Shown: one piece after another, positions 1-64,000 of the stretch
Position numbering within the stretch: position 1 is the first letter of the stretch
Layout of the letters: each line of letters begins with the position of its first letter
Source: Candidatus Gastranaerophilales bacterium
GTDB lineage: Bacteria; Cyanobacteriota; Vampirovibrionia; Gastranaerophilales; Gastranaerophilaceae
Length of the DNA stretch: 64,000 bases
Assembly (NCBI GenBank): GCA_944324915.1
Contig: CALUYD010000001.1
Span: 248,001 to 312,000, forward strand
Direction: 5' to 3'
The notes under the pieces: model-generated
Seen by the model: only the letters and a program-made list of their open reading frames with translations
Database searches by the model: none
What the model was told of the DNA's origin: nothing
Translations under genes and position numbers: made by a program

Positions 1-669
1 AAACCATCGGAAAATAAAATCAAAGTCAATAAAGACGGTTTAATTATGCTATCATCAGGAATTGAGCATAAAGATATAATTCAAAATTTTGAATTTGTTC
101 CTATGACAATATCTAAAAAAGAAGCAGTAGAGCAAGCTCTTGAAATGCGACCAGATTTAAAATCAAATGAAATGATAGCAAGAGTTCAAGAAGAATCTCT
201 AAAAGCAATCAAAAAGCAATATCTCCCTGAAATCACAGGCGATTTAACTTGGGGCTATACAAAATATGACGGAAGATATTCAAGCCCATTGCAATTAGGC
301 GCAAGCGTGGGTCTTGGTTCAATAAATCCTATGGGTATTCATTATCAGGTTAAAGAAGGTGAAAGTTTGCTTGATATTGCATATCATAATGTTAATATTG
401 CAAAAACAGATATTTTTTGGGAAGTTCAAACCAATTATGTTAATATGCGCCAATTAGAGCGCCAAATTCCTCTTATGAATTTAAAAGTTAAAGCAACGCT
501 TGAAAATTTTGAATTGGCAGATGGTAGATATAGCGTTGGTTTAAATAACTATGTAGAATTACAAGATGCACTAACTAACTACAACAATTCGCAGTTGAAT
601 TTTGTAGAGGCTGTGTTTAATTATAATGTAGCAAGAGAAACTTTATTAAAATCCATGGGGGTTAAATGA
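1..669 (+). CDS. TolC-like outer membrane efflux protein, C-terminal part (partial)
   Basis: The reading frame is already open at base 1, so the gene begins upstream of the window; the first in-window ATG at 46 is not the true start. The visible 222 residues resemble the second repeat of TolC/OprM-family channels: an 'ALEMRPDL' helix start, a beta-hairpin-like stretch, then the typical closing helices with 'RYSVGLNNYVELQDA' and 'YNVARETLLKSMG'. These trimers form the outer membrane duct of tripartite pumps. The stop overlaps the next start (ATGA), which places it at the head of an efflux operon with adaptor, ATPase and permease. Confidence 0.85.
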   Translation, partial: KPSENKIKVNKDGLIMLSSGIEHKDIIQNFEFVPMTISKKEAVEQALEMRPDLKSNEMIARVQEESLKAIKKQYLPEITGDLTWGYTKYDGRYSSPLQLGASVGLGSINPMGIHYQVKEGESLLDIAYHNVNIAKTDIFWEVQTNYVNMRQLERQIPLMNLKVKATLENFELADGRYSVGLNNYVELQDALTNYNNSQLNFVEAVFNYNVARETLLKSMGVK

Positions 670-1808
670 AGAAAAGATATATAATAGGAGCAATTTGCGC
701 TTCATTTATTTTATTATTATTAATGAGTTTTGTTAAAAACGGCTCTATAAAATATACAACAAAACCTGTAACTAAAGGAACAATTACTCAATATGTTGAA
801 GCGTCAGGTACAATTAAACCAATCAACACTATCGCAGTAGGTACACAAGTTTCAGGAACAGTATCTAAAATTTATGTTGATTATAACTCAACCGTAAAAC
901 AAGGTGATTTATTAGCAGAATTAGACCCAAGTTTATTTCAAGCTAATGTTGACCAATCAAGCGCAAAATTAAATAATGCAAAAGCTACATACGCAAAAGC
1001 TCAAGCAACACTAAACTATAAGAAAAACAATTATCAAAGATATAAACATCTTTATGAAAAACATTATGTTTCAAGAGATGATGTTGAGTTAGCTCAAGCA
1101 AATTATCTTCAAGCTAAAGCTGAACTTGATTCTGCTAAAGCTGATGTTAGCGCACAAAGTGCCGCTTTAGAAAATAATTTAACAAATTTAAGATATTCAA
1201 AAATTACATCACCTGTTGATGGAACAGTTATTTCAAGAGCGGTTGACGTAGGTCAAACAGTTGCTGCAAGTTTTAACACACCAACATTATTTGAAGTAGC
1301 CAAAGACCTTACTAAAATGCAAATTGAAACAAGTGTTTCTGAAGCTGACATTGGAAAAATTAAAGTAGGACAAGACGCAACATACACTCTAGACGGCTAT
1401 CAAGATAAAAAATTCCACGGCGAAGTTACTCAAGTCCGCCTTGCTTCAACCACTACAAACAATGTTGTTACATATACAGTTATCATTTCCGTTGATAATA
1501 CAGAAAAATTTGCAATCCCCGGAATGACAGCAAATGTTTCTATTAAAGTAGGCGAAGCAAAAGATGTTCTTTGCGTTGAAAATAGAGCCTTTAAGTTCAC
1601 TCTTGAAGATTCTAAAAAATATGAAAAGCAAGGAGTTTGGATTTTAACTTCATCAGGTCCAAAACGCTATGATGTTGAAATTGGTTTATCCGATGATAAT
1701 AAATCACAAATTATTTCAAATGAAATAAAAGAAGGAGATAAAGTAATTATCTCATCATCAGATAACAAGAAAAAACAAAATCAAAAACAAGCAGGCAGGA
1801 TGTTTTAA
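666..1808 (+). CDS. MacA/HlyD-type periplasmic adaptor of an efflux pump
   Basis: The 380-residue protein has an N-terminal membrane anchor (about residues 5-23), a split lipoyl/barrel-sandwich domain ('SGTVSKIYVDYNSTVKQGD' near 63-82 and 'ITSPVDGTVISRAVDVGQTV' near 180-200), a coiled-coil hairpin between them rich in Ala, Lys and Gln, and a beta-barrel domain. This is the arrangement of MacA-like membrane fusion proteins, which couple an ABC transporter to TolC. Translation is coupled to the TolC gene by ATGA overlap and to the ATPase by a TAATG overlap. The exported substrate (macrolide, peptide, lipid or other) cannot be read from the sequence. Confidence 0.88.
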   Translation: MKKRYIIGAICASFILLLLMSFVKNGSIKYTTKPVTKGTITQYVEASGTIKPINTIAVGTQVSGTVSKIYVDYNSTVKQGDLLAELDPSLFQANVDQSSAKLNNAKATYAKAQATLNYKKNNYQRYKHLYEKHYVSRDDVELAQANYLQAKAELDSAKADVSAQSAALENNLTNLRYSKITSPVDGTVISRAVDVGQTVAASFNTPTLFEVAKDLTKMQIETSVSEADIGKIKVGQDATYTLDGYQDKKFHGEVTQVRLASTTTNNVVTYTVIISVDNTEKFAIPGMTANVSIKVGEAKDVLCVENRAFKFTLEDSKKYEKQGVWILTSSGPKRYDVEIGLSDDNKSQIISNEIKEGDKVIISSSDNKKKQNQKQAGRMF

Positions 1809-2524
1809 TGTCATTAATATCTGTTAAAAATGCTATAAGAACTTATGAAATGGGCGATGAAACATTTTACGCTCTAAATGATGTGTCTTTTGAAATTGAA
1901 GAAGGCGAATTTGTAGCAATTATGGGAGCTTCAGGCTCAGGTAAATCAACTTGTATGAATATGCTTGGTACACTTGATAGACCAACCTCAGGGCAATATC
2001 ATCTTGATGGAGTTGATATATTTTCGCTTAATAATAATCAATTGTCAGATATAAGAAACAACAAAATTGGTTTTGTTTTTCAAGGTTTTAACCTTATTTC
2101 AAGAACATCTGCTATTGATAACGTGTGTTTACCTATGATTTATAAGGGAATAGCAGAAGAAGAAAGATACAAAAAAGCTCGTGAAGCCCTAAAAATAGTG
2201 GGTTTAGATAAAAAAGAAAATAATATGCCCTCTCAAATGTCAGGCGGACAACAACAAAGGGTTGCTATTGCAAGAGCTATCGTTAACGATGCACCTTTGA
2301 TTTTGGCGGATGAGCCTACGGGTAATTTAGATACAAAAACAAGTATTGATGTTATGGAGTTTTTCGTTAATCTTAATGAAAAATACGGAAAAACTATTGT
2401 CTTAGTTACTCATGAACCGGATATTGCTCAATATACAAAAAGAATTATAAAATTTAAAGACGGCAAAATCGTATCAGACTTGCCAAAAGACGAATGGGAA
2501 AAACAAAGGACAAGGCAAACATGA
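1808..2524 (+). CDS. ABC transporter ATPase, MacB/LolD type
   Basis: The 238-residue ATPase carries Walker A 'GASGSGKST' (residues 40-48), a Q-loop 'FVFQGFNL', the ABC signature 'MSGGQQQRVAIARAI', Walker B 'LILADEPTGNLDT' and an H-loop 'LVTHEP'. The 'DEPTGNLD' sequence is typical of the LolD/MacB/FtsE subfamily, which drives mechanotransmission permeases rather than classical import. The gene lies between adaptor and permease with overlapping start and stop codons on both sides, so the three are almost certainly one complex in the inner membrane. Confidence 0.92.
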   Translation: MSLISVKNAIRTYEMGDETFYALNDVSFEIEEGEFVAIMGASGSGKSTCMNMLGTLDRPTSGQYHLDGVDIFSLNNNQLSDIRNNKIGFVFQGFNLISRTSAIDNVCLPMIYKGIAEEERYKKAREALKIVGLDKKENNMPSQMSGGQQQRVAIARAIVNDAPLILADEPTGNLDTKTSIDVMEFFVNLNEKYGKTIVLVTHEPDIAQYTKRIIKFKDGKIVSDLPKDEWEKQRTRQT

Positions 2525-3747
2525 TAGATTTTAAATCAACGCTTAAAATTGCTCTTAATTCACTATACGTTAATAAAATGCGCTCAATTTTAACCTCGCT
2601 AGGTATAATTATAGGTGTTGCAGCAGTTATTATCATGCTTGCAATAGGTTCAGGCGCAAATAAACAAGTACAGGAAAATATGGAATCAATGGGCTCAAAC
2701 CTCTTGACCATTCGCTCTGCAACGGCTAAAACGGGCGGTGTTTCAATGGGGGCAGGAACAAAACCCACACTAAGTGTTAAAGATGCAACCACAATAAGAA
2801 AACAAGCAAGAGGAATTGAAGCGGTAGCGCCTGTTTTAAGCTCATCAAAACAAGTAATGTATGGCAATCAAAATTGGTCAACTACTGTTTATGGCATAAC
2901 TACACCATATTTATATGCAAAAAATTATGAAATAAATCTTGGCAAAAGTTTCACTCTTGATGATGACAGAAACGCAGCAAAAGTAGCAATTATAGGAAAA
3001 ACAATCGAAACAGAGCTTTTTGGAGATGTTAATCCGATAGGAAAAACCATAAGAATAGGAAATGTCCCTTTTAAAGTTACAGGAACACTTGTCCCTAAAG
3101 GTCAATCAGGTCCAATGGATCAAGATGATTTAATTTTTATTCCTCTAACCACCGCTCAAAGAAAAGTTTTTGGTACAGATTTCCCCGGTTCTGTTAATCA
3201 AATTATTGTAAAAGCAAAATCAATAGAAGATTCAAATATAGCTCAAAAAGATATAGAAGAAATTCTAAGACGTACTCATAACCTTGGAAAAACACAAGAG
3301 GACGATTTTAAAATAAGAAATAGCGCAGAATTTCAAGAAAAAATGAAATCAACCGTTCAGACTTTTGCAATTTTATTAGCATCAATTGCTTCTGTTTCAT
3401 TAATTGTAGGCGGTATTGGCATTATGAATATTATGCTTGTATCAGTTACAGAAAGAACAAAAGAAATAGGTATCAGAATGGCAATAGGAGCAAGAGCTGA
3501 AGATATAAGAACTCAATTTTTAATTGAGGCTTTGGTTTTATCCTTAATTGGCGGTTTAATTGGTGTTGTAGCAGGAATAATAATCGCTCTTTTAGTAGGC
3601 AAAATATTTCAAACTGCAATTGTAATTTCTATTATGCCTATTTTATTATCATTCGGATTTTCAGGACTGGTCGGCATTGGTTTTGGCTATTATCCTGCTT
3701 ATAAAGCAAGTCTTTTAAATCCGATTGACGCTTTAAGATATGAATAA
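2521..3747 (+). CDS. MacB-like ABC transporter permease
   Basis: I place the start at the ATG at 2521, which overlaps the ATPase stop (ATGA); an in-frame ATG at 2494 would overlap the ATPase gene by 31 bases and lacks the coupled start. The 408-residue protein has one N-terminal membrane helix (about 22-44), a periplasmic domain of about 230 residues, and three C-terminal helices, the MacB/FtsX topology. 'SVTERTKEIGIRMAIGA' is the conserved cytoplasmic coupling segment. Here ATPase and permease are separate genes, whereas E. coli MacB is a fusion. The 3' end overlaps the convergent YcaO gene by 15 bases. Confidence 0.9.
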   Translation: MIDFKSTLKIALNSLYVNKMRSILTSLGIIIGVAAVIIMLAIGSGANKQVQENMESMGSNLLTIRSATAKTGGVSMGAGTKPTLSVKDATTIRKQARGIEAVAPVLSSSKQVMYGNQNWSTTVYGITTPYLYAKNYEINLGKSFTLDDDRNAAKVAIIGKTIETELFGDVNPIGKTIRIGNVPFKVTGTLVPKGQSGPMDQDDLIFIPLTTAQRKVFGTDFPGSVNQIIVKAKSIEDSNIAQKDIEEILRRTHNLGKTQEDDFKIRNSAEFQEKMKSTVQTFAILLASIASVSLIVGGIGIMNIMLVSVTERTKEIGIRMAIGARAEDIRTQFLIEALVLSLIGGLIGVVAGIIIALLVGKIFQTAIVISIMPILLSFGFSGLVGIGFGYYPAYKASLLNPIDALRYE

Positions 3748-5577
3748 ATTTTTAATTTTTTCGCCTAAAGTCGGCTTATAACCATCTATTATTTTTAATA
3801 TTTCATTTTGATTTGGCTTGTGTTTATAAGCAATTTTATGAAGTTTCTTTTTAAGTTCTTCAAGTTTTTCTTCTTTATTTTCTTCTAAATTTATACTTTT
3901 AAATTCATCGGAGCGCAACATTTCTTTGATAGTTTCAAAATTAGTGTTATCAATTTTATTTTTAATTTCGCTATATATAAAAGGAGAATATTGCTTTTCA
4001 ATTATTTCTTTAATTTTATTTTCATCAACATGTAAAAAATATAATTTAAAATATTTATTTAATGCCTGATAAATTCTTAAAATCGCATTTTTTTCTTTTG
4101 GAACAGAACTTGCACATTGTAAACCGATAATCACATTTAAAAATTTTCTGATATATTTTCTATTTTTCAACACCATAGCGCAATAAAAGCCCATATAGAA
4201 ATATTCAGTCCAATCAAAAGGATAATCGGACTGAGCTTCTTGAAAAGCCATGACTTTGCAAACTTCAAATAGATTTTCAATGGTACAATCTTCTATTTCT
4301 TCGCCATCTGCAAATTTTTTCCACATAGAAAAATCTTTTAAAACTTTAAAATAACCTTTTTTAATAATTACTCCGTTAGAAAATTCTTTTGCATAAATTG
4401 AAACGGCCGGAAAACCCATAAAAGAATAGTTTCTGATATAAATATCACCGCTATATTTTATAACAAGTTTTGCTAAATTATTAAATAAAGTTTTATTATC
4501 AACATCTTCATCAAAAAGCCAAATTTTTTCATCAAACTGATAATCAAAATCATCAGACAAAATTTCTTCAATACATTTATTTGTCCTTTTATAGAAAATT
4601 TTTTTGATAAATTGCTCTGCTACAATTTTTTCTTTAGTTGAGCTGTTAATATTATGATGATATTTAGCTTTTACCCTTATTATTTTTTCAAAAGCATCGC
4701 ACCCTTGTAAAAATTCTGTCATTGTTCGCTCAAGAGCAATCGGAAAATAAGGATGTGCGCCAAAGCGCAATGTGACACCATTTTTTTTATTTTTTATATC
4801 TTGCGCAACAACGCACAAAACAGGAAAACCTTTCCCTAAAGAAGCGTCCCTTAGAGTAATTTTATAACCATATTTTTCAACTTCTTCAATTAAACCTAAT
4901 ATATTTTCATATTTTTCATAATACTTTCTTGGTATTATTGGCATGGAAATTTTATTTTTTAAAATTTCCTTGGCGCAATATCTTTCGACAACTTCGCTCA
5001 ATGCTTGAATGGAGGCTTCTTCATAAGTATTTCCGCTTGCAAGTCCATTGCTTCCTTGAAGATATTTAATTAAAGAAAACGATACATATTTTATTTTTTT
5101 GTCCTTATATGATACATAAGGGACAACAAAAAGATTACCTTTATCAAGTTTTTTATTTAATAATTCCATAGAGCGAGCAGATTTGCTGAGTCTAAAAGCT
5201 GAATCAAACTCATCAAAAGATATATCAAATTCTTTTAAATGTTCAATTATAGGGTCATCAGCCAATTTAGAAAAATGAACAATTTTTTCATCAGCATCAA
5301 AACAATATTTATCGCCCAAAAAAGTAAAAAGCATTTGAGCTTGTAATCTTTCGATAAATTCCGCATGTCCGCTTGCAAGAGAATTTATCTCGCATGTGCC
5401 TTTACCGTTTGAGCCTACATCATTAACCAAACCTTTTATTTGAACTCTGTGAGAATAATGATATTTACCTTTGCCTGTCGGAAAAACATTTATCTCAACA
5501 CCATTTTTATCTAAGATTTTTTTAATTCTCTCAACTGTTTTTTGCGGAGTTTCATCTTTTCTGATACTGTATTTCAT
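3733..5577 (-). CDS. YcaO-domain protein (E. coli YcaO-like)
   Basis: The 614-residue protein has the YcaO ATP-binding landmarks: 'SNGKG' (56-60), 'ASGHAEFIERLQ' (68-79) and 'EASIQALSEVVERY' (187-200), the last two being the Glu-rich helices that bind ATP and magnesium. YcaO enzymes use ATP to activate amide backbones, making azolines, thioamides or other peptide changes. The N-terminal 'NGKG...LASG..E..ERL' block and the total length match E. coli YcaO (implicated with RimO in ribosomal protein S12 modification) better than peptide-toxin cyclodehydratases. No precursor peptide, dehydrogenase or exporter for a ribosomal peptide product adjoins it in the same direction. The substrate is therefore unknown. 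Confidence 0.82.
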   Translation of the reverse strand: MKYSIRKDETPQKTVERIKKILDKNGVEINVFPTGKGKYHYSHRVQIKGLVNDVGSNGKGTCEINSLASGHAEFIERLQAQMLFTFLGDKYCFDADEKIVHFSKLADDPIIEHLKEFDISFDEFDSAFRLSKSARSMELLNKKLDKGNLFVVPYVSYKDKKIKYVSFSLIKYLQGSNGLASGNTYEEASIQALSEVVERYCAKEILKNKISMPIIPRKYYEKYENILGLIEEVEKYGYKITLRDASLGKGFPVLCVVAQDIKNKKNGVTLRFGAHPYFPIALERTMTEFLQGCDAFEKIIRVKAKYHHNINSSTKEKIVAEQFIKKIFYKRTNKCIEEILSDDFDYQFDEKIWLFDEDVDNKTLFNNLAKLVIKYSGDIYIRNYSFMGFPAVSIYAKEFSNGVIIKKGYFKVLKDFSMWKKFADGEEIEDCTIENLFEVCKVMAFQEAQSDYPFDWTEYFYMGFYCAMVLKNRKYIRKFLNVIIGLQCASSVPKEKNAILRIYQALNKYFKLYFLHVDENKIKEIIEKQYSPFIYSEIKNKIDNTNFETIKEMLRSDEFKSINLEENKEEKLEELKKKLHKIAYKHKPNQNEILKIIDGYKPTLGEKIKNLFIS

Positions 5578-5619
5578 CTATATTTTATTAATACCTTAAA
5601 AATTTAGGTTTTTAATTCT

Positions 5620-6435
5620 CTAATTAACTAATTTGAATATTTTATTGCAAATATCAAAAGTTTTTTCACATTCATATAAAGGAAGCATATTATCACCATC
5701 GCATAACGCTTCTTTTGGATTTGGATGAATTTCAAAAAATAAAGCCTTAACGCCTGCTGCAACTGCTGATTTTGCTAATAATTCAACAAATCTTCTCTCG
5801 CCTGATGAACAAGCTCCATGACCCCCCGGAATTTGAACGCTATGAGTAGCATCAAATACTAAAGGATAACCCAAATCATCTTGAATAATTTGAACACCTC
5901 TCATATCAACTACAAGGTTATTGTAGCCAAATGATGTTCCTCTATCTGTAATTAAAATCTTATCGTTATTTGAATCTATAACTTTTTTCGCAATAGATTT
6001 CATTTGATATGGTGACAAAAATTGTCCTTTTTTAATATTTACAATTTTACCTGTTTTTGCTGCTGCAACTAATAAATCTGTTTGTCTGCACAAAAAAGCC
6101 GGAATTTGCAAAATATCGGCAACTTTAGAAGTTGGCTCAGCCTGCCATGCTTCATGGATATCAGTTACAATAGGAACATTTAATTCTTTTTTTACTTTTG
6201 ATAAAATCTCTAGCCCTTCATCCATACCTAAACCTCGATATGAATCTAAAGATGAGCGATTAGCTTTATCAAAAGAAGTTTTAAACACAAAATTTATATC
6301 TAATTTTTTACAAATTTCTTGTAATTTTCCAGCGGTTTCAAAAGATATTTTTTCCGATTCCATAGCGCAAGGACCCGCTAAAATTGTTAATTTATCCCCG
6401 CCTATTTCAAAATTGTTAAGTTCTACTGTTTTCAT
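5620..6435 (-). CDS. kdsA: 3-deoxy-D-manno-octulosonate 8-phosphate synthase (KDO-8-P synthase)
   Basis: KdsA condenses phosphoenolpyruvate with arabinose 5-phosphate to give KDO 8-phosphate, the precursor of the inner-core sugar of lipopolysaccharide. The 271-residue protein shows 'GPCAMESE' (21-28), 'KTSFDKANRSS' (52-62), 'TDRGTSFGYNNLVVDMRG' and 'FDATHSVQIPGG', which set it apart from DAHP synthase. It is a full-length single-domain cytoplasmic enzyme. It is transcribed away from recA across only 50 bases. No other KDO or lipid A genes are adjacent. Confidence 0.95.
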   Translation of the reverse strand: MKTVELNNFEIGGDKLTILAGPCAMESEKISFETAGKLQEICKKLDINFVFKTSFDKANRSSLDSYRGLGMDEGLEILSKVKKELNVPIVTDIHEAWQAEPTSKVADILQIPAFLCRQTDLLVAAAKTGKIVNIKKGQFLSPYQMKSIAKKVIDSNNDKILITDRGTSFGYNNLVVDMRGVQIIQDDLGYPLVFDATHSVQIPGGHGACSSGERRFVELLAKSAVAAGVKALFFEIHPNPKEALCDGDNMLPLYECEKTFDICNKIFKLVN

Positions 6436-6442
6436 AAAATTT

Positions 6443-6452
6443 ATTATATAAT
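6443..6452. promoter_or_regulatory. Symmetric -10-like element between kdsA and recA
   Basis: The perfect palindrome ATTATATAAT reads TATAAT on both strands and lies in the 50-base gap between the divergent kdsA and recA starts. It sits at plausible distances to serve as the -10 box for either gene or both. No convincing -35 box was found on either side, and no LexA-type operator was recognised. Confidence 0.35.
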
Positions 6453-6485
6453 AATTAGAAAGATTAGGGAAGTGAGGAAAATTTT

Positions 6486-7547
6486 ATGTGCCCAATAGCA
6501 ACAGATGAAAATGATTTAAAAGCCATCCAAGAAGGTAAAAATAAAGCGCTAAAATTAGCATTGGATAAAATTGAAAAAGATTTTGGTAAAGGTTCAATCA
6601 TGCGTCTTGGAGATAAAACAAGCGTTGATTGCGAATGTATACCAACAGGCGCATTAGCTCTTGATATAGCACTAGGTATAGGCGGTGTTCCAAGAGGAAG
6701 AATTATTGAAATTTATGGCCCTGAAGCATCAGGTAAAACAACATTAGCTCAACACATCGTTGCAAACGCTCAAAAAAGAGGCGGTATTGCAGCATATATT
6801 GACGCAGAACATGCTCTTGATCCGGAGTATGCCAGAAATTTAGGAGTAGATATTGATCAACTTTTAATATCTCAACCTGATACAGGTGAGCAAGCATTAG
6901 AAATCACAGAAGAATTGGTTCGCTCAGGCGCTATTGATGTAATTGTTGTAGATTCAGTTGCAGCTCTTGTTCCTAAAGCTGAAATTGAAAAAGCAATGGA
7001 TGAGCAACAAATGGGTCTTCAAGCTCGTTTAATGTCTAAGGGTTTAAGAAAACTTACCGCTATTGTTTCAAAAACAAATACAACAGTAATTTTCATCAAC
7101 CAATTAAGACAAAAAATCGGTATTATGTTTGGAAATCCTGAAACAACAACAGGCGGACAAGCTCTTAAATATTATTCTTCAGTTCGTTTAGATATAAGAC
7201 GTTGCGATAGCATTAAAAACAAAGATAACGAAGATATAGGAAGCAGAGTTCGTGTTAAAGTTGCTAAAAATAAAGTAGCTCCGCCATTCAAAGTTTGCGA
7301 ATTTGATATTATCTATGGAAAAGGAATTTGTGCTTTAGGTAATATTATTGATGTTGCTATAAACTATGATATTGTTAAAAAAGCGGGTGCTTGGTTTAGC
7401 TATAACGATGAAAAAATGGGACAAGGAAGAGAAAAAGCAAAAGAATTCCTGGAACAAAACCCGGATATTTTAGCTGAAATTGAAACAAAAGTAAGAGAAA
7501 AAATAGCAAAGAAAAACCAAGTACAAGAAGAAGCAAAAAAAGATTAA
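6486..7547 (+). CDS. recA: Recombinase RecA
   Basis: RecA coats single-stranded DNA and drives strand exchange and the SOS response. The 353-residue protein has Walker A 'GPEASGKTT' (78-86), the L1/L2 DNA-binding loops around '[16 protein letters not shown]' and '[17 protein letters not shown]', and the usual acidic C-terminal tail. The start is the ATG after a GTGAGGAAAA ribosome site. It stands alone, followed by a strong terminator, so it is its own transcription unit. Confidence 0.98.
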
Positions 7548-7550
7548 TTC

Positions 7551-7576
7551 AAAGGGCTCAATCGAGCCCTTTTAAA
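7551..7576 (+). terminator. Intrinsic terminator after recA
   Basis: The sequence AAAGGGCTC, a four-base loop AATC, then GAGCCCTTT forms a nine-base-pair stem starting four bases after the recA stop and running into a T-rich stretch. Confidence 0.85.
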
Positions 7577-7618
7577 TTTTTAATTAAAACATTAAGAAAT
7601 TGTTTATTTTTTTAAGAA

Positions 7619-7645
7619 TTGCAAAAAACGGTGTTATTTTATAGT
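7619..7645 (+). promoter_or_regulatory. Possible dnaK promoter
   Basis: TTGCAA (7619-7624) and TATAGT (7640-7645) are separated by 15 bases, shorter than ideal. The dnaK start lies 38 bases downstream behind an AGGAGAA ribosome site. No CIRCE element or other heat-shock operator was seen. Confidence 0.35.
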
Positions 7646-7680
7646 CATAAGAATAAATAATATTTATAGGAGAAATATAA

Positions 7681-9522
<1,842 letters not shown>

Positions 9523-9541
9523 TCTTAAATCACAATAAATT

Positions 9542-9570
9542 AATGGCGGAATAAATTTCCGCCATTTTTT
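9542..9570 (+). terminator. Intrinsic terminator after dnaK
   Basis: AATGGCGGAA (9542-9551), a five-base loop and TTCCGCCATT (9557-9566) form a perfect ten-base-pair stem followed by a T run. Confidence 0.93.
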
Positions 9571-9616
9571 ATACCAATATTAATTTATTTTGTAAATAAT
9601 TAGTTTACTAAATAAA

Positions 9617-10246
9617 TTATATTAAACTGCCATGCTCATCTGAACCGCCTGTTTGAATTAAATCATATTTTTGAGCCAAAATATAAGGTTCTTTTCTTGA
9701 TGAGAACTTAACTATTCCTCTAAATCTATCGTAAGGGTAATATGTTTCAATTCCATCCAAGCCTAAATTTTTTAATTTCGATACAAAATTATCTAAATTT
9801 ATAACATTACAACAACAAGGATGAGCTAAAACCGCAAGCCCGCCTGCGCTATGAATAGCATCAATTACTTTTTTAGGATGTCTTGATTTAAAAAGACGAA
9901 CAATATCATCTTTTTGCTCTTTTTCATTTTTAGCGCATAGCGCATTTATTTTCTCATTTTCAACATCTATGCCATAGCCTAAAATATGCAATAAAGACAT
10001 TTTATAAAAACAATCAAATTCAACCCCTTTGATTAAAATTTCATCATTTTTATATTTTGTTTGTTTATGTCCTAAAACGCAATTATGGTCAGTAATTGCG
10101 ATATATTTCATATTTAATTTTTTAGCTTGCTCAACAAGTTTATCAAAATCTTCCTTACCGTCTGAAAAATTAGAATGTATATGAAGATTAACTTTTGAAT
10201 AAAAATCTTCCCTGTTAAAACTTAAAAATAACTCTCTTAAATTCAT
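9617..10246 (-). CDS. PHP-domain metal-dependent phosphoesterase
   Basis: The 209-residue protein has PHP-superfamily metal ligands: 'HIHSNFSDG' (H22, H24), 'ITDHN' (D53, H54), an internal 'LAHP' and a terminal 'GGSDEHG'. PHP proteins hydrolyse phosphoesters using a cluster of two or three metals. The arrangement is closest to the small TrpH/YciV type, which acts on nucleoside 3',5'-bisphosphates or short RNA, but at 209 residues it is shorter than the usual 270-290 because the insert domain is reduced. It may equally be a histidinol-phosphatase-like enzyme. It is a single leftward gene divergent from the membrane-protein/queF operon. Confidence 0.8.
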   Translation of the reverse strand: MNLRELFLSFNREDFYSKVNLHIHSNFSDGKEDFDKLVEQAKKLNMKYIAITDHNCVLGHKQTKYKNDEILIKGVEFDCFYKMSLLHILGYGIDVENEKINALCAKNEKEQKDDIVRLFKSRHPKKVIDAIHSAGGLAVLAHPCCCNVINLDNFVSKLKNLGLDGIETYYPYDRFRGIVKFSSRKEPYILAQKYDLIQTGGSDEHGSLI

Positions 10247-10262
10247 CTTTCCAATAAACTAA

Positions 10263-10292
10263 TTGCCATAATAAACACAATAATAGTATAAT
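10263..10292 (+). promoter_or_regulatory. Sigma-70-type promoter for the membrane protein/queF operon
   Basis: TTGCCA (10263-10268) and TATAAT (10287-10292) are separated by 18 bases, ahead of an AAGGAAAA ribosome site and the ATG at 10321. Confidence 0.7.
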
Positions 10293-10320
10293 CCAAGAAT
10301 AGATAAATGTAAGGAAAATT

Positions 10321-11082
10321 ATGTTTAAAAATTATTTAATTGAATTAAAAGAAATTTTTGCTAGCGCTTTTCAATTTACAAAAGAAAATTTTAAAAGTTA
10401 TATGGTTCCTATTTGGTTTTTGCTTATAGGACAGATGATTTTTGCTATTCCATCTTTATATTTAATAAAGCAATACGGTTTTTTAAATCTTTCTTTAGGA
10501 TTAAAAATAACATCAGTTGTTTTATTTGTTCTTTATTTAATTTTGCTTTTTATAATGTTTAAAAAAGTCTTTAAAATGGCTTCAATTGGGCTTAATAAAG
10601 ATGAAATATCTAACTTTAAATTAATTAACGGATTAATTGCTCTGGGACTTTTTAATTGCACTCCTATAATAGTTTTGTGTATTTTATATTATTTAGCGCT
10701 TGTTTTCCCTCAATTTGAGCAAATTTTTAAAATAATTCTAAACTTTTTTACTTTTATTTTTTACTTTGCAATGAGCTTATCTATATCATCAATTGTTAAA
10801 TGGCAAGAAAAAAATGTATTTTTAGCTATTTTAAAATCGCTAAAAGCGTTTTTTGTAAAATTTAAATATGTAGTTATAGTATTTTTTGTAATATTTTCTC
10901 TGGCTACAATAATTTCATACGTTGTATGCACCCTAATTTATGCATTTGGTCTATATTTCAATCTTTTAAATATGACTATGGTAAACACCATACATGCTAT
11001 TGTTAATATATGTTCTCTTTATGTTATTTCAACATTTTATATAGGTTCACAAACTGCAATTTTAAAGGATGAAAATGAATAG
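10321..11082 (+). CDS. Polytopic membrane protein of unknown function
   Basis: I do not recognise this family. The 253-residue protein has about six hydrophobic segments (near residues 30-50, 62-82, 105-135, 138-160, 185-205 and 215-245) and few charged residues. It starts behind AAGGAAAA. It heads a three-gene operon with a second membrane protein of the same size and then queF, with overlapping ends. Its general layout (paired helices with a central loop) recalls DUF975-like or membrane-anchor proteins, but no diagnostic motif is visible. Confidence 0.75.
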   Translation: MFKNYLIELKEIFASAFQFTKENFKSYMVPIWFLLIGQMIFAIPSLYLIKQYGFLNLSLGLKITSVVLFVLYLILLFIMFKKVFKMASIGLNKDEISNFKLINGLIALGLFNCTPIIVLCILYYLALVFPQFEQIFKIILNFFTFIFYFAMSLSISSIVKWQEKNVFLAILKSLKAFFVKFKYVVIVFFVIFSLATIISYVVCTLIYAFGLYFNLLNMTMVNTIHAIVNICSLYVISTFYIGSQTAILKDENE

Positions 11083-11815
11083 CTTATCTGAATATTTTAA
11101 AAAAGGTATAGATTTTTCTAAAATTTATGCCAAAGATTATTTTATAGCACTTATAAAACCAATTATATTTTGTGCAATAGGAACATTATTTGTAATTTTA
11201 ACTATGCAAAATCCTTCTTTTGCAATTTTAGCTCTTTTAGTAAGTATTCCTTGCATTTGCTATGGTTTTTGGAGAGGTTATATAATAACATACAGCCTAA
11301 ATTATGCGGCTTTAGGATATTATAAAAATTTTGAAAAAAAAGAATTTATCGAATATTCAAAATTGGTAAATACTAAAGAGCTTGCTTCATATTTATTATA
11401 TTGCGCTATTATAAGCCTTTTGGCGTTTTTGCCTAGTTTAATTTATGCTCTTAGTAAAATTAATTTAATTTCATTAATTTTAAATCCAAGCTCAATAATG
11501 TCAAATGCGGTAGATATTATATCAGTTCTTATTTTTATTTTTGTAAATAGCATTATTTTAATACCGTTTTTGAACTTTTTTAATCAAGCATTATTTTTTA
11601 AAAACAGAAACGAAAGTTTTTTTGAATTATTTTTAAATTGCTATAAAATACAAAATTTAACAGGTATTATAATCTGCATAATTTTTAGCGTTTTAGGAGG
11701 CGTAATATCAGGTCTAAATCCTATAATATATCTAATTTTAGCACTGTTATTAAATCTTCTTAGTTTTTCAGTTAACACATTTTACTATGAGGACAGATGT
11801 CGAAAAAAGATTTAA
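11075..11815 (+). CDS. Polytopic membrane protein of unknown function
   Basis: Two in-frame starts exist: 11069 and 11075. I choose 11075 because AAAGGA (11064-11069) is then five bases upstream, while it would overlap the first. The roughly 246-residue protein has about six hydrophobic segments, including 'FCAIGTLFVILT', 'FLPSLIYALS' and a C-terminal 'GIIICIIFSVLGGVISG'. It overlaps the end of the preceding membrane gene and overlaps queF by 19 bases. The equal size and topology suggest the two membrane proteins are distant paralogues acting together. The function is unknown. Confidence 0.72.
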   Translation: MNSLSEYFKKGIDFSKIYAKDYFIALIKPIIFCAIGTLFVILTMQNPSFAILALLVSIPCICYGFWRGYIITYSLNYAALGYYKNFEKKEFIEYSKLVNTKELASYLLYCAIISLLAFLPSLIYALSKINLISLILNPSSIMSNAVDIISVLIFIFVNSIILIPFLNFFNQALFFKNRNESFFELFLNCYKIQNLTGIIICIIFSVLGGVISGLNPIIYLILALLLNLLSFSVNTFYYEDRCRKKI

Positions 11816-12693
11816 CAAATGAAATAGCATCGATGCATTTAGGCAAAAAATCTATCGGAAGCGAATTTTATGACCCTAATTTATTGGTTAAAATTCCAAG
11901 GCAATTAAACCGTTTACAATATAATATTCAAAATGACAATCTGCCTTTTTTAGGGTGTGATGTTTGGCATAATTATGAATTTTCAGCTATGACAAATAAC
12001 AATTTGCCGATTTCAAAAATATTAAAATTAAAATATAGCGCAAAAAGCGAGTTTTTAGTTGAATCAAAATCGCTAAAACTTTATCTAAATTCTTTTAATA
12101 TGTCAAATTTTGGAAATAATACCAAAGAATGTCTTGAAATTTGCAAAAATATAATTGAAAAAGACTTATCAAATGCGCTAAATACAAAAGTTGAAGCAAA
12201 TTTTATAGAAAATGAAAGAATAAATATTTTTCAAAAATTTCAAAATATAATGGATTTTATTGATGAAAATAGCTTAAAAATTGAAGAATTTAGCGAAAAT
12301 CCAAATCTCTTAAAAATAGAAGACAATATTTTAAAAGAATATTTTTTAAAATTTGACGCACTTCGCTCTAATTGCAGAGTTACTCATCAACCGGATTTTG
12401 GGGATATTTTTATATACTATAAATCAAAAAAACATATCCTGGAAAATTCACTTGTTCAATATTTATGCTCATTTAGAAAAGAGTATCATTTCCATGAAGA
12501 ATGTTGCGAAATGATTTATAAAAGACTTTTTGATATTTTAAATAAAGATGATGAATTATTTATTAGTACACTTTACACAAGACGAGGCGGTATCGATATT
12601 AACCCTATCAGATACAGCGCAAATTGCTCAATTAAAGATTATGAAGATTTAATTGACACTAAAAAATTTGCAAGATGTCCTAATAAACAATAA
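11797..12693 (+). CDS. queF: NADPH-dependent 7-cyano-7-deazaguanine (preQ0) reductase, two-domain type
   Basis: QueF reduces the nitrile of preQ0 to the amine preQ1 in queuosine synthesis, a four-electron NADPH reaction. The 298-residue protein is the long, two-domain (E. coli-like) form: the N-terminal half carries the NADPH motif 'ESKSLKLYLNS' (89-99), the C-terminal half the active site 'SNCRVTHQPDFGD' with C193 and D200, 'FHEECCE' with E234, and 'TRRGGIDINP' (261-270). All catalytic residues are present. It is the last gene of an operon behind two membrane proteins. No queC, queD or queE is in the window. Confidence 0.93.
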   Translation: MSKKDLTNEIASMHLGKKSIGSEFYDPNLLVKIPRQLNRLQYNIQNDNLPFLGCDVWHNYEFSAMTNNNLPISKILKLKYSAKSEFLVESKSLKLYLNSFNMSNFGNNTKECLEICKNIIEKDLSNALNTKVEANFIENERINIFQKFQNIMDFIDENSLKIEEFSENPNLLKIEDNILKEYFLKFDALRSNCRVTHQPDFGDIFIYYKSKKHILENSLVQYLCSFRKEYHFHEECCEMIYKRLFDILNKDDELFISTLYTRRGGIDINPIRYSANCSIKDYEDLIDTKKFARCPNKQ

Positions 12694-12695
12694 TT

Positions 12696-13343
12696 TTATT
12701 CAATTGAAGATTGAAAAATTTTAGATACAAAGCTAAATGCATCATCCATTCCATAATCTTTATCATCAAGAGCAATAGCTGCAACATAAGCCTTTAGAGT
12801 TCTAGATAAGATTTTTTCAGGATATTTTGCCAATGCTTCTTCATCAGCTACAACAAATTTATCTAAACCTAATTTTTGTGAAACACAAGCTAGGTTTTCT
12901 TCTGACATTATATTATTTAACATCCCCATCATCTCTTGAGGCGAAGTATCGTCATTTTGTTGATAAATCATTCTTAAAATAGAAGTTTTCATTAGCTCAG
13001 AACCGATATTTGCCATTGTATAATTATCATACTTTGATGATTTATAGCCTAAATCGCCTAAAGCAGAAAAATGAATAAATGCTTTATTTAAAAGTTCTTC
13101 ATCGTGAATATATGTTCCTAATTTTTTTTGTAATTCAAATAATTCATAGCTTCTTATAGCATTAACTTGGGAAGGACTTTGTTCTTTTTGAATGCCATAA
13201 AATGCAACTTGATTTTTATATAAAGGAGCTAATTGAGAATTTTGCGATATATTTTCTTGAGTTTGAATATTTTGTTTTGGAGCTTTATAAATTCTATTAA
13301 CCCCAAGTGCACGATTTTTAGAAATAATTGCATTAATTCTCAT
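12696..13343 (-). CDS. RNase III-like fold protein lacking catalytic residues, with N-terminal xFxG signature
   Basis: The 215-residue protein has a Gln/Asn-rich leader ending in 'VAFYG' (46-50), then about 140 residues that follow the RNase III helical pattern: 'LLNKAFIHFSALG' (84-96), 'ANIGSELMKTSILRMI' (111-126) where RNase III has the LEFLGD helix, 'NLACVSQKLGLDKFV' (150-164), and 'ILSRTLKAYVAAIALDD' (178-194) where the enzyme has ILADAFEA. The acidic metal ligands are replaced (A/S in the first helix, R/K in the second), so it is probably not a nuclease. No double-stranded RNA-binding domain follows. A good ribosome site (AAGGAGAAA) precedes the ATG. Fold assignment is by eye. Confidence 0.55.
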   Translation of the reverse strand: MRINAIISKNRALGVNRIYKAPKQNIQTQENISQNSQLAPLYKNQVAFYGIQKEQSPSQVNAIRSYELFELQKKLGTYIHDEELLNKAFIHFSALGDLGYKSSKYDNYTMANIGSELMKTSILRMIYQQNDDTSPQEMMGMLNNIMSEENLACVSQKLGLDKFVVADEEALAKYPEKILSRTLKAYVAAIALDDKDYGMDDAFSFVSKIFQSSIE

Positions 13344-13393
13344 ATTTTTCTCCTTAAGTTTACTTATAAAAAACTCGAGAAAAATATTTTTTG

Positions 13394-13684
13394 CTAATCA
13401 GATTTTAAATTTTTTAAAATTTTTTCGGTTCTTTTTTTATTTTTTTCAATTAAATCTAATTTTTCATTGTGCGATAAAGTCTTTTTAATTCGATATTCTT
13501 CTTTCATAGCGCTTGATTTATCTTCAAAAATATCAACATAAGCAATATAATCAGGTTTATGAGCACGTGTATATTTTGCACCTAAGCCATTTTTATGTTT
13601 TTCAAATCTATTTAAAACATCACGAGCGATACCGCAATAATAAGTATTATCAAGCGTTTTGAGAATGTAGAGATAATATTTCAT
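13394..13684 (-). CDS. GIY-YIG domain protein (UPF0213/YhbQ-like)
   Basis: The 96-residue protein is essentially one GIY-YIG domain: 'YYLYILKTLDNTYYCGIA' supplies the GIY and YIG equivalents (YIL and YCG), followed by the Arg and His of 'DVLNRFEKHKNG', 'AKYTRAHKP', and the catalytic Glu in 'AMKEEYRIKK'. Small stand-alone members are thought to act on nicked or branched DNA, though their cellular role is poorly defined. It overlaps the Dus gene by 35 bases and is co-transcribed with it. Confidence 0.85.
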   Translation of the reverse strand: MKYYLYILKTLDNTYYCGIARDVLNRFEKHKNGLGAKYTRAHKPDYIAYVDIFEDKSSAMKEEYRIKKTLSHNEKLDLIEKNKKRTEKILKNLKSD

Positions 13685-14627
13685 CTAAAACTTCTATTAT
13701 TTCTTTTTCTTTTTCTAATGTAACTAAAATACTACGATATTTTGAAGCGTTTCTCACAGATGAAATATAATAATTATAAAATTTTCTCATAAATTTTATG
13801 CCGTTAACTTCACCCATATTAATAACTTCAAGCCTTAAATGTTCTTTTAGCATTTCAATTTTTTGAGCCAGGGAAGGTTCATCTATAATTTCATTATTTT
13901 CAATATATTTTTCAATTCGATAAGGCAAGCTAAAATCACCCATAATGCCTCTACCTATTGAAACACCCTTGCAACCGCTAATTTCAATACATTTTTTAGC
14001 GTCTTGAACACTTTTAATATCGCCATTTGCAAAAACAGGAATATTCAATTCATCAACTAAATTTTTAATTTTTGACCAATCGGCTTGCCCTTGATACATT
14101 TGAGAGCGAGTTCTGGCATGCAAGGTTACAAAAGATGCTCCGGCTTTTTCTAATGCTTTTCCAAATTCAACATAATTTTGCTCATCGCACGTCCAACCAA
14201 GCCTAAATTTAGCACTTACAGGCAAACCTGTTGCTTCTTTAATAGCAGATAAAATTTCACATGCCAGCATGGGCGTTTTCATCATAGCGGAGCCATCGCC
14301 TGAAACTACAACTTTTTTAACAGGACAACCGCAATTTATATCAATCATACTTGCAAAAGGAGCTAAAATCTTAGCTGCTTTAACCATTTTATCAACTTTA
14401 TGACCCACAAGCTGAAAAGCAAGAGGATATTCAAAATCTTCAAACTTTATAATCCTTGGATTAGGGTTATTGCAAAGCATTTCAGATGAAATCATCTCAG
14501 TTGTCATAAGACATTTTGAATTATATTTTCGAATTAAACCTCGAAAAACAACGTCTGAAACACCGGCTAGGGGCGCTTGTATTACTTTTATATCATCAAT
14601 ATTTATTTTTTTATTTGGTATTTCCAT
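13650..14627 (-). CDS. tRNA-dihydrouridine synthase
   Basis: Dus enzymes reduce uridines in the tRNA D-loop using FMN. The 325-residue protein starts its TIM barrel with 'QAPLAGVSDVVFRGLIRKY', has the active-site 'INCGCPVKKVV' (catalytic Cys), 'AKFRLGW', 'LHARTRSQMYQGQADW', 'VFANGDIKS' and 'GVSIGRGIMGD', then the helical tRNA-binding domain. It looks like the bacterial DusB type. It overlaps the TPR gene upstream by 17 bases and the GIY-YIG gene downstream by 35 bases. Confidence 0.92.
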   Translation of the reverse strand: MEIPNKKINIDDIKVIQAPLAGVSDVVFRGLIRKYNSKCLMTTEMISSEMLCNNPNPRIIKFEDFEYPLAFQLVGHKVDKMVKAAKILAPFASMIDINCGCPVKKVVVSGDGSAMMKTPMLACEILSAIKEATGLPVSAKFRLGWTCDEQNYVEFGKALEKAGASFVTLHARTRSQMYQGQADWSKIKNLVDELNIPVFANGDIKSVQDAKKCIEISGCKGVSIGRGIMGDFSLPYRIEKYIENNEIIDEPSLAQKIEMLKEHLRLEVINMGEVNGIKFMRKFYNYYISSVRNASKYRSILVTLEKEKEIIEVLDEILSLHSQNA

Positions 14628-16767
14628 TTAATTGGCTCAGATATTCTTTTAATTCCTTAACTCGAGAGCTTGAAAAGTTTGTCATATCATCTTTTTCATT
14701 TTTCAAACTTAAAAATTTCTCATAATTTTGAACTGCTTCTTGATATTTTTCATCATTATCCAATAAAACCGCTAAAGAATAATAAGCAGGGGCAAAATTA
14801 GGACTTTTTGAAATCAAAGTTTTATATTGCTTAATAGCGTCATTTGGTTTTTTCATTTCCTCAAGATTTAGCGCTCTATAATACATAGCATATTCATCTT
14901 GCGGTTTTTTAGTTAGATATTTATCTAAAATTGCATAGGATTTTGCAAACTCATTATTTTCATAATATGAAATTGCTTCTTGTAATTGATTTGAATATTC
15001 ATTTTCATTAATCGAAGCTAATAGTTCTTTAGCTTGAGCGTTTGTTTTATCATAAGCTAAAATCTTATTTGCCATTAATTTTGCATTATTATAATCACCC
15101 AAAGAATAATAAGCCCAAGCGCTATTTGTTAGAGCTTCTTGATTATTAGGCTGTTGCGCTAAAATTTCAAGATAATATTTATTAGCGCTATTATAATCTT
15201 TTAATTGCCAATAGCAACTTGCAAGAGCCATTTTAACTTCAGGGGTTTTATTTTCAATTTGCAAATATTTATTTATTGCACCTTGATAATTTTGCACTTC
15301 GTATAATTGAGTAGCTGAAGCATATAATGAGCCTGCATTATAGTTTTTAACATCTGATAAATAAGAATTTAATTTTTCACTGTTTGGAATAGCCAACAAA
15401 CCTTTTTGGCAAATATTTTCAGCATTTTTATAGTCTTTTTGTTCAAGATAAATTTGAGCTAAATTTAGATAAACTTCTTCTTTAGATGGATTTATACGAA
15501 GCGCATTATTATAATATTGAAGCGCTTGAGAATAATTTTTATTTTTGTGAAACTCATAAGCACAATTAAATTGAGCTTCATAGCTATTTGGTGAAGATTG
15601 AGCTTTTTTAATTAAATAATTTTGTAATTTTTCACCGTTAAAATTATTCACAATAATATCATCGATATTAGCTTTAGCATTTTGATTATTAGGATTAATT
15701 GCTAAAATTTGTTCGTAAACTTTAAGCGCTTCTTCATAGCGCATTAATTCTTTTAGAGCATTTGCTTTATATTCTAAAACCTCAATTTTATTAGGATTAG
15801 AAGCTAAAACTTTATCATAGACATTAATTGCTCCTTGGTAATTTTTTTGTTGAATATATAAAGAAGCAAGATTATACATAATAACTTCATCATTAGGATT
15901 TAATTGATAAGCCTTTTGATATTGAGCTTTTGCGGCTTCTAAGTTACCTTGTTTTTGATAAATCGCACCAAGATTAATATAGCCTTGCGCATCGTTTGGA
16001 TTATTTACTATATTTTGTGTCCATTTATTTTCTAAAATTTCCATCAGCTCGGGGCTTTTATCACCATATTGCAAAGCTAGATTATATTGTTCCATGCTAG
16101 CTTCATAATTTTTTGCTTCATCAAGCATAACGCCATATAAAAAATGTAATTTAGCATCTTTAGGGTTATTGTCAATAGCTGTTTTCATATAGTCCATACC
16201 TAAAGATAAATTATTTAAATTTTTATAGATATTTCCTAAATTTTCATAAGCAGTATTTTTATATTGAGTATTTTTTAATTGTTGAAAATCATAAGCAGCA
16301 GCCGCTAATTCGCCTTGGGCTCTTAAATTTTTAGCTGATTGCAAACGAGCTTGAGGGTTTTGGCTTTGCGATAATCTTTTTTCTAAATTATTAATATCAT
16401 TAGTACAAGAACTAATTAAAGCGCCTAAATTATTAGGTTTATCACTCCAATATTTTGCATAAAAACAAGCATTTTTATAATCAATCAAGGCTTTTTTATA
16501 TTCTTTTGTTGTATTTTGATAATATTGGGCTCTAGCATAATAAGCATTAGCTAAAGCGCCTTGAATTGTTTCATCATAAGGGGAAAATCTTAAAACTTTT
16601 CTAAATTCACTAATTGCAGAAGAAAATTGCTGATTTTTTAAATATTGCATACCGTTTGAATAATATGCACTGTATCTTTGAGCTGTTTGCTCCTGATATT
16701 GCGCATTTGCATAATTAAAATTCAAAAATAATGCTAATCCAAGCAAAATTATAATTCTTTTTTTCAT
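14611..16767 (-). CDS. Large secreted or periplasmic TPR protein
   Basis: I set the start at 16767, behind GGGGAGA, giving 718 residues beginning 'MKKRIIILLGLALFLNFNYANA', a signal peptide with a likely AxA cleavage site; a longer frame to 16806 lacks a ribosome site. The mature protein is almost entirely tetratricopeptide repeats (about 17-19 copies with the W/Y-G-A-Y-P pattern, for example 'AQGYINLGAIYQKQGNLEAA' and 'EEVYLNLAQIYLEQKDYKNA'). Such arrays are protein-interaction scaffolds, in the periplasm often for pilus, polysaccharide or envelope assembly. No enzyme domain is seen. It leads the TPR-dus-GIY-YIG operon. Confidence 0.85.
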   Translation of the reverse strand: MKKRIIILLGLALFLNFNYANAQYQEQTAQRYSAYYSNGMQYLKNQQFSSAISEFRKVLRFSPYDETIQGALANAYYARAQYYQNTTKEYKKALIDYKNACFYAKYWSDKPNNLGALISSCTNDINNLEKRLSQSQNPQARLQSAKNLRAQGELAAAAYDFQQLKNTQYKNTAYENLGNIYKNLNNLSLGMDYMKTAIDNNPKDAKLHFLYGVMLDEAKNYEASMEQYNLALQYGDKSPELMEILENKWTQNIVNNPNDAQGYINLGAIYQKQGNLEAAKAQYQKAYQLNPNDEVIMYNLASLYIQQKNYQGAINVYDKVLASNPNKIEVLEYKANALKELMRYEEALKVYEQILAINPNNQNAKANIDDIIVNNFNGEKLQNYLIKKAQSSPNSYEAQFNCAYEFHKNKNYSQALQYYNNALRINPSKEEVYLNLAQIYLEQKDYKNAENICQKGLLAIPNSEKLNSYLSDVKNYNAGSLYASATQLYEVQNYQGAINKYLQIENKTPEVKMALASCYWQLKDYNSANKYYLEILAQQPNNQEALTNSAWAYYSLGDYNNAKLMANKILAYDKTNAQAKELLASINENEYSNQLQEAISYYENNEFAKSYAILDKYLTKKPQDEYAMYYRALNLEEMKKPNDAIKQYKTLISKSPNFAPAYYSLAVLLDNDEKYQEAVQNYEKFLSLKNEKDDMTNFSSSRVKELKEYLSQLNGNTK

Positions 16768-16871
16768 TAATTCTCCCCAATTAAATGCCATTTTATTATA
16801 CAACAATATGGGATTTTATAATAGCGCAAGATGATTAAATCATATTGTATTTTAGTTTATATTTTACTTAA

Positions 16872-16900
16872 TTGCCCCCAAGATTATTTTAAACTATAAT
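16872..16900 (+). promoter_or_regulatory. Sigma-70-type promoter of rfbA
   Basis: TTGCCC (16872-16877), a 17-base spacer and TATAAT (16895-16900) stand 21 bases ahead of the rfbA start; AGGAG lies between. Confidence 0.75.
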
Positions 16901-16921
16901 AAAAAAATCAAGGAGAAATCT

Positions 16922-17794
16922 ATGAAAGGCATAATTTTAGCAGCAGGAGCAGGCTCAAGATTATATCCTGCAAGTTTACCAATTTCTAAGATATTATTGC
17001 CGGTTTATGATAAACCGATGATATATTATCCAATAACTACGCTGCTTTTAGCTGGAATTAAAGATATTTTAATCATTACAAGTCCTTATGATATTGATAA
17101 TTTTAAAAAAGTTTTAGGCGATGGAAGTGATATTGGAATTAAATTTTCTTATGCCGTTCAAGAAGTGCCAAAAGGAATAGCTGAGAGCTTTTTAATTGCG
17201 GAAGATTTTATTCAAGATGAACCTGTTGCGCTGATTTTAGGCGATAATATTTTCCATGGTTTCGGTTTTTCATCAATGCTAAAAGAAGTAGGCTCAAGAG
17301 ATTTTGGAGCAACCGTTTTTGGCTATCAGGTGCAAGACCCTGAAAGATTTGGTGTTGTTGAGTTTGATAAAAATAATAAAGTTATTTCAATTGAAGAAAA
17401 ACCTAAAAATCCAAAATCAAATTATGCTGTTACAGGCTTATATTTTTATGATAATAAAGTTGTTGAATACGCAAAAACTCTAAAACCATCTCAAAGAGGC
17501 GAGCTTGAAATAACCGATTTAAATAAAATTTATCTTGAAAAAAATAAATTAAAAGTTGAGATTTTAGGCAGAGGTTTTGCTTGGCTTGATACAGGAACAT
17601 TTGAAAGTTTATTACAGGCAGCTAATTTTGTTCAATCAATGGAAATTAATACAGGCATGAAAATAGCTTCAATTGAAGAAGTAGCTTGCCGTATGGGCTA
17701 TATTTCAACCGATAAATTAAGAAAAATAGCTCAAAAATATAAACAAAACGGTTATGGCACATATTTAGAAAAAATGGCAAATTCTATTTCTTAA
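16922..17794 (+). CDS. rfbA: Glucose-1-phosphate thymidylyltransferase
   Basis: RfbA/RmlA makes dTDP-glucose from glucose 1-phosphate and dTTP, the first step to dTDP-rhamnose and other deoxysugars of surface polysaccharides. The 290-residue protein has the nucleotide loop '[18 protein letters not shown]' (7-24), '[13 protein letters not shown]', '[10 protein letters not shown]', '[17 protein letters not shown]' and 'LDTGTFESL', and normal length. RBS AGGAG is seven bases ahead of the ATG. No rfbB, rfbC or rfbD is nearby. Its 3' end overlaps the convergent gene by 11 bases. Confidence 0.95.
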
Positions 17795-19514
17795 CTTGTT
17801 GTGATAATTGAGAATAGTGTCTATCAAAAGTTTTTTGGATACAATCGACTACATCCTCACAATCCAAACCACAGCCTATATCTAATATATTTTTTAGTAT
17901 TTCATCTAAAAATGTTTTATCAATATTGGAATTATATACAAATTTTCTTTCATGTTGTGTGCCAATATTTCTATATAATTGATTTAAATTAAATTTTGTT
18001 TTTATTAAATTATAAATCACTTCTCTTTTACAAGCATCATCTCTTAAAGATTTTGGAAGAAATAATTTATGACTAGAATCATTTAAATTTTCTATAAATT
18101 CAACAAGGGCGCACAATAAAGCACTAGTAACCACATCATCAAGCCCTGGGTTTGAATTAAAAAATTCATCTACTGCTTTTTGAGATATTTTTTCAACTTT
18201 ATCTTTAAGTTCTTCTTGTTGTGGAGTTAGAAAATCATTAGTATATATAACGCCCCTTGCAATTACTAATTGACTAGGATTATAACCATGTTTAATTGCC
18301 CAAGCATTAAATTCATTTCTTACTTGAGTAGGAATTAGTGAAAAAATAACTCTTTCACCTTTAATATTTTTATAGCCAAGTCTTTCTTCAATTGGTATTT
18401 GAGATAACTTATGTTCATCTAAATATTGATAACCTTTTTTAACGGCTTTTGAAAATTGTTCTCTTGCCCAAGCATTTTTCTTCCAAAATAATTCAAGACC
18501 TGTAACTTTTCTATCAATAATATTTTGAGCATTTGCTAATTCTTCTAAAGTTACATTTTTATTCATTTTTCTAAAGAAACGAGCTAAGCCTTTATATACG
18601 CTTTTTCCTTCAGGAGTTTGATTCCAAGCATAATCCATAACAATAGACATATTTTCTATTTCTTCAGGATGTTGTCTATAAAATTCTTTTTGTCTTTCAG
18701 ACATTTCATAGATTTTTTCAGGGTTTTCCCTATAATATTTTTTTAAACCTTGAGAAATATGTTCTTTATGCGCACCAGATAATGGTCCTCTTGGAATAAC
18801 AACTGCTTCGCCTTGTGCTAATTGTTTTTTAGCTTCTTTTGCTTCTTTTAATTTAATTGACATTTGAGAAGTAAAATCTTCATTATATTTTTTATTTGAA
18901 AGTTTTAAAACATGAGCGTATTTTCTGTTCATTAAAGGAATATTTAACTTATCCATAACATAATTTAATTGTATTCCTTTTCCATCTTGAGAATTTTGCG
19001 CCAAATAATCAGATAAACCATTTAGCGAAAAACCTTGCCCCCAATACAATTTAATTAATTGCAAGGCTAAATCTTCGCTATTTATGAAGGCTTCAAGCTC
19101 ATTATTTTTATATTCATCTATAAAACTTCCTTTTTGTGCTTCAACATCCCAAGCAGAAACAACATCACTAAATTCAGGATATTTTTCTTTTAATTCTTCT
19201 AATGAATAACAATCCAATACACCTTTATATTTTTCAAAATGAATATCATATAAAGTTTTATTTTGCGGATTATTTTCTAAAATAGTTTGTAAAACATTTT
19301 CTTCAATATCACAAGGATATTCACTAGAATTTAATCTTTTAAAAGTTTCATCCAAATTAATGGAATAACCCCCGCAAAACGCCAAATATTGAGCAGTGGT
19401 CGGCATTAATAATTTTTGTTTTTCAATTGAATTTGTTTGTTTTTGTATAGTATTATTTACTTTTATGGTATTTTTTACGTTAGAATAATTAAAATTAATA
19501 GCTGAAAGTTTCAT
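17784..19514 (-). CDS. Large uncharacterised protein with N-terminal xFxG signature and NUMOD-like helices
   Basis: The start is set at 19514 (ATG behind AAAGGTGTG); an upstream in-frame ATG adds 24 hydrophobic residues without a ribosome site. The 576-residue product begins '[12 protein letters not shown]', then an Asn/Gln/Lys-rich linker ending 'LAFCG' (44-48). Residues 243-290 contain two related helices, '[16 protein letters not shown]' and '[16 protein letters not shown]', reminiscent of the modular DNA-binding helices (NUMOD) found with homing nucleases. No nuclease motif, signal peptide or membrane span is visible. The rest is helical and unrecognised. It shares its N-terminal style with the genes at 12696 and 62179. 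Confidence 0.7.
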
Positions 19515-19669
19515 AACACACCTTTTTTTGTATATTTTTATAAAACAAATAAAAGTAAAAAATTGCCCAAAATAAAAAATACACATTTGTTTACAAAACT
19601 ACTACACTTGTAGATTGTATATATACCTGACTTTCTTACTCCTTTTGTGCTATTTTTTCAACACAGCAC

Positions 19670-19697
19670 TTACAAAAATATTTTTATATGGTATAAT
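19670..19697 (+). promoter_or_regulatory. Strong promoter of the 53-residue gene
   Basis: TTACAA (19670-19675), a 16-base spacer and TATAAT (19692-19697) lie about 50 bases ahead of the small ORF at 19748. Confidence 0.75.
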
Positions 19698-19747
19698 ATA
19701 GCCAAATATATTTGTTGTTAGTTGTATATGTTCGCTAGGAGGTTCTT

Positions 19748-19909
19748 ATGTCACTTTCAGTTCAAAAGCCAAAGACCCAGACTTCAATTAAGTCAAAATT
19801 CAATGATGAATTTCAACATTACTTAAAAAAGCAATGTTTGAAAACAACATTCAACGGATTAGAATTAGAAACATTCAGTTGGTACAAAAAAGTTCTTGGG
19901 TTAGTCTAA
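19748..19909 (+). CDS. Small orphan protein, 53 residues, unknown function
   Basis: The ORF begins ATG TCA CTT behind a perfect AGGAGG (19737-19742) with a five-base spacer, has its own consensus-like promoter, and is followed by a strong terminator, so it is an independent gene despite its size. The product starts 'MSLSVQKPKTQTSIKSKF' and ends 'ETFSWYKKVLGLV'; it is basic, has no signal peptide or clear membrane span and one Cys. I recognise no family. The strong signals suggest high expression. It lies between two leftward genes. Confidence 0.7.
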   Translation: MSLSVQKPKTQTSIKSKFNDEFQHYLKKQCLKTTFNGLELETFSWYKKVLGLV

Positions 19910-19926
19910 AGCAAAAAAACAGTATT

Positions 19927-19965
19927 AAAAAAGCGAGTTAATTATTTCATAACTCGCTTTTTTAG
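19927..19965. terminator. Bidirectional intrinsic terminator
   Basis: A 14-base-pair perfect stem, AAAAAAGCGAGTTA (19927-19940) and its complement (19950-19963), with a nine-base loop, has A and T runs on both flanks. It can end the 53-residue gene on the plus strand and clpB on the minus strand, whose stop is at 19968. Confidence 0.93.
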
Positions 19966-19967
19966 TG

Positions 19968-22547
19968 TTAAATTTTTTCAAAAATTATTTTATCATCTTT
20001 AGTATCAATCTTTATCTTATCACCGTCTTTAAAATTACCTTTTAAAAGTTCTTTTGACAATGGATTTTCAATCAATTGACGAATTGTTCTTTTTAGCGGT
20101 CTTGCACCATACATCGGATTATATCCTTGAATTGCAAGAAATTCTTTAGCTTCTTGTGTTATTTCAAGTTCAATTTTTCTTTCTGATAATAAATTTCTTA
20201 AATATTCAACTTGAATATCCACAATTTTTGATAGATTATCTAAAGTCAAAGCGTCAAAGAATATTATTTCATCAATACGATTTAAAAATTCGGGTTTAAA
20301 ATATTCTCTTAATTTTTGGGTTATTTCTTCTTTTTCTTGTTCTTTATTCTTTTCGCCCATCATACCTTTTAGTGCATTATCAAGAATAATATTTGAACCT
20401 ATATTAGATGTTAAAATTATAATCGTATTTTTAAAATCAACAGTTCTTCCTTTTGAATCGGTCAATCTGCCATCATCAAATATTTGAAGCATTAAATTAA
20501 ATACATCAGGATGAGCTTTTTCAATTTCATCAAAAAGAATAACACTATATGGTTTTTTTCTAACTGCTTGAGTTAATTGACCGCCTTCATCATATCCGAC
20601 ATAACCCGGAGGTGCACCAATTAAACGAGCAATAGAGTGTTTTTCCATATATTCTGACATATCAATTCTAATTAAGCTATCTTCATCTAAGAACATAAAT
20701 TTAGCTAAAGCCTTAGCAAGCTCAGTTTTACCAACACCTGTTGGGCCTAAGAATAAAAATGTTCCGATAGGTCTTTTAGGGTCAGATAAACCGCTTCTTG
20801 CACGTCTTATTGAATCAGATATAACATTAACAGCTTCATCTTGTCCTATAACTTGTTTGTGCAAAGTATCTTCCATTTCTAACAATTTTTGACTTTCTTC
20901 TTCAACAAGTTTAGAAACAGGAACACCTGTCCATTTTGAAATTACTTGAGCTATATCTTCTTCATCAATTTCTTCTTTTAAAAGAGTGTTTTTATGTTCT
21001 TGATTTTTGCAATTTTTTAATTGCTCAATTAGCTCAGGCAATTTACCATATTGCAATTTAGCTGCAAGTTCAAGATTATAATCTCTTTGAGCTTGTTCAA
21101 TTTGGTGTTTAACTTGTTCAATTTCAGCTTTTATTTCAACTTCGCCTTTAATTGATTGTTTTTCTTTTTCCCATTGAGTTTTTAATACATCAATTTTAGA
21201 ATTAATTTCATCAAGACTTTTTTGGACTTTTGAAATTTTTTCTTCATCATTATCATCTTTTAAAGATTGCAATTCAATTTGTAGTTGAAGTTTTTGACGC
21301 TCAAGTTTATCAAGTTCTTCAGGCATTGAATCAATTTCAATCCTAACAGCACTTGATGCTTCATCCACAAGGTCAATCGCTTTATCAGGAAGAAATCTAT
21401 CAGGGATATATCTTGCTGATAATTTTGCAGCAGCAACAAGCGCTGAATCTTTAATTCTTATACCATGGTGAACTTCGTATTTATCTTTTAAACCTCTTAA
21501 AATTGAAATAGTATCTTCAACAGATGGTTCATCAACTAAAATCGGTTGAAAACGACGTTCAAGAGCAGGGTCTTTTTCAATATATTTTCTATATTCATTT
21601 ATTGTTGTAGCACCAAGTGTTCTTACTTTGCCACGAGCTAACATCGGTTTTAATAAATTACCCGCATCAGCTGTTCCTTCAGCACCACCAGCACCCACAA
21701 CAGTATGCAATTCATCAATAAACATGATGATTTGACCGTCTGATTTTTCAACTTCTTTTAAAACTTTTTTAAGTCTTTCTTCAAATTCACCTCTAAATTT
21801 AGCACCGGCTATTAAAGCTCCCATATCTAAAGATATTAAGGTAGTATCTTTAAGACTTTCAGGAACATCACCTCTAATAATTCTATTTGCTAAACCTTCA
21901 ACAATGGCAGTTTTACCAACACCTGCTTCACCAATTAAACAGGGGTTATTTTTTGTTCTACGATTTAGCACTTGAATTATTCTTCTTATTTCTTCATCTC
22001 TACCTATAACAGGGTCTAGTTTGCCTTCTTTTGCTAGTTTTGTTAAATCGATTGAATATTTTTCTATTATTTTATAATCTTCATCAGCATTTTTATTATC
22101 CACTTTTTTATCCCCCCTAATATTTTTCATAGCGGTTAAAATTTTATTTTGTGTAATTTGATATTTTTCAACAATTCTTTTAATATCTGAATCATTATTT
22201 TCAATTAAAGCCAATAAAATATGTTCAAAAGTAACATATTTATCTTTTAATTCCTGTGCTTTTTGTGAAGCTAGTTCAAATAACATTAAACAATTTTTTG
22301 AAAAATAAATTTTATCTGAAATTTCATTAATTTTTGCAAGATTATTCAGCGCATTTTGAATATCACTTGAAAATAAATTTGTATTTAGTTTTAATTCAGC
22401 TAAAAGTGACATTATATTATCCATTGAACTTTTTGAAATTGCAGATAATATATGTATCGGCTCAATCAAAGTATTATGATTTTCAAGCGCAAGATTTTGC
22501 GCGTCATAAATCAATTCTTTTGTTGTATCGGTAAAATTATCAAACAT
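19968..22547 (-). CDS. clpB: Disaggregase chaperone ClpB
   Basis: ClpB pulls polypeptides out of aggregates together with DnaK. The 859-residue protein has the Clp N-domain (1-145), AAA+ module one with Walker A 'GEAGVGKT' (206-213), the long coiled-coil middle domain (about 400-520) that separates ClpB from ClpA/ClpC, and AAA+ module two with 'GPTGVGKTE' and '[16 protein letters not shown]', ending in the D2-small domain '[15 protein letters not shown]'. Length is normal. No CIRCE or other operator is recognised upstream. Confidence 0.96.
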
Positions 22548-22635
22548 ATAAACCTCATAAATATTAATATTGGCTCTATTTTTATTTTATAAGGTTTTTT
22601 TTCAAATTTTCTAAAATTAATCTTATTTTAATTAT

Positions 22636-25152
22636 TTAAAACATCTTTAATCCTGATGTTGTTGTATCGAGAGTTTTTTCTCCGGCTTTTGTAAATTCAA
22701 CAACATAGCTTGAATTATTGTTATCTTTTAATATTTCCTTAACTTTTCCAACACCGAATTGAACATGAAAAACTCTTGTTCCTATTGGAAATAAACCTAT
22801 ATTTCTATCTTTAAAACAATCACGCGTTTCGCTTGCTTTTTGTTTTGCTTTTGCAATCATATCGGCAATATTAACTGATTGTTTGGGTTCATCTTGTTTA
22901 TCTTGCTTTTTAATAACTTTAGCATTAATTTGTTTATAATTAATTTTACCTAACGAAGAAGCTAAATTATTTGGCGCAGTAGCATTTTGTGCTTTAGTTG
23001 CGCTTGCTTTTATTCTTGCTATTGAACTTAATAAATTATTTGAAGAACCAGATTGTGTTGATGTTGTTTTTTCTTGATATTTCTTTTCTTTTGCTTTTGA
23101 TACAGCAGATGAAAAACTTGATTTATAAGATGTATCAGAACCTTTCATCTTGATTGATTCTTCATCAATTAATTCAAAAGGAATTTCATTTAAAAATCTG
23201 CTTTTAGGATTTGTTTGATAATTTCCAAAAACTTTTCTTGATTTAGCGTAAGTTAAGAATAATTTTTCCTTAGCTCTTGTAATACCTACATACATTAATC
23301 TTCTTTCTTCTTCAAGCTCGCTATTTTGAGCACCAAAACCAATTGAGCGAGAATGAGGGAAAATTCCTTCTTCTAAACCAATCAAAAATACAACAGGAAA
23401 TTCTAACCCTTTTGCAGCATGCAAAGTCATTAATGTAACTGCTTGCTCATCTTTTTTATCTTTATCAGCTTCATCAATATCAGATACTAAAGCTACTTGA
23501 GATAAAAAGTTCCCTAAAGGCCCCATATCATCTTCGGCATCCAAGCTAAAATCATCTTGTTCAAATTCTTTAACTACATTTATAAATTCTTCCAAGTTTT
23601 CTAATCTTGATTGATTTTCAATATTATCTTCTTGTCTTAAAGCTGGAGAATAACCTGTCTTTTCTAAAACAAAAGCAACAAAATCTGATAAAGAATATTC
23701 ATTTTGATAAGATGTAATTTCTTCAATTGTTGCAAAGAAATTTTGTAATTTAGCTTTTGTTGAAGCATTAATATCTTCAATTTCATCAAGATGTTTTAAT
23801 GCTTCATAAATACTTATTTCTCTTTCATCTGCCCAAGCGGATATTTTACTTATTGTTTTATCGCCTATATTTCTTTTAGGTTCATTAATGATACGTTTTA
23901 GAGCTTGCGAATCATTATGGTTATAGATTAATTTTAAATATGCAATTATATCTTTAATTTCTTTTCTATCATAGAACTTTAATCCTCCAACTATTCTATA
24001 TGGTATAGAATAGCTCATCAGCGCTTCTTCAATCGAGCGAGATTGAGAGTTTGTTCTATATAAAATAGCAATATCATTTTTATTTACTCTTAAATTTTCA
24101 ATTTTTTTTGCAACATATCTGCTTTCAGAAAAATTATCCATAGCTTCAAAAAGGCTTATTTTTTCACCTTCGCCTTTATTTGAATAAAGATTTTTTTCTA
24201 AACGTTCCTCGTTATTTTTAATAACTTCATTTGCTGCTTTTAAGATAGTTCCTGTGGAGCGGTAATTTTGCTCTAATTTAATTAAAGACGTATTTTTATA
24301 ATCTGATTGAAAATTTAAAATTATTTTAAAATCAGCACCACGCCAAGAATAAATTGATTGATCAACATCACCTACCGCACAAAGTGAACCTATTTTATCC
24401 TTTTTACAATCAATAGGATAGAGCATATTAATTAAATCATATTGAGCTTTATTTGTGTCTTGAAATTCATCAACAAGAATATGTTTAAATCTATCCTCAT
24501 ATTTTTTTCTCACTTGCTCATTTTCTTTTAATAAATTAACGCTCAACATAAGCATATCGTCAAAATCAAGCGCATTATTTAAAGCTAATTGACGCTCATA
24601 TTCATAATAAACTTCAGAAATTTTTTGAGTATAATAATCTCTTGCTAAAGTAGCGTAAGCATAAGCATCTTGCATTTTATTTTTAGCATTTGAAATAGCA
24701 GCTTTAATAGCCTTAACTTCAAAAGATTTTTCATCAATATTTAATTTTTTAAGGGCATTTTTTATAATGGTTTTAGTATCTGTATCATCATAAATAACAT
24801 AATTATTATCCCATTTTCTGCCATCTTTTGTTTTGTAGTTTTCTAAATCTCTTCTTAAAATTCTTCCGCAAATATTGTGGAATGTTCCAACCCACATTCT
24901 TTTTACTATATCTTCTCCAAGATATAATGATAATCTTTGTTGCATTTCTTTAGCTGCTTTATTTGTAAAAGTAACAGCTAAAATATCATTAGGAGAAACA
25001 CCTGATTTAACTAAATTTGCAATACGAGAAGTTAAAACTTTTGTTTTACCAGAGCCTGCGCCTGCTAAAACCAAAATTGTACCGTTTTTTTTAGTAACTG
25101 CTTCGTTTTGTTGTTCATTTAATCCTTTTAAAAATTCGGCACTGTTTTGCAT
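22636..25152 (-). CDS. pcrA: ATP-dependent DNA helicase, UvrD/PcrA family
   Basis: A 3'-5' superfamily 1 helicase for repair and for clearing replication or recombination intermediates. I set the start at 25152 ('MQNSAEFLKGLNEQQ'), as the 14 upstream residues of the longest frame are atypical for the family. The 838-residue protein has Walker A 'AGAGSGKT' (30-37), 'GTFHNICGRILR', 'VDEFQDTN', 'GDVDQSIYSWRGA', 'EQNYRS', 'VTLMTLHAAKGLEFPVVF' and 'GITRAKEKLFL'. The C-terminal 200 residues hold a low-complexity Ser/Lys linker and the PcrA-type Tudor-like end 'GTRVFHVQFGVGKV'. That end favours PcrA (RNA polymerase-interacting) over Rep. Confidence 0.94.
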   Translation of the reverse strand: MQNSAEFLKGLNEQQNEAVTKKNGTILVLAGAGSGKTKVLTSRIANLVKSGVSPNDILAVTFTNKAAKEMQQRLSLYLGEDIVKRMWVGTFHNICGRILRRDLENYKTKDGRKWDNNYVIYDDTDTKTIIKNALKKLNIDEKSFEVKAIKAAISNAKNKMQDAYAYATLARDYYTQKISEVYYEYERQLALNNALDFDDMLMLSVNLLKENEQVRKKYEDRFKHILVDEFQDTNKAQYDLINMLYPIDCKKDKIGSLCAVGDVDQSIYSWRGADFKIILNFQSDYKNTSLIKLEQNYRSTGTILKAANEVIKNNEERLEKNLYSNKGEGEKISLFEAMDNFSESRYVAKKIENLRVNKNDIAILYRTNSQSRSIEEALMSYSIPYRIVGGLKFYDRKEIKDIIAYLKLIYNHNDSQALKRIINEPKRNIGDKTISKISAWADEREISIYEALKHLDEIEDINASTKAKLQNFFATIEEITSYQNEYSLSDFVAFVLEKTGYSPALRQEDNIENQSRLENLEEFINVVKEFEQDDFSLDAEDDMGPLGNFLSQVALVSDIDEADKDKKDEQAVTLMTLHAAKGLEFPVVFLIGLEEGIFPHSRSIGFGAQNSELEEERRLMYVGITRAKEKLFLTYAKSRKVFGNYQTNPKSRFLNEIPFELIDEESIKMKGSDTSYKSSFSSAVSKAKEKKYQEKTTSTQSGSSNNLLSSIARIKASATKAQNATAPNNLASSLGKINYKQINAKVIKKQDKQDEPKQSVNIADMIAKAKQKASETRDCFKDRNIGLFPIGTRVFHVQFGVGKVKEILKDNNNSSYVVEFTKAGEKTLDTTTSGLKMF

Positions 25153-25264
25153 TAATGTCCTAAATCCTCTTAACTCGATTTTATATATTCCCAAAAATGT
25201 GGAAATATGATATTATTATATTCAATATTATACAGGAAAAATTTTAAAGGAATAAGTAAAAAAT

Positions 25265-25828
25265 ATGGAAGAAAATTTCGACAAACAAAATCAACATTCA
25301 ATTATGGTGCCTCTTGAAGATATGGACACAGTTGAGGAAAATGATAGTGATGTCGATGTATTAGCTCAAGAATTAGCTACAATCAGACAAAGTGCTAAAA
25401 AAATTGCAATTATCGGTTCAAGAAATCTTACAATTACTCATCAACAAATTATTGAAACATTAACAACAAGCCTTGTTATGCAAGGAAATACAATAATTAC
25501 ATCAGGCGGTTCATCAGGAACAAACGCAGCAGCTATTAGAGGAGCACTTAAAGCTAATCCTGAAAAATTAAAAATTATTCTTCCTCAAACAATAGGTCAA
25601 CAACCATCAGATGTTCAAGACCAATTAATCGGTGTTCCAAATATTATTGAACATCCGGATAGAGCAATGATGACATTAGCTGATGCAAGCCGTATTTGCA
25701 ACAGAGAAATTATCTCAGAATGTCAACAATTAATTTGTTTCTTATCTCATTCATCAAATACATTACATAAAGCTGTTGAATTTGCTGAAGAATCACACAA
25801 AGTTGTTACTGTATTTTATCTGGATTAA
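25265..25828 (+). CDS. SLOG-fold (DprA/Smf-like) Rossmann protein
   Basis: The 187-residue protein has the DprA/Smf nucleotide or DNA-binding pattern: 'IAIIGSRNLTITHQQII' (47-63), 'TIITSGGSSGTNAAAIRGAL' (78-97), and 'CQQLICFLSHSSNTLHKAVEFA' near the C terminus. DprA loads RecA onto incoming single-stranded DNA in transformation; short homologues are often of unknown role. It lacks the SAM and winged-helix domains of canonical DprA, and the N terminus (1-45) is acidic. Next to it, after a terminator, is comF, another competence-associated gene. DprA function is plausible but not proven. Confidence 0.65.
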   Translation: MEENFDKQNQHSIMVPLEDMDTVEENDSDVDVLAQELATIRQSAKKIAIIGSRNLTITHQQIIETLTTSLVMQGNTIITSGGSSGTNAAAIRGALKANPEKLKIILPQTIGQQPSDVQDQLIGVPNIIEHPDRAMMTLADASRICNREIISECQQLICFLSHSSNTLHKAVEFAEESHKVVTVFYLD

Positions 25829-25848
25829 TAATAAAATAATTTCATACT

Positions 25849-25877
25849 AAAAGACCTGTTAAATACAGGTCTTTTTT
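25849..25877 (+). terminator. Intrinsic terminator after the SLOG gene
   Basis: AAAAGACCTGT and ACAGGTCTTTT form an eleven-base-pair stem with a short loop, followed by more T. It separates the SLOG gene from comF. Confidence 0.9.
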
Positions 25878-25895
25878 AGTTAAAATTTTCCTGTC

Positions 25896-26555
25896 ATGTT
25901 TTACGGTTTTAAGAAGATAATAAGTTTAATATCTAATCTTATTTATAATCAAAAATGCTTAATTTGCGATTGTGCAAAAACTGATGATTTATTGTGCAAA
26001 AACTGTTTAAAATCTGTTCATTATTTATCGAGTTTTCCACAAAAGATTTATAATCAAATTCCAATTTTTTGCGCAACTTTATACAAAGATACGGTAAAAA
26101 AATTAATTCAAAAGTTAAAATTTTCACACAATAAAAAATGTGCAATCCCTTTAGCCAGAATACTTTTTAGCTATTTTGAAAAATTAAATTTAAAAGATGA
26201 TTTTATTATTGTATATCCGCCTTCTTTTTTTACAAAAAACTTCCAAAGAGGCTACAATCCAATGTTTTTAATAGTTAAAGAGTTTTCAAAATTAGCTGAT
26301 TTATCTTACAAAAAAGATTTAATATTAAAAATAAAACCCACAAAACCGCAGTATAAAGCTAAAAATAGACACAAAAATATAAAAGACAGTTTTAAAATCA
26401 ATGAAAAATATATTGAATTATTTAAAGATAAAAAAATCCTTATAATTGATGATATAACTACATCAGGGGCTACTTTAGAAGAATTAATAAATTGCTTTTT
26501 AAATGTTGGAATTAAAAATATTATCTGTTTAACAATTTCAAAAGCATCTGTTTAA
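25896..26555 (+). CDS. comF: ComF-family phosphoribosyltransferase-like protein
   Basis: ComF proteins support uptake of single-stranded DNA and carry a phosphoribosyltransferase fold. The 219-residue protein has the N-terminal zinc finger 'CLICDCAKTDDLLCKNC' and the C-terminal PRPP loop 'ILIIDDITTSGATLEEL', with 'YPPSFFTKNFQRGYNPM' between (a version of the family's P.....RGFNQ segment). Length is typical (about 220-240). It begins only 20 bases after a terminator, so its promoter must overlap it or transcription must read through. Confidence 0.87.
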   Translation: MFYGFKKIISLISNLIYNQKCLICDCAKTDDLLCKNCLKSVHYLSSFPQKIYNQIPIFCATLYKDTVKKLIQKLKFSHNKKCAIPLARILFSYFEKLNLKDDFIIVYPPSFFTKNFQRGYNPMFLIVKEFSKLADLSYKKDLILKIKPTKPQYKAKNRHKNIKDSFKINEKYIELFKDKKILIIDDITTSGATLEELINCFLNVGIKNIICLTISKASV

Positions 26556-26582
26556 AAACTGTTGAAAAAATCAACAAGTTTT
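26555..26582 (+). terminator. Possible weak terminator after comF
   Basis: AAAACTGTTGA, loop AAAAA, TCAACA then A-bulged GTTTT forms an imperfect stem of about 11 pairs starting at the comF stop. There is no long T run beyond the GTTTT arm. Confidence 0.4.
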
Positions 26583-26725
26583 GAACATGTAAAAATTCAA
26601 TAATAGCAATACTTTTAATACTTTTTGCACAAATATTTTGTCTTTATTATATATTATTAAATTTATATTTAAATATATATATTTATATAATACAAACACA
26701 TTTTAAAAAACCAAATAGGGGGTAT

Positions 26726-26753
26726 TTGTCAGATTTAGTTTTTATACTATAAT
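26726..26753 (+). promoter_or_regulatory. Promoter of dnaN
   Basis: TTGTCA (26726-26731) and TATAAT (26748-26753) are 16 bases apart, 30 bases ahead of the dnaN start. Upstream, 26635-26705 is almost pure A+T. Confidence 0.7.
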
Positions 26754-26783
26754 TTTAGAATAAATACTAAGGAGGCTTTGCCA

Positions 26784-27908
26784 GTGGAAATTGTTTTAAA
26801 TAAAGAAGATTTTTCAAACGGAATTAAGATTGTTGAAAAAATCACATCTCAAAAAGCAATTCAGCCAATTTTATCCAATATTTTAATTGAAGCTGTATCA
26901 AGCGATAGAGTTAAATTTTGTGCAACAGATTTAAATTTGGCAATTAATTATAAAATTCCTGCTCAAGTTGACGGGTTCGGTGCTATAACAATATCTGCAA
27001 GAAAAATTTCTGAAATTGTTTCAAAATTATCTTCAACAGAAGTTACATTAAAAACTCAAGAAGATAGCGACAATGTAAAAGTTAAAAGCGGAAAAACAGA
27101 ATTTGATTTAATCGGTTTAAATGCTTTGGAATTTCCTAAAATAATTAATGATACAGATAATGTTGAAGAAAAAATTGTAACTTTAAATAAAAATGAATTT
27201 TCAAAAGCAATTAAACAAGTTATTTTTGCTGTTTCATCTCAAGAAACACAAGCTGTTTTAACAGGTGTTTGTTTTAATATTGAAAATAATATTTTAGAAC
27301 TTGCAGCAACTGACGGTAACAGACTAACAAGAATACAAAAAGAAATTTCAACACCAACTGATGAATTGATTAATTTTATAGTTCCTGCTAAAACTTTAGC
27401 GGAAGTTCAAAGAATTTCATCAATTGTTGAAGATGAAAATATTACTTTGAAAATTCAAAAAAATAAAATATTATTTGAATTTGAAAATTTAACATTCCAA
27501 TCAAGATTAATTGATGGTATTTATCCTAAATATCAACAATTAATTCCAAATTCAGGGGAAAGAAAAATCATAATAGATAGAGCTGAATTGATTAATTCAA
27601 TTGAAAGAGTTTCTGTTATGGTTAATGATAGAACAAATGTCATGAAATTTAATTTTACTCAAGGTCAATTAGAGATTATGGCAGATACTCCTGAAGCCGG
27701 AAGATCAAAAGATTATATTGATATAGAATATAATTTTGATGATATGTTAACTGCTTTTAATTATAAATATGTATTAGACGGTTTAAAGAATATGGATTCT
27801 AAAAATGTTGAAATTGAAATTTCAGACGTTTTAGCAGCATCTATTTTTAAACCACAAGATGACAAGAATAATTATATTTGTTTAATTATGCCTGTTAAAG
27901 TTCAATAG
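26784..27908 (+). CDS. dnaN: DNA polymerase III beta sliding clamp
   Basis: DnaN is the ring that tethers the replicative polymerase. I place the start at GTG 26784, eight bases after GGAGG (26771-26775); a TTG at 26778 would be only two bases from it. The 374-residue protein shows the three clamp domains, with 'LSNILIEA', 'TEFDLIGLNALEFPKI', 'AATDGNRLT', 'FQSRLIDGIYPKYQQLIP' and the terminal 'CLIMPVKVQ' near the hydrophobic cleft (family consensus YLIMPMRL). It is followed closely by thrB and mnmG, so an operon is likely. Confidence 0.96.
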   Translation: MEIVLNKEDFSNGIKIVEKITSQKAIQPILSNILIEAVSSDRVKFCATDLNLAINYKIPAQVDGFGAITISARKISEIVSKLSSTEVTLKTQEDSDNVKVKSGKTEFDLIGLNALEFPKIINDTDNVEEKIVTLNKNEFSKAIKQVIFAVSSQETQAVLTGVCFNIENNILELAATDGNRLTRIQKEISTPTDELINFIVPAKTLAEVQRISSIVEDENITLKIQKNKILFEFENLTFQSRLIDGIYPKYQQLIPNSGERKIIIDRAELINSIERVSVMVNDRTNVMKFNFTQGQLEIMADTPEAGRSKDYIDIEYNFDDMLTAFNYKYVLDGLKNMDSKNVEIEISDVLAASIFKPQDDKNNYICLIMPVKVQ

Positions 27909-27916
27909 GAAAAATT

Positions 27917-28849
27917 ATGAAAGTAAGCGTTAAAACACCTGCAACAATAGCGAATTTAGGCTGTGGATTTGATTCTTTCGGCTTAGCTTTGCCTTTATAT
28001 AATGTAGTTTCGGTTGAAGAAACAGTTTTACCAGGGTCGGGTATTGAAATTAATATCATTAATGAAAAAAATAATACCGATAATGAATTAACTGATGTTG
28101 CAACCGATAAAACAAATATTGTATATAAAGCAATTGAATTATTATATAATTTCATAGGTCAAATACCTAATGAGCTTAAAATTACAATTAAAACACAAAT
28201 TCCTATCGGTCGTGGCTTAGGTTCATCTTCATCTGTTATTGTTGGTGGTTTAATTGCAGCTAATGAATTACTAGGCAGACCCGCCGATCAAAAGGTTTTA
28301 ATGTCTATTGCAACAGAAATAGAAGGACATCCTGATAATATAACTCCTGCTTTTTTAGGCGGCGTTACAATGTCATCTTGGGAAGAGGATGGTTCTGTTA
28401 TATATAGAAAATTACCTTGGAATGATGATTGGAAATTGATGGTTTGTATTCCTGATTATGAGCTTAATACAGAAATTTCTCGCTCTGTTTTACCTAAAGA
28501 AGTTCCTATGAAGGATGCTGTTTTTAACCTAAAAAGAAGCGCTATGTTTGTTGATGCGCTTTATAATAAAGATGAAGAACTTTTGAAATTGGCTCTAAAA
28601 GATAAACTTCATCAGCCATATAGAGAAAAATTAGTCCCCGGACTGTCTGATATTATGAACAATTTAAAACACACAAACGGCGTTATCGGCACTGTTTTAT
28701 GCGGTGCCGGACCCGCTGTTTTAATTGTTTATAATGGAATTAATGTTAGTGAAATAAAAGAAATAGTTACAAATTCATGGAATTATTTTAATGTTAAATG
28801 TAATTTTATGAATCTCCCCATTGAAAAAGAAGGCGCAAGTATTTTGTAA
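27917..28849 (+). CDS. thrB: Homoserine kinase
   Basis: ThrB phosphorylates homoserine in threonine synthesis. The 310-residue GHMP kinase has the N-terminal 'TPATIANLGCGFDSFGLALPLYN' region, the phosphate loop 'IPIGRGLGSSSS' and the C-terminal 'GVIGTVLCGAGPAVLI'. It starts eight bases after dnaN and overlaps mnmG by one base (TAATG). No thrA or thrC is nearby. Confidence 0.94.
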   Translation: MKVSVKTPATIANLGCGFDSFGLALPLYNVVSVEETVLPGSGIEINIINEKNNTDNELTDVATDKTNIVYKAIELLYNFIGQIPNELKITIKTQIPIGRGLGSSSSVIVGGLIAANELLGRPADQKVLMSIATEIEGHPDNITPAFLGGVTMSSWEEDGSVIYRKLPWNDDWKLMVCIPDYELNTEISRSVLPKEVPMKDAVFNLKRSAMFVDALYNKDEELLKLALKDKLHQPYREKLVPGLSDIMNNLKHTNGVIGTVLCGAGPAVLIVYNGINVSEIKEIVTNSWNYFNVKCNFMNLPIEKEGASIL

Positions 28850-30756
28850 TGTCAGATTTTGGTTTTAAATTTGATTGTATAGTAGTTGGTGCAGGTCATG
28901 CAGGAATTGAGGCTTCAATTTCAGCTTCAAGACTTGGTTTAAAAACTCTTTTAACTACTCTTGATATTGATAATATTGGTTTAATGCCTTGTAATCCTGC
29001 TATCGGGGGTCCTGCAAAATCTAATTTAGTTAGAGAAATAGACGCTCTTGGTGGTGTTATGGCAGAATTAGCAGATAGCACCTATCTTCAACTAAAAACG
29101 CTAAATTCATCCAAAGGACCCGCAGTTAGAGCGCTAAGAGCGCAATCTGATAAAAAAGAATATCGTGCAGCTGCAAGAAAATATATTGAAAATGAACCTA
29201 ATTTAATACTAAAGCAAACTCAAATTGTAGATTTGATTGTTGAAAATGATACTATTAAAGGTGTTGTTGATGAATTAGGTATAGAATATTTTGCTCCTGT
29301 TGTAATTTTAACGACAGGAACAAGCCTTGAAGGCAGAATATTTGTTGGTTTGAAACATTTTCAAGCAGGAAGATTAGGAGAAAGAAGCGCTATCGGTTTA
29401 TCTCAAAAATTGAGAGATTTAGGTTTTAATGTAAGAAAATTAAAAACAGGTACACCAGCAAGAATTGACGGCAGAACCATTGATTACTCTAAACTTGAGC
29501 TTCATCCTGGGGATGAAGTTATAGATAATATGCCTCGATTTTTTAGTTTTAAACCAAATAGACCAATTAGAAAGCAATATCCTTGTTATTTAACTAAAAC
29601 AAACGAAAAAACCCATGAAATAATTAAAGCAAATCTTGATTATTCTCCATTATATCGTGGTTTAATTACAGGTGTTGGTCCAAGATATTGCCCAAGTATT
29701 GAAGATAAAGTTATAAGATTTGCGCATAATCCTTCACATCATATTTTTATTGAGCCTGAAGGAAAAGATACTTATGAAGTTTATATTCAAGGTTTTTCAA
29801 CAAGTTTACCTATTGAAGCTCAATTTAAAATGATTCGTTCCCTACCCGGGCTTGAAAATGCTTCAATGATTAAACCTGCTTATGCGGTTGAATATGACAG
29901 CGTTTGCGCTCTTGAATTAGATAACGGTTTAATGACTAAAAAAATTAAAGGGTTGTTTTTAGCAGGTCAAATAAACGGTACATCAGGATACGAAGAAGCA
30001 GCAGCTCAAGGGCTTGTATCAGGAATTAACGCTAAAAATTATCTCGATAATAAAGAATATATTGAACTTACTCGCTCAAATTCTTATATTGGAACATTGA
30101 TTGATGATTTAATCACAAAAGATATTGATGAACCTTACAGAATGCTTACTTCAAGAAGCGAATACCGTTTGATTTTAAGACAGGATAACGCTGATTTAAG
30201 ATTAATGGAATTAGGTTATAAACAAGGTTTAGTCAAAGAAGAAGATATTCAAAGAAAACGATTTAAAGAAGCTGAAATCGAAAGACAATTCAATAAATTG
30301 AGAGATTTTAAAATTTCAGCAAATGAAAAAAATAAAGAAATTTTAGCAAAATATAATGAAAATTTAGAGCTTGGAATTAACGCTTTTGAAATTTTAAAAC
30401 GTCCTAACCTGAATTATAAAATTTTAAAAGAATTAGGCTTTAAATCAAATATTTTAACTGATGATAATTATTTAATCAGAGATATTGAAGAACAAACAGA
30501 AATTTTAATAAAATACGACGGTTATATAAAGCGTCAAATTGAGCAAATTAATAATCAAGAAAAAATGGAAAATATAAAAATTCCTGAAAATATTGATTAC
30601 AGTTCAATTAAGCAAATTTCAACAGAATCAAAAGAGAAATTAATAAAAATTAAACCTAAAACACTTGGTCAAGCTCTTAGAATTGGCGGAGTAAAACCAG
30701 CTGATGTTTCTGTTTTAATGGTTTTGATTGAACAACATAAAGCACTAAAAAAATAA
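28849..30756 (+). CDS. mnmG: tRNA uridine-5-carboxymethylaminomethyl modification enzyme MnmG (GidA)
   Basis: With MnmE, MnmG builds the cmnm5 modification at wobble uridine 34 of certain tRNAs, using FAD. The 635-residue protein starts with the FAD loop 'VVGAGHAGIEASISASRLG', has 'MPCNPAIGGPAKSNLVREIDALGG', 'LKTGTPARIDGRTIDYSKLE', 'YCPSIEDKV', 'GQINGTSGYEEAAAQGLVSG' and 'EPYRMLTSRSEYRLILRQDNAD', and the C-terminal helical domain ending 'LGQALRIGGVKPADVSVLMV'. All family blocks are intact. Confidence 0.97.
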   Translation: MSDFGFKFDCIVVGAGHAGIEASISASRLGLKTLLTTLDIDNIGLMPCNPAIGGPAKSNLVREIDALGGVMAELADSTYLQLKTLNSSKGPAVRALRAQSDKKEYRAAARKYIENEPNLILKQTQIVDLIVENDTIKGVVDELGIEYFAPVVILTTGTSLEGRIFVGLKHFQAGRLGERSAIGLSQKLRDLGFNVRKLKTGTPARIDGRTIDYSKLELHPGDEVIDNMPRFFSFKPNRPIRKQYPCYLTKTNEKTHEIIKANLDYSPLYRGLITGVGPRYCPSIEDKVIRFAHNPSHHIFIEPEGKDTYEVYIQGFSTSLPIEAQFKMIRSLPGLENASMIKPAYAVEYDSVCALELDNGLMTKKIKGLFLAGQINGTSGYEEAAAQGLVSGINAKNYLDNKEYIELTRSNSYIGTLIDDLITKDIDEPYRMLTSRSEYRLILRQDNADLRLMELGYKQGLVKEEDIQRKRFKEAEIERQFNKLRDFKISANEKNKEILAKYNENLELGINAFEILKRPNLNYKILKELGFKSNILTDDNYLIRDIEEQTEILIKYDGYIKRQIEQINNQEKMENIKIPENIDYSSIKQISTESKEKLIKIKPKTLGQALRIGGVKPADVSVLMVLIEQHKALKK

Positions 30757-30780
30757 CCCTTTAAAAGGGTTATTTTTATT
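30751..30780 (+). terminator. Intrinsic terminator at the end of mnmG
   Basis: AAATAACCCT (30751-30760), a five-base loop and AGGGTTATTT (30766-30775) overlap the mnmG stop codon; T-rich sequence follows. It may also serve the convergent gene ending at 30787. Confidence 0.85.
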
Positions 30781-30786
30781 ATAATA

Positions 30787-31545
30787 TTATTTTTTAAATT
30801 CTTCAGGTCTATCTTCTCTATCTTCGTTCCATCTTTCAAGACCCATTTGTTTTCTTACTAAACCAATACCAACGTGAACTCTCCATTCATCCATTTTTAA
30901 TTGGGCTGCAAGGATTTTATGGCAACCGATTGGAGGTAGAGGTAATAATGGTTCATAAAGATTTCTTATAGCCATCATTTGATCAGGAGTAATAGCAAGT
31001 TTTCTTTTAGGGAATTGTACTTTTGGAAGCATCATTTTTTGTCTTATTAAGTTAATTCCAAAAAATACTTTTTTAGGCTCTAAATTGATAGCTTGAGCAA
31101 TTACTTCATGAGCATCCGGATTTGGAAGCGGAAGCATTTTTTTATACATTTCTTCGATAGCTGCTAATTGTTCTTTGTTTATTAAAAGCGGTTTTGTTTT
31201 GTTTGGTCTTTGAGGACGTCTGTTGTTTTTGTTAAAACCAGATTTTTGAGGACGTCTGTTATTAAATCCGCCTTGGTTGTTATTTTTTTGGTAATTATTT
31301 CTTGGTCTGTTGTTATTGTATCCTTGATTATTTTGAGGTTTATTATATCTTCTTTGATAACCTTCAGGATTTCCTGTTCCTGCACTGTATCCTCTTGAAT
31401 AATCTTGAGCTACTCCGTTTTCATCAACAGGAGCAATTGATTCGGTTGTTGTTCTTTCGGGGTATAAACAATCAGGACAAATAACCCTTTTTGGGTTTTT
31501 AGTTTCAAATTCTTTCCCGCATTTAATGCATTTGTTCGTATACAT
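30787..31545 (-). CDS. Zinc-ribbon protein with Asn/Arg-rich linker and duplicated helical domain
   Basis: I do not recognise a named family. The 252 residues divide into a four-Cys zinc ribbon (C6, C9, C23, C26), a disordered Asn/Gly/Arg/Gln-rich stretch (about 50-118) like those of RNA-binding proteins, and two tandem copies of a 57-residue helical unit: 'INKEQLAAIEEMYKKMLPLP' (122-141) with 'GINLIRQKMMLP', and 'ITPDQMMAIRNLYEPLLPLP' (185-204) with 'GIGLVRKQMGLE'. The parts together suggest nucleic-acid binding, perhaps RNA. It is a single gene ahead of a divergent zinc-ribbon gene. Confidence 0.8.
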   Translation of the reverse strand: MYTNKCIKCGKEFETKNPKRVICPDCLYPERTTTESIAPVDENGVAQDYSRGYSAGTGNPEGYQRRYNKPQNNQGYNNNRPRNNYQKNNNQGGFNNRRPQKSGFNKNNRRPQRPNKTKPLLINKEQLAAIEEMYKKMLPLPNPDAHEVIAQAINLEPKKVFFGINLIRQKMMLPKVQFPKRKLAITPDQMMAIRNLYEPLLPLPPIGCHKILAAQLKMDEWRVHVGIGLVRKQMGLERWNEDREDRPEEFKK

Positions 31546-31736
31546 TAGAATAATCTTTCTATTACTTTATTATTCCCATCACTTAATGATAATTAGTTTA
31601 ATAGGCAATATTTATTAATACACTCTTCTCACTATTTTTATATACCACTATTTTATAAAAAAATATTAATTTATGCAAATTATTTATAATTTTTAACTAT
31701 AATTGAAATTTTATTAAAAAATGATAAAATTTTTAT

Positions 31737-32219
31737 ATGGCTAAAGATGGATTAATAAATTGTAAAAAATGCGGAACATTATTCTTTAAAAACTCCGGTC
31801 GTGAGGTTTGCGAGGAATGTTTTAAAAAAGAATTAGATGAAATTGATGAAATAAGAGGTTTTGTCGCTTCATCTGACAAAGCTAAAGTATCTTTGGATGA
31901 TATTTCTCAAGCGTTAAACATTGCAAAATCAGAACTTGAGGATTTAATAATTCGAGGAAGATTATTTACAGTATTACCAAGATTATCTGTTAAATGTCGT
32001 TTTTGCGGTGTTGAATTGGAAGATGATGAAAAAACAGGTTTTACTTGTAAAAAATGTTTAATGAAATTTTCTCCAAAAGTAAATGAATTAGAAAAAAAAG
32101 GTATAAATATCCAAAAATACCAAGAGGAAGCAAGAAAAATCAATCGCCGTCTTAGAGGCGGAATGAATACCACTGATGGCGACACCAGATATGGTTTTAT
32201 ACAAAATTATGATTTATGA
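31737..32219 (+). CDS. Zinc-ribbon protein resembling the YvyF flagellar-operon family
   Basis: The 160-residue protein has an N-terminal four-Cys cluster (C9, C12, C25, C28), a central helix-turn-helix-like segment 'SLDDISQALNIAKSELEDLI' (52-71) followed by 'RGRLFTVLPRL', and a second four-Cys ribbon (C87, C90, C104, C107). The first two parts resemble YvyF/TIGR03826 proteins that sit next to flgM in Firmicutes. No flagellar gene is in the window, so the role here is probably different, perhaps transcription or RNA related. It begins near an AT-rich upstream stretch with several TATAAT-like sites. Confidence 0.7.
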   Translation: MAKDGLINCKKCGTLFFKNSGREVCEECFKKELDEIDEIRGFVASSDKAKVSLDDISQALNIAKSELEDLIIRGRLFTVLPRLSVKCRFCGVELEDDEKTGFTCKKCLMKFSPKVNELEKKGINIQKYQEEARKINRRLRGGMNTTDGDTRYGFIQNYDL

Positions 32220-32441
32220 TATAAAACTGTTTCCGTATCTTAAAGACCCTGTTAAATAGGATTCTCGAAGCGCTGAGCGAAGATTTTTATATACTTTTTT
32301 GGCATTGCCTTTTGAACTTTCTTCAATTTTTGCAATCGAATCAGTATATTTATTTGCAATAAAACCTGTATTTAAATTTAAGTTTAAATTAATTAAAATT
32401 GAGCTTGTTCTGCTATCTAGTCCTTGTTTTTGATTTGTCAT
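32214..32441 (-). CDS. Small hypothetical protein, 75 residues
   Basis: The ORF starts ATG ACA AAT behind AAAAGGA with a suitable spacer. The product has an 'ILINLNLNLNTGFIANKY' stretch and a basic helix 'NAKKVYKNLRSALRES'. It has no signal peptide or known domain. It overlaps the convergent YvyF-like gene by six bases. The leader contains ATAACGA (32486-32492 on the opposite strand) complementary to the start-codon region, which could fold over the ribosome site. It may be a real gene; the evidence is the ribosome site and codon pattern only. Confidence 0.55.
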   Translation of the reverse strand: MTNQKQGLDSRTSSILINLNLNLNTGFIANKYTDSIAKIEESSKGNAKKVYKNLRSALRESYLTGSLRYGNSFIS

Positions 32442-32530
32442 AACGATATCCTTTTGTCCTTATATAAATAAAAACAAAAACCAAGTCGTTATATCAAAAG
32501 TATATAATTTTGTTACATAACTTTACAAAA

Positions 32531-35500
32531 TTATTGCTCAACATAGCTGATTAATTTTTCAACTGCACTTTGAATTGAATTAATTTTATCTTCAATTATT
32601 TCAACCCTATTTGAAAGCATTTTAGTCTGAGTCATATTTTCATAGAAAATATCAATAAATTGTGCAGGATTGAAATTATCGTTTTGCGCTTGAACTAAAA
32701 GTTCGACTTTTTTTGTTAGTTCCATAATTTTAGCATCTTGAATTTGAGAATTTTTAATAATGTGTTTTAGTGCATTTTCGATTTTTGCGCTGAATTCTAA
32801 GACATTACTTTTTGATTTTTCACTTTGAAGAAGTCTTGTTTTGATATCTTCAAAGCCGATATTTTTCATATCGTCAAATCTTTCTGCTAAATCATCAATT
32901 TTAACAACAGCATCTTTAAACCAACCGGATAAATGACCAAGTTCTGCTTCAACATCTCGGTTGATTTTAACGCCTTCAAGCCCTACTGTTCTTAATTCTA
33001 TGATTTTTTCAAATATATTTTTAAATTCTTCATTATTTGCAGTGTTTTTCTCGATTGTTAAGCGGATTTTAGCCAAATCAGACTCAACATCTTCTAATGT
33101 ATAAGAATAATTAGAATTGTCTTCGTTTGTTCTTATTCTTTTGACTGCGTTTTCTAATTTTGAAAATTCGCTTGCTAAATTTTCTTTAATTTCTTGAGAA
33201 ATATTACTCTTTAAAAATTCAAAATTAGATAAATATTCTTGAACTTTGTTTGATAAATTATCAATATTATTATTTTGTTTATCAATTTCTGAATTGTCTT
33301 GGGGTTTATCTAAAAGAGCTGAAATTTTTTGAACGTTATCTTTTAATTTTTGTTCAATTTGTTCTTTTGTTTCTTTAAATTCGTCTGATAATTCAATGTT
33401 AAATTCTTCAATAGCTTGAATTTTTTCTGAAATTTTAGAAATTGCACTCAATATAGAAGCAACATTTTTGCTTTCTTCCATATTTGCAATTTTCATAGAT
33501 AAATTTGATGTACTTGATTGAATTTCTTCTAATAATTCTTTAGCGTTGTGGATTTGTTGAAGATTTGTTCTATCGATTTTTGTTTCGATATCTACAACAG
33601 TTTCTCTAAGAGATTTTTTCTCAATAATATTATCTAAATCAGCACCGATATAATTATCTAAAAGTTTATCGATTTTTAGCTCAAACTGTTGAATTGAACC
33701 TTTATTTGATTTATCAATTGCGCTAATACCTTCTAAAATATCGCTTTTGATTTCATTTAAAATATCGCAAGATTGAGCTGATGTAGCGTTAATTGTGTCA
33801 TTGATTTTATCAATTGTATCTTGGCTGAAATTTTCAAGACCAACTTCTAGGGAAGCTAATTTATTTGCGATTTTATCGGCATTATCTTGTTGTTTTATTG
33901 AAAATTCTTGAAAATCAACTCTGTTATTTACAAATTCTTTTTGAATTTTATCATTTACTGATTCAACACTATCGATAAGATGATCTGAAAGTCTTTGTAA
34001 ATCAACTTTTAGAGTATCAATTGTTTCAATATTTATCGTTTTAACATCTTCATGGATTTTATCTGCCGCTGTTTTTAAATTTTCTTGAACAGTTGAGATA
34101 ATATCTAAACAAGATGTTTTAATTTGGCTTAAATTTGCACTATTTTCAGTAACAACGTGAGTTCTGAATATTTCTAATTTATCTGAAATAGTTGGAATTG
34201 CTTCAGAAATTTGAGTTAAAATTTGCATGCTTGAAACAGAGCCCATATCATTAAGGCTTGTTTGCATATTTTGAATAGATGATTGAATTTCTAAAGTAAT
34301 ATCTCGAAGATTATCGGCTAAATCTTTGATATTTCTTCCTAAATCTTGATTTTTTAATTCGTTCATAGCCTTTTCAATCGGCTCTTGAAGAATTTTGATA
34401 TTACCTTCATTAATCGCATTTAAATCTTTTTTAAATGAAGCCAAACCAATTAAAAGTGTTTTAATATCTTCTTTTGATTGGTTTAAATATCTTTCAAATT
34501 CTGCTTGATGTTGATGAGATTTATATAAAATTTCATCATTAATCAAACCATGAACATCTTTTAATTCACTTCCAAGATTTTGAACTGTTTGAGAAAGTGT
34601 TTTGATTTCATCTTTTGTGTTTGTAATGTTGTTTGATAAATTTTGAATATTATTTGAAACAGTAGCAACATTGCCTGTCAAATTATAAACTTCTGTTTTA
34701 ACGCCTGCATCTCCTGCGGTGTTAATGATTTTTTGAATTTCATATTTAACTGTTTCAATTTGATTTTTAAGTTCAGCATTAAGAGCTTGAAGTTGTTGTT
34801 TTGAATCAAGCGAATTAATGTCATCTTTTAGATTGGTGATAGTGGAAGTAAGGGCTCTAACTTCTCTTAGAGCATCGTTAAATATATTTTCTCTATTTTG
34901 GATAGTTCCTATTAAACCTGTTAAATCACGATATTTTGTATCTATGATTGAAATAGCGGAAATAACGGAATTAACATTTCCTGAAATTGTGTTTAATTCT
35001 GATTGAATTAAAGAAAAATCTTCTTTTGATGTTCCTTGTTTAATTTGGTTTAAGAAATCAGCGAAATTTTTATTTAGTGTGTTTGTTATATTATCAAATC
35101 CATTAGAAAAATTGATAAAATTTTCGCTTAATTTTGTGATTTCTTCGCTTTGATTATTGTTTTTTTGAAGTTCGATAGCGTTAAATATTTTTTGCAAAGC
35201 TAAATCTTGAGAATTTAGTTTTGAATACATATTTGCCGTATCATTTAATAATCTTGAAACTTCAGAAGCGATTTTAGGATTTTGCGCTTGTTGAGTTTGC
35301 ATTAGCGCTTTTAGCGAATTTTCAAGTTCTTTTATAAATTGATTTGTTTGACCATATTTAAGGTCTATTGTTTTTCGAAATTCGTTAACAAGAGTGGCAG
35401 CAATTTTTTCGCTTGAAACGGTTGTTAAATTTTCATAGCGTTGTGATAAGCTGGTGAGTGCATTATATATTTCCCCTTGTGACATTGATGATTTGGCATA

Positions 35501-35557
35501 TAAACCTTTGATGGCTTGTGTTAGTTGGTCTAATCTGATTTCAATACTGTCTACCAT
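32531..35557 (-). CDS. Giant cytoplasmic coiled-coil protein, 1008 residues
   Basis: The protein is one continuous coiled coil: leucine, isoleucine, asparagine and lysine heptads run throughout, with no signal peptide, membrane helix, or enzymatic motif. It begins 'MVDSIEIRLDQLTQAIKGLY'. Several stretches recall methyl-accepting chemotaxis helices, but there is no HAMP or receptor tip. Such proteins often serve as filament-like or scaffolding elements. It lies at the downstream end of a leftward group of envelope genes (GHL10, rseP, coiled-coil, AMIN-like), 80 bases from the glycosidase gene. Function unknown. Confidence 0.75.
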   Translation of the reverse strand: MVDSIEIRLDQLTQAIKGLYAKSSMSQGEIYNALTSLSQRYENLTTVSSEKIAATLVNEFRKTIDLKYGQTNQFIKELENSLKALMQTQQAQNPKIASEVSRLLNDTANMYSKLNSQDLALQKIFNAIELQKNNNQSEEITKLSENFINFSNGFDNITNTLNKNFADFLNQIKQGTSKEDFSLIQSELNTISGNVNSVISAISIIDTKYRDLTGLIGTIQNRENIFNDALREVRALTSTITNLKDDINSLDSKQQLQALNAELKNQIETVKYEIQKIINTAGDAGVKTEVYNLTGNVATVSNNIQNLSNNITNTKDEIKTLSQTVQNLGSELKDVHGLINDEILYKSHQHQAEFERYLNQSKEDIKTLLIGLASFKKDLNAINEGNIKILQEPIEKAMNELKNQDLGRNIKDLADNLRDITLEIQSSIQNMQTSLNDMGSVSSMQILTQISEAIPTISDKLEIFRTHVVTENSANLSQIKTSCLDIISTVQENLKTAADKIHEDVKTINIETIDTLKVDLQRLSDHLIDSVESVNDKIQKEFVNNRVDFQEFSIKQQDNADKIANKLASLEVGLENFSQDTIDKINDTINATSAQSCDILNEIKSDILEGISAIDKSNKGSIQQFELKIDKLLDNYIGADLDNIIEKKSLRETVVDIETKIDRTNLQQIHNAKELLEEIQSSTSNLSMKIANMEESKNVASILSAISKISEKIQAIEEFNIELSDEFKETKEQIEQKLKDNVQKISALLDKPQDNSEIDKQNNNIDNLSNKVQEYLSNFEFLKSNISQEIKENLASEFSKLENAVKRIRTNEDNSNYSYTLEDVESDLAKIRLTIEKNTANNEEFKNIFEKIIELRTVGLEGVKINRDVEAELGHLSGWFKDAVVKIDDLAERFDDMKNIGFEDIKTRLLQSEKSKSNVLEFSAKIENALKHIIKNSQIQDAKIMELTKKVELLVQAQNDNFNPAQFIDIFYENMTQTKMLSNRVEIIEDKINSIQSAVEKLISYVEQ

Positions 35558-35637
35558 GATTTTTTATGTTTTTCCTTTACTCCCATGAAAGTTATTTTAG
35601 CAAAAGTCAAGAAATAAGGCTAATTGTAAACTTTATC

Positions 35638-37569
35638 TTAATATGTTTGCTCTTTGAATACACTTGTTTTTAATACATTTCTGTAATTGTCGCTTAAATG
35701 AGCCCAATCAAAGAGAATTACACCATCAAGTTTAAGTTTTCTAACTATGTGAATTTGTCTTAATAAATCCTCCGGATCTGATTCGATAAAGCCTGCAAAT
35801 AATCCGGGGTAAACCTGTGCATTATTAGATGTTTTTTTCTTTATTTCTTCTAACATTGATTTAGCTAAATTATCATCCCCTGTTAATATTAATGGAGTAA
35901 CTGCATCTAAATAGCAATTATCTACCCAGCTAAACCAATCTTGGAATTTTGTTTGTATACTAACTTTGTAATCAGGAAAAATTACCGCTGATAACATTAC
36001 ATCTCTGTATTTTAAAAGATTGTGTACTTGTTGAATATAGCGAGTGATTTTATTTCTTCTATATTCGCACCAAACATCCCACATTTGTGTTTTTGGTTGG
36101 ATTTCCATAGGGTCATAAGCAAATATTTGAAAAAATTCTTCACGAGCATATTTTGTATAACCCCATTGGTTGTTTAAATTTTCTTTTGATATATTAGGAT
36201 ACCTTACATAATCAATATTTACGCCATCAACTGCGTATTTTGTTGTAATTTCAGAGATAAGTCTTAATAAAAACTCTATTACTTCAGGATTTGCAGGGTC
36301 TAAGAAATATCCGTTGTGTTCTTGCGGATGTGGAACATAGCCGTCAAAATCAGCTTTTTGTTTTGTTCTGTTCATCCATTGAGGTTTAACCGCTAATATT
36401 GATTTAGGGTTATTTTGAGGAGGTTTATTTCCTACATAAAAACTTTCAAACCATACGTGAACCTTAATATTTCTTCTGTGGGCTTCCTTAATCCAGACAG
36501 CCAGGGCGTCAAAATTTTCAAAATCAGGATTTTGTTCTTCAAAACCATAATCTCTCATTGTTTGAGATGGGAAGATTGTTCTTCCATGGAAATATGTTTC
36601 TAAGAATATATTGTTAATACCTGTATCTTTAATTTTATCAAGTGTTTTTTGAATTTCTTGGATATTTTTTGAATTTGGTCTTATCCAAGTTCCTTTTAGT
36701 TCTTTTTCTAAATAAGGAAGTGTATATTGAAAAGCCAATGAAGCATATTTAATGGATTCTTTTGCGCAATTTAGTGATATATCGGATGAATCTTTTTTTG
36801 ATTTTCGATACATTTGTTTTGCTTTTTTTAGATAATAATAGATAAATTTATCATCCCTATCATCATAATCTGATTTAGTAGAAATTAAAATATCTTCAAC
36901 ATCTTCTATTTTTGATTTTGCGTAGTAGCGATAGCTATCTATTGTAGTATAAGAGCGAATTGTTTTATTAATTATTTGAACTTTTGTTCCTATTTTTAAG
37001 TTATCGCTTATCCATTTTTTAGCGCTTCCATGACCTGATATTACAAAGCCGTCGTTTGGAATATTGGAATTTGCCCCTGTAAGGGCAACAACAACTCCGT
37101 CTTGAACTATTGCTTCTTTACCAAATTCATTTGTGCCTGTTGTTTTACCGTAGCCTTTTGTATAAATTACAAGCTGATTTGGACCTCTGTATCCGGGGTA
37201 TGTGTTTGTAGGTAAAATTTCATCTTGCGGATAAATCGCATTAATTTTTCTTGATGATTCAGATAATATTCTATCGCTTGAATCTTTTGTAATAATATTG
37301 ATTTTGTATTCTTTTTGTTGTGTTTGGGTTTTTTGGGTTTCTTTTTTTACTTGAGGTTGAGGTTTATTTACTAATGTTATTTCTTGATTTTTTTGAACAT
37401 AGAGAGGTTTTGTTTGCTTTTTTTCTCTATATTCTATTGATTTTTGAGGTTTTAGAAGATTATCATAATCTTTTGCGCTAATAGGAATTGCATCAGCAAA
37501 GGCAAATTGAGCCTTAAATAGCAATAGCGCAACAAAAATAAATTTAATTATATTTAATAAACCCCTCAA
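35638..37569 (-). CDS. Secreted GHL10 (DUF187) family glycoside hydrolase-like protein
   Basis: The 643-residue protein opens with a signal peptide ending 'AQFAFADA'. A Lys/Gln-rich linker and an approximately 130-residue domain precede the GHL10 TIM barrel, recognised by 'LKGTWIRPNSKNIQEIQ', 'KDTGINNIFLETYFHGRT', 'RRNIKVHVWFESFYVG', 'DPANPEVIEFLLRLISEI', 'VDGVNIDYVRYP' and the terminal 'LDGVILFDWAHL'. Members hydrolyse or bind cell-wall or polysaccharide substrates; E. coli DigH is a peptidoglycan glycosyl hydrolase. The Asp in 'NIDYVRYP' is the likely catalytic residue. It is probably periplasmic or surface-located. Confidence 0.85.
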   Translation of the reverse strand: MRGLLNIIKFIFVALLLFKAQFAFADAIPISAKDYDNLLKPQKSIEYREKKQTKPLYVQKNQEITLVNKPQPQVKKETQKTQTQQKEYKINIITKDSSDRILSESSRKINAIYPQDEILPTNTYPGYRGPNQLVIYTKGYGKTTGTNEFGKEAIVQDGVVVALTGANSNIPNDGFVISGHGSAKKWISDNLKIGTKVQIINKTIRSYTTIDSYRYYAKSKIEDVEDILISTKSDYDDRDDKFIYYYLKKAKQMYRKSKKDSSDISLNCAKESIKYASLAFQYTLPYLEKELKGTWIRPNSKNIQEIQKTLDKIKDTGINNIFLETYFHGRTIFPSQTMRDYGFEEQNPDFENFDALAVWIKEAHRRNIKVHVWFESFYVGNKPPQNNPKSILAVKPQWMNRTKQKADFDGYVPHPQEHNGYFLDPANPEVIEFLLRLISEITTKYAVDGVNIDYVRYPNISKENLNNQWGYTKYAREEFFQIFAYDPMEIQPKTQMWDVWCEYRRNKITRYIQQVHNLLKYRDVMLSAVIFPDYKVSIQTKFQDWFSWVDNCYLDAVTPLILTGDDNLAKSMLEEIKKKTSNNAQVYPGLFAGFIESDPEDLLRQIHIVRKLKLDGVILFDWAHLSDNYRNVLKTSVFKEQTY

Positions 37570-37644
37570 GAGCCCCTCTTTTTATTTCTTTATTATTTAA
37601 ATTTTATAATAAAAAAATAGCTCGAGCAAAAAATTTTATATTCC

Positions 37645-39048
37645 TTAAAATTTCTTTGTAACAAGGGCAAAAATATCATTATAACAAATTGCTATCATTA
37701 AAATGATTAAAAGAATAAAGAAAAAGTTTGTTATTTTTTCACCTAATTCTTTGTCAGGTTTTTTACCTGTTATAGTTTCAATTATTAAAAACATCACATG
37801 ACCGCCGTCAAGCGCCGGAATTGGCAAGAAATTCATAATAGCAAGGTTTATTGATATCATTGCAGTTAATAAAATTCCATTTAATAAGCCTTTTGAAGCA
37901 ATAATATCTCCGCCGATTTTAATTACCGCTATAACTCCATGCATATCTGATGCGCTTACTTTTCCTGTGATTAATTGCCATAAACCTTTTAGCATAATAG
38001 CTGTTGTTGAATATAAATAATCAAAAGATTTTGTGATGATTGCTTTTGGAGTTTTTGTTTGTACAAAAATTTCTTCAATTTTTAACATTATTCCAAAAGT
38101 ACCTTCTTTATTGACTTTAATATTATCAATATTGATTTCTTTATTATCTCTTAAAACAGTAACACTTAAAGGTTTATAGGTGTCAGATAAAGCAAAAGCA
38201 ACATCTTCAAGAGTATATGAATTATCAGATACAAAACTTTTTTGAGAATAAATTTTATCTCTTAAATGAATTTGATTTTCGTTTAGCTCAAGTCCTTCTT
38301 TTTTATATCTTTCAAGACCTTCAAGGATATTTTTATTCAATTTAAGCGGTTTTTCAGATATTGTTTTTGGAAGAATGATTTTTTGATTTTTTGTTATTTC
38401 ATCTTTAATTTGAGGATTTAATTTTTTTAATTGTTCTAAATTTTGATTTATTAAATCTTCTTGAGCATAATTATCAAAAACTTTAGAATTTTTTGCAAAA
38501 AGAGATAATTGATATAATGATTTAATTTCAATTCCGTTAACTTTTAGGATTTTATCTCCTTTTTTAATTCCAAGCTCTTGAACATTTGAAGTTTTATTAT
38601 TTGCAAAGCCTTCAACATAAAGATTTTGGCTTGATGTTGGAAGTTTTTGATAAAATGCGGCACAGAATATTACAAGAATTATTGCAAACACAATATTCAT
38701 CAAAACACCGGCTGATACTACAAATAATTTTTGAGGAATTGTTTTATTTTCATATAATTCAGGTGAATCAGAAGGTAATATTTCTGATTTATCTATATCG
38801 TTATTTTCTTTGTTATCTTTTTGAAAATTTTCTTCATCGTCTGCAAAGCTGACATATCCGCCAAATAAAAAGGCATGTATATAAAAAACGGTATGACCCC
38901 ATTTAAATAATTTCCAACTTGGACCGATTGGCATACCTATTCCAAAGCGAGTAACTCTTATTCCGCATAATTTAGCTGCAAAAAAATGTCCTGCTTCGTG
39001 TACTAATATTAATAAACTGATTAATAAAATCATTAAAATTTGGTTCAT
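37645..39048 (-). CDS. rseP: Site-2 intramembrane zinc metalloprotease RseP
   Basis: RseP cleaves membrane-embedded regulators and leftover signal peptides. The 467-residue protein has the zinc motif 'LVHEAGHFFAAKLCGIRV' in the first membrane segment, further membrane spans, a PDZ domain ('NVQELGIKKGDKILKVNGIEI'), and the third zinc ligand in 'NFLPIPALDGGHVMFLIIE'. An insertion of roughly 100 residues rich in Lys/Asn follows the PDZ. AGAGGA is four bases before the ATG. No anti-sigma factor is adjacent, though a sigma factor is at 43.8 kb. Confidence 0.93.
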   Translation of the reverse strand: MNQILMILLISLLILVHEAGHFFAAKLCGIRVTRFGIGMPIGPSWKLFKWGHTVFYIHAFLFGGYVSFADDEENFQKDNKENNDIDKSEILPSDSPELYENKTIPQKLFVVSAGVLMNIVFAIILVIFCAAFYQKLPTSSQNLYVEGFANNKTSNVQELGIKKGDKILKVNGIEIKSLYQLSLFAKNSKVFDNYAQEDLINQNLEQLKKLNPQIKDEITKNQKIILPKTISEKPLKLNKNILEGLERYKKEGLELNENQIHLRDKIYSQKSFVSDNSYTLEDVAFALSDTYKPLSVTVLRDNKEINIDNIKVNKEGTFGIMLKIEEIFVQTKTPKAIITKSFDYLYSTTAIMLKGLWQLITGKVSASDMHGVIAVIKIGGDIIASKGLLNGILLTAMISINLAIMNFLPIPALDGGHVMFLIIETITGKKPDKELGEKITNFFFILLIILMIAICYNDIFALVTKKF

Positions 39049-39057
39049 AAAATCCTC

Positions 39058-40116
39058 TTATTGATTTGGGGGAACTTTTTTATATAATCCGAAAATGCTT
39101 GGTTTATAAGAATTTAAATTTTTATTTGATTCGGTTAATAAAAGACGCAGTTTTTTATTTTGGTCTTCTAAATCTCTTGCTCTTTGTTCTAATTTTTTAT
39201 TTTTTTGTTCAATTTCTTTTATTTTTGCAGAAAAATTCAAATCATCCGCAAAAATTTGATTAACATGTTTGGCTATTTTTTTTGCCATAGAGCGAGCAAT
39301 CATATTTAAAGTTCTTTCTGAAATATCAAGTTTAAATTCGTTGCTTTTTGGAGTTAAATCAACGTTTTTCTTTGATAATTCGGAAACAACATATTCTCTG
39401 AATTTTTCTTGTGCTTCATAAGATTCTGATAATAAGCTCATATCATCAAAATCGGCGCTGTTTTCTTCTTGATTTTCTTCTTGAATTATATTTGCTTGCG
39501 GTTGTTTAGGTGCAAAATCTTGACCTGTTGCAAGCATAGCGCCTTCTAAAATACCCATTTTTTCTTTTTTGGGTTCTTCAAAGTTAAAATTAGGGTCGTT
39601 TATAGGATTAATATCTTTAATAGCTTCTTGTTCTAATAAATTATAATCAATTTTTAATTCATCAATATCATTATTTTGAACTTTGCTTATTAAAGGAGTT
39701 CCATCCGATAAAGTTATATCGTTTAAAAGATTGCTTGTAGCAGGTGTTATTGTAGCTTGTTCATTTATTTGTTGAGTAGTTTGAATTGTGGGCTGTTGAG
39801 GCAATTCATAAGTATTTTGATTTTGAACAAACATAGCTTGATTTTGTTGGTTTTGAGCCTCTTTTTGTTGTGCTTCAATTTCCTTTTGGGCTTCAATTTC
39901 TTTTTGTTTTTCTTCTTCCTCTTTTGCGTTAAATAATTTAGTTAAAACTAAATCAAGAGCGTTTTTATCGTAAAATTCGCTTCCTTGTTCATCTTCAAAT
40001 ATTGCTTCAACTCTCCATTTATTAAAAAAAGTATCGAGAGTATATGCGTCAATAAAAAAGCCTTTTGACGCTAAATTTTGCAAAATTTCATTTTTTGTAT
40101 AAACATTTGATGTCAT
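39058..40116 (-). CDS. Hypothetical protein with N-terminal HTH-like segment and C-terminal coiled coil
   Basis: The 352-residue protein is unrecognised. Its first 65 residues have a short helical fold ('YTKNEILQNLASKGFFIDAY ...') that resembles a degenerate MerR-type or other helix-turn-helix unit; residues 70-130 are Gln/Glu-rich; the end (about 270-335) is a coiled coil ('KIKEIEQKNKKLEQRARDLE'). No signal peptide or membrane span. It sits nine bases upstream of rseP and is followed by it in one leftward unit, so it may work at the envelope or in its regulation. Confidence 0.7.
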   Translation of the reverse strand: MTSNVYTKNEILQNLASKGFFIDAYTLDTFFNKWRVEAIFEDEQGSEFYDKNALDLVLTKLFNAKEEEEKQKEIEAQKEIEAQQKEAQNQQNQAMFVQNQNTYELPQQPTIQTTQQINEQATITPATSNLLNDITLSDGTPLISKVQNNDIDELKIDYNLLEQEAIKDINPINDPNFNFEEPKKEKMGILEGAMLATGQDFAPKQPQANIIQEENQEENSADFDDMSLLSESYEAQEKFREYVVSELSKKNVDLTPKSNEFKLDISERTLNMIARSMAKKIAKHVNQIFADDLNFSAKIKEIEQKNKKLEQRARDLEDQNKKLRLLLTESNKNLNSYKPSIFGLYKKVPPNQ

Positions 40117-40162
40117 AAACTACCCTAAAAATAATTATACGCAAAAAAATAAGCCTTGTCTA

Positions 40163-40197
40163 ACTAAAATAAAAAGAAGCCTCTTTATTAAAGAGGC
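40163..40197 (-). terminator. Intrinsic terminator after the AMIN-like gene
   Basis: On the minus strand GCCTCTTT, a short loop and AAAGAGGC (40179-40197) are followed by TTCTTTTTATTTTAG, downstream of the gene ending at 40218. Confidence 0.85.
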
Positions 40198-40217
40198 AAT
40201 ATTGGTTGAGTATTATA

Positions 40218-41423
40218 TTAAATTGTTTGTTTTGCTTTTGTGATTGAATTTTTTAATTCGTCCGCCAAATCTCTTCTTCCTGATTGTTCATAAATTTTTG
40301 TTACGGATTCTAAAAATTTCATGTTTTGTTTGGGTTGATTATTTTTTGTCCCTTGTTGTACGAAATTATTTGTTCTTTTGATATAAGGGCTTGTAAATTC
40401 TTTTTTAGGCTGCATTTTCGGTCTTGGAGGAATTTGAAAATTACCGTTTGATTGAATATCTGTGCTAAAGCCTTTGTTAATTCTTATAACTTCTTGGTCT
40501 TTATATGGGTTTTGTGTGCTTTTTTGATATTGATTTAGTGCAAAACTTTTCTTTAATAAATCTTTATCAACAGTTTTTATTTGAGCACTTTGATATTTGT
40601 TTTGAATATATTCTTGATATTTTTGATGAGCTTTTGTAAGTTCTTTTTGTGCTTGTCTTAGTGCTTCTTGTCTATTTGAATTATTTTTATATTCTTCTTT
40701 TTGAATAGTGATATTTTTTCCCAGGCTTCCTATTTGAACGTTATCATTCAAATATTTTGAATTATTTAAGCCGATTAGAGGTTCTTTATCTTGAGCAACT
40801 TTGTTCATAAGTGTTTTTATTAGAATTGAAACAATTACAAACAATGTTAAAAGAATTAAAATTTTACCGGACGGCCCATTTTTTAATTCAGATAATATGC
40901 TTGAGCTTAAATGATAGAAATTAAATGAATTATCGTCCCATTCTTGGCTATCGTCAGCATATTCAAGGTCATCATTATATGTTGTTGATTTATATTCTGA
41001 AATCGGTCGATTAATAATAACTTTTTTTGATGTATCTTCTTTAATTTCAAATAAAGAATTTACAAAAACCAATTCGGTATTTTGCGCGTCTTTTCCGTTT
41101 ACATAAATTCTTACTTTGTTTTTATCAAGTTGTTTTACTGTAACGTTATCTATATTTGAAACATCATCATAAATTGTGCCTAAATTTTTAGCTAATGTTG
41201 AATTTTTTAAATCAAAATATACGTTTCCGTCTTCATCAACATGGTTTTTATAGGGAACTTGTTGTGTTGAATCTATGCTTAATTCATAAGCATTCGGATT
41301 ATCTTTTGCTTTTGAAATAACAACTGATGATATAACATTTTCATCTGCTAAAGCAGGTGTTGCAATTAAAGCTACAACAAAGGCAATAAAAATATTTTTT
41401 ATCTTCAAGGAACTAATTCTCAT
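40218..41423 (-). CDS. Exported AMIN-like domain protein with one membrane span
   Basis: The 401-residue protein begins with a signal peptide ending 'ALIATPALADENV'. Residues about 30-130 follow the AMIN pattern of short beta strands ('YELSIDSTQQVPYKNHVD...NVYFDLKNSTLAKNL') seen in PilQ and amidases, where it binds peptidoglycan. A membrane segment 'ILILLTLFVIVSILIKTLM' near 190-208 follows, leaving a long Gln/Lys-rich C-terminal half predicted to be cytoplasmic. This suggests an inner-membrane tether between wall and cytosol, possibly linked to pili, but that is inference. It is ended by a clear terminator. Confidence 0.65.
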   Translation of the reverse strand: MRISSLKIKNIFIAFVVALIATPALADENVISSVVISKAKDNPNAYELSIDSTQQVPYKNHVDEDGNVYFDLKNSTLAKNLGTIYDDVSNIDNVTVKQLDKNKVRIYVNGKDAQNTELVFVNSLFEIKEDTSKKVIINRPISEYKSTTYNDDLEYADDSQEWDDNSFNFYHLSSSILSELKNGPSGKILILLTLFVIVSILIKTLMNKVAQDKEPLIGLNNSKYLNDNVQIGSLGKNITIQKEEYKNNSNRQEALRQAQKELTKAHQKYQEYIQNKYQSAQIKTVDKDLLKKSFALNQYQKSTQNPYKDQEVIRINKGFSTDIQSNGNFQIPPRPKMQPKKEFTSPYIKRTNNFVQQGTKNNQPKQNMKFLESVTKIYEQSGRRDLADELKNSITKAKQTI

Positions 41424-41538
41424 TCCTAAATACTCTCCCTAAAAAACTAATTCATAAAAAGTCTATACTTAAGATGATATTAGCTTTGTTATAAGAGGGC
41501 ATTAGTCCTAAGATTGTTTTTGAAAATAATTTCTAAAT

Positions 41539-42012
41539 CTAAAGATTAATTTTTTTAATTAAATTAGCCATTTCAATAGCACTTTGAGCGCATTGAGCAC
41601 CTTTGTTTCCTGCTTTTGTGCCTGCACGTTCTATTGCTTGTTCAATATTGTCGGTTGTTAATACTCCGAATAATACAGGTATACCGCTATTTAAGGATAC
41701 TGATGCAATGCCTTTTGATAATTCAGCGCAAACATAATCATAATGAGATGTTGCACCTTTTATAATAGCTCCCAGAGTAACAATAGCGCTATATTTTTTA
41801 GTGTCTGCTGCATATTTTGCGCTTAATGGGATTTCAAAAGCTCCAGGGACCCAAATTACATCAATATTTTCATCTTTTACGCCTAGTCTTTTAAAGGTAT
41901 CAAGCGCACCTTCTAATAATTTTGAACCTATAAAATCGTTAAATCTTGCAATAACAATACAAAATTTGTCATTTTCTTGTGCGTATAATTTACCTTCAAA
42001 AGTGTTAGCCAT
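41539..42012 (-). CDS. ribH: 6,7-dimethyl-8-ribityllumazine synthase
   Basis: RibH forms lumazine from the ribitylamino uracil and dihydroxybutanone phosphate in riboflavin synthesis, as a large oligomeric shell. The 157-residue protein has '[18 protein letters not shown]', '[18 protein letters not shown]', '[20 protein letters not shown]', '[12 protein letters not shown]'-like '[20 protein letters not shown]' and '[18 protein letters not shown]', normal for the family. AAAGGAG is seven bases before the ATG. It stands alone, with no ribA/B/D/E nearby. Confidence 0.96.
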
Positions 42013-42115
42013 TTTAATTTCTCCTTTGAATTTAAAATATCATGAAAACATTTCTAAATAAAGTATCATCTTAATTAATGACGACAATATATTTGCTCTT
42101 TGTTAGAATTTTTTT

Positions 42116-43507
42116 ATGAAAGAATTTTTTAAAGATAACAAAGTAATTTTAATATTAATTTTAGTCTTGGGTTTAGCTTTAAGATTATGGAATTTAAATA
42201 AGCCCGAGGGTTTGTGGAATGATGAATATATCGCATATTCCATTTCAATGTTAAAATTTCCTTTTGATTTTTTTGAAGGAATTAGAACAAATTGTCATGC
42301 TCCGTTGCATTATTTTTATTTAAAATTATGGATGGCAATATTTAAAAATTCTGATTATATGCTTCGATTATCATCATTAGTGCCTAATTTATTGGGTTGT
42401 TTGGTGATGTATCATGTGGGCAAAAATTATCAAACTAAAATGCATTCTATTCAAATTGGGCTTTGTTGCGCTTTAATTTCTGCTATAAGCTCATTTTTAA
42501 TTTATTTTTCTCAAGAAGTTAGAATTTATTCAATGATTTTCTTGTTATCATCATTGATTTTGTTATATTCAATAAAAATGTATGAATATCCTTGCAAGAA
42601 AAATGCTTGGTGGCTTACATTTTGGTCTGTTTTATTAATTTTAGAACACACAATCGGTTTTGTATTTGTTTTGTTTAATATTTTTGGCTTAATGGCTTTT
42701 CGTCAAAAAAAGAAAAAAGAAACAGATTTATATATCCCAATTGTTGCGGGTTTAATTTTGTGTTTGCCTTTAATACCATTTTTATTTAGAATTTTTGCTC
42801 ATCCGACTTATTTTTCTCAATGGTGGGCACCATTTTCTTGGTCAAAGATATTTTTCTATTTTACCGATTTATTCTCACCGGTTTTAAGGAATATTACAAA
42901 TTCGCCAAGCAGTTTTTATAATCAAATAATTCATAATGATGTTATAAACATTGGTTTTATAATGTTTGCGATTGTTCCTTCTCTAATTTGTCTTGTTATG
43001 ATAATTCGCTCTAATATTGATGCTAAAAGAATAAATCGATATTTTTTAAGTGTTTTTCTAGCTTCGTTTTTGACAATTTTAATAGCTTCAATTGCAGGTA
43101 AAATTATATTTTTAACAAAATATTTAACAGAATTATATCCGATATTAATTTTAATGGCTTCAATAGGCTGGGCGCAATTAAACTCTAAAAATACAAAGGT
43201 TATGCTTGCTACTGTTTATGTTTTTATGAGTTTATTTTATATTATCGTTTCTCATACTTCAGCTATCAGATTAACAAGGCTTGAAGGTCAAAGATTGCCT
43301 GTTGTTGCAATGCAGGAAATGAATATTCAAAAAAACGACAAAATTTTATTTTTGTATTATCCAAAAACTCATTTTACAAAATACTATAACGATTCTGATT
43401 ATATAGCTTATTCAATTGATAAATATAATTTTGGCGAAGTTTTAAATAACGGAACAACTTATGACGCTTTTTTAGACGGTCATAATTTATATAGAATTTT
43501 TTTTTAG
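42116..43507 (+). CDS. Polytopic glycosyltransferase, ArnT/PMT (GT39/GT83) type; 3' end displaced by frameshift
   Basis: The 463-residue protein has about 11 membrane helices. Its first loop contains 'LRLWNLNKPEGLWNDEYIAY', with the Asp-Glu pair that is catalytic in ArnT/PMT polyprenyl-phosphate-sugar transferases, followed by 'NCHAPLHYFYLKLWM'. It would transfer a lipid-linked sugar to an envelope acceptor. The frame stops at 43505-43507, directly after a run of nine T (43497-43505). An open frame one register back continues from 43495 to 43794 with a soluble C-terminal domain. The true gene probably spans 42116-43794, about 560 residues. Confidence 0.85.
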   Translation: MKEFFKDNKVILILILVLGLALRLWNLNKPEGLWNDEYIAYSISMLKFPFDFFEGIRTNCHAPLHYFYLKLWMAIFKNSDYMLRLSSLVPNLLGCLVMYHVGKNYQTKMHSIQIGLCCALISAISSFLIYFSQEVRIYSMIFLLSSLILLYSIKMYEYPCKKNAWWLTFWSVLLILEHTIGFVFVLFNIFGLMAFRQKKKKETDLYIPIVAGLILCLPLIPFLFRIFAHPTYFSQWWAPFSWSKIFFYFTDLFSPVLRNITNSPSSFYNQIIHNDVINIGFIMFAIVPSLICLVMIIRSNIDAKRINRYFLSVFLASFLTILIASIAGKIIFLTKYLTELYPILILMASIGWAQLNSKNTKVMLATVYVFMSLFYIIVSHTSAIRLTRLEGQRLPVVAMQEMNIQKNDKILFLYYPKTHFTKYYNDSDYIAYSIDKYNFGEVLNNGTTYDAFLDGHNLYRIFF

Positions 43508-43794
43508 ATAGTAACAATAAAGTTATTTATTCTTGGCTTGATAAAAATATTCTAAATTCCATGAAAAAAGGTGAAAAACTTTTTGTGGTTGACTTAGAAA
43601 CCGTTAGCCTTTTTTCAAATACTGATATGAAAAGGATTTTAGGGGATGAAAATTTATATCAAGATACGCCCTTTTTATATCTAATTGCTTCTTATTCAAG
43701 AAATAAATCTCTTTATTGGGCTTATTCGAATTTAAAATATCAAGCTAAAATCAAAAAAGGCTCTTGGATGATTTATTCTTTTGAAAAAGTTTAG
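43508..43794 (+). pseudogene. Displaced C-terminal segment of the glycosyltransferase (frameshift)
   Basis: The frame that reads 'LDSNNKVIYSWLDKNIL' and then 'MKKGEKLFVVDLETVSLF' up to 'SWMIYSFEKV' is uninterrupted from 43495 to the TAG at 43792-43794, and no ribosome site precedes the internal ATG at 43561. One extra T in the T9 tract would fuse it to the upstream protein. It resembles the extracytoplasmic tail of GT39/GT83 proteins. It could be a sequencing slip, a phase-variable tract or transcriptional slippage. Confidence 0.65.
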
Positions 43795-44598
43795 CTATTT
43801 TATATAAGAAATTAAGCAATTTCTTGAAAATTCATTTGTTGCGATTTTATTTAGCGCACGTTTTTCGATTTGTCTTATACATTCTTTTGTTACGCCATAA
43901 GAAAGCCCAATTTCTTCCAGCGTCTTTTTTTCTTTGTTTTCTAGTCCAAAACGCAAAACAATAACATTTTTTTCTTTTTCTTTTAATGTATCAAGGGCTT
44001 TTTTAATATCTTTTTTTAATTCTATATCTATAACTTCTTTTTCTACGTTTTGTTTTTCATCTTCAATTATTTCAGCCAAAGTAAGCTCTTTATTTTCAGT
44101 TAAATTAGCACCTTGTTCAATTGATAAGGCTCTATTAAAACAGTTTAAAAATGTATCAATTTTTTCTTCTGTTAAATTCATCTTTTTTGCAACTTCTTTT
44201 TTAGAAATTTCTCTATGTTCTTTTTGTTCCATTTCTTGCTTTGTTTTGTTGTAGCGAGATAGTGTCTCTTGAATATAAACAGGAATATTTAGCGCATAAG
44301 ATTGTTCTGAAATTGCTTTAAACATTGCTTGTTTAATCCACCAAGAAGCATAAGTTGAAAATTTATAACCTAGTGTTGTATCGAATTTTTCAATGGCAAC
44401 AATTACGCCAAAAATGCCTTCTTGAATTAAATCATTATCTGATAATGAGCTTTTTTGAATTGATTTTGTGGCGATTTTTTTAATTAACGGCATATTTTTT
44501 TCAATAACTTGATTTCTTGCCCAAATATCGCCATTTTGAGCTCTTGTAATTAATTCATTTTCACTATAATAAACCTCAAAATTTTGTAAATTTTTCAT
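43795..44598 (-). CDS. Sigma-70 family RNA polymerase sigma factor
   Basis: The start is set at 44598 ('MKNLQNFEVYYSE', behind AAGGGG), 267 residues; the longer frame to 44646 lacks a ribosome site. Region 2 shows 'LIQEGIFGVIVAIEKFDTTLGYKFSTYASWWIKQAMFKAI', with '-10' recognition Trp residues; region 3 begins 'EISKKEVAKKMNLTEEKI'; region 4 has 'LKEKEKNVIVLRFGLE' and the helix-turn-helix 'TLEEIGLSYGVTKECIRQIE'. It resembles group 2/3 factors (RpoS or cyanobacterial SigB-like), lacking region 1.1. No anti-sigma gene is adjacent. Its leader region is unusually structured. Confidence 0.9.
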   Translation of the reverse strand: MKNLQNFEVYYSENELITRAQNGDIWARNQVIEKNMPLIKKIATKSIQKSSLSDNDLIQEGIFGVIVAIEKFDTTLGYKFSTYASWWIKQAMFKAISEQSYALNIPVYIQETLSRYNKTKQEMEQKEHREISKKEVAKKMNLTEEKIDTFLNCFNRALSIEQGANLTENKELTLAEIIEDEKQNVEKEVIDIELKKDIKKALDTLKEKEKNVIVLRFGLENKEKKTLEEIGLSYGVTKECIRQIEKRALNKIATNEFSRNCLISYIK

Positions 44599-44922
44599 AG
44601 TAATGCCCCTTTGCAACACATTTTTAAATAACACGCTAGTACACAATTTAATGGGATGATATATAAAATATATATTTAATATATCATCTTAAATCATGGT
44701 TTTCAAGAGGTTTATTAAGACATGTTAAGTTGAACTTCATTTTTTAATGAGGTTCTTAACAATTGTAATATTTGCTAAACCCTTTAATTTTAGGGTTTTT
44801 GAGGTTTTTTGTTAAGATATATTAAGTAAATAATACGTATTTAGCAATTTTATACTTTGCATATACTTTATATATACAAGAGAGATAGTAAACTAAAACA
44901 CGAGAGATGAACTCAAAATTCC
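44599..44922. other. Structured intergenic region upstream of the sigma-factor gene
   Basis: No protein gene was found in this stretch. It contains three inverted repeats: GATGATATAT with ATATATCATC (44655-44664 and 44679-44688), a 15-pair hairpin made of GTTAAG/CTTAAC and AACTTCATT/AATGAGGTT (44724-44760), and AAACCCT/AGGGTTT (44777-44798) followed by T-rich DNA. A TATACT box at 44862-44867 could start a plus-strand transcript that ends at the terminator at 44923-44950. The first palindrome lies just upstream of the sigma-factor start and could be a regulator site. Confidence 0.6.
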
Positions 44923-44950
44923 CCCTTTCAGAGAGCTGAAAGGGTTTTTT
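44874..44950 (+). ncRNA. Candidate small RNA ending at an orphan terminator
   Basis: A complete intrinsic terminator on the plus strand has no plus-strand gene ahead of it; the flanking genes run leftward. A TATACT element (44862-44867) with TTAGCA 15 bases upstream could start a transcript of about 75-80 bases. The interval also holds a ten-codon ORF (44907-44939) that runs into the terminator. Ends are estimates. Confidence 0.35.
44923..44950 (+). terminator. Plus-strand intrinsic terminator without a known gene
   Basis: CCCTTTCAG (44923-44931), loop AGAG, CTGAAAGGG (44936-44944), then six T. It lies 2 bases before the stop of the leftward lipoprotein gene; on the minus strand the stem is followed by GGAATTTT, a poorer terminator. 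Confidence 0.8.
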
Positions 44951-44951
44951 A

Positions 44952-45620
44952 TTACAACATAAATTGATATTTTAAGCCTCTATAATCAACATTTACAGGA
45001 AAAACCCCTAAATCTTCAAAGAAGAAATAGAAATATTGGCTTTTTCTTGGTGAAATTGTTGAAGAATGTTTAATAGAATGTTTTGAAATTTGCTCTCCGA
45101 TTGCTTGCAATTGAGAAAACGCGCTTCTATTTGATTCTTGAGCTGAATTTTGGAGCATTGATTGATTAAATTCATTCATATTAGCTGTCATGCCTGTCAT
45201 ATTAGATAATGTAGCGCTCATTGCGCCCATTGCAGCCATGGATGAAGCCTCTTGATTGTTATAAATATTTAAATAGTTATCTGATGTGATGAATTGAAGA
45301 TTTTTTTCATTGTTTGATAAAAGCAAATCTTCAACTTTGAATGTGTATGGTGTTTCATAAGATAAATTTTCAATTTGAACATATAGCGCTAAAATTTCAG
45401 GCACAGGAGTTTTAGAAATGCCTATTTTAACATTAACGTTATCGATTGATTTTTTATATGTATTAAAAATTAAATCTTCGGATGTTTTAATTGTTTGAAT
45501 GTTTGATTCGCTATAATCTTCACCTGTATATGATAAAGTAGCGCAACCGCTTAAAAATAAGGCGCTTAATGCTAAAAAGCAAAATAAAATAGCTGATTTA
45601 ATAAATTTAATCTCTTTCAT
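44952..45620 (-). CDS. Lipoprotein of unknown function
   Basis: The 222-residue protein starts 'MKEIKFIKSAILFCFLALS' and has a lipobox 'LFLSGC' so Cys about 26 would be lipidated after export. The body has a beta-rich first half ('VNVKIGISKTPVPEILALYV'), a Met/Ala/Asn-rich middle 'SSMAAMGAMSATLSNMTGM', and a final 'PRKSQYFYFFFEDLGVFPV' segment. I recognise no family. It is the last gene of a leftward group behind the diguanylate cyclase, so it may be an envelope partner. Confidence 0.75.
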   Translation of the reverse strand: MKEIKFIKSAILFCFLALSALFLSGCATLSYTGEDYSESNIQTIKTSEDLIFNTYKKSIDNVNVKIGISKTPVPEILALYVQIENLSYETPYTFKVEDLLLSNNEKNLQFITSDNYLNIYNNQEASSMAAMGAMSATLSNMTGMTANMNEFNQSMLQNSAQESNRSAFSQLQAIGEQISKHSIKHSSTISPRKSQYFYFFFEDLGVFPVNVDYRGLKYQFML

Positions 45621-45666
45621 ATTACTTTTATAGTAACTTAAGATTGAATTTTTAGCAAATAAACTT

Positions 45667-47046
45667 TTATTTTGCTATAACAACTTTATTTCTGCCTGTT
45701 TCTTTTGCTTCATATAGCGCACCATCAGCGTTTTTATAGAGCATTTCATAATCTTTTTCGTTTTTATATTCGCTCACGCCAATTGAAATAGTTACGGAAA
45801 TTTCTTTTGTATCTTTGATATTATATTCTTCAATATTAATTTTTTTCTTTTCAACAGCTAATCTTAAACGCTCAGCTACAATTTTTGCTTCTTCAATATT
45901 TGTCTTAGGAAGTAAAAATATAAATTCTTCGCCACCATATCTTGAAGCTATATCGGATTCTCTTAATTCTTTTTTGATTGTTTTTGCAACTGTTTTTAAT
46001 ACGCAATCGCCAACTGCATGCCCGTATGTATCATTTACTTTTTTAAAGAAATCAATATCTGACATAATGCAACACAATGGTTGATTTTGTCTTTTGGCGT
46101 AGGATGTTGTTTCTCTTAGGCGTTTTTCAAATTGATGACGGTTATTATAGCCTGTAAGAGCGTCAAGCGTTGCATGTTCTAACACTTCAATATATGATTT
46201 TGCCCTTGTTAGAGTTAGGGTTGCTTGGGATTTAATTTCTTCTAAGTATTCAATTTCTTTTTTTGTAATTTTATCAAAATGATTATAAGCAACAATTGCC
46301 CCATAAGGCTTATTATCAACAATTAGAGGAAATATTCCCATTTTGCCTTCTTGTTTTAGAATGGTTGTTGTTTTTGGGGTTATTTCTTCTAAATAATCAT
46401 ATATTTTATTATCTGAACATTTATTTGGCCAAATTAGCTTATATTCTTTTTTGTTTTTGTTTTTGATGAAAATATAAATTAAATGTTCTTGAATAAAACC
46501 ATCAATCATCTCTCCCATAATAGGAAGAATGTAATCTAATTCATATTGCGTTTGGGTAATTTGAGCTATATTTTTTAATGTTTGATGAAATTTTGAGCTT
46601 ATTTTAACTTGTTCTGCGCCTTTAAGAGTTGAAATATAAAGCGAAATTTGCGCTGTTACAAGCGGAAAAATCTTAAAAAATTCATTTTTTTCTTTAATTT
46701 CTTCTCTTGATTTTAATTTAACAAGTCCTAAAGTTTTATTTTTCCGGATTATCGGGAAATATAAGATATTTTTTTCTTTTTCATATTGGCTTTTTTGAAT
46801 TAAAAAATTATCAAAATATTTTTTGATTTCTTCATTTTCTTCATTTAAAGAAAGATTCTCCCAAGGTTTTGTAAAATCTTTTAAAAGATAAGAATATTCA
46901 TCCATTAAATAAACTTTTAAATCTTCAATAGGAAAAAATATAGATAGAGCTTGCTTGAAGCCTTCTACAAGCATGTTTCTATCTTGAGCTTTATCATATA
47001 ATTTAGTTAATGAATATGTAAAATCATATAATGTTTGAAAATCCAT
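45667..47046 (-). CDS. Diguanylate cyclase with N-terminal GAF-like sensor
   Basis: GGDEF enzymes make cyclic di-GMP from two GTP. The 459-residue protein has about 290 residues of GAF-like sensory sequence (two halves: 1-130 and 165-285), then a GGDEF domain beginning 'DALTGYNNRHQFEKRLRET'. The active-site loop is intact as 'SRYGGEEFIFLLP', and the product-inhibition I-site 'RESD' lies five residues ahead of GGEEF, so it should be active and feedback-controlled. No membrane span, so it is cytoplasmic. One base separates it from the TPR gene upstream, with which it is co-transcribed. Confidence 0.92.
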   Translation of the reverse strand: MDFQTLYDFTYSLTKLYDKAQDRNMLVEGFKQALSIFFPIEDLKVYLMDEYSYLLKDFTKPWENLSLNEENEEIKKYFDNFLIQKSQYEKEKNILYFPIIRKNKTLGLVKLKSREEIKEKNEFFKIFPLVTAQISLYISTLKGAEQVKISSKFHQTLKNIAQITQTQYELDYILPIMGEMIDGFIQEHLIYIFIKNKNKKEYKLIWPNKCSDNKIYDYLEEITPKTTTILKQEGKMGIFPLIVDNKPYGAIVAYNHFDKITKKEIEYLEEIKSQATLTLTRAKSYIEVLEHATLDALTGYNNRHQFEKRLRETTSYAKRQNQPLCCIMSDIDFFKKVNDTYGHAVGDCVLKTVAKTIKKELRESDIASRYGGEEFIFLLPKTNIEEAKIVAERLRLAVEKKKINIEEYNIKDTKEISVTISIGVSEYKNEKDYEMLYKNADGALYEAKETGRNKVVIAK

Positions 47047-47047
47047 A

Positions 47048-48106
47048 TTATTCCCCTAAAAATAATGCTTTTCCCGAGCATTCGCTAAAACTTTTTATAA
47101 ATTCTTTATTAGCTTTGTCGCTCAAGTCGATAACTAATTTTCCTGCTTTATATTCAGCAAGCGAATTTTTTTCTTCTTCCTCTTTTAATTTTTTAAAGTA
47201 GTCATTGTCGTGATTTATGGCAATTTTTTGATTTACTTCAGATAAAATATCATAAATATATCTTGTTTTTATATTATCTCCTATTGTATCAAGCAATAAG
47301 CCCGCTTTTTTAAATTCTTGAGCAGCACCTTCATATTCTTCCATATCATTTAATAAAACGGCAAGATTAAAATGTGCTTCATATTGCATAGGTTCTTTTT
47401 CAATAGCTTTACAATAATAATAACCTGCTTGATTTTTATTTTTCAAAAGTTGATGAATAAGACCTAAATTATAATTAGAATTGTATGATTTTAAAATTTC
47501 TGCTGCTTCTTTGTATGATTTTGAGGCTTTTTCAAGATATTGTCTTCTTGTTGATTTATTTAAGCCTGCAAGCATTGATTTTGTTCTGTATGCTAAACCC
47601 ATATTGTAGTAAGCAACGCCTAAATTATGAGTGTATGATTTTTTGTTATCAACCAAAAACGGAATTTTGATAAATTTTGGTTTATTTGAAATAACTTTTT
47701 TATATTGATTTATTGCTTCATCTGTTTTAAAAGTTTCAGATAAAATAATTGCATAATCTATTCTTGCTACTTCATAATCAGGGCGTACTTCAAGAGCTTT
47801 TTCATAATTTTTTAGAGCTGAATAATAATCTTCATAAACAACATAAATATTAGCTAAATTATACATAGCTCTATAATGCTCAGGGTGTAGTTTAATGCCT
47901 TCTTCATAATAATAAATAGCATTTTGCAAATCTTGTTTTTTAAGCGCCACATCGCCCTTATGAACCCAATAAAAACCTCTTATTTTATTTATTTGACGTT
48001 CATAAAAATCAAAAAACAAAAAAACACTCAAAAGAAAACCTATAACAAGCACTGCGCTTATTACTTTAGCTATGGTTGATTGAAATATTTTTTTTAGTTT
48101 ATTCAT
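47048..48106 (-). CDS. Membrane-anchored TPR protein
   Basis: The 352-residue protein has one N-terminal membrane helix ('VISAVLVIGFLLSVFLFF', about 15-32) and then six or more tetratricopeptide repeats (for example 'LQNAIYYYEEGIKLHPEHYR' and 'YYSALKNYEKALEVRPDY'), with a charged end 'FIKSFSECSGKALFLGE'. It probably acts as an interaction platform on the outer side of the inner membrane. It is between another TPR gene and the diguanylate cyclase in one leftward unit, which hints at a shared process. Confidence 0.85.
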   Translation of the reverse strand: MNKLKKIFQSTIAKVISAVLVIGFLLSVFLFFDFYERQINKIRGFYWVHKGDVALKKQDLQNAIYYYEEGIKLHPEHYRAMYNLANIYVVYEDYYSALKNYEKALEVRPDYEVARIDYAIILSETFKTDEAINQYKKVISNKPKFIKIPFLVDNKKSYTHNLGVAYYNMGLAYRTKSMLAGLNKSTRRQYLEKASKSYKEAAEILKSYNSNYNLGLIHQLLKNKNQAGYYYCKAIEKEPMQYEAHFNLAVLLNDMEEYEGAAQEFKKAGLLLDTIGDNIKTRYIYDILSEVNQKIAINHDNDYFKKLKEEEEKNSLAEYKAGKLVIDLSDKANKEFIKSFSECSGKALFLGE

Positions 48107-48132
48107 TCTTTTTTATCTGGTGATGGCTTTTT

Positions 48133-49800
48133 TTATGCTTCAAAAAGTTTATATAATCTTTCTTCGATAATTTTGTTATCTAATTCTTCAACAGTTTTGT
48201 TGATATTTAGTGCTTTTTGATATTGTTTTGCAGCGTTAATTTTTTCATTTAAGGTTTCATAGCTTCTTGCTAAGTTAAAATGAGCTAAAACATAATTTGG
48301 ATTAATTTCTATTGCTGTTCTAAAGTAATCCATTGCTCTTTGCGCATCTCCAAGACCATCAAGGAAAACAACGCCTAAATTGTTATATGCAATATCATAA
48401 GTTGAATCTAATTCGATAGCTTTTGAATAGAAGATTATAGCTTTTTCTATGCAATCTTTTTCCCAATTTGCCATTGCAAGACGTGAGTAAATTTTTGGGT
48501 TTTCGCTATCGTCTTTTAGTGCAAATTGATAATATTCAATTGCATGATCTAAATCTTCATTATCATAGTAAATATCAGCTATTGCTTCATAAATTTGTGA
48601 TTTATTTTTAGTTAATAACAAACTATTTTCAAGCATTGAAATAGCAGCTTCAGAATTTCCTTTAATTTGATGATAAATAGCCGCTAATGCTTGCGCTACA
48701 ACTGCTGACCATTCATCATTAGGGTTTGCTGCAAGCGCTTTTTTGTATAATTCGATTGCGCTATCATATTGTTCTAATTGAACATAAGCATAAGCAAGCG
48801 AGTTTTGATAATATGGATTTTCTTCATCATATTTTAGAGCTAATTTAAATGCTGACAGGGCATTTATTTTTTCTTCTTTTTTAAGGTATAAATGTCCCAA
48901 TTCATAATAGCATTTTGAAAGTTCAGGGTATTTATTAGCTAAAATTGTATAATAATCAATTAATTCATTAACTCTATCTGATTGGAATTTTTCAACATAT
49001 TCAATAGCGTTAACTACTTTAATAGGGTCGTTATTTGATAAAATTACAACATTATTTAAGCAATCAAAAGCTATATCATGACGATTTTTCTTGATAGCTA
49101 TTTTTGCCATTCTTTCATATAAAGCGATAGATTTTTTAGAATTATCAACAGCGCTTAAATAGATATTGTAAGCTCTTTTTTCTGAATTGATTTTTTCAAA
49201 AAATTCGCCTACTGCTTTATGTTTTGCAAAATTTAAATCATCTGCAATATTTTGACATAGCATTTTAATGCTTGCTTTATCAAATAGGCTCATTAATGTG
49301 CCTGTAATGCCGTAATATAGCGCATTTGTGTAATCTTTTATTGATTTTTTGCTTGTTGTATTTTTGATTTTTTCAAGACAAGTTAGCGCTAAAACAAGGC
49401 GAGTTCTTGACGTAGAAGGTTTTAGTCTTATCGCTGTTTTAAATTCTTCTTTTGCTTCATCAAATTGTTGATTTAGTGATAAAAAATATCCTAAATACAT
49501 GTGAGCATTAGCATCAAAAGGATTTAATTCAACCGCTCTTGAGCATTGTTCAATAGCATTTTCAACCCCAATTTGCCCATTATTGTGTAATAATGTAGCT
49601 AAATGATAATATGCGCTTGATTGGTCAGGGTTTTCCTTTATTGTTTCAATATAACAATTAATTGCAGTTGTTAAATCCTCATTTGTGGATTTTAAAAGGT
49701 ATCTTTGGTGTGCCTCAACCGCTTTTTCTAAAGTTTTTTGCGCATTTGTCATAATGGTATCGTCTTCTTCTTGGGGAAATTTACTCTTATTTATTAACAT
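48133..49800 (-). CDS. TPR protein, 555 residues, probably cytoplasmic
   Basis: The protein is tetratricopeptide repeats over nearly its full length (for example 'DANAHMYLGYFLSLNQQFDE' and 'PYYQNSLAYAYVQLEQYDSA'), with no signal peptide. The start is uncertain: ATG at 49800 or the internal ATG 16 codons later ('MTNAQKTLEKAVEAHQRY'); neither has a strong ribosome site. It heads the leftward group with a membrane TPR protein, the diguanylate cyclase and the lipoprotein. The partner is unknown. Confidence 0.82.
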   Translation of the reverse strand: MLINKSKFPQEEDDTIMTNAQKTLEKAVEAHQRYLLKSTNEDLTTAINCYIETIKENPDQSSAYYHLATLLHNNGQIGVENAIEQCSRAVELNPFDANAHMYLGYFLSLNQQFDEAKEEFKTAIRLKPSTSRTRLVLALTCLEKIKNTTSKKSIKDYTNALYYGITGTLMSLFDKASIKMLCQNIADDLNFAKHKAVGEFFEKINSEKRAYNIYLSAVDNSKKSIALYERMAKIAIKKNRHDIAFDCLNNVVILSNNDPIKVVNAIEYVEKFQSDRVNELIDYYTILANKYPELSKCYYELGHLYLKKEEKINALSAFKLALKYDEENPYYQNSLAYAYVQLEQYDSAIELYKKALAANPNDEWSAVVAQALAAIYHQIKGNSEAAISMLENSLLLTKNKSQIYEAIADIYYDNEDLDHAIEYYQFALKDDSENPKIYSRLAMANWEKDCIEKAIIFYSKAIELDSTYDIAYNNLGVVFLDGLGDAQRAMDYFRTAIEINPNYVLAHFNLARSYETLNEKINAAKQYQKALNINKTVEELDNKIIEERLYKLFEA

Positions 49801-49882
49801 TTAAAATCGTAACCTTGTCTAAAACACATACTTTTAAGTTAACGATTTTATAAAATTATGCTTTAATTGGGACGTTATTAAA

Positions 49883-50173
49883 TCATCTGTTTAGATGAAA
49901 AGAATTATTTTTTGAACTTGTATCTTCAATAAATGAAAAATTTTTACCTAAATAATCTTCAATTTCTTTAAGTAATTTAGATGGCGATATTTCTAAACCT
50001 TCTGCTATTCTCCAAAATGTTGATAATTGAGGGTCTTTTATTCCGTTTTCCAAATCAGCCCAGATAGATTTTCCCATTCCGATTTCATCAGCGCTTTTAG
50101 TTATTGATTTTTTTCTATGTTGTTTGATTATTTTAGCGATTGCTTGTTGTAATTCGTTTCTTCGCTCTTGCAT
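49883..50173 (-). CDS. XRE-family helix-turn-helix regulator
   Basis: The 96-residue protein is a Cro/CI-type DNA-binding domain: 'LQQAIAKIIKQHRKKSITKS', then 'ADEIGMGKSIWADLENGIKD' containing the turn and recognition helix, and 'STFWRIAEGLEISPSKLLKE'. Only a short tail follows, so it has no ligand domain. It is divergent from the pilin-like gene at 50239. The 65-base gap carries two copies of TATnATGACAA spaced exactly 21 bases, a likely binding site controlling one or both genes. Confidence 0.87.
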   Translation of the reverse strand: MQERRNELQQAIAKIIKQHRKKSITKSADEIGMGKSIWADLENGIKDPQLSTFWRIAEGLEISPSKLLKEIEDYLGKNFSFIEDTSSKNNSFHLNR

Positions 50174-50193
50174 GTTTATAATTATTGTTCTAA

Positions 50194-50225
50194 TATAATG
50201 ACAAGTTGTTCTCGTATTATGACAA
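50194..50225. promoter_or_regulatory. Operator-like direct repeats between XRE regulator and pilin gene
   Basis: TATAATGACAA (50194-50204) and TATTATGACAA (50215-50225) repeat with a 21-base period, two turns of the helix, so two proteins would bind the same face. A small palindrome ACAAGTTGT lies between. On the minus strand each repeat reads TTGTCA, a -35-like box for the regulator gene. Confidence 0.55.
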
Positions 50226-50238
50226 AACGGAGTTTTTA

Positions 50239-50994
50239 ATGAGAATTAAAAAAGGATTTACTTTAGCTGAAATTATGATAGTTTTAGCGGTTATCGGTAT
50301 TTTGGCTGCAATATTGTTGCCTGTTGCATATCATAGTGCTCCTAATGAAAATGTAATGAAGTTTAAAAAAGGGCACAATGCCCTTTTGAGCGCGATAAGA
50401 GAATTAGTTAATTCGGATAAATATTACTTAGATGGTGATTTAGGTGTTAGAGCTGATGGAGTAATCCTAGATAGTACACATGATGGGGATAATACCTATT
50501 TTTGCGAGACTTTTGGAGATATTATATCTGTTGAAATTGATAATTGTGACGTTGAAACAAGTGATTCTAGATCTTGGATAGATTTATGGCCTGGAGATAC
50601 TGTAACTAAAGAGGAAAGATATGAATCTATGGCAATCAGGCTTGATGATTCTTGTGTTGCAATTACTGAAGAAACAGGAATTAAGACAACTGATGGTATA
50701 AGTTTTTATGAGTCAAATAATAAGATACCTTTTGGTGTAAGTATAAGAAAATTTTATGAAATAATAACAGGCGTGCCTAATCCTCTTCATTCTACGGATA
50801 GGAATTTTGGTGGTTACTTGCCTGACCCTGACAATCCTACCATTGATCCTGTGTATAAAACTTTTTGCATGGATATAGATGGAATAAATAATGGTGAAGA
50901 CCCATTTGGCTATGGAATTCGTGCTGACGGGAAAGTGTTTTTTGGTAAACGTGCAAACGAATGGCTGCAAAAATCAATCCAAGAAAAGGAATAA
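50239..50994 (+). CDS. Type IV pilin-like prepilin, 251 residues
   Basis: Start set at ATG 50239 ('MRIKKGFTLAE'); a TTG at 50206 has no ribosome site. The short leader with cleavage after Gly ahead of 'FTLAEIMIVLAVIGILAAIL' is the type IV pilin/pseudopilin signature, with Glu at +5. The large C-terminal domain has several Cys residues (possible disulfides) and Asp/Gly-rich loops, larger than a typical major pilin, so a minor pilin or pseudopilin is likely. It is followed after two bases by a 48-residue membrane protein, and it may be controlled by the divergent XRE protein. Confidence 0.82.
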   Translation: MRIKKGFTLAEIMIVLAVIGILAAILLPVAYHSAPNENVMKFKKGHNALLSAIRELVNSDKYYLDGDLGVRADGVILDSTHDGDNTYFCETFGDIISVEIDNCDVETSDSRSWIDLWPGDTVTKEERYESMAIRLDDSCVAITEETGIKTTDGISFYESNNKIPFGVSIRKFYEIITGVPNPLHSTDRNFGGYLPDPDNPTIDPVYKTFCMDIDGINNGEDPFGYGIRADGKVFFGKRANEWLQKSIQEKE

Positions 50995-50996
50995 TT

Positions 50997-51143
50997 ATGA
51001 CTAAGAAAGAAAAAATAATTGCGAGTTGTCTTATATTTTCATTTTTGTTGTTGATTGTATCATCTGTTTATACAATGTTTCAAATTAAACCATTTGGTTA
51101 TAAGTTTGATATTCAAAGATGGTGCGAAAAAATAATAAATTAA
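50997..51143 (+). CDS. Small single-span membrane protein, 48 residues
   Basis: ATG 50997 follows AAGGA (50986-50990) with a six-base spacer; a longer in-frame start at 50961 lies inside the pilin gene. The product 'MTKKEKIIASCLIFSFLLLI...' has one hydrophobic segment of about 20 residues flanked by Lys and ends 'FDIQRWCEKIIN'. It sits two bases after the pilin gene stop and is probably translated from the same transcript. Function unknown; a pilin partner is possible. Confidence 0.6.
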   Translation: MTKKEKIIASCLIFSFLLLIVSSVYTMFQIKPFGYKFDIQRWCEKIIN

Positions 51144-51153
51144 AAGTCTTTGT

Positions 51154-51217
51154 CACCCTGAACTAGCTAGAAAATAGCGCAAGCGTGATTTTCTGTTCTC
51201 TTTGAGCGTTTCAGGGT
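51154..51217. repeat. Imperfect inverted repeat (REP-like hairpin)
   Basis: CACCCTGAAC (51154-51163) and GTTTCAGGGT (51208-51217) pair with one bulge, and AGAAAAT (51169-51175) with ATTTTCT (51188-51194) forms an inner stem. No gene lies in this stretch. Confidence 0.6.
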
Positions 51218-51251
51218 CTTAAAATAATAAGTTCACACATAAAACTAATAA

Positions 51252-51307
51252 GATGCTGAAACTAGTTCAGCATGACAATAGATGCTGAAACTAGTTCAGC
51301 ATGACAA
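51252..51307. repeat. Tandem pair of 27-base palindromic repeats
   Basis: Two copies (51252-51278 and 51281-51307) with a 29-base period begin GATGCTGAAACTAGTTCAGC and end ATGACAA. Each contains a near-palindrome, TGCTGAAACTAGTTCAGCA. This is the style of REP/BIME repeats; nothing codes here. Confidence 0.75.
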
Positions 51308-51336
51308 ATACAAGTAGTGAAAAAATAATAAATTAA

Positions 51337-51362
51337 AAGCAGGTTTTAGCCTGCTTAAAAAT
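51337..51362 (-). terminator. Probable terminator of the leftward 89-residue gene
   Basis: On the minus strand AAGCAGG, loop, CCTGCTT (51337-51356) then TTAATTTATT, downstream of the stop at 51385. Confidence 0.6.
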
Positions 51363-51384
51363 AAAAAATATGCGAATAGGGGAG

Positions 51385-51654
51385 TTAAATATTTAAGTCA
51401 AATTGGTGTTTTACTTCACCTGCTCTTAGGTTCATTCCGACAATCATAGCTTGGCGAGAGTACATATTGATTTCACGCTCTACTTCGCCATTGAATACAT
51501 TTTCGTATTTTGATACATAACTAGTCATCGAATCTAATATATCGCTGACATTAGTTATTAAATTAGCTTCACTTTTAGGAGCTTGCTGAGGTCTTGCACC
51601 TTGCGAAGATACATTTAAGCCGAATTTCGAATTTAAGCTGTAATTTTCAGCCAT
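51385..51654 (-). CDS. Small hypothetical protein, 89 residues
   Basis: ATG at 51654 follows AAAGGAG, a strong ribosome site. The product begins 'MAENYSLNSKFGLNVSSQG', has a helical middle 'VSDILDSMTSYVSKYENV' and ends 'MIVGMNLRAGEVKHQFDLNI'. It lacks signal peptide, membrane span, or known domain. It is a single gene between two pilin-like genes transcribed the other way, so a role in pilus function is possible but not shown. Confidence 0.7.
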   Translation of the reverse strand: MAENYSLNSKFGLNVSSQGARPQQAPKSEANLITNVSDILDSMTSYVSKYENVFNGEVEREINMYSRQAMIVGMNLRAGEVKHQFDLNI

Positions 51655-51812
51655 TTTTGCTCCTTTATTGTTCGTCCTTACAAGTTTATTTACGTCAGTC
51701 GAGTAATATTTCTTTAATGATTTATCTTTTTTTGTAAAAAAAATTTACAAAAATTATCAAATTAAAAGAGGATTTATTTTAAAGCTATAAAAACGATAAT
51801 ATAAGTGTGAAT

Positions 51813-52394
51813 ATGAAAACAAAAAATAAATTTAGAGGATTTACATTGGTTGAAACTATTACTGCTATGTCAATTATAGCAATATTAGTTGTTATAACCG
51901 TTTGTTCTACTGTAAATTCAGGAAGCATGGATAAAGAACAAGTTAAATCATCAAGCAGAATTATGTATTCTGATTTAGCTGCTGCATATCAAAATATTTT
52001 AATGAGCGATACAACCGGATTAAATATAACAAAATTAAATGATGTAGAAAATTTTGATGAAAGCAGTGAAAAATTAAAAGAATTATTTTCTCAATATTTA
52101 GAATTAAGCGATGTATCTTGTAATGTTTTTCCAAATATTGAAAATACAACAGGGATTTATTTGGAAAATATTGAACAGTGTGCATATTCTGAAAAAAGAT
52201 ATAACATAGGTTTTATCTTAGAAGATGAAAATTGCGAATCAACATATTTTGTTAAAGAATATTATCAAGACGACCTAAACACCAGATCTGCAAGAAAATC
52301 GTGCGGATTTATTGTTTTTGCTCCTAAAAAATCCAAAGGAATAATAGGTGAAGATTTTTTCATTATGGCTCTAGGTAAAAGAGGCGTTAAATAA
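51813..52394 (+). CDS. Type IV pilin-like prepilin, 193 residues
   Basis: Start taken at ATG 51813 (a GTG two codons earlier is also possible). The leader 'MKTKNKFRG' is followed by 'FTLVETITAMSIIAILVVIT', the prepilin cleavage site and hydrophobic helix with Glu at +5. The remaining domain has 'CNVFPNIENTTGIYLENIEQC' type Cys pairs and no further membrane span, consistent with a minor pilin or pseudopilin. It abuts the convergent membrane protein gene at 52395. Confidence 0.8.
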   Translation: MKTKNKFRGFTLVETITAMSIIAILVVITVCSTVNSGSMDKEQVKSSSRIMYSDLAAAYQNILMSDTTGLNITKLNDVENFDESSEKLKELFSQYLELSDVSCNVFPNIENTTGIYLENIEQCAYSEKRYNIGFILEDENCESTYFVKEYYQDDLNTRSARKSCGFIVFAPKKSKGIIGEDFFIMALGKRGVK

Positions 52395-53309
52395 TTATTT
52401 CTTTTTTAGATAATACAAATCAACATCTATATCGTTAAAATTATCCATTTCTAATTTTGATAATCCTAGTGATATAAAGTCATAATTTTTGCTTTTTGTT
52501 GCTTTATATTTATCTATAAATTTATCTATAACAATTATTTTATTAGTGTATTTTAGTTGGTTAACTTTTTTTAGAATTTTTCTTATAAAATCAGAGTTAT
52601 TGTTTTCATTTCCACAGCTAAAAGATAATAAAAGAGTTGTTTGAATAGATTTTTCTTTATCTATTTGAACAAAAATTTTAAAAAGTTTTGCAATATCTGA
52701 TAATAAAGGATCGAAATTTAAAAAATCTTTTGAAATTATAAAAAGCTCATCCGTTAATTCAAATTCCATATCTTGATATTTTGAACTTAATTTATTCAAA
52801 ATCATTTTCAGATATTCTTTTTTTAGAGTTTCTAGTTTATCTTTTTGTTTGTTATAATCGCTGAAATATTCAAGTTTTAGCTCTAATACGCCAAAGAAAT
52901 GAGTTAATTTATATGTTTCATCTTTTATTTTGTATTCTTTTTTTGCTATTTTATCTTGTTTTTTGATTTCAACAACTTTTGCTTCGTTTTCTTGTAACAT
53001 AACAGAATCAGAAGCATAAATTTGTATTTTCATTGTTGCATAGATTGAAATAATTATTAAAATAGCGCTATAAATGTATCCCATAGGAACATTCATACCG
53101 AAAATATCTGTTTGATGTAAAAATAAAGCGTCAATATGACTTGGAAGCCAGCCTAAAACGGCGTCTAAAGTATAAAATATAGGGTCTTCAAATACCATAG
53201 TAAGCCAAGCAAACAAATATAAAAAGCCTAAAAACGGACATATTGCTTTCCAAAATATGCAAAGACCTATGATTATATTTAGAGTTTTTATATCAAAAAG
53301 TTTTTTCAT
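52395..53309 (-). CDS. Membrane protein with C-terminal cytoplasmic domain, unknown function
   Basis: The 304-residue protein has two or three N-terminal membrane segments ('LNIIIGLCIFWKAICPFLGF', 'IYSAILIIISIYATMKI') and a Lys-rich linker at 108-120. The C-terminal 170 residues ('ELTDELFIISKDFLNFDPLL', 'TTLLLSFSCGNENNNS') recall the alpha/beta layout of nucleotide-cyclase-like or GGDEF-like folds but show no catalytic motif. It overlaps panC by the ATGA arrangement and is the last gene of the panB-panC group. Confidence 0.72.
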   Translation of the reverse strand: MKKLFDIKTLNIIIGLCIFWKAICPFLGFLYLFAWLTMVFEDPIFYTLDAVLGWLPSHIDALFLHQTDIFGMNVPMGYIYSAILIIISIYATMKIQIYASDSVMLQENEAKVVEIKKQDKIAKKEYKIKDETYKLTHFFGVLELKLEYFSDYNKQKDKLETLKKEYLKMILNKLSSKYQDMEFELTDELFIISKDFLNFDPLLSDIAKLFKIFVQIDKEKSIQTTLLLSFSCGNENNNSDFIRKILKKVNQLKYTNKIIVIDKFIDKYKATKSKNYDFISLGLSKLEMDNFNDIDVDLYYLKKK

Positions 53310-54142
53310 AGATTGATATTATCTATTAATCTTGTGTTAGTTTCAGGAACTCTTGCTGCGATTAGTATAATTGTGTTTTCATTTGCTTCATCTTGAAATT
53401 CAAATGTGTTTTTATCAACAAATTCAATATATTCTACATCTAATTGTTCCATTAATTTTAAACAAGCGTCAATAATTGCTCTTTTTTGTTTAATTCCCTC
53501 TTGGAACATTTTTTTTGCATTAAATAATGATTGAGAAATTGTTAAAGCAAGTTTTCTATCGTTTTCGCTTAAGTATTTATTTCTGCTTGAAAGAGCAAGA
53601 TTATCGGCTTCTCTAACTATCGGACAAGGGATAATTTCAATATCAAAATTAAGGTCTTTAACCATTTTTTGAATGATGAATAATTGTTGAGCGTCTTTTT
53701 GTCCAAAATATGCTCGATTAGCTTTGGTTAAATTAAATAATTTAGCTACAACGGAGCAAACGCCATCAAAATGCCCCGGGCGAGATTTTCCGCATAATTT
53801 ATCCACAACAGAATAAGGAGGACAAATTAAAGTTAAATTATTTTTATCATCATCATACATTTCAGACACTTTAGGCGCAAAAACAATCTTAACACCTGCT
53901 TTTTGACATAATTCACAGTCAAGATTTAATTGACGAGGGTATTTATCTAAATCTTCATTTATTCCAAATTGAATTGGATTAACAAAAATTGAAACAACAA
54001 CGTTGTCATTTTCATTTACTGCTCTATCAATTAATGATTTATGACCGTTATGAAGCGCTCCCATAGTAGGAACAAGACCGATTGAACCTTTTAGATTTTT
54101 AATTTCATTTTTTAATTCTTTGATATTATCTATAATTTTCAA
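53306..54142 (-). CDS. panC: Pantothenate synthetase
   Basis: PanC joins pantoate and beta-alanine with ATP, the last step to pantothenate. The 278-residue protein has 'GLVPTMGALHNGHKSLIDRA', 'VSIFVNPIQFGINEDLDKYPR', 'VDKLCGKSRPGHFDGVCSVV', 'FGQKDAQQL' and 'ALSSRNKYL' with the active HIGH-like and KMSKS-like features. It overlaps panB by 17 bases and is coupled to the membrane gene downstream. Confidence 0.96.
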   Translation of the reverse strand: MKIIDNIKELKNEIKNLKGSIGLVPTMGALHNGHKSLIDRAVNENDNVVVSIFVNPIQFGINEDLDKYPRQLNLDCELCQKAGVKIVFAPKVSEMYDDDKNNLTLICPPYSVVDKLCGKSRPGHFDGVCSVVAKLFNLTKANRAYFGQKDAQQLFIIQKMVKDLNFDIEIIPCPIVREADNLALSSRNKYLSENDRKLALTISQSLFNAKKMFQEGIKQKRAIIDACLKLMEQLDVEYIEFVDKNTFEFQDEANENTIILIAARVPETNTRLIDNINL

Positions 54143-54962
54143 GTTTTTCTATCTCCTTTTCATCAAGTACGAAAGACTCGTTAATGTTAGGAAATGTAGA
54201 ATTTTCAACATCTGTTACAAAAGCCTTTGCTACATTAAATATTATATCCTTTAAACTTGAATATTGACGAGCAAATTTTGGTTTAAATCTGTCATATTTT
54301 CCTAATAAATCATCGGAAACTAAGACTTGTCCGTCACAAAATCTTCCTGCTCCAATTCCTATGGTAGGAATTCTTAGCCTTTGAGAGATAAATTGGCTTG
54401 ATTGCAGAGGAACCATTTCTAATACAACCGCAAAACAGCCTGCTGATTGTAATTTTAGGGCTTCTTTTAAAATATCGATAGTTCTATCTGCATTTTTTCC
54501 TTGGATTTTATGTCCGCCGATTGAATTAATGCTCATAGGAGTAAAGCCTAAGTGTCCTATAACAGGAATGCCATTTTGAACAAGATGTTTAATGCTATCT
54601 ATTATAAAATCGGAGCAACCTTCTAGTTTTACTGCGTTTGCGCCTGCCTTTATAAATTCGCAAGCATTTTTCATAGTTTGTGCTTTATCAACTTGAAAGC
54701 TCATAAAAGGCATATCTGCAATAACTAAAGCATTTTCAACCGCACGAGAAACAGCTTTTGTAAATACAAGCATTTCATCCATTCCGACATCGGTTGTATT
54801 GTTGTATCCAAGGGCAACTTGAGCTAATGAATCACCGACAAGTATCATATCTACGCCTGCTTGGTCAAAATATTTAGCGGTAGAATAGTCATAAGCTGTT
54901 AAAACGGTAATTTTTTTACCTTCCTTTTTAAAATTTTGTATTTTTTGAATACTTTTTCTCAT
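54126..54962 (-). CDS. panB: 3-methyl-2-oxobutanoate hydroxymethyltransferase
   Basis: PanB transfers a hydroxymethyl group from methylenetetrahydrofolate to ketoisovalerate to start pantothenate synthesis. The 278-residue TIM barrel has 'LTAYDYSTAKYFDQAGVDMI', 'VGDSLAQVALGYNNTTDVGMDEML', 'KLEGCSDFIID', 'GHLGFTPMSINSIGG' and 'IGIGAGRFCDGQVLVSDDLLG', all intact. It is followed by panC; panD is not in the window. Confidence 0.96.
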   Translation of the reverse strand: MRKSIQKIQNFKKEGKKITVLTAYDYSTAKYFDQAGVDMILVGDSLAQVALGYNNTTDVGMDEMLVFTKAVSRAVENALVIADMPFMSFQVDKAQTMKNACEFIKAGANAVKLEGCSDFIIDSIKHLVQNGIPVIGHLGFTPMSINSIGGHKIQGKNADRTIDILKEALKLQSAGCFAVVLEMVPLQSSQFISQRLRIPTIGIGAGRFCDGQVLVSDDLLGKYDRFKPKFARQYSSLKDIIFNVAKAFVTDVENSTFPNINESFVLDEKEIEKLENYR

Positions 54963-55005
54963 CTACCCTAATTCTATTTATCCAAATTAATATAATACTT
55001 TAAAA

Positions 55006-56343
55006 TTATTTTTTGCTAACTCTTTTATACCAATAATAAATTGCCTTTGCAACTTTGTCACAGTTGTGGCGAACAAATCCTTCTTTATTATCTTCTAAAA
55101 GATTTCTTTCGACTACTTCAACATTTAATTTTCTAAGCTCCGTAATATCTATATCAACAGGCAAAGACCCTGCTTGTTCGTATTTTTCAGCTAAATTTGA
55201 AGGCATATAGTTATTAACTAAAACTGCGTCAAAGAAATTTTTATTAGTATCATCAATATCATCAAGTCTTACATGGTCAAAAATTGTTTTAACATGGTCT
55301 GAAACAGAATAATTATCAGTTTCACCAACTTGTGTCATTGCGTTACATACATATATTTTCTTTGCTTTAGCGCTCCAAACCGCACGAGTAATATCTTTAA
55401 CTAAAAAGTTAGAAATAACCGATGTATAAAGACTTCCGGGACCCATTATAATTAAATCGGCGTCATTTATTGCTTCAATTGCCCCTGGGATTGGTTTGCA
55501 ATCAGCCGGTTCGCAACATAATTGCATGATTTTTTTGCCTGCTTCAGGAATGTTGCTTTCCCCTCTAACAATTGAATCATCTTCCATTTTGGCGTATAGC
55601 TTCATATCGTCACAAGTTGCAGGCAATACCCTACCTCTAATTAAAAGAACTTTTGATGATTCTTTAATTGCTGATACCATATCTCCGCAAATAGCGGTCA
55701 TTGCGGTGATAAAAAGATTGCCAAAACTGTGTCCTTCTAAGCCTTCACCTGTTTTAAAACGATATTGGAATAATTTTGTTACAATATCATCATCATCAGC
55801 TAAAGCTGCGATACAGTTTCTGATGTCTCCCGGGGGTAAAACGCCCATTTGCTCTCTTAATCTTCCTGATGAACCGCCGTCATCTCCAACGGTTACAATG
55901 GCTGTAATATTATTTGTAATTTTTTTAATGCCTCGAAGAAGCATTGATAAACCTGTACCACCGCCAATAGCAACTATTTTAGGACCATGGTCAAGTTTTC
56001 TTTTTCTGTATAATACTTCGCCCATTGATTGTTTAATTCTTTGAGAATTTTCATCATCAGCGCCCATCATTGTAAAATTGGTTTTTTTCCATGCCTGAAC
56101 AAAAGCAATAGCGCCTAAAACAATGCAAACCAAACCAACAGGTTCAGGTGGCACTATATGGAATAATTCTTTTGCAAATTTAACGATATAATCCAAAGGC
56201 TCTAACTTAAATAAAAAAGTTAAACCGATAAAAGCTAAAACAGAACCCATAATGCTAAGCGCAAACCAACGTTTAACTTTTAGACCGGGGACAAGCCAAA
56301 TAGCATCTTTTGGCATTTTTACTTTTTTATCAAAAATTTTCAT
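55006..56343 (-). CDS. YvcK/CofD-like gluconeogenesis factor with N-terminal membrane anchor
   Basis: YvcK-type proteins bind UDP-sugars and influence peptidoglycan precursor supply and cell shape. The 445-residue protein has two N-terminal membrane helices (about 28-45 and 60-79), a linker, and the Rossmann-like core with 'VAIGGGTGLSMLLRGIKKIT', 'VTVGDDGGSSGRLREQMGVL', 'PGDIRNCIAALADDD', 'EGHSFGNLFI' and 'GPGSLYTSVISNFLVKDI'. The membrane anchor is an addition to the cytoplasmic Bacillus form. It lies 13 bases after pxpA in the leftward group that continues to panB. Confidence 0.88.
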   Translation of the reverse strand: MKIFDKKVKMPKDAIWLVPGLKVKRWFALSIMGSVLAFIGLTFLFKLEPLDYIVKFAKELFHIVPPEPVGLVCIVLGAIAFVQAWKKTNFTMMGADDENSQRIKQSMGEVLYRKRKLDHGPKIVAIGGGTGLSMLLRGIKKITNNITAIVTVGDDGGSSGRLREQMGVLPPGDIRNCIAALADDDDIVTKLFQYRFKTGEGLEGHSFGNLFITAMTAICGDMVSAIKESSKVLLIRGRVLPATCDDMKLYAKMEDDSIVRGESNIPEAGKKIMQLCCEPADCKPIPGAIEAINDADLIIMGPGSLYTSVISNFLVKDITRAVWSAKAKKIYVCNAMTQVGETDNYSVSDHVKTIFDHVRLDDIDDTNKNFFDAVLVNNYMPSNLAEKYEQAGSLPVDIDITELRKLNVEVVERNLLEDNKEGFVRHNCDKVAKAIYYWYKRVSKK

Positions 56344-56356
56344 TATATCGCCTTTA

Positions 56357-56995
56357 TTATATTTGATTTTGAACTCTGTTATAATTGATTGGAGTAGGTT
56401 TTATGATGTCATAAGCCCTTTTAATATCATCCAAAGTTTTAAAATGAATTGTATCAGGTTTAATTTCAAGCTCTCTGATTTCTCTTATTGAGCTATTTTC
56501 GCTGAATTCTACTTCATAAGCTGATTTTAGTCCGTTTTGTTGAGTGAAATCTTTAGCGCTTGGAGTTTGAACGATTAAATTTAACCAAGGATTAACTTTT
56601 TTAATAGCTTCAACGACAATTAAAAGTGCTTCTTGTGAATTATTAATATAATCTTTAAGAGCTCCATGGCATCTTACATGTTCTATTTCTAAATCAAAAG
56701 TTTTTGCATAAGCGGAAATTGCGCTTATTTGATAGATTACAAGAGCTTCTAATTCTTCTTTTTCAAGATTGATTTGTCTTTTGCCGAAGCCTTGAATATC
56801 GCAATAGCCTATGTGAGCCCCTATTGCAATATTGTTTTCGCTTGCAAATAAAAGAGCTTTTCTGATACTCATAGGATCACCGGCATGAAAACCTGCTGAG
56901 ATATTAATGGAGCTAGCATATTTTGCAATATCTAATTCAACTTCGTTTTTATATACTCCGTAGCTTTGAGCTACATCACAATTAAAATCAAACAA
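56357..56995 (-). CDS. LamB/YcsF (PxpA-like) family protein, short and divergent
   Basis: PxpA is a subunit of 5-oxoprolinase, which opens 5-oxoproline to glutamate. The 212-residue protein shows 'FDFNCDVAQSYG', 'NISAGFHAGDP', 'IAIGAHIGYCDIQGFGKRQI' and 'EHVRCHGALKD', matching the N-terminal half of the family. It is about 30-40 residues shorter than usual, lacks the C-terminal 'HGD' metal motif, and pxpB/pxpC are not adjacent. It may therefore have lost or changed activity. It shares a leftward operon with the winged-helix regulator and YvcK. Confidence 0.7.
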   Translation of the reverse strand: MFDFNCDVAQSYGVYKNEVELDIAKYASSINISAGFHAGDPMSIRKALLFASENNIAIGAHIGYCDIQGFGKRQINLEKEELEALVIYQISAISAYAKTFDLEIEHVRCHGALKDYINNSQEALLIVVEAIKKVNPWLNLIVQTPSAKDFTQQNGLKSAYEVEFSENSSIREIRELEIKPDTIHFKTLDDIKRAYDIIKPTPINYNRVQNQI

Positions 56996-57067
56996 TTTAA
57001 TACTCTCCGATAATTTGAGGACATTCTACTTAGCTAAATTATACAATGAAATATATAAAATGGATAG

Positions 57068-58195
57068 TTAATTGTTAAATCTTATTACATCAGGGTTAAG
57101 CGCAAGCCATCTGTAATTATCTCCTTCTATTTCAGGCATTTCCATAATGAAAATTCCTCCCATTTTACCCCTTTTTGAAACCAAATGACCGCTTTGGAAT
57201 AAATCACTTAAAGCTCGTCTTATAGTATTTGGACTTACGTTTAAAATTTCCGCTAATTCTCTTATTGGGGCAATTTTATCGCCTAATTCATAATTTTCTG
57301 CTATGTATTTTTTTAAATGTGTTAGAGCTTTTTGCCAAGAATAGGCATAATTTGGAGTGGAATTAATTTTTCTTCTTTCAGAACTTATAAAGTCTGTTTT
57401 AGAGTTTGTTGAAGCTCCAAGATAAATTGTTCCGTATTTTCCTCTGCGAGATAATATTATTTTTTTGCTATTTAAAACTTTCATGGCGTCATTTATTGTT
57501 TTAATGCTTACATCAAACATTCTTGAAAAAGAGGAATTAGGCAAAATTTTTTCGCCTGTTTTGTATGTTTTTTCGATATATTTTTGTATTTTTTCAACAA
57601 GTTGATGAGTTAGAGTAAAATTTTCATCAACAATTCCGTTATTTATTTCTTCGTCTGTTAATTTAAATTCTTTTTTGTAAATCCAATCATATTTATTACC
57701 TTTTATGTGGATTTTTTCTAAATAACCTTTTTGAGCAAGGTTTGTTAAAGTAAATCTTATTGTGTTTTGAGAAATATTTGTTCTAAATGCAAGTTCTGAA
57801 ATGGATGGAATTGCTGAATTTATTTCAATACAGTTATCTAAAACAATTTTTTTGATTTTGCATTCGGTAATTGTGCTATGGCATAATTCATCTTGAGTTT
57901 TAACTTCATTAGAATAAAAATCAGCAATACATGTCCCTAAGGATTGTTTTGAGATAAAATATCCTAAATCTTTAACTTGTCTTATTGAGTTTTGAATTGT
58001 AGCTGATGAAACATCTAAAAATTTAGCGAGTTCTTCTTTTGTGGGAATAAAATCGCCAATGTCTGCTATACCGCATTCTAGAGAATATTTTATCCAATCA
58101 ATTAACCAATCGGTTACCATCTGACCTTTTGGCTTTTTTTTGGATGAAAAATCCGGTTTTGAAATTTTTATATCATTTATTGTTAAATGTTTCAT
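57068..58195 (-). CDS. GntR-like regulator with four tandem winged-helix domains
   Basis: I see four winged-helix domains in one 375-residue chain: WH1 26-92 ('PTKEELAKFLDVSSATIQNS'), WH2 112-172 ('SISELAFRTNISQNTIRFTL'), WH3 195-260 ('LPNSSFSRMFDVSIKTINDA') and WH4 286-352 ('IAPIRELAEILNVSPNTIRR'). Each has the GntR-type 'lP...eLa..l.vS..Ti' recognition helix and ends with a 'G...ivs.rG..G.f' wing. There is no effector-binding domain. Normal GntR proteins have one winged helix, so this is an unusual array, likely binding extended or multiple half-sites. It is upstream of pxpA and yvcK and may control that operon. Confidence 0.8.
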   Translation of the reverse strand: MKHLTINDIKISKPDFSSKKKPKGQMVTDWLIDWIKYSLECGIADIGDFIPTKEELAKFLDVSSATIQNSIRQVKDLGYFISKQSLGTCIADFYSNEVKTQDELCHSTITECKIKKIVLDNCIEINSAIPSISELAFRTNISQNTIRFTLTNLAQKGYLEKIHIKGNKYDWIYKKEFKLTDEEINNGIVDENFTLTHQLVEKIQKYIEKTYKTGEKILPNSSFSRMFDVSIKTINDAMKVLNSKKIILSRRGKYGTIYLGASTNSKTDFISSERRKINSTPNYAYSWQKALTHLKKYIAENYELGDKIAPIRELAEILNVSPNTIRRALSDLFQSGHLVSKRGKMGGIFIMEMPEIEGDNYRWLALNPDVIRFNN

Positions 58196-58291
58196 TAAAC
58201 CTATTAAAGCATATTTTTTACTTATTGTGTGCTATATTTTATTTTTTATTAAGTTTTTTGTAAAAAAATTCTAAATAAATTTTTAATTTGA

Positions 58292-58297
58292 TATAAT
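58292..58297 (+). promoter_or_regulatory. Possible -10 box of tmk
   Basis: TATAAT at 58292-58297 lies 23 bases ahead of the tmk start behind GGGGAGAAAA; no convincing -35 was found. Confidence 0.3.
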
Positions 58298-58319
58298 TTT
58301 ATTATTAAAGGGGAGAAAA

Positions 58320-58937
58320 ATGGATAATAAAAAAGGTCTTTTTATAACTTTTGAAGGTGCGGATGGTTGCGGAAAAACTACCCAAATTAATTTATTAAAA
58401 GAATATTTAGAAAATAAAAATTATGAAATTATAACAACGCTAGAACCCGGTGGGTCTGATATAGGTAAAAAATTAAGACAAATTTTATTACATCATGACG
58501 GTTTTGTTTCTCCCAGAGCCGAGATGTTTATGTATTTAGCAGATAGAGCTCAACATATTGATACAGTTATTAAAAATAATGTTGAAAAGAATAAAATTGT
58601 TTTATGCGATAGACACATTGATTCAACCGTTGCATATCAAGGATATGGCAGAGGTGAAGATATAGAGCAAATTAATCTTTTAAATGAAATTGCAACAGGG
58701 GGCTATAAACCTGATTTAACTTTTGTTTTTGATGTTGATAGCGAAATTGCTCAAAAAAGAGTAGGTAATGTTAAAGATAGGCTTGAATCTGAAGGTTTAG
58801 AATTTCACAGAAAAATTCGTCAAGGTTATCTTGAATTAGCAAAAAAATATCCCAACAGAATTAAAGTAATTAATTCAAACAAAACAATTGAAGAAGTTTT
58901 TGAACAAGTTAAAAAAATTATTGATGAAATTTTATGA
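58320..58937 (+). CDS. tmk: Thymidylate kinase
   Basis: Tmk phosphorylates dTMP to dTDP for DNA synthesis. The 205-residue protein has the P-loop 'TFEGADGCGKTTQ', the 'LEPGGSDIGKKLRQILL' segment, the DR(Y/H) motif 'LCDRHIDSTVAYQGYGRG', and the lid 'RVGNVKDRLESEGLEFH'. GGGGAGA precedes the ATG. Its stop overlaps the next start (ATGA). Confidence 0.95.
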   Translation: MDNKKGLFITFEGADGCGKTTQINLLKEYLENKNYEIITTLEPGGSDIGKKLRQILLHHDGFVSPRAEMFMYLADRAQHIDTVIKNNVEKNKIVLCDRHIDSTVAYQGYGRGEDIEQINLLNEIATGGYKPDLTFVFDVDSEIAQKRVGNVKDRLESEGLEFHRKIRQGYLELAKKYPNRIKVINSNKTIEEVFEQVKKIIDEIL

Positions 58938-60634
58938 ATAAAAAAATGAGAAAAATTTATACGATTTTTTTCTTTCTTTGTTTAATTACAGGTTTTAGCA
59001 AAGCAAGTTTATTGTGGGATATAAATTACGGTATAGATTTATTTAGAAAAAATAATTATAAATCAGCATGCGATTATTTTATTGAATATACAAAAACAAA
59101 TCCAAATGATAAAGATGGTTATTATTGGCTTGCAAGAAGCTATTTTAATTTAAAAGACGAAAAAAAAGCAAATGAAAATTTTGAAAAATCTTATGAACTT
59201 TCGATGAAAGAAAAAAATATCGAAAAGATTGATTTTAAATTAAATACAACATCTAATCTTGAAGATTATTTTGATATGGCAGTTATGTTTTTTGAATCCG
59301 GTGATTTAAAAGAAGCCAAAACCTATGCTGATTTGATGTTAAAAATTAATGAAAAATCTCCAAGTGCATATTTTATAAAAGCAAAAATAGCTCAATTAGA
59401 AGGCAATAATCAAAAGGCTATTGAATATATCAATCAAGCTATAATTTTTAATAATAAATTGATTAAAACAAATCTTGCTAAAAGTTTGAATATTAAACAA
59501 TTGCCTGAAATGAGCCTTGAAATGTATGAAGTTTTTGCCCTTGAAGCGTATTTTTCTAACGATATAGCTTCTGCTATGCGCTATTGCAGGAAATATTTGA
59601 GCTTAAAATCTGATAACGTTGATATTTTAAATATGCTTATCGATTTATATATTAAAAATAATGATTTAGGGCTTGCTCAGATATTATTGGATGAAAATAA
59701 AGATATAGCAAATATTTACACGATTTTATACCAAGCAAAAATTTATGAAATAAAAAATGATGAAAAATTAGAACATACTTTATTGAGTGCATATAATATC
59801 AATCCCAATAATCAAAATGTGCTTTTAGAATTGGGTAATTTTTATTTGAAAAAAGGTGATTACTTTAATTCTAAAAAATATTTTGAAATTTTGGTTAATG
59901 TTAATGACGAATTAGCTGAAGGGTATTTTGGCTATATTTATTCTTTAATTCAAATCGGAAAATATGATTTAGCAATAGATTTGATTAGAAAATTTATATC
60001 CCTAAATCCTCAATCGAGCGAGGGCGATTATCTTTTAGGCAAAATTTGCGATAAACAAGGAAATAAAAAAGAAGCTCTTGAATATTACAGCTCTGCTGTT
60101 CATAAGGCGCAAAATGCTTATTATTATTATGATAGAGCCAAGATTAATTATGAGCTTAAAAATTATGAAGAATCTCTTGATGATTTAAGAATTTTGGAAA
60201 AATTACCTAATTCTGATATTTTTAGCGATGAAATTCAAAAGTATTACATAAAAAATTATTTAAAATTAGGGGATATTGTTAACGCTCAAAGTTATATTAA
60301 CAAAAATCAAAATCTTGACAAAAATAGAATATTATATAAATATAATTTATATCATTTATATAAATTACAAGGTAATGAAAAATTATCATTAACTCAGTTA
60401 GAGGAACTTGAGCGTACAAAACCTGTAATCGTTGCTGATTATATCGATTTGTCTGAATTTTATTATGAAAAAGGTGAGATTGATAAGGCAATAAAAACAC
60501 TAAATAAGGGTATCAAAAAATTTCCAAAAGAAATTGATTTATATTCTAAAAAAGCTGAAATTTTGATTTCTGTTAATAAATTAAAAGATGCTAAAGATTT
60601 ATTTATGAAATTAGACAAAATCTATCATAATTAG
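58934..60634 (+). CDS. Secreted TPR protein, 566 residues
   Basis: The protein starts with a signal peptide ('KIYTIFFFLCLITGFSKASL'), then is tetratricopeptide repeats, for example 'NYKSACDYFIEYTKTNPNDK' and 'NKKEALEYYSSAVHKAQNAY', with about eleven or more copies. It is translationally coupled to tmk. A periplasmic or surface interaction scaffold is likely. It is the fourth TPR protein of the window. Confidence 0.85.
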   Translation: MNKKMRKIYTIFFFLCLITGFSKASLLWDINYGIDLFRKNNYKSACDYFIEYTKTNPNDKDGYYWLARSYFNLKDEKKANENFEKSYELSMKEKNIEKIDFKLNTTSNLEDYFDMAVMFFESGDLKEAKTYADLMLKINEKSPSAYFIKAKIAQLEGNNQKAIEYINQAIIFNNKLIKTNLAKSLNIKQLPEMSLEMYEVFALEAYFSNDIASAMRYCRKYLSLKSDNVDILNMLIDLYIKNNDLGLAQILLDENKDIANIYTILYQAKIYEIKNDEKLEHTLLSAYNINPNNQNVLLELGNFYLKKGDYFNSKKYFEILVNVNDELAEGYFGYIYSLIQIGKYDLAIDLIRKFISLNPQSSEGDYLLGKICDKQGNKKEALEYYSSAVHKAQNAYYYYDRAKINYELKNYEESLDDLRILEKLPNSDIFSDEIQKYYIKNYLKLGDIVNAQSYINKNQNLDKNRILYKYNLYHLYKLQGNEKLSLTQLEELERTKPVIVADYIDLSEFYYEKGEIDKAIKTLNKGIKKFPKEIDLYSKKAEILISVNKLKDAKDLFMKLDKIYHN

Positions 60635-60707
60635 CCAAGTAGGTAATATACAAAGAGCTCATCATTATAATATCATAGCCTTGTGGATAAGAGAGTGAGC
60701 TATAAGT

Positions 60708-61370
60708 ATGAATCCGATTAACCTATATATTGTTGACGATTATCTGCTTACAAGAATCGCCCATAAGAGATATTTTTCACAAGACAATGAAATAAAAATT
60801 TTAGGAGACTTCGCAAATGCAGAAGATTGCATAAAGAAGATGACTAAACACCCCGCAGATATAATCCTAATGGATATAGAACTTCCGAAAATGAACGGAA
60901 TAGAAGCGACAAAGATAATAAAGGAGAAATACCCCAAGACAAAAGTTATAATATACACATCATACAAGAACGAACAGAGAGTTATGGCTTCATTGGCCTG
61001 TGGAGCCTGTGGTTATGTTCTCAAAAATAATCCGAATACAGACTTAAAAAATGTCGTTAAAATGGTTGCACGTGGCGAATTTTGGATGGATTTGGAAATT
61101 GCAAAATCAGCTTTTTCTCATATGCCTATTCCAAATGTGAACGATTTAGAGAATTTATATGAAAATAAAAATCTCAAAAATAGTTTAACCGCACGTGAAT
61201 TAGAGGTCTTAAGATTATTGATTGACGGAAAAACTAACTCTCAAATCGCACAAGAAATAATAGTTTCTATAAATACCGCAAAAGCTCATGTGGGAAGCAT
61301 TTTAACCAAATTATCGGTAAATGACAGAGTTCAAGCGGCAGTCAAAGCAGTTAGAGCAAATATGTTTTAA
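60708..61370 (+). CDS. NarL/LuxR-type response regulator
   Basis: The 220-residue protein has a receiver domain with the acidic pair D10/D11, phosphoacceptor D56 in 'DIILMDIELPKMNG', the T/S and K of 'VIIYTSYKNE' and 'YVLKNN', and a C-terminal LuxR helix-turn-helix 'NSLTARELEVLRLLIDGKTN', 'SINTAKAHVGSILTKLSVND'. The first 310 bases use many ATA, AAG and CCC codons, unlike the second part and its neighbours, which use ATT, AAA and CCT. It is followed eight bases later by a histidine kinase. The leader has an AGCTCA/TGAGCT stem near the ribosome site. Confidence 0.9.
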   Translation: MNPINLYIVDDYLLTRIAHKRYFSQDNEIKILGDFANAEDCIKKMTKHPADIILMDIELPKMNGIEATKIIKEKYPKTKVIIYTSYKNEQRVMASLACGACGYVLKNNPNTDLKNVVKMVARGEFWMDLEIAKSAFSHMPIPNVNDLENLYENKNLKNSLTARELEVLRLLIDGKTNSQIAQEIIVSINTAKAHVGSILTKLSVNDRVQAAVKAVRANMF

Positions 61371-61378
61371 GGAAAGTT

Positions 61379-62134
61379 ATGTTTTTTAAAAAAAGAATAA
61401 TAAAGAAGTTCAAAGAAAAATTAAGAAATTCCAAAATAAGGCAAAAAGAATTACTTAAACAAGAGAGAAATCAAATTATTTCTATCTTAAATCATGATAT
61501 AAAAACGCCTGTTTTGGCTCAAAATCAAAGTCTTAAACTTCTTTTAGAGGGTAACTTTGGCTCTTTAAATTCTGAACAAAAAGAAATCTTAAAAGAGTTA
61601 TATTCATCAAATAATTTTCTTTTGGAAGTCGTTTTAAATTCAATATTTTTAACTAAATATGAAAATGAAAATCCTAAATTAAACATAGAAAACATAGATG
61701 TTATGCAACAAGTTAAAAGTTGTTGCGAGCTTATTAAAGGTTTTGCTGATGAAAAACAACAAAATATAATAATTAGAACAAATGCGATTAATGATATAAA
61801 ATTGAATGCTGATAAAAAAATGATTCAAAAAATTATTTTTAATATTTTGGCAAGCAGCGTTTCATCAGGTTTTGAAAATAGCGATATAGAAATTTCAATA
61901 AAAGAAAATGAAAATTCAATTGCTTTTTATACTAAAAATAAATCAATTTATATGACAAAAGAAAAAATAAACAGTCTTTTTGAAGAAAAGAAAGGTCTTT
62001 GCGATTTTAATCAATTAGGTTTGAATTTGAATTTAAATATAGCAAAAAAACTCATAACCGCTCATAATTGGGATATAATTGCAAAATCTGAGAAGGATAA
62101 TTCTTCGACTTTTGGTTTTGTTGTGAGAAAATAA
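61379..62134 (+). CDS. Histidine kinase-like protein, HisKA type with degenerate ATP-binding domain
   Basis: The 251-residue protein has no membrane span or sensor domain. The dimerisation helix has 'LNHDIKTPVLAQNQSLKLLL' with phosphoacceptor H39. The catalytic domain is weak: the N-box reads 'KIIFNILASSVSSG', with Ser159 where the Mg-binding Asn is expected, there is no DxGxG motif, and the G2 region is 'LGLNLNLNIAKKL'. It may be inactive or have changed its ATP use. It is eight bases behind a NarL-type regulator (usually paired with HisKA_3 kinases), with a good AAGGAAAG ribosome site. It may work as a phosphatase or phosphotransfer partner. Confidence 0.72.
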   Translation: MFFKKRIIKKFKEKLRNSKIRQKELLKQERNQIISILNHDIKTPVLAQNQSLKLLLEGNFGSLNSEQKEILKELYSSNNFLLEVVLNSIFLTKYENENPKLNIENIDVMQQVKSCCELIKGFADEKQQNIIIRTNAINDIKLNADKKMIQKIIFNILASSVSSGFENSDIEISIKENENSIAFYTKNKSIYMTKEKINSLFEEKKGLCDFNQLGLNLNLNIAKKLITAHNWDIIAKSEKDNSSTFGFVVRK

Positions 62135-62178
62135 TAAGCGCAAAATATATTTTTTACTTGTTTTAAAAAAATAGAATT

Positions 62179-63576
62179 ATGCGCATTAATAACCACAATT
62201 ATAATCAAAATTTTAAAGGTTTTAATTTTGCTAAACCACTAGAGCAATTTTATAACGCTAACGCCACTATCCCTACTTTAATCATTGAAAGCGGTGTTAC
62301 ATTGGGGCGTGCTTATGAAGCAAATAAAAGAGGGGGAATTCCTGAAGCAAAAGATAGATTAATTGAACAGGGAATAAGCGCTGTTGTTTGGATTTATGGT
62401 GTTAAGGCATTAAAAAATATTGGGGATTTTATAGGCAAAAAATTATTAAAAATTGAAAATCTTGATTTTGACATAGGTTTTGATGAATTAAGAAATCCTA
62501 CTAAATATATTGATAAAAAATCTCTTGGTTTTAAAGCAGGTAATATACTTGTATCTACTGCATTAGCTACATTTTTTATAGGAGCTATTTTGCCTAAGAT
62601 TAATAATGCGATATTAGATAAAACTCTAAAAAAAGAAAAAGAAAAAGAAAAAAAGAAAAATAATATTAGAGAAATAACATTTAGCGATTTTCAAAAGCAA
62701 ACAAAAAATAAAAAACAAATTGCTTTTACTTCTTTGTATGAAAAAACGGTTAATCTTGCTCATATTTTGGAAAATAATTCTGCTGCAAGGCTTTTAATTA
62801 CTGATAGTGGAGTTGTAGCAGGAAGATTTTATAATGCGCAAAATAAATACAGAAAAATAGAAGGATTATTTAGAGATATAGCATCAATTTATTTTTATTT
62901 ATATTCTACAAAACATATTGTAAAAGGATTGAATAAATTAAGTTTAAATACTGATATTGACCCTAAAACCCTAGAAAAAACTTTGGATTTATTAAAGGAA
63001 AATTTAAAAAATAATCCTGAAGAATTTAGAGAATTTTTTATAGGAAATTCAGAAAATATTGATAAATTAAAAGATTTATTTAACGGCAAAAAAGTCATTT
63101 CTGTTGATGATTTTATTAAACAATTCCCATTTTTATCTGATAAAGCTAAGCAAATGGCAAAAATGCAATATATAGAAAATGGTCTTGGGGTGTTATCTTA
63201 TCAGCAGGCTTGTGATGTTTTATCTAATTCGCCACTATCAAATCCTGAATTTTTAAAAGAAACATATAATCATACTCTAAATAAGGATATTTCAGATAAA
63301 TTACGCTTTGTTTCAAGTAAACATTTAGATAAAATTAGAGCCTCAATGAATGATTTTATTTTGCAGATTTATAAACGCGCAAAAGATAAAAATTGCGAAA
63401 TAAACCAAGAATTTATTGAAAAAATTGCAAAAAATAATTTGAAAAAGAGCTTTGCTTTTAATGTTATAGGAACAATTATTTCAATTTTTGTTTTAGGAAT
63501 TGTTATACCTAAAATTCAATATGCAATTACAAGAAAATTAACTAACGAAAATAAATTTCATACTGAAAAAGATTAA
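62179..63576 (+). CDS. Internally duplicated membrane protein with N-terminal NFKG signature
   Basis: The 465-residue protein begins 'MRINNHNYNQNFKGF' and contains two copies of one unit. The first has 'ESGVTLGRAYEANKRGG' (37-53) and a later membrane segment 'FFIGAILPKINNAI' (132-145); the second has 'DSGVVAGRFYNAQNKYR' (209-225) and 'FVLGIVIPKIQYAI' near the C terminus. The leader of the second unit, 'QIAFTSLY', resembles the leader xFxG. A Lys/Glu-rich hinge (151-162) joins them. I recognise no family. It lies 44 bases after the kinase gene; its ribosome site is weak. Confidence 0.7.
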   Translation: MRINNHNYNQNFKGFNFAKPLEQFYNANATIPTLIIESGVTLGRAYEANKRGGIPEAKDRLIEQGISAVVWIYGVKALKNIGDFIGKKLLKIENLDFDIGFDELRNPTKYIDKKSLGFKAGNILVSTALATFFIGAILPKINNAILDKTLKKEKEKEKKKNNIREITFSDFQKQTKNKKQIAFTSLYEKTVNLAHILENNSAARLLITDSGVVAGRFYNAQNKYRKIEGLFRDIASIYFYLYSTKHIVKGLNKLSLNTDIDPKTLEKTLDLLKENLKNNPEEFREFFIGNSENIDKLKDLFNGKKVISVDDFIKQFPFLSDKAKQMAKMQYIENGLGVLSYQQACDVLSNSPLSNPEFLKETYNHTLNKDISDKLRFVSSKHLDKIRASMNDFILQIYKRAKDKNCEINQEFIEKIAKNNLKKSFAFNVIGTIISIFVLGIVIPKIQYAITRKLTNENKFHTEKD

Positions 63577-63909
63577 TTTTTTAAAAATCCATGCCTTTGG
63601 CATGCCCGATTAATGGTATTATTTACAATTGTTTACACCTTTACTTTTATTAACAAAGACTTGATTAAAGCATTTAGCATGGGTTTTGCATGTCGGGCAT
63701 GTCAAAAACCATGTCATATCATGCTTCTTGAGCTTGTCAAACCCTTGAAATATAAGCATGGCAAGCGATACCATGATTGTAAATTGTCGTAATAATTGGC
63801 CGAAAATTGCTTGATAATTGAAACTTAAAAGATATAATTAAATTAAAGCCAAGGGGCGCAAGGATAAAGACCGCCATAGGCAAACTAGATTTTTTGGGAG
63901 AGTTTATAA
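63577..63909. other. Structured non-coding region upstream of the gene at 63910
   Basis: No protein gene is seen. It contains CATGCC-TTT-GGCATG (63590-63604), CATGCCCGA (63601-63609) with its complement TCGGGCATG (63693-63701), CATGG and CCATG (63757-63775), and several further CATG-centred inverted repeats. ATGGTAT and ATTTACAAT (near 63613-63629) each recur inverted near 63768-63785. The final 60 bases, with GGGGCGCAAGGATAAAG and ACCGCCATAGGCAAAC, look like a folded leader but match no riboswitch I can name. The sequence repeats AGATTTT(TT)GGGAGAG around the start of the next gene. Confidence 0.55.
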
Positions 63910-64000
63910 GTGATAAAGAGTAGAGATTTTGGGAGAGCTACTGCAGTAAGAAGATGGACACAAACTGCAATCGAATGCTATAAAAGAGGCTGTAATTGTG
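63910..64000 (+). CDS. Start of an unknown gene, runs off the window (partial)
   Basis: A GTG at 63910 follows GGGAGAG with a seven-base spacer, and the frame stays open to the window end. The visible 30 residues read 'MIKSRDFGRATAVRRWTQTA' then 'IECYKRGCNC'. The start is basic and then gains three Cys within eight residues, suggesting a DNA- or metal-binding protein. No family assigned. Its leader is the structured region before it. Confidence 0.55.
   Translation, partial: MIKSRDFGRATAVRRWTQTAIECYKRGCNC

Follow-up and report, generated by a model that had tools for sequence, protein, structure and literature searches.

The window analysed here is a 64-kb stretch (C1:248001-312000) of the 1.8-Mb genome of a member of the Gastranaerophilales, with a G+C content of 30% as measured over 464 kb. 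It encodes a predicted membrane glycosyltransferase whose reading frame is broken at a run of nine T residues (T9), the sole A/T run of at least nine within the window; the entire genome has 15 places with at least nine T on either strand, two overlapping rows in a single T10 being counted once. The original prediction for this DNA held that a frame of 463 codons stops at a TAG directly after the T9, and that one extra T would generate a continuous protein of about 560 residues including the downstream segment. The sequence and the list of open reading frames agree on the former, and the latter is borne out by a predicted fused product of 559 residues, as against 463 for the short form, in which the tail frame re-reads one base and runs through 96 codons (43504-43791) before its stop (43792-43794) (Table 1).

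Table 1. Features of the interrupted glycosyltransferase gene, in positions of the window
Feature	Position	Strand	Basis
Short form: frame 0 ORF of 463 codons, for the predicted GT-C membrane core and the first part of the C-terminal domain	42116..43507	+	ORF list, orthologues, predicted structure
Putative T9 slippage tract, xTT TTT TTT T, beginning within a Val/Ile codon and followed by A	43497..43505	+	sequence; orthologue alignment
Heptamer T TTT TTT, usable by a -1 ribosomal frameshift (rival mechanism)	43498..43504	+	reading frame
Frame 0 stop TAG, overlapping the tract	43505..43507	+	sequence
Tail frame: 96 codons and stop, for the predicted remainder of the C-terminal alpha/beta domain	43504..43794	+	orthologues; purifying selection

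A separate gene re-started at the ATG at position 43561 is unlikely, because this codon is Met in only 17 of the 22 orthologues aligned, or in 16 of 20 if those with an interrupted frame are taken alone. An intrinsic terminator at the T9 was likewise rejected, given that the predicted folds of the 40 bases upstream of it are weak and variable (mean -4.35 kcal/mol, n=22). The neighboring genes vary among species, with ribH-like and sigma-like genes in the window and a clpP-like gene in others (names assigned by eye).

An AlphaFold2 model of a naturally continuous orthologue (L034; alignment of 42 rows; pLDDT 87.3, pTM 0.87) has helices up to residue 378, which we read as the membrane part, followed by a predicted alpha/beta domain at about residues 394-556. 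In fold comparisons the model groups with the GT-C enzymes STT3/PglB, ArnT and PMT, with a VIA Z of 26.6 against 8age_A (rmsd 5.2, 436 aligned) and of 24.9 against ArnT 5f15 (rmsd 4.6, 421 aligned), rows this close being near ties; though the predicted fold is alike, identity to the listed fold matches is only about 7-15%. Profile searches of the sequences of solved structures gave no match at E<=0.01, and NCBIfam gave none for the two proteins searched. The Pfam model PMT_2 scored 20.2 bits, below its gathering cut-off of 26.1, and was recovered in 36 of the 42 alignment members at E<=0.01 (best 8.4e-10). GT-C enzymes carry acidic residues in the first external loop, and D36 and E37 are invariant in 18 of 18 alignment rows. 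The model thus supports a glycosyltransferase of the GT-C fold, and this part of the original assignment stands, while the accompanying role in surface glycosylation is unproven. The slip site, at about residue 463, falls inside the modeled C-terminal alpha/beta domain, such that the short form would retain the membrane core and two of the five strands of this domain and, ending in mid-domain, may be unstable.

The gene was searched for in 58 genomes, 28 of which (the source genome included) belong to the source genus, and was recovered from 23 of these 28 as 22 near-complete orthologues (L001-L022) and one copy, in G014, that is divided between two contigs (L027/L067 and L078). A tract of exactly T9, a TAG or TAA directly behind it (10 of each among the 20 interrupted aligned orthologues) and an open tail of 95-98 codons are found in 21 of the 23 gene-holding genomes, and T10 with one continuous frame of 561 or 558 codons in two (G002 with L005/L049 and G015 with L020/L034). 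Within the alignment this amounts to T9 in 20 of 22 orthologues and T10 in two, the split copy (L078) also bearing T9; neither T8 nor T11 occurs at the site among the 23 genomes. The pattern expected if the original prediction were wrong, i.e. homologues stopping alike with an unconserved downstream frame, is not what is seen, the tail frame being open in all 21 interrupted genomes. Conversely, the continuous gene anticipated among relatives does exist, in two species of the genus and in nearly all distant relatives examined, with the fused product encoded in one frame by both T10 copies and by homologues in clades B and C. Five genus genomes (G007, G009, G022, G026 and G027; loci L023, L024, L025, L026 and L028) have a 55-69% identical gene that ends at about residue 385-390; the C-terminal domain is absent from these five copies, with no recognizable remnant in the flank examined, which suggests that the core alone may be viable. 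In a tree built by a quick method with SH-aLRT support only, the two T10 species lie apart, pointing to two changes to T10, and parsimony would make T9 ancestral in the clade. The species counts are not independent, as a single origin of T9 followed by two changes to T10 fits the tree.

Synonymous diversity across the 22 orthologues, taken in 9-codon windows, reaches its minimum at the tract, where it is 0.21 of the gene mean, the next-lowest separate region being the N-terminus at 0.47 (gapped columns dropped; when these are kept the minimum is 0.13, resting on about six codons). The triplets TTT TTT TTA are the sole run of at least three codons identical in all 22 orthologues, the T10 copies included and the interrupted ones read through. 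The codon preceding the Phe-Phe pair specifies Val or Ile in 22 of 22 clade A orthologues, whereas none of the 54 non-gapped rows from other clades shows V, I, L or F at that position, D, N, E and S being the most common there; this suggests that the length of nine, beyond the seven T's that a ribosome needs, is itself selected. When the 20 interrupted copies are compared in all 190 pairings, pN/pS averages 0.19 in the core and 0.51 in the tail, synonymous sites being close to saturation. For 23 of these pairs dS was usable (core <1.0, tail <1.2), and among them dN/dS ranges over 0.015-0.147 in the core and 0.07-0.60 in the tail, which points to purifying selection on the tail that is weaker than that on the core.

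The wider genome scan, covering the best 80 of 165 matches (79 loci), includes a sister clade of 15 loci (L051-L065; best segments 56-58% identical), 14 of which were placed in the tree, where they form one clade. Fourteen of the 15 (L051-L064) are continuous and carry CTT TTT TTT TAC, a T9 that lies in frame in the same gene and is placed upstream of the site used in the genus by about 36 alignment columns. This second T9 is the sister clade's sole run of at least three invariant codons and the minimum of its synonymous diversity (0.21, the next region having 0.63, with gapped columns dropped; 0.07 with these kept). Loss or gain of one T here would end the protein 4 or 8 codons past the Leu-Phe-Phe in 14 of 14 loci. 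By comparison, T9 is absent from the gene in the 10 loci of clade C (L069 has an A9), which show no comparable minimum, the lowest synonymous diversity being 0.65 (0.54 with gapped columns kept); and the gene has no run of at least nine in 31 more distant loci (L079-L109), some of which are cut by contig ends.

Several further features of the sister loci may be recorded. The remaining locus (L065:2501-3900) is interrupted at a T9 in the equivalent position, beyond which a frame of 128 codons continues the protein, as seen in a single assembly. In L051-L064 the suppression of synonymous change runs on for about nine codons past the in-frame T9, which could reflect the out-of-frame stops, an overlapping short frame, or a promoter-like element, TTTAC[GT]-N17-TATAAT, recognized by eye; the next gene, which is clpP-like, is convergent in 15 of 15 sister loci, and this tells against the promoter-like element. 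An extra in-frame A9 (encoding …KKND) lies upstream of the T9 in seven of the 15 copies (L051, L054, L057, L058, L060, L062 and L064).

Long runs of T or A are avoided in the coding sequence of the source genome. In 464 of its 1815 kb, against an expectation from 60 synonymous codon shuffles, we counted no T runs of nine or more (11.1 expected), six T8 (25.4) and 51 T7 (95.3), and likewise one A run of nine or more (69.5), 71 A8 (136.8) and 482 A7 (468.7); the ORFs used in these counts exclude stop codons, so that the glycosyltransferase tract itself entered as T8. In these 464 kb the depletion of T7 and of T8 holds for every frame, and T7 in the phase of the slippery heptamer is the least depleted of the phases (31 observed, 51.0 expected). 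A sister genome, sampled over 400 kb, has one T run of nine or more against 8.9 expected and no such A run against 37.3, with T7 near expectation (63 against 69.2). The same kind of run test has been applied to slippage before (PMC1088944). A deficit of UUUUUUU in each of the three frames is also described for Escherichia coli, with polymerase slippage or mutation suggested as its cause (PMC4066793). Mutation could be an alternative cause of the frame-independent avoidance of long runs seen here. A scan for frame breaks at 296 occurrences of runs of at least eight A/T (464 kb plus the T9 loci, with both strands counted and some loci overlapping) returned two sites, namely the glycosyltransferase T9 and C1:82149, and at the latter the alternative frame looks like chance.

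We consider that this gene is probably a case of programmed RNA polymerase slippage, by which one gene yields two useful products. RNA polymerase would slip on the T9 in a fraction of transcripts; the unslipped mRNA with U9 would specify a GT-C glycosyltransferase of 463 residues, terminating at the tract, and mRNA with one extra U the 559-residue enzyme with its C-terminal domain complete, the tract being maintained by selection for both products. The sister clade would show the opposite polarity, with the in-frame T9 elsewhere in the same domain making the long form the default and the short form the outcome of slippage. The sequences themselves establish the layout of the gene and its conservation, selection on both tail and tract, and the avoidance of such runs elsewhere; we infer from them that RNA polymerase is the slipping machine and that both proteins exist and are useful. 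The polymerase is favored over the ribosome, if indirectly, on account of the Val/Ile codon, the depletion of runs, the lack of a conserved downstream structure among the orthologues (see below), and the length of 9-10 of the other conserved tracts, which came from a search for runs of at least nine. The faster evolution of the tail than of the core counts against the two-form slippage reading, and the tail region is also the faster-evolving one in the sister clade (0.264 against 0.135). Of the mechanisms originally put forward, polymerase slippage is likely, going by tract conservation and run avoidance; the proposed switching of the enzyme is better described as two products at some ratio, while the frame break on which it was founded is real.

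It is possible, if rather unlikely, that slippage serves for rescue only, making up for a one-base deletion of long standing so that the long enzyme is still produced. Only the long form would then matter, and T9 would be locked in because losing the tract would mean losing the protein. All orthologue data of the window's clade fit this, T10 copies exist, and endosymbiont genes corrected by slippage have been described (PMC5009743). However, T10 is a single base away, yet T9 is the state in 21 of 23 genomes; and the in-frame T9 of the sister clade needs no rescue, yet it marks the lowest synonymous diversity and is followed by out-of-frame stops in all 14 loci.

We regard it as unlikely that the same long protein is made by -1 ribosomal frameshifting on the T TTT TTT heptamer by the frame 0 stop, even though the heptamer, in the same codon phase and with a stop directly after it, is present in 20 of 20 interrupted aligned orthologues. 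A stimulatory structure or a Shine-Dalgarno-like site is usual, if not universal, for such frameshifting, but no conserved stimulator was seen in the 22 orthologues: there is no conserved downstream RNA structure (mean z -0.80, n=22; the folds vary among species, and pseudoknots lie outside the model), one orthologue alone (L004) having a strongly folded downstream stretch (z -4.15), and no Shine-Dalgarno-like motif at the site except for one AGGA. The tract, moreover, is nine and not seven long, covering the Val/Ile codon at which other clades lack V, I, L or F. Also against the ribosome are the heptamer phase being the least depleted one for T7 and the frame-independent under-representation of UUUUUUU in E. 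coli (PMC4066793).

Phase variation, whereby the length of the DNA tract would change within populations and turn the enzyme on or off, was part of the original prediction and now appears highly improbable: long coding homopolymers are capable of such switching and both T9 and T10 are found among species, but the tract length is not scattered among relatives, and the sister clade has an in-frame T9 in 14 of 15 loci. An assembly error or a decaying pseudogene can practically be dismissed: the relatives are mostly metagenome assemblies, in which homopolymers can be miscounted, but the same T9 recurs across assemblies of several projects that name their contigs differently, T10 is reported in two, and the tail is both open and under purifying selection; the interrupted frame is real and no artefact.

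Programmed polymerase slippage, to which we return as the preferred reading, has precedents in other bacteria. The closest parallels are tssM1 of Citrobacter rodentium and tssM3 of Yersinia pseudotuberculosis, where the C-terminal part of a membrane protein hinges on slippage at a long A tract, with two forms per gene, and where two relatives have opposite default frames, slippage lengthening the product of one and shortening that of the other (PMC4256274). There the slippage, of about 15-25%, was shown by mass spectrometry, Western blots and GFP fusions, whereas the T9 described here is known from sequence alone and the tssM tracts are of A (11 A in tssM1); the authors found tssM3 as the sole case beyond tssM1, as against 21 species and a second site in 14 sister loci in the present gene (PMC4256274). 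In Thermus thermophilus dnaX, slippage likewise occurs on nine T and gives products of two lengths, but the gene encodes a DNA polymerase subunit and slippage yields the truncated product (PMC5009743; PMC1088944). Slippage in Shigella extends the products of spa13 and mxiE and truncates those of spa33 and mxiA, these being plasmid-borne secretion-system genes rather than glycosyltransferases (PMC5009743). A genome survey lists seven cases with conserved ORF organization and conserved 9-A tracts, of which only mapW, in Staphylococcus aureus strains, is not from a mobile element (PMC1088944). Among titles and the beginnings of abstracts in the open-access literature, we found no case of slippage in a glycosyltransferase. 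The same literature yielded nothing on slippage in Melainabacteria, only a termite single-cell genome paper for Gastranaerophilales together with frameshift, and, among the slippage matches listed, none on these bacteria by title; the main text of the GeneTack paper contains neither "glycosyltransferase" nor "glycosyl transferase" (PMC3711429). Thus, the mechanism is already known, and the present gene appears to be a new and widely conserved case of it, unusual in its conservation and setting. If the reading is true, a non-mobile enzyme gene with a genus-wide tract, joined by another in the sister clade, would constitute an unusually well-supported bacterial case, in which the comparison of T9 and T10 species makes it testable whether slippage is selected or merely tolerated. 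Automatic gene calling in such genomes will probably give a truncated glycosyltransferase and an orphan ORF.

Other conserved tracts occur in the lineage. The sole run of 10 A/T in the source genome is an A10 at C1:58098-58107, which lies in frame in a gene (L110:375-1898:-) for a protein of about 508 residues with no Pfam match at E<=0.01. Of 27 genus genomes, 22 carry exactly A10 (L110 and L235-L262 being among the loci), the others comprising one with an in-frame A9, three without a run of at least nine and one in which the stretch lies beyond the contig. In their matched parts, the other carriers share 43-78% identity with the source copy. The A10 falls in a poorly conserved linker, and a shift into either of the other frames meets a stop within 4-21 codons; in 14 sister-clade loci, some of them partial, the gene lacks any run of 10 A. 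In the sister clade, a TPR protein has GTT TTT TTT TAT, an in-frame T9, in 13 of 14 matches (L166:1106-3205; L167-L178, L180), the copy without it (L179) coming from the same genome as L065. Among 12 full-length TPR copies the codons AAA GTT TTT TTT TAT CTC AAC AAA are the sole run of at least four invariant codons in 706 columns, and the T9 is the minimum of synonymous diversity (0.07, the next region having 0.57); it was not found in 28 matches from the window's genus, many of which are paralogues or partial.

These tracts, namely the T9 in the GT-C enzyme, the A10 in the linker and the T9 in the TPR protein, stand out against the strong genome-wide avoidance of such runs, and they raise the tentative possibility that polymerase slippage giving two proteins per gene is lineage-wide in the Gastranaerophilales. 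Each clade would then have its own few tracts of exact length, with the site and the default frame movable and the two-form output constant. Slippage as a habit of the lineage is plausible, but the tracts in question came from a targeted rather than an unbiased scan. A DnaG-like primase (Pfam DNAG_N; L209-L231) was not counted among the strictly conserved tracts, its in-frame A9 being kept at one site in just 9 of 23 loci.
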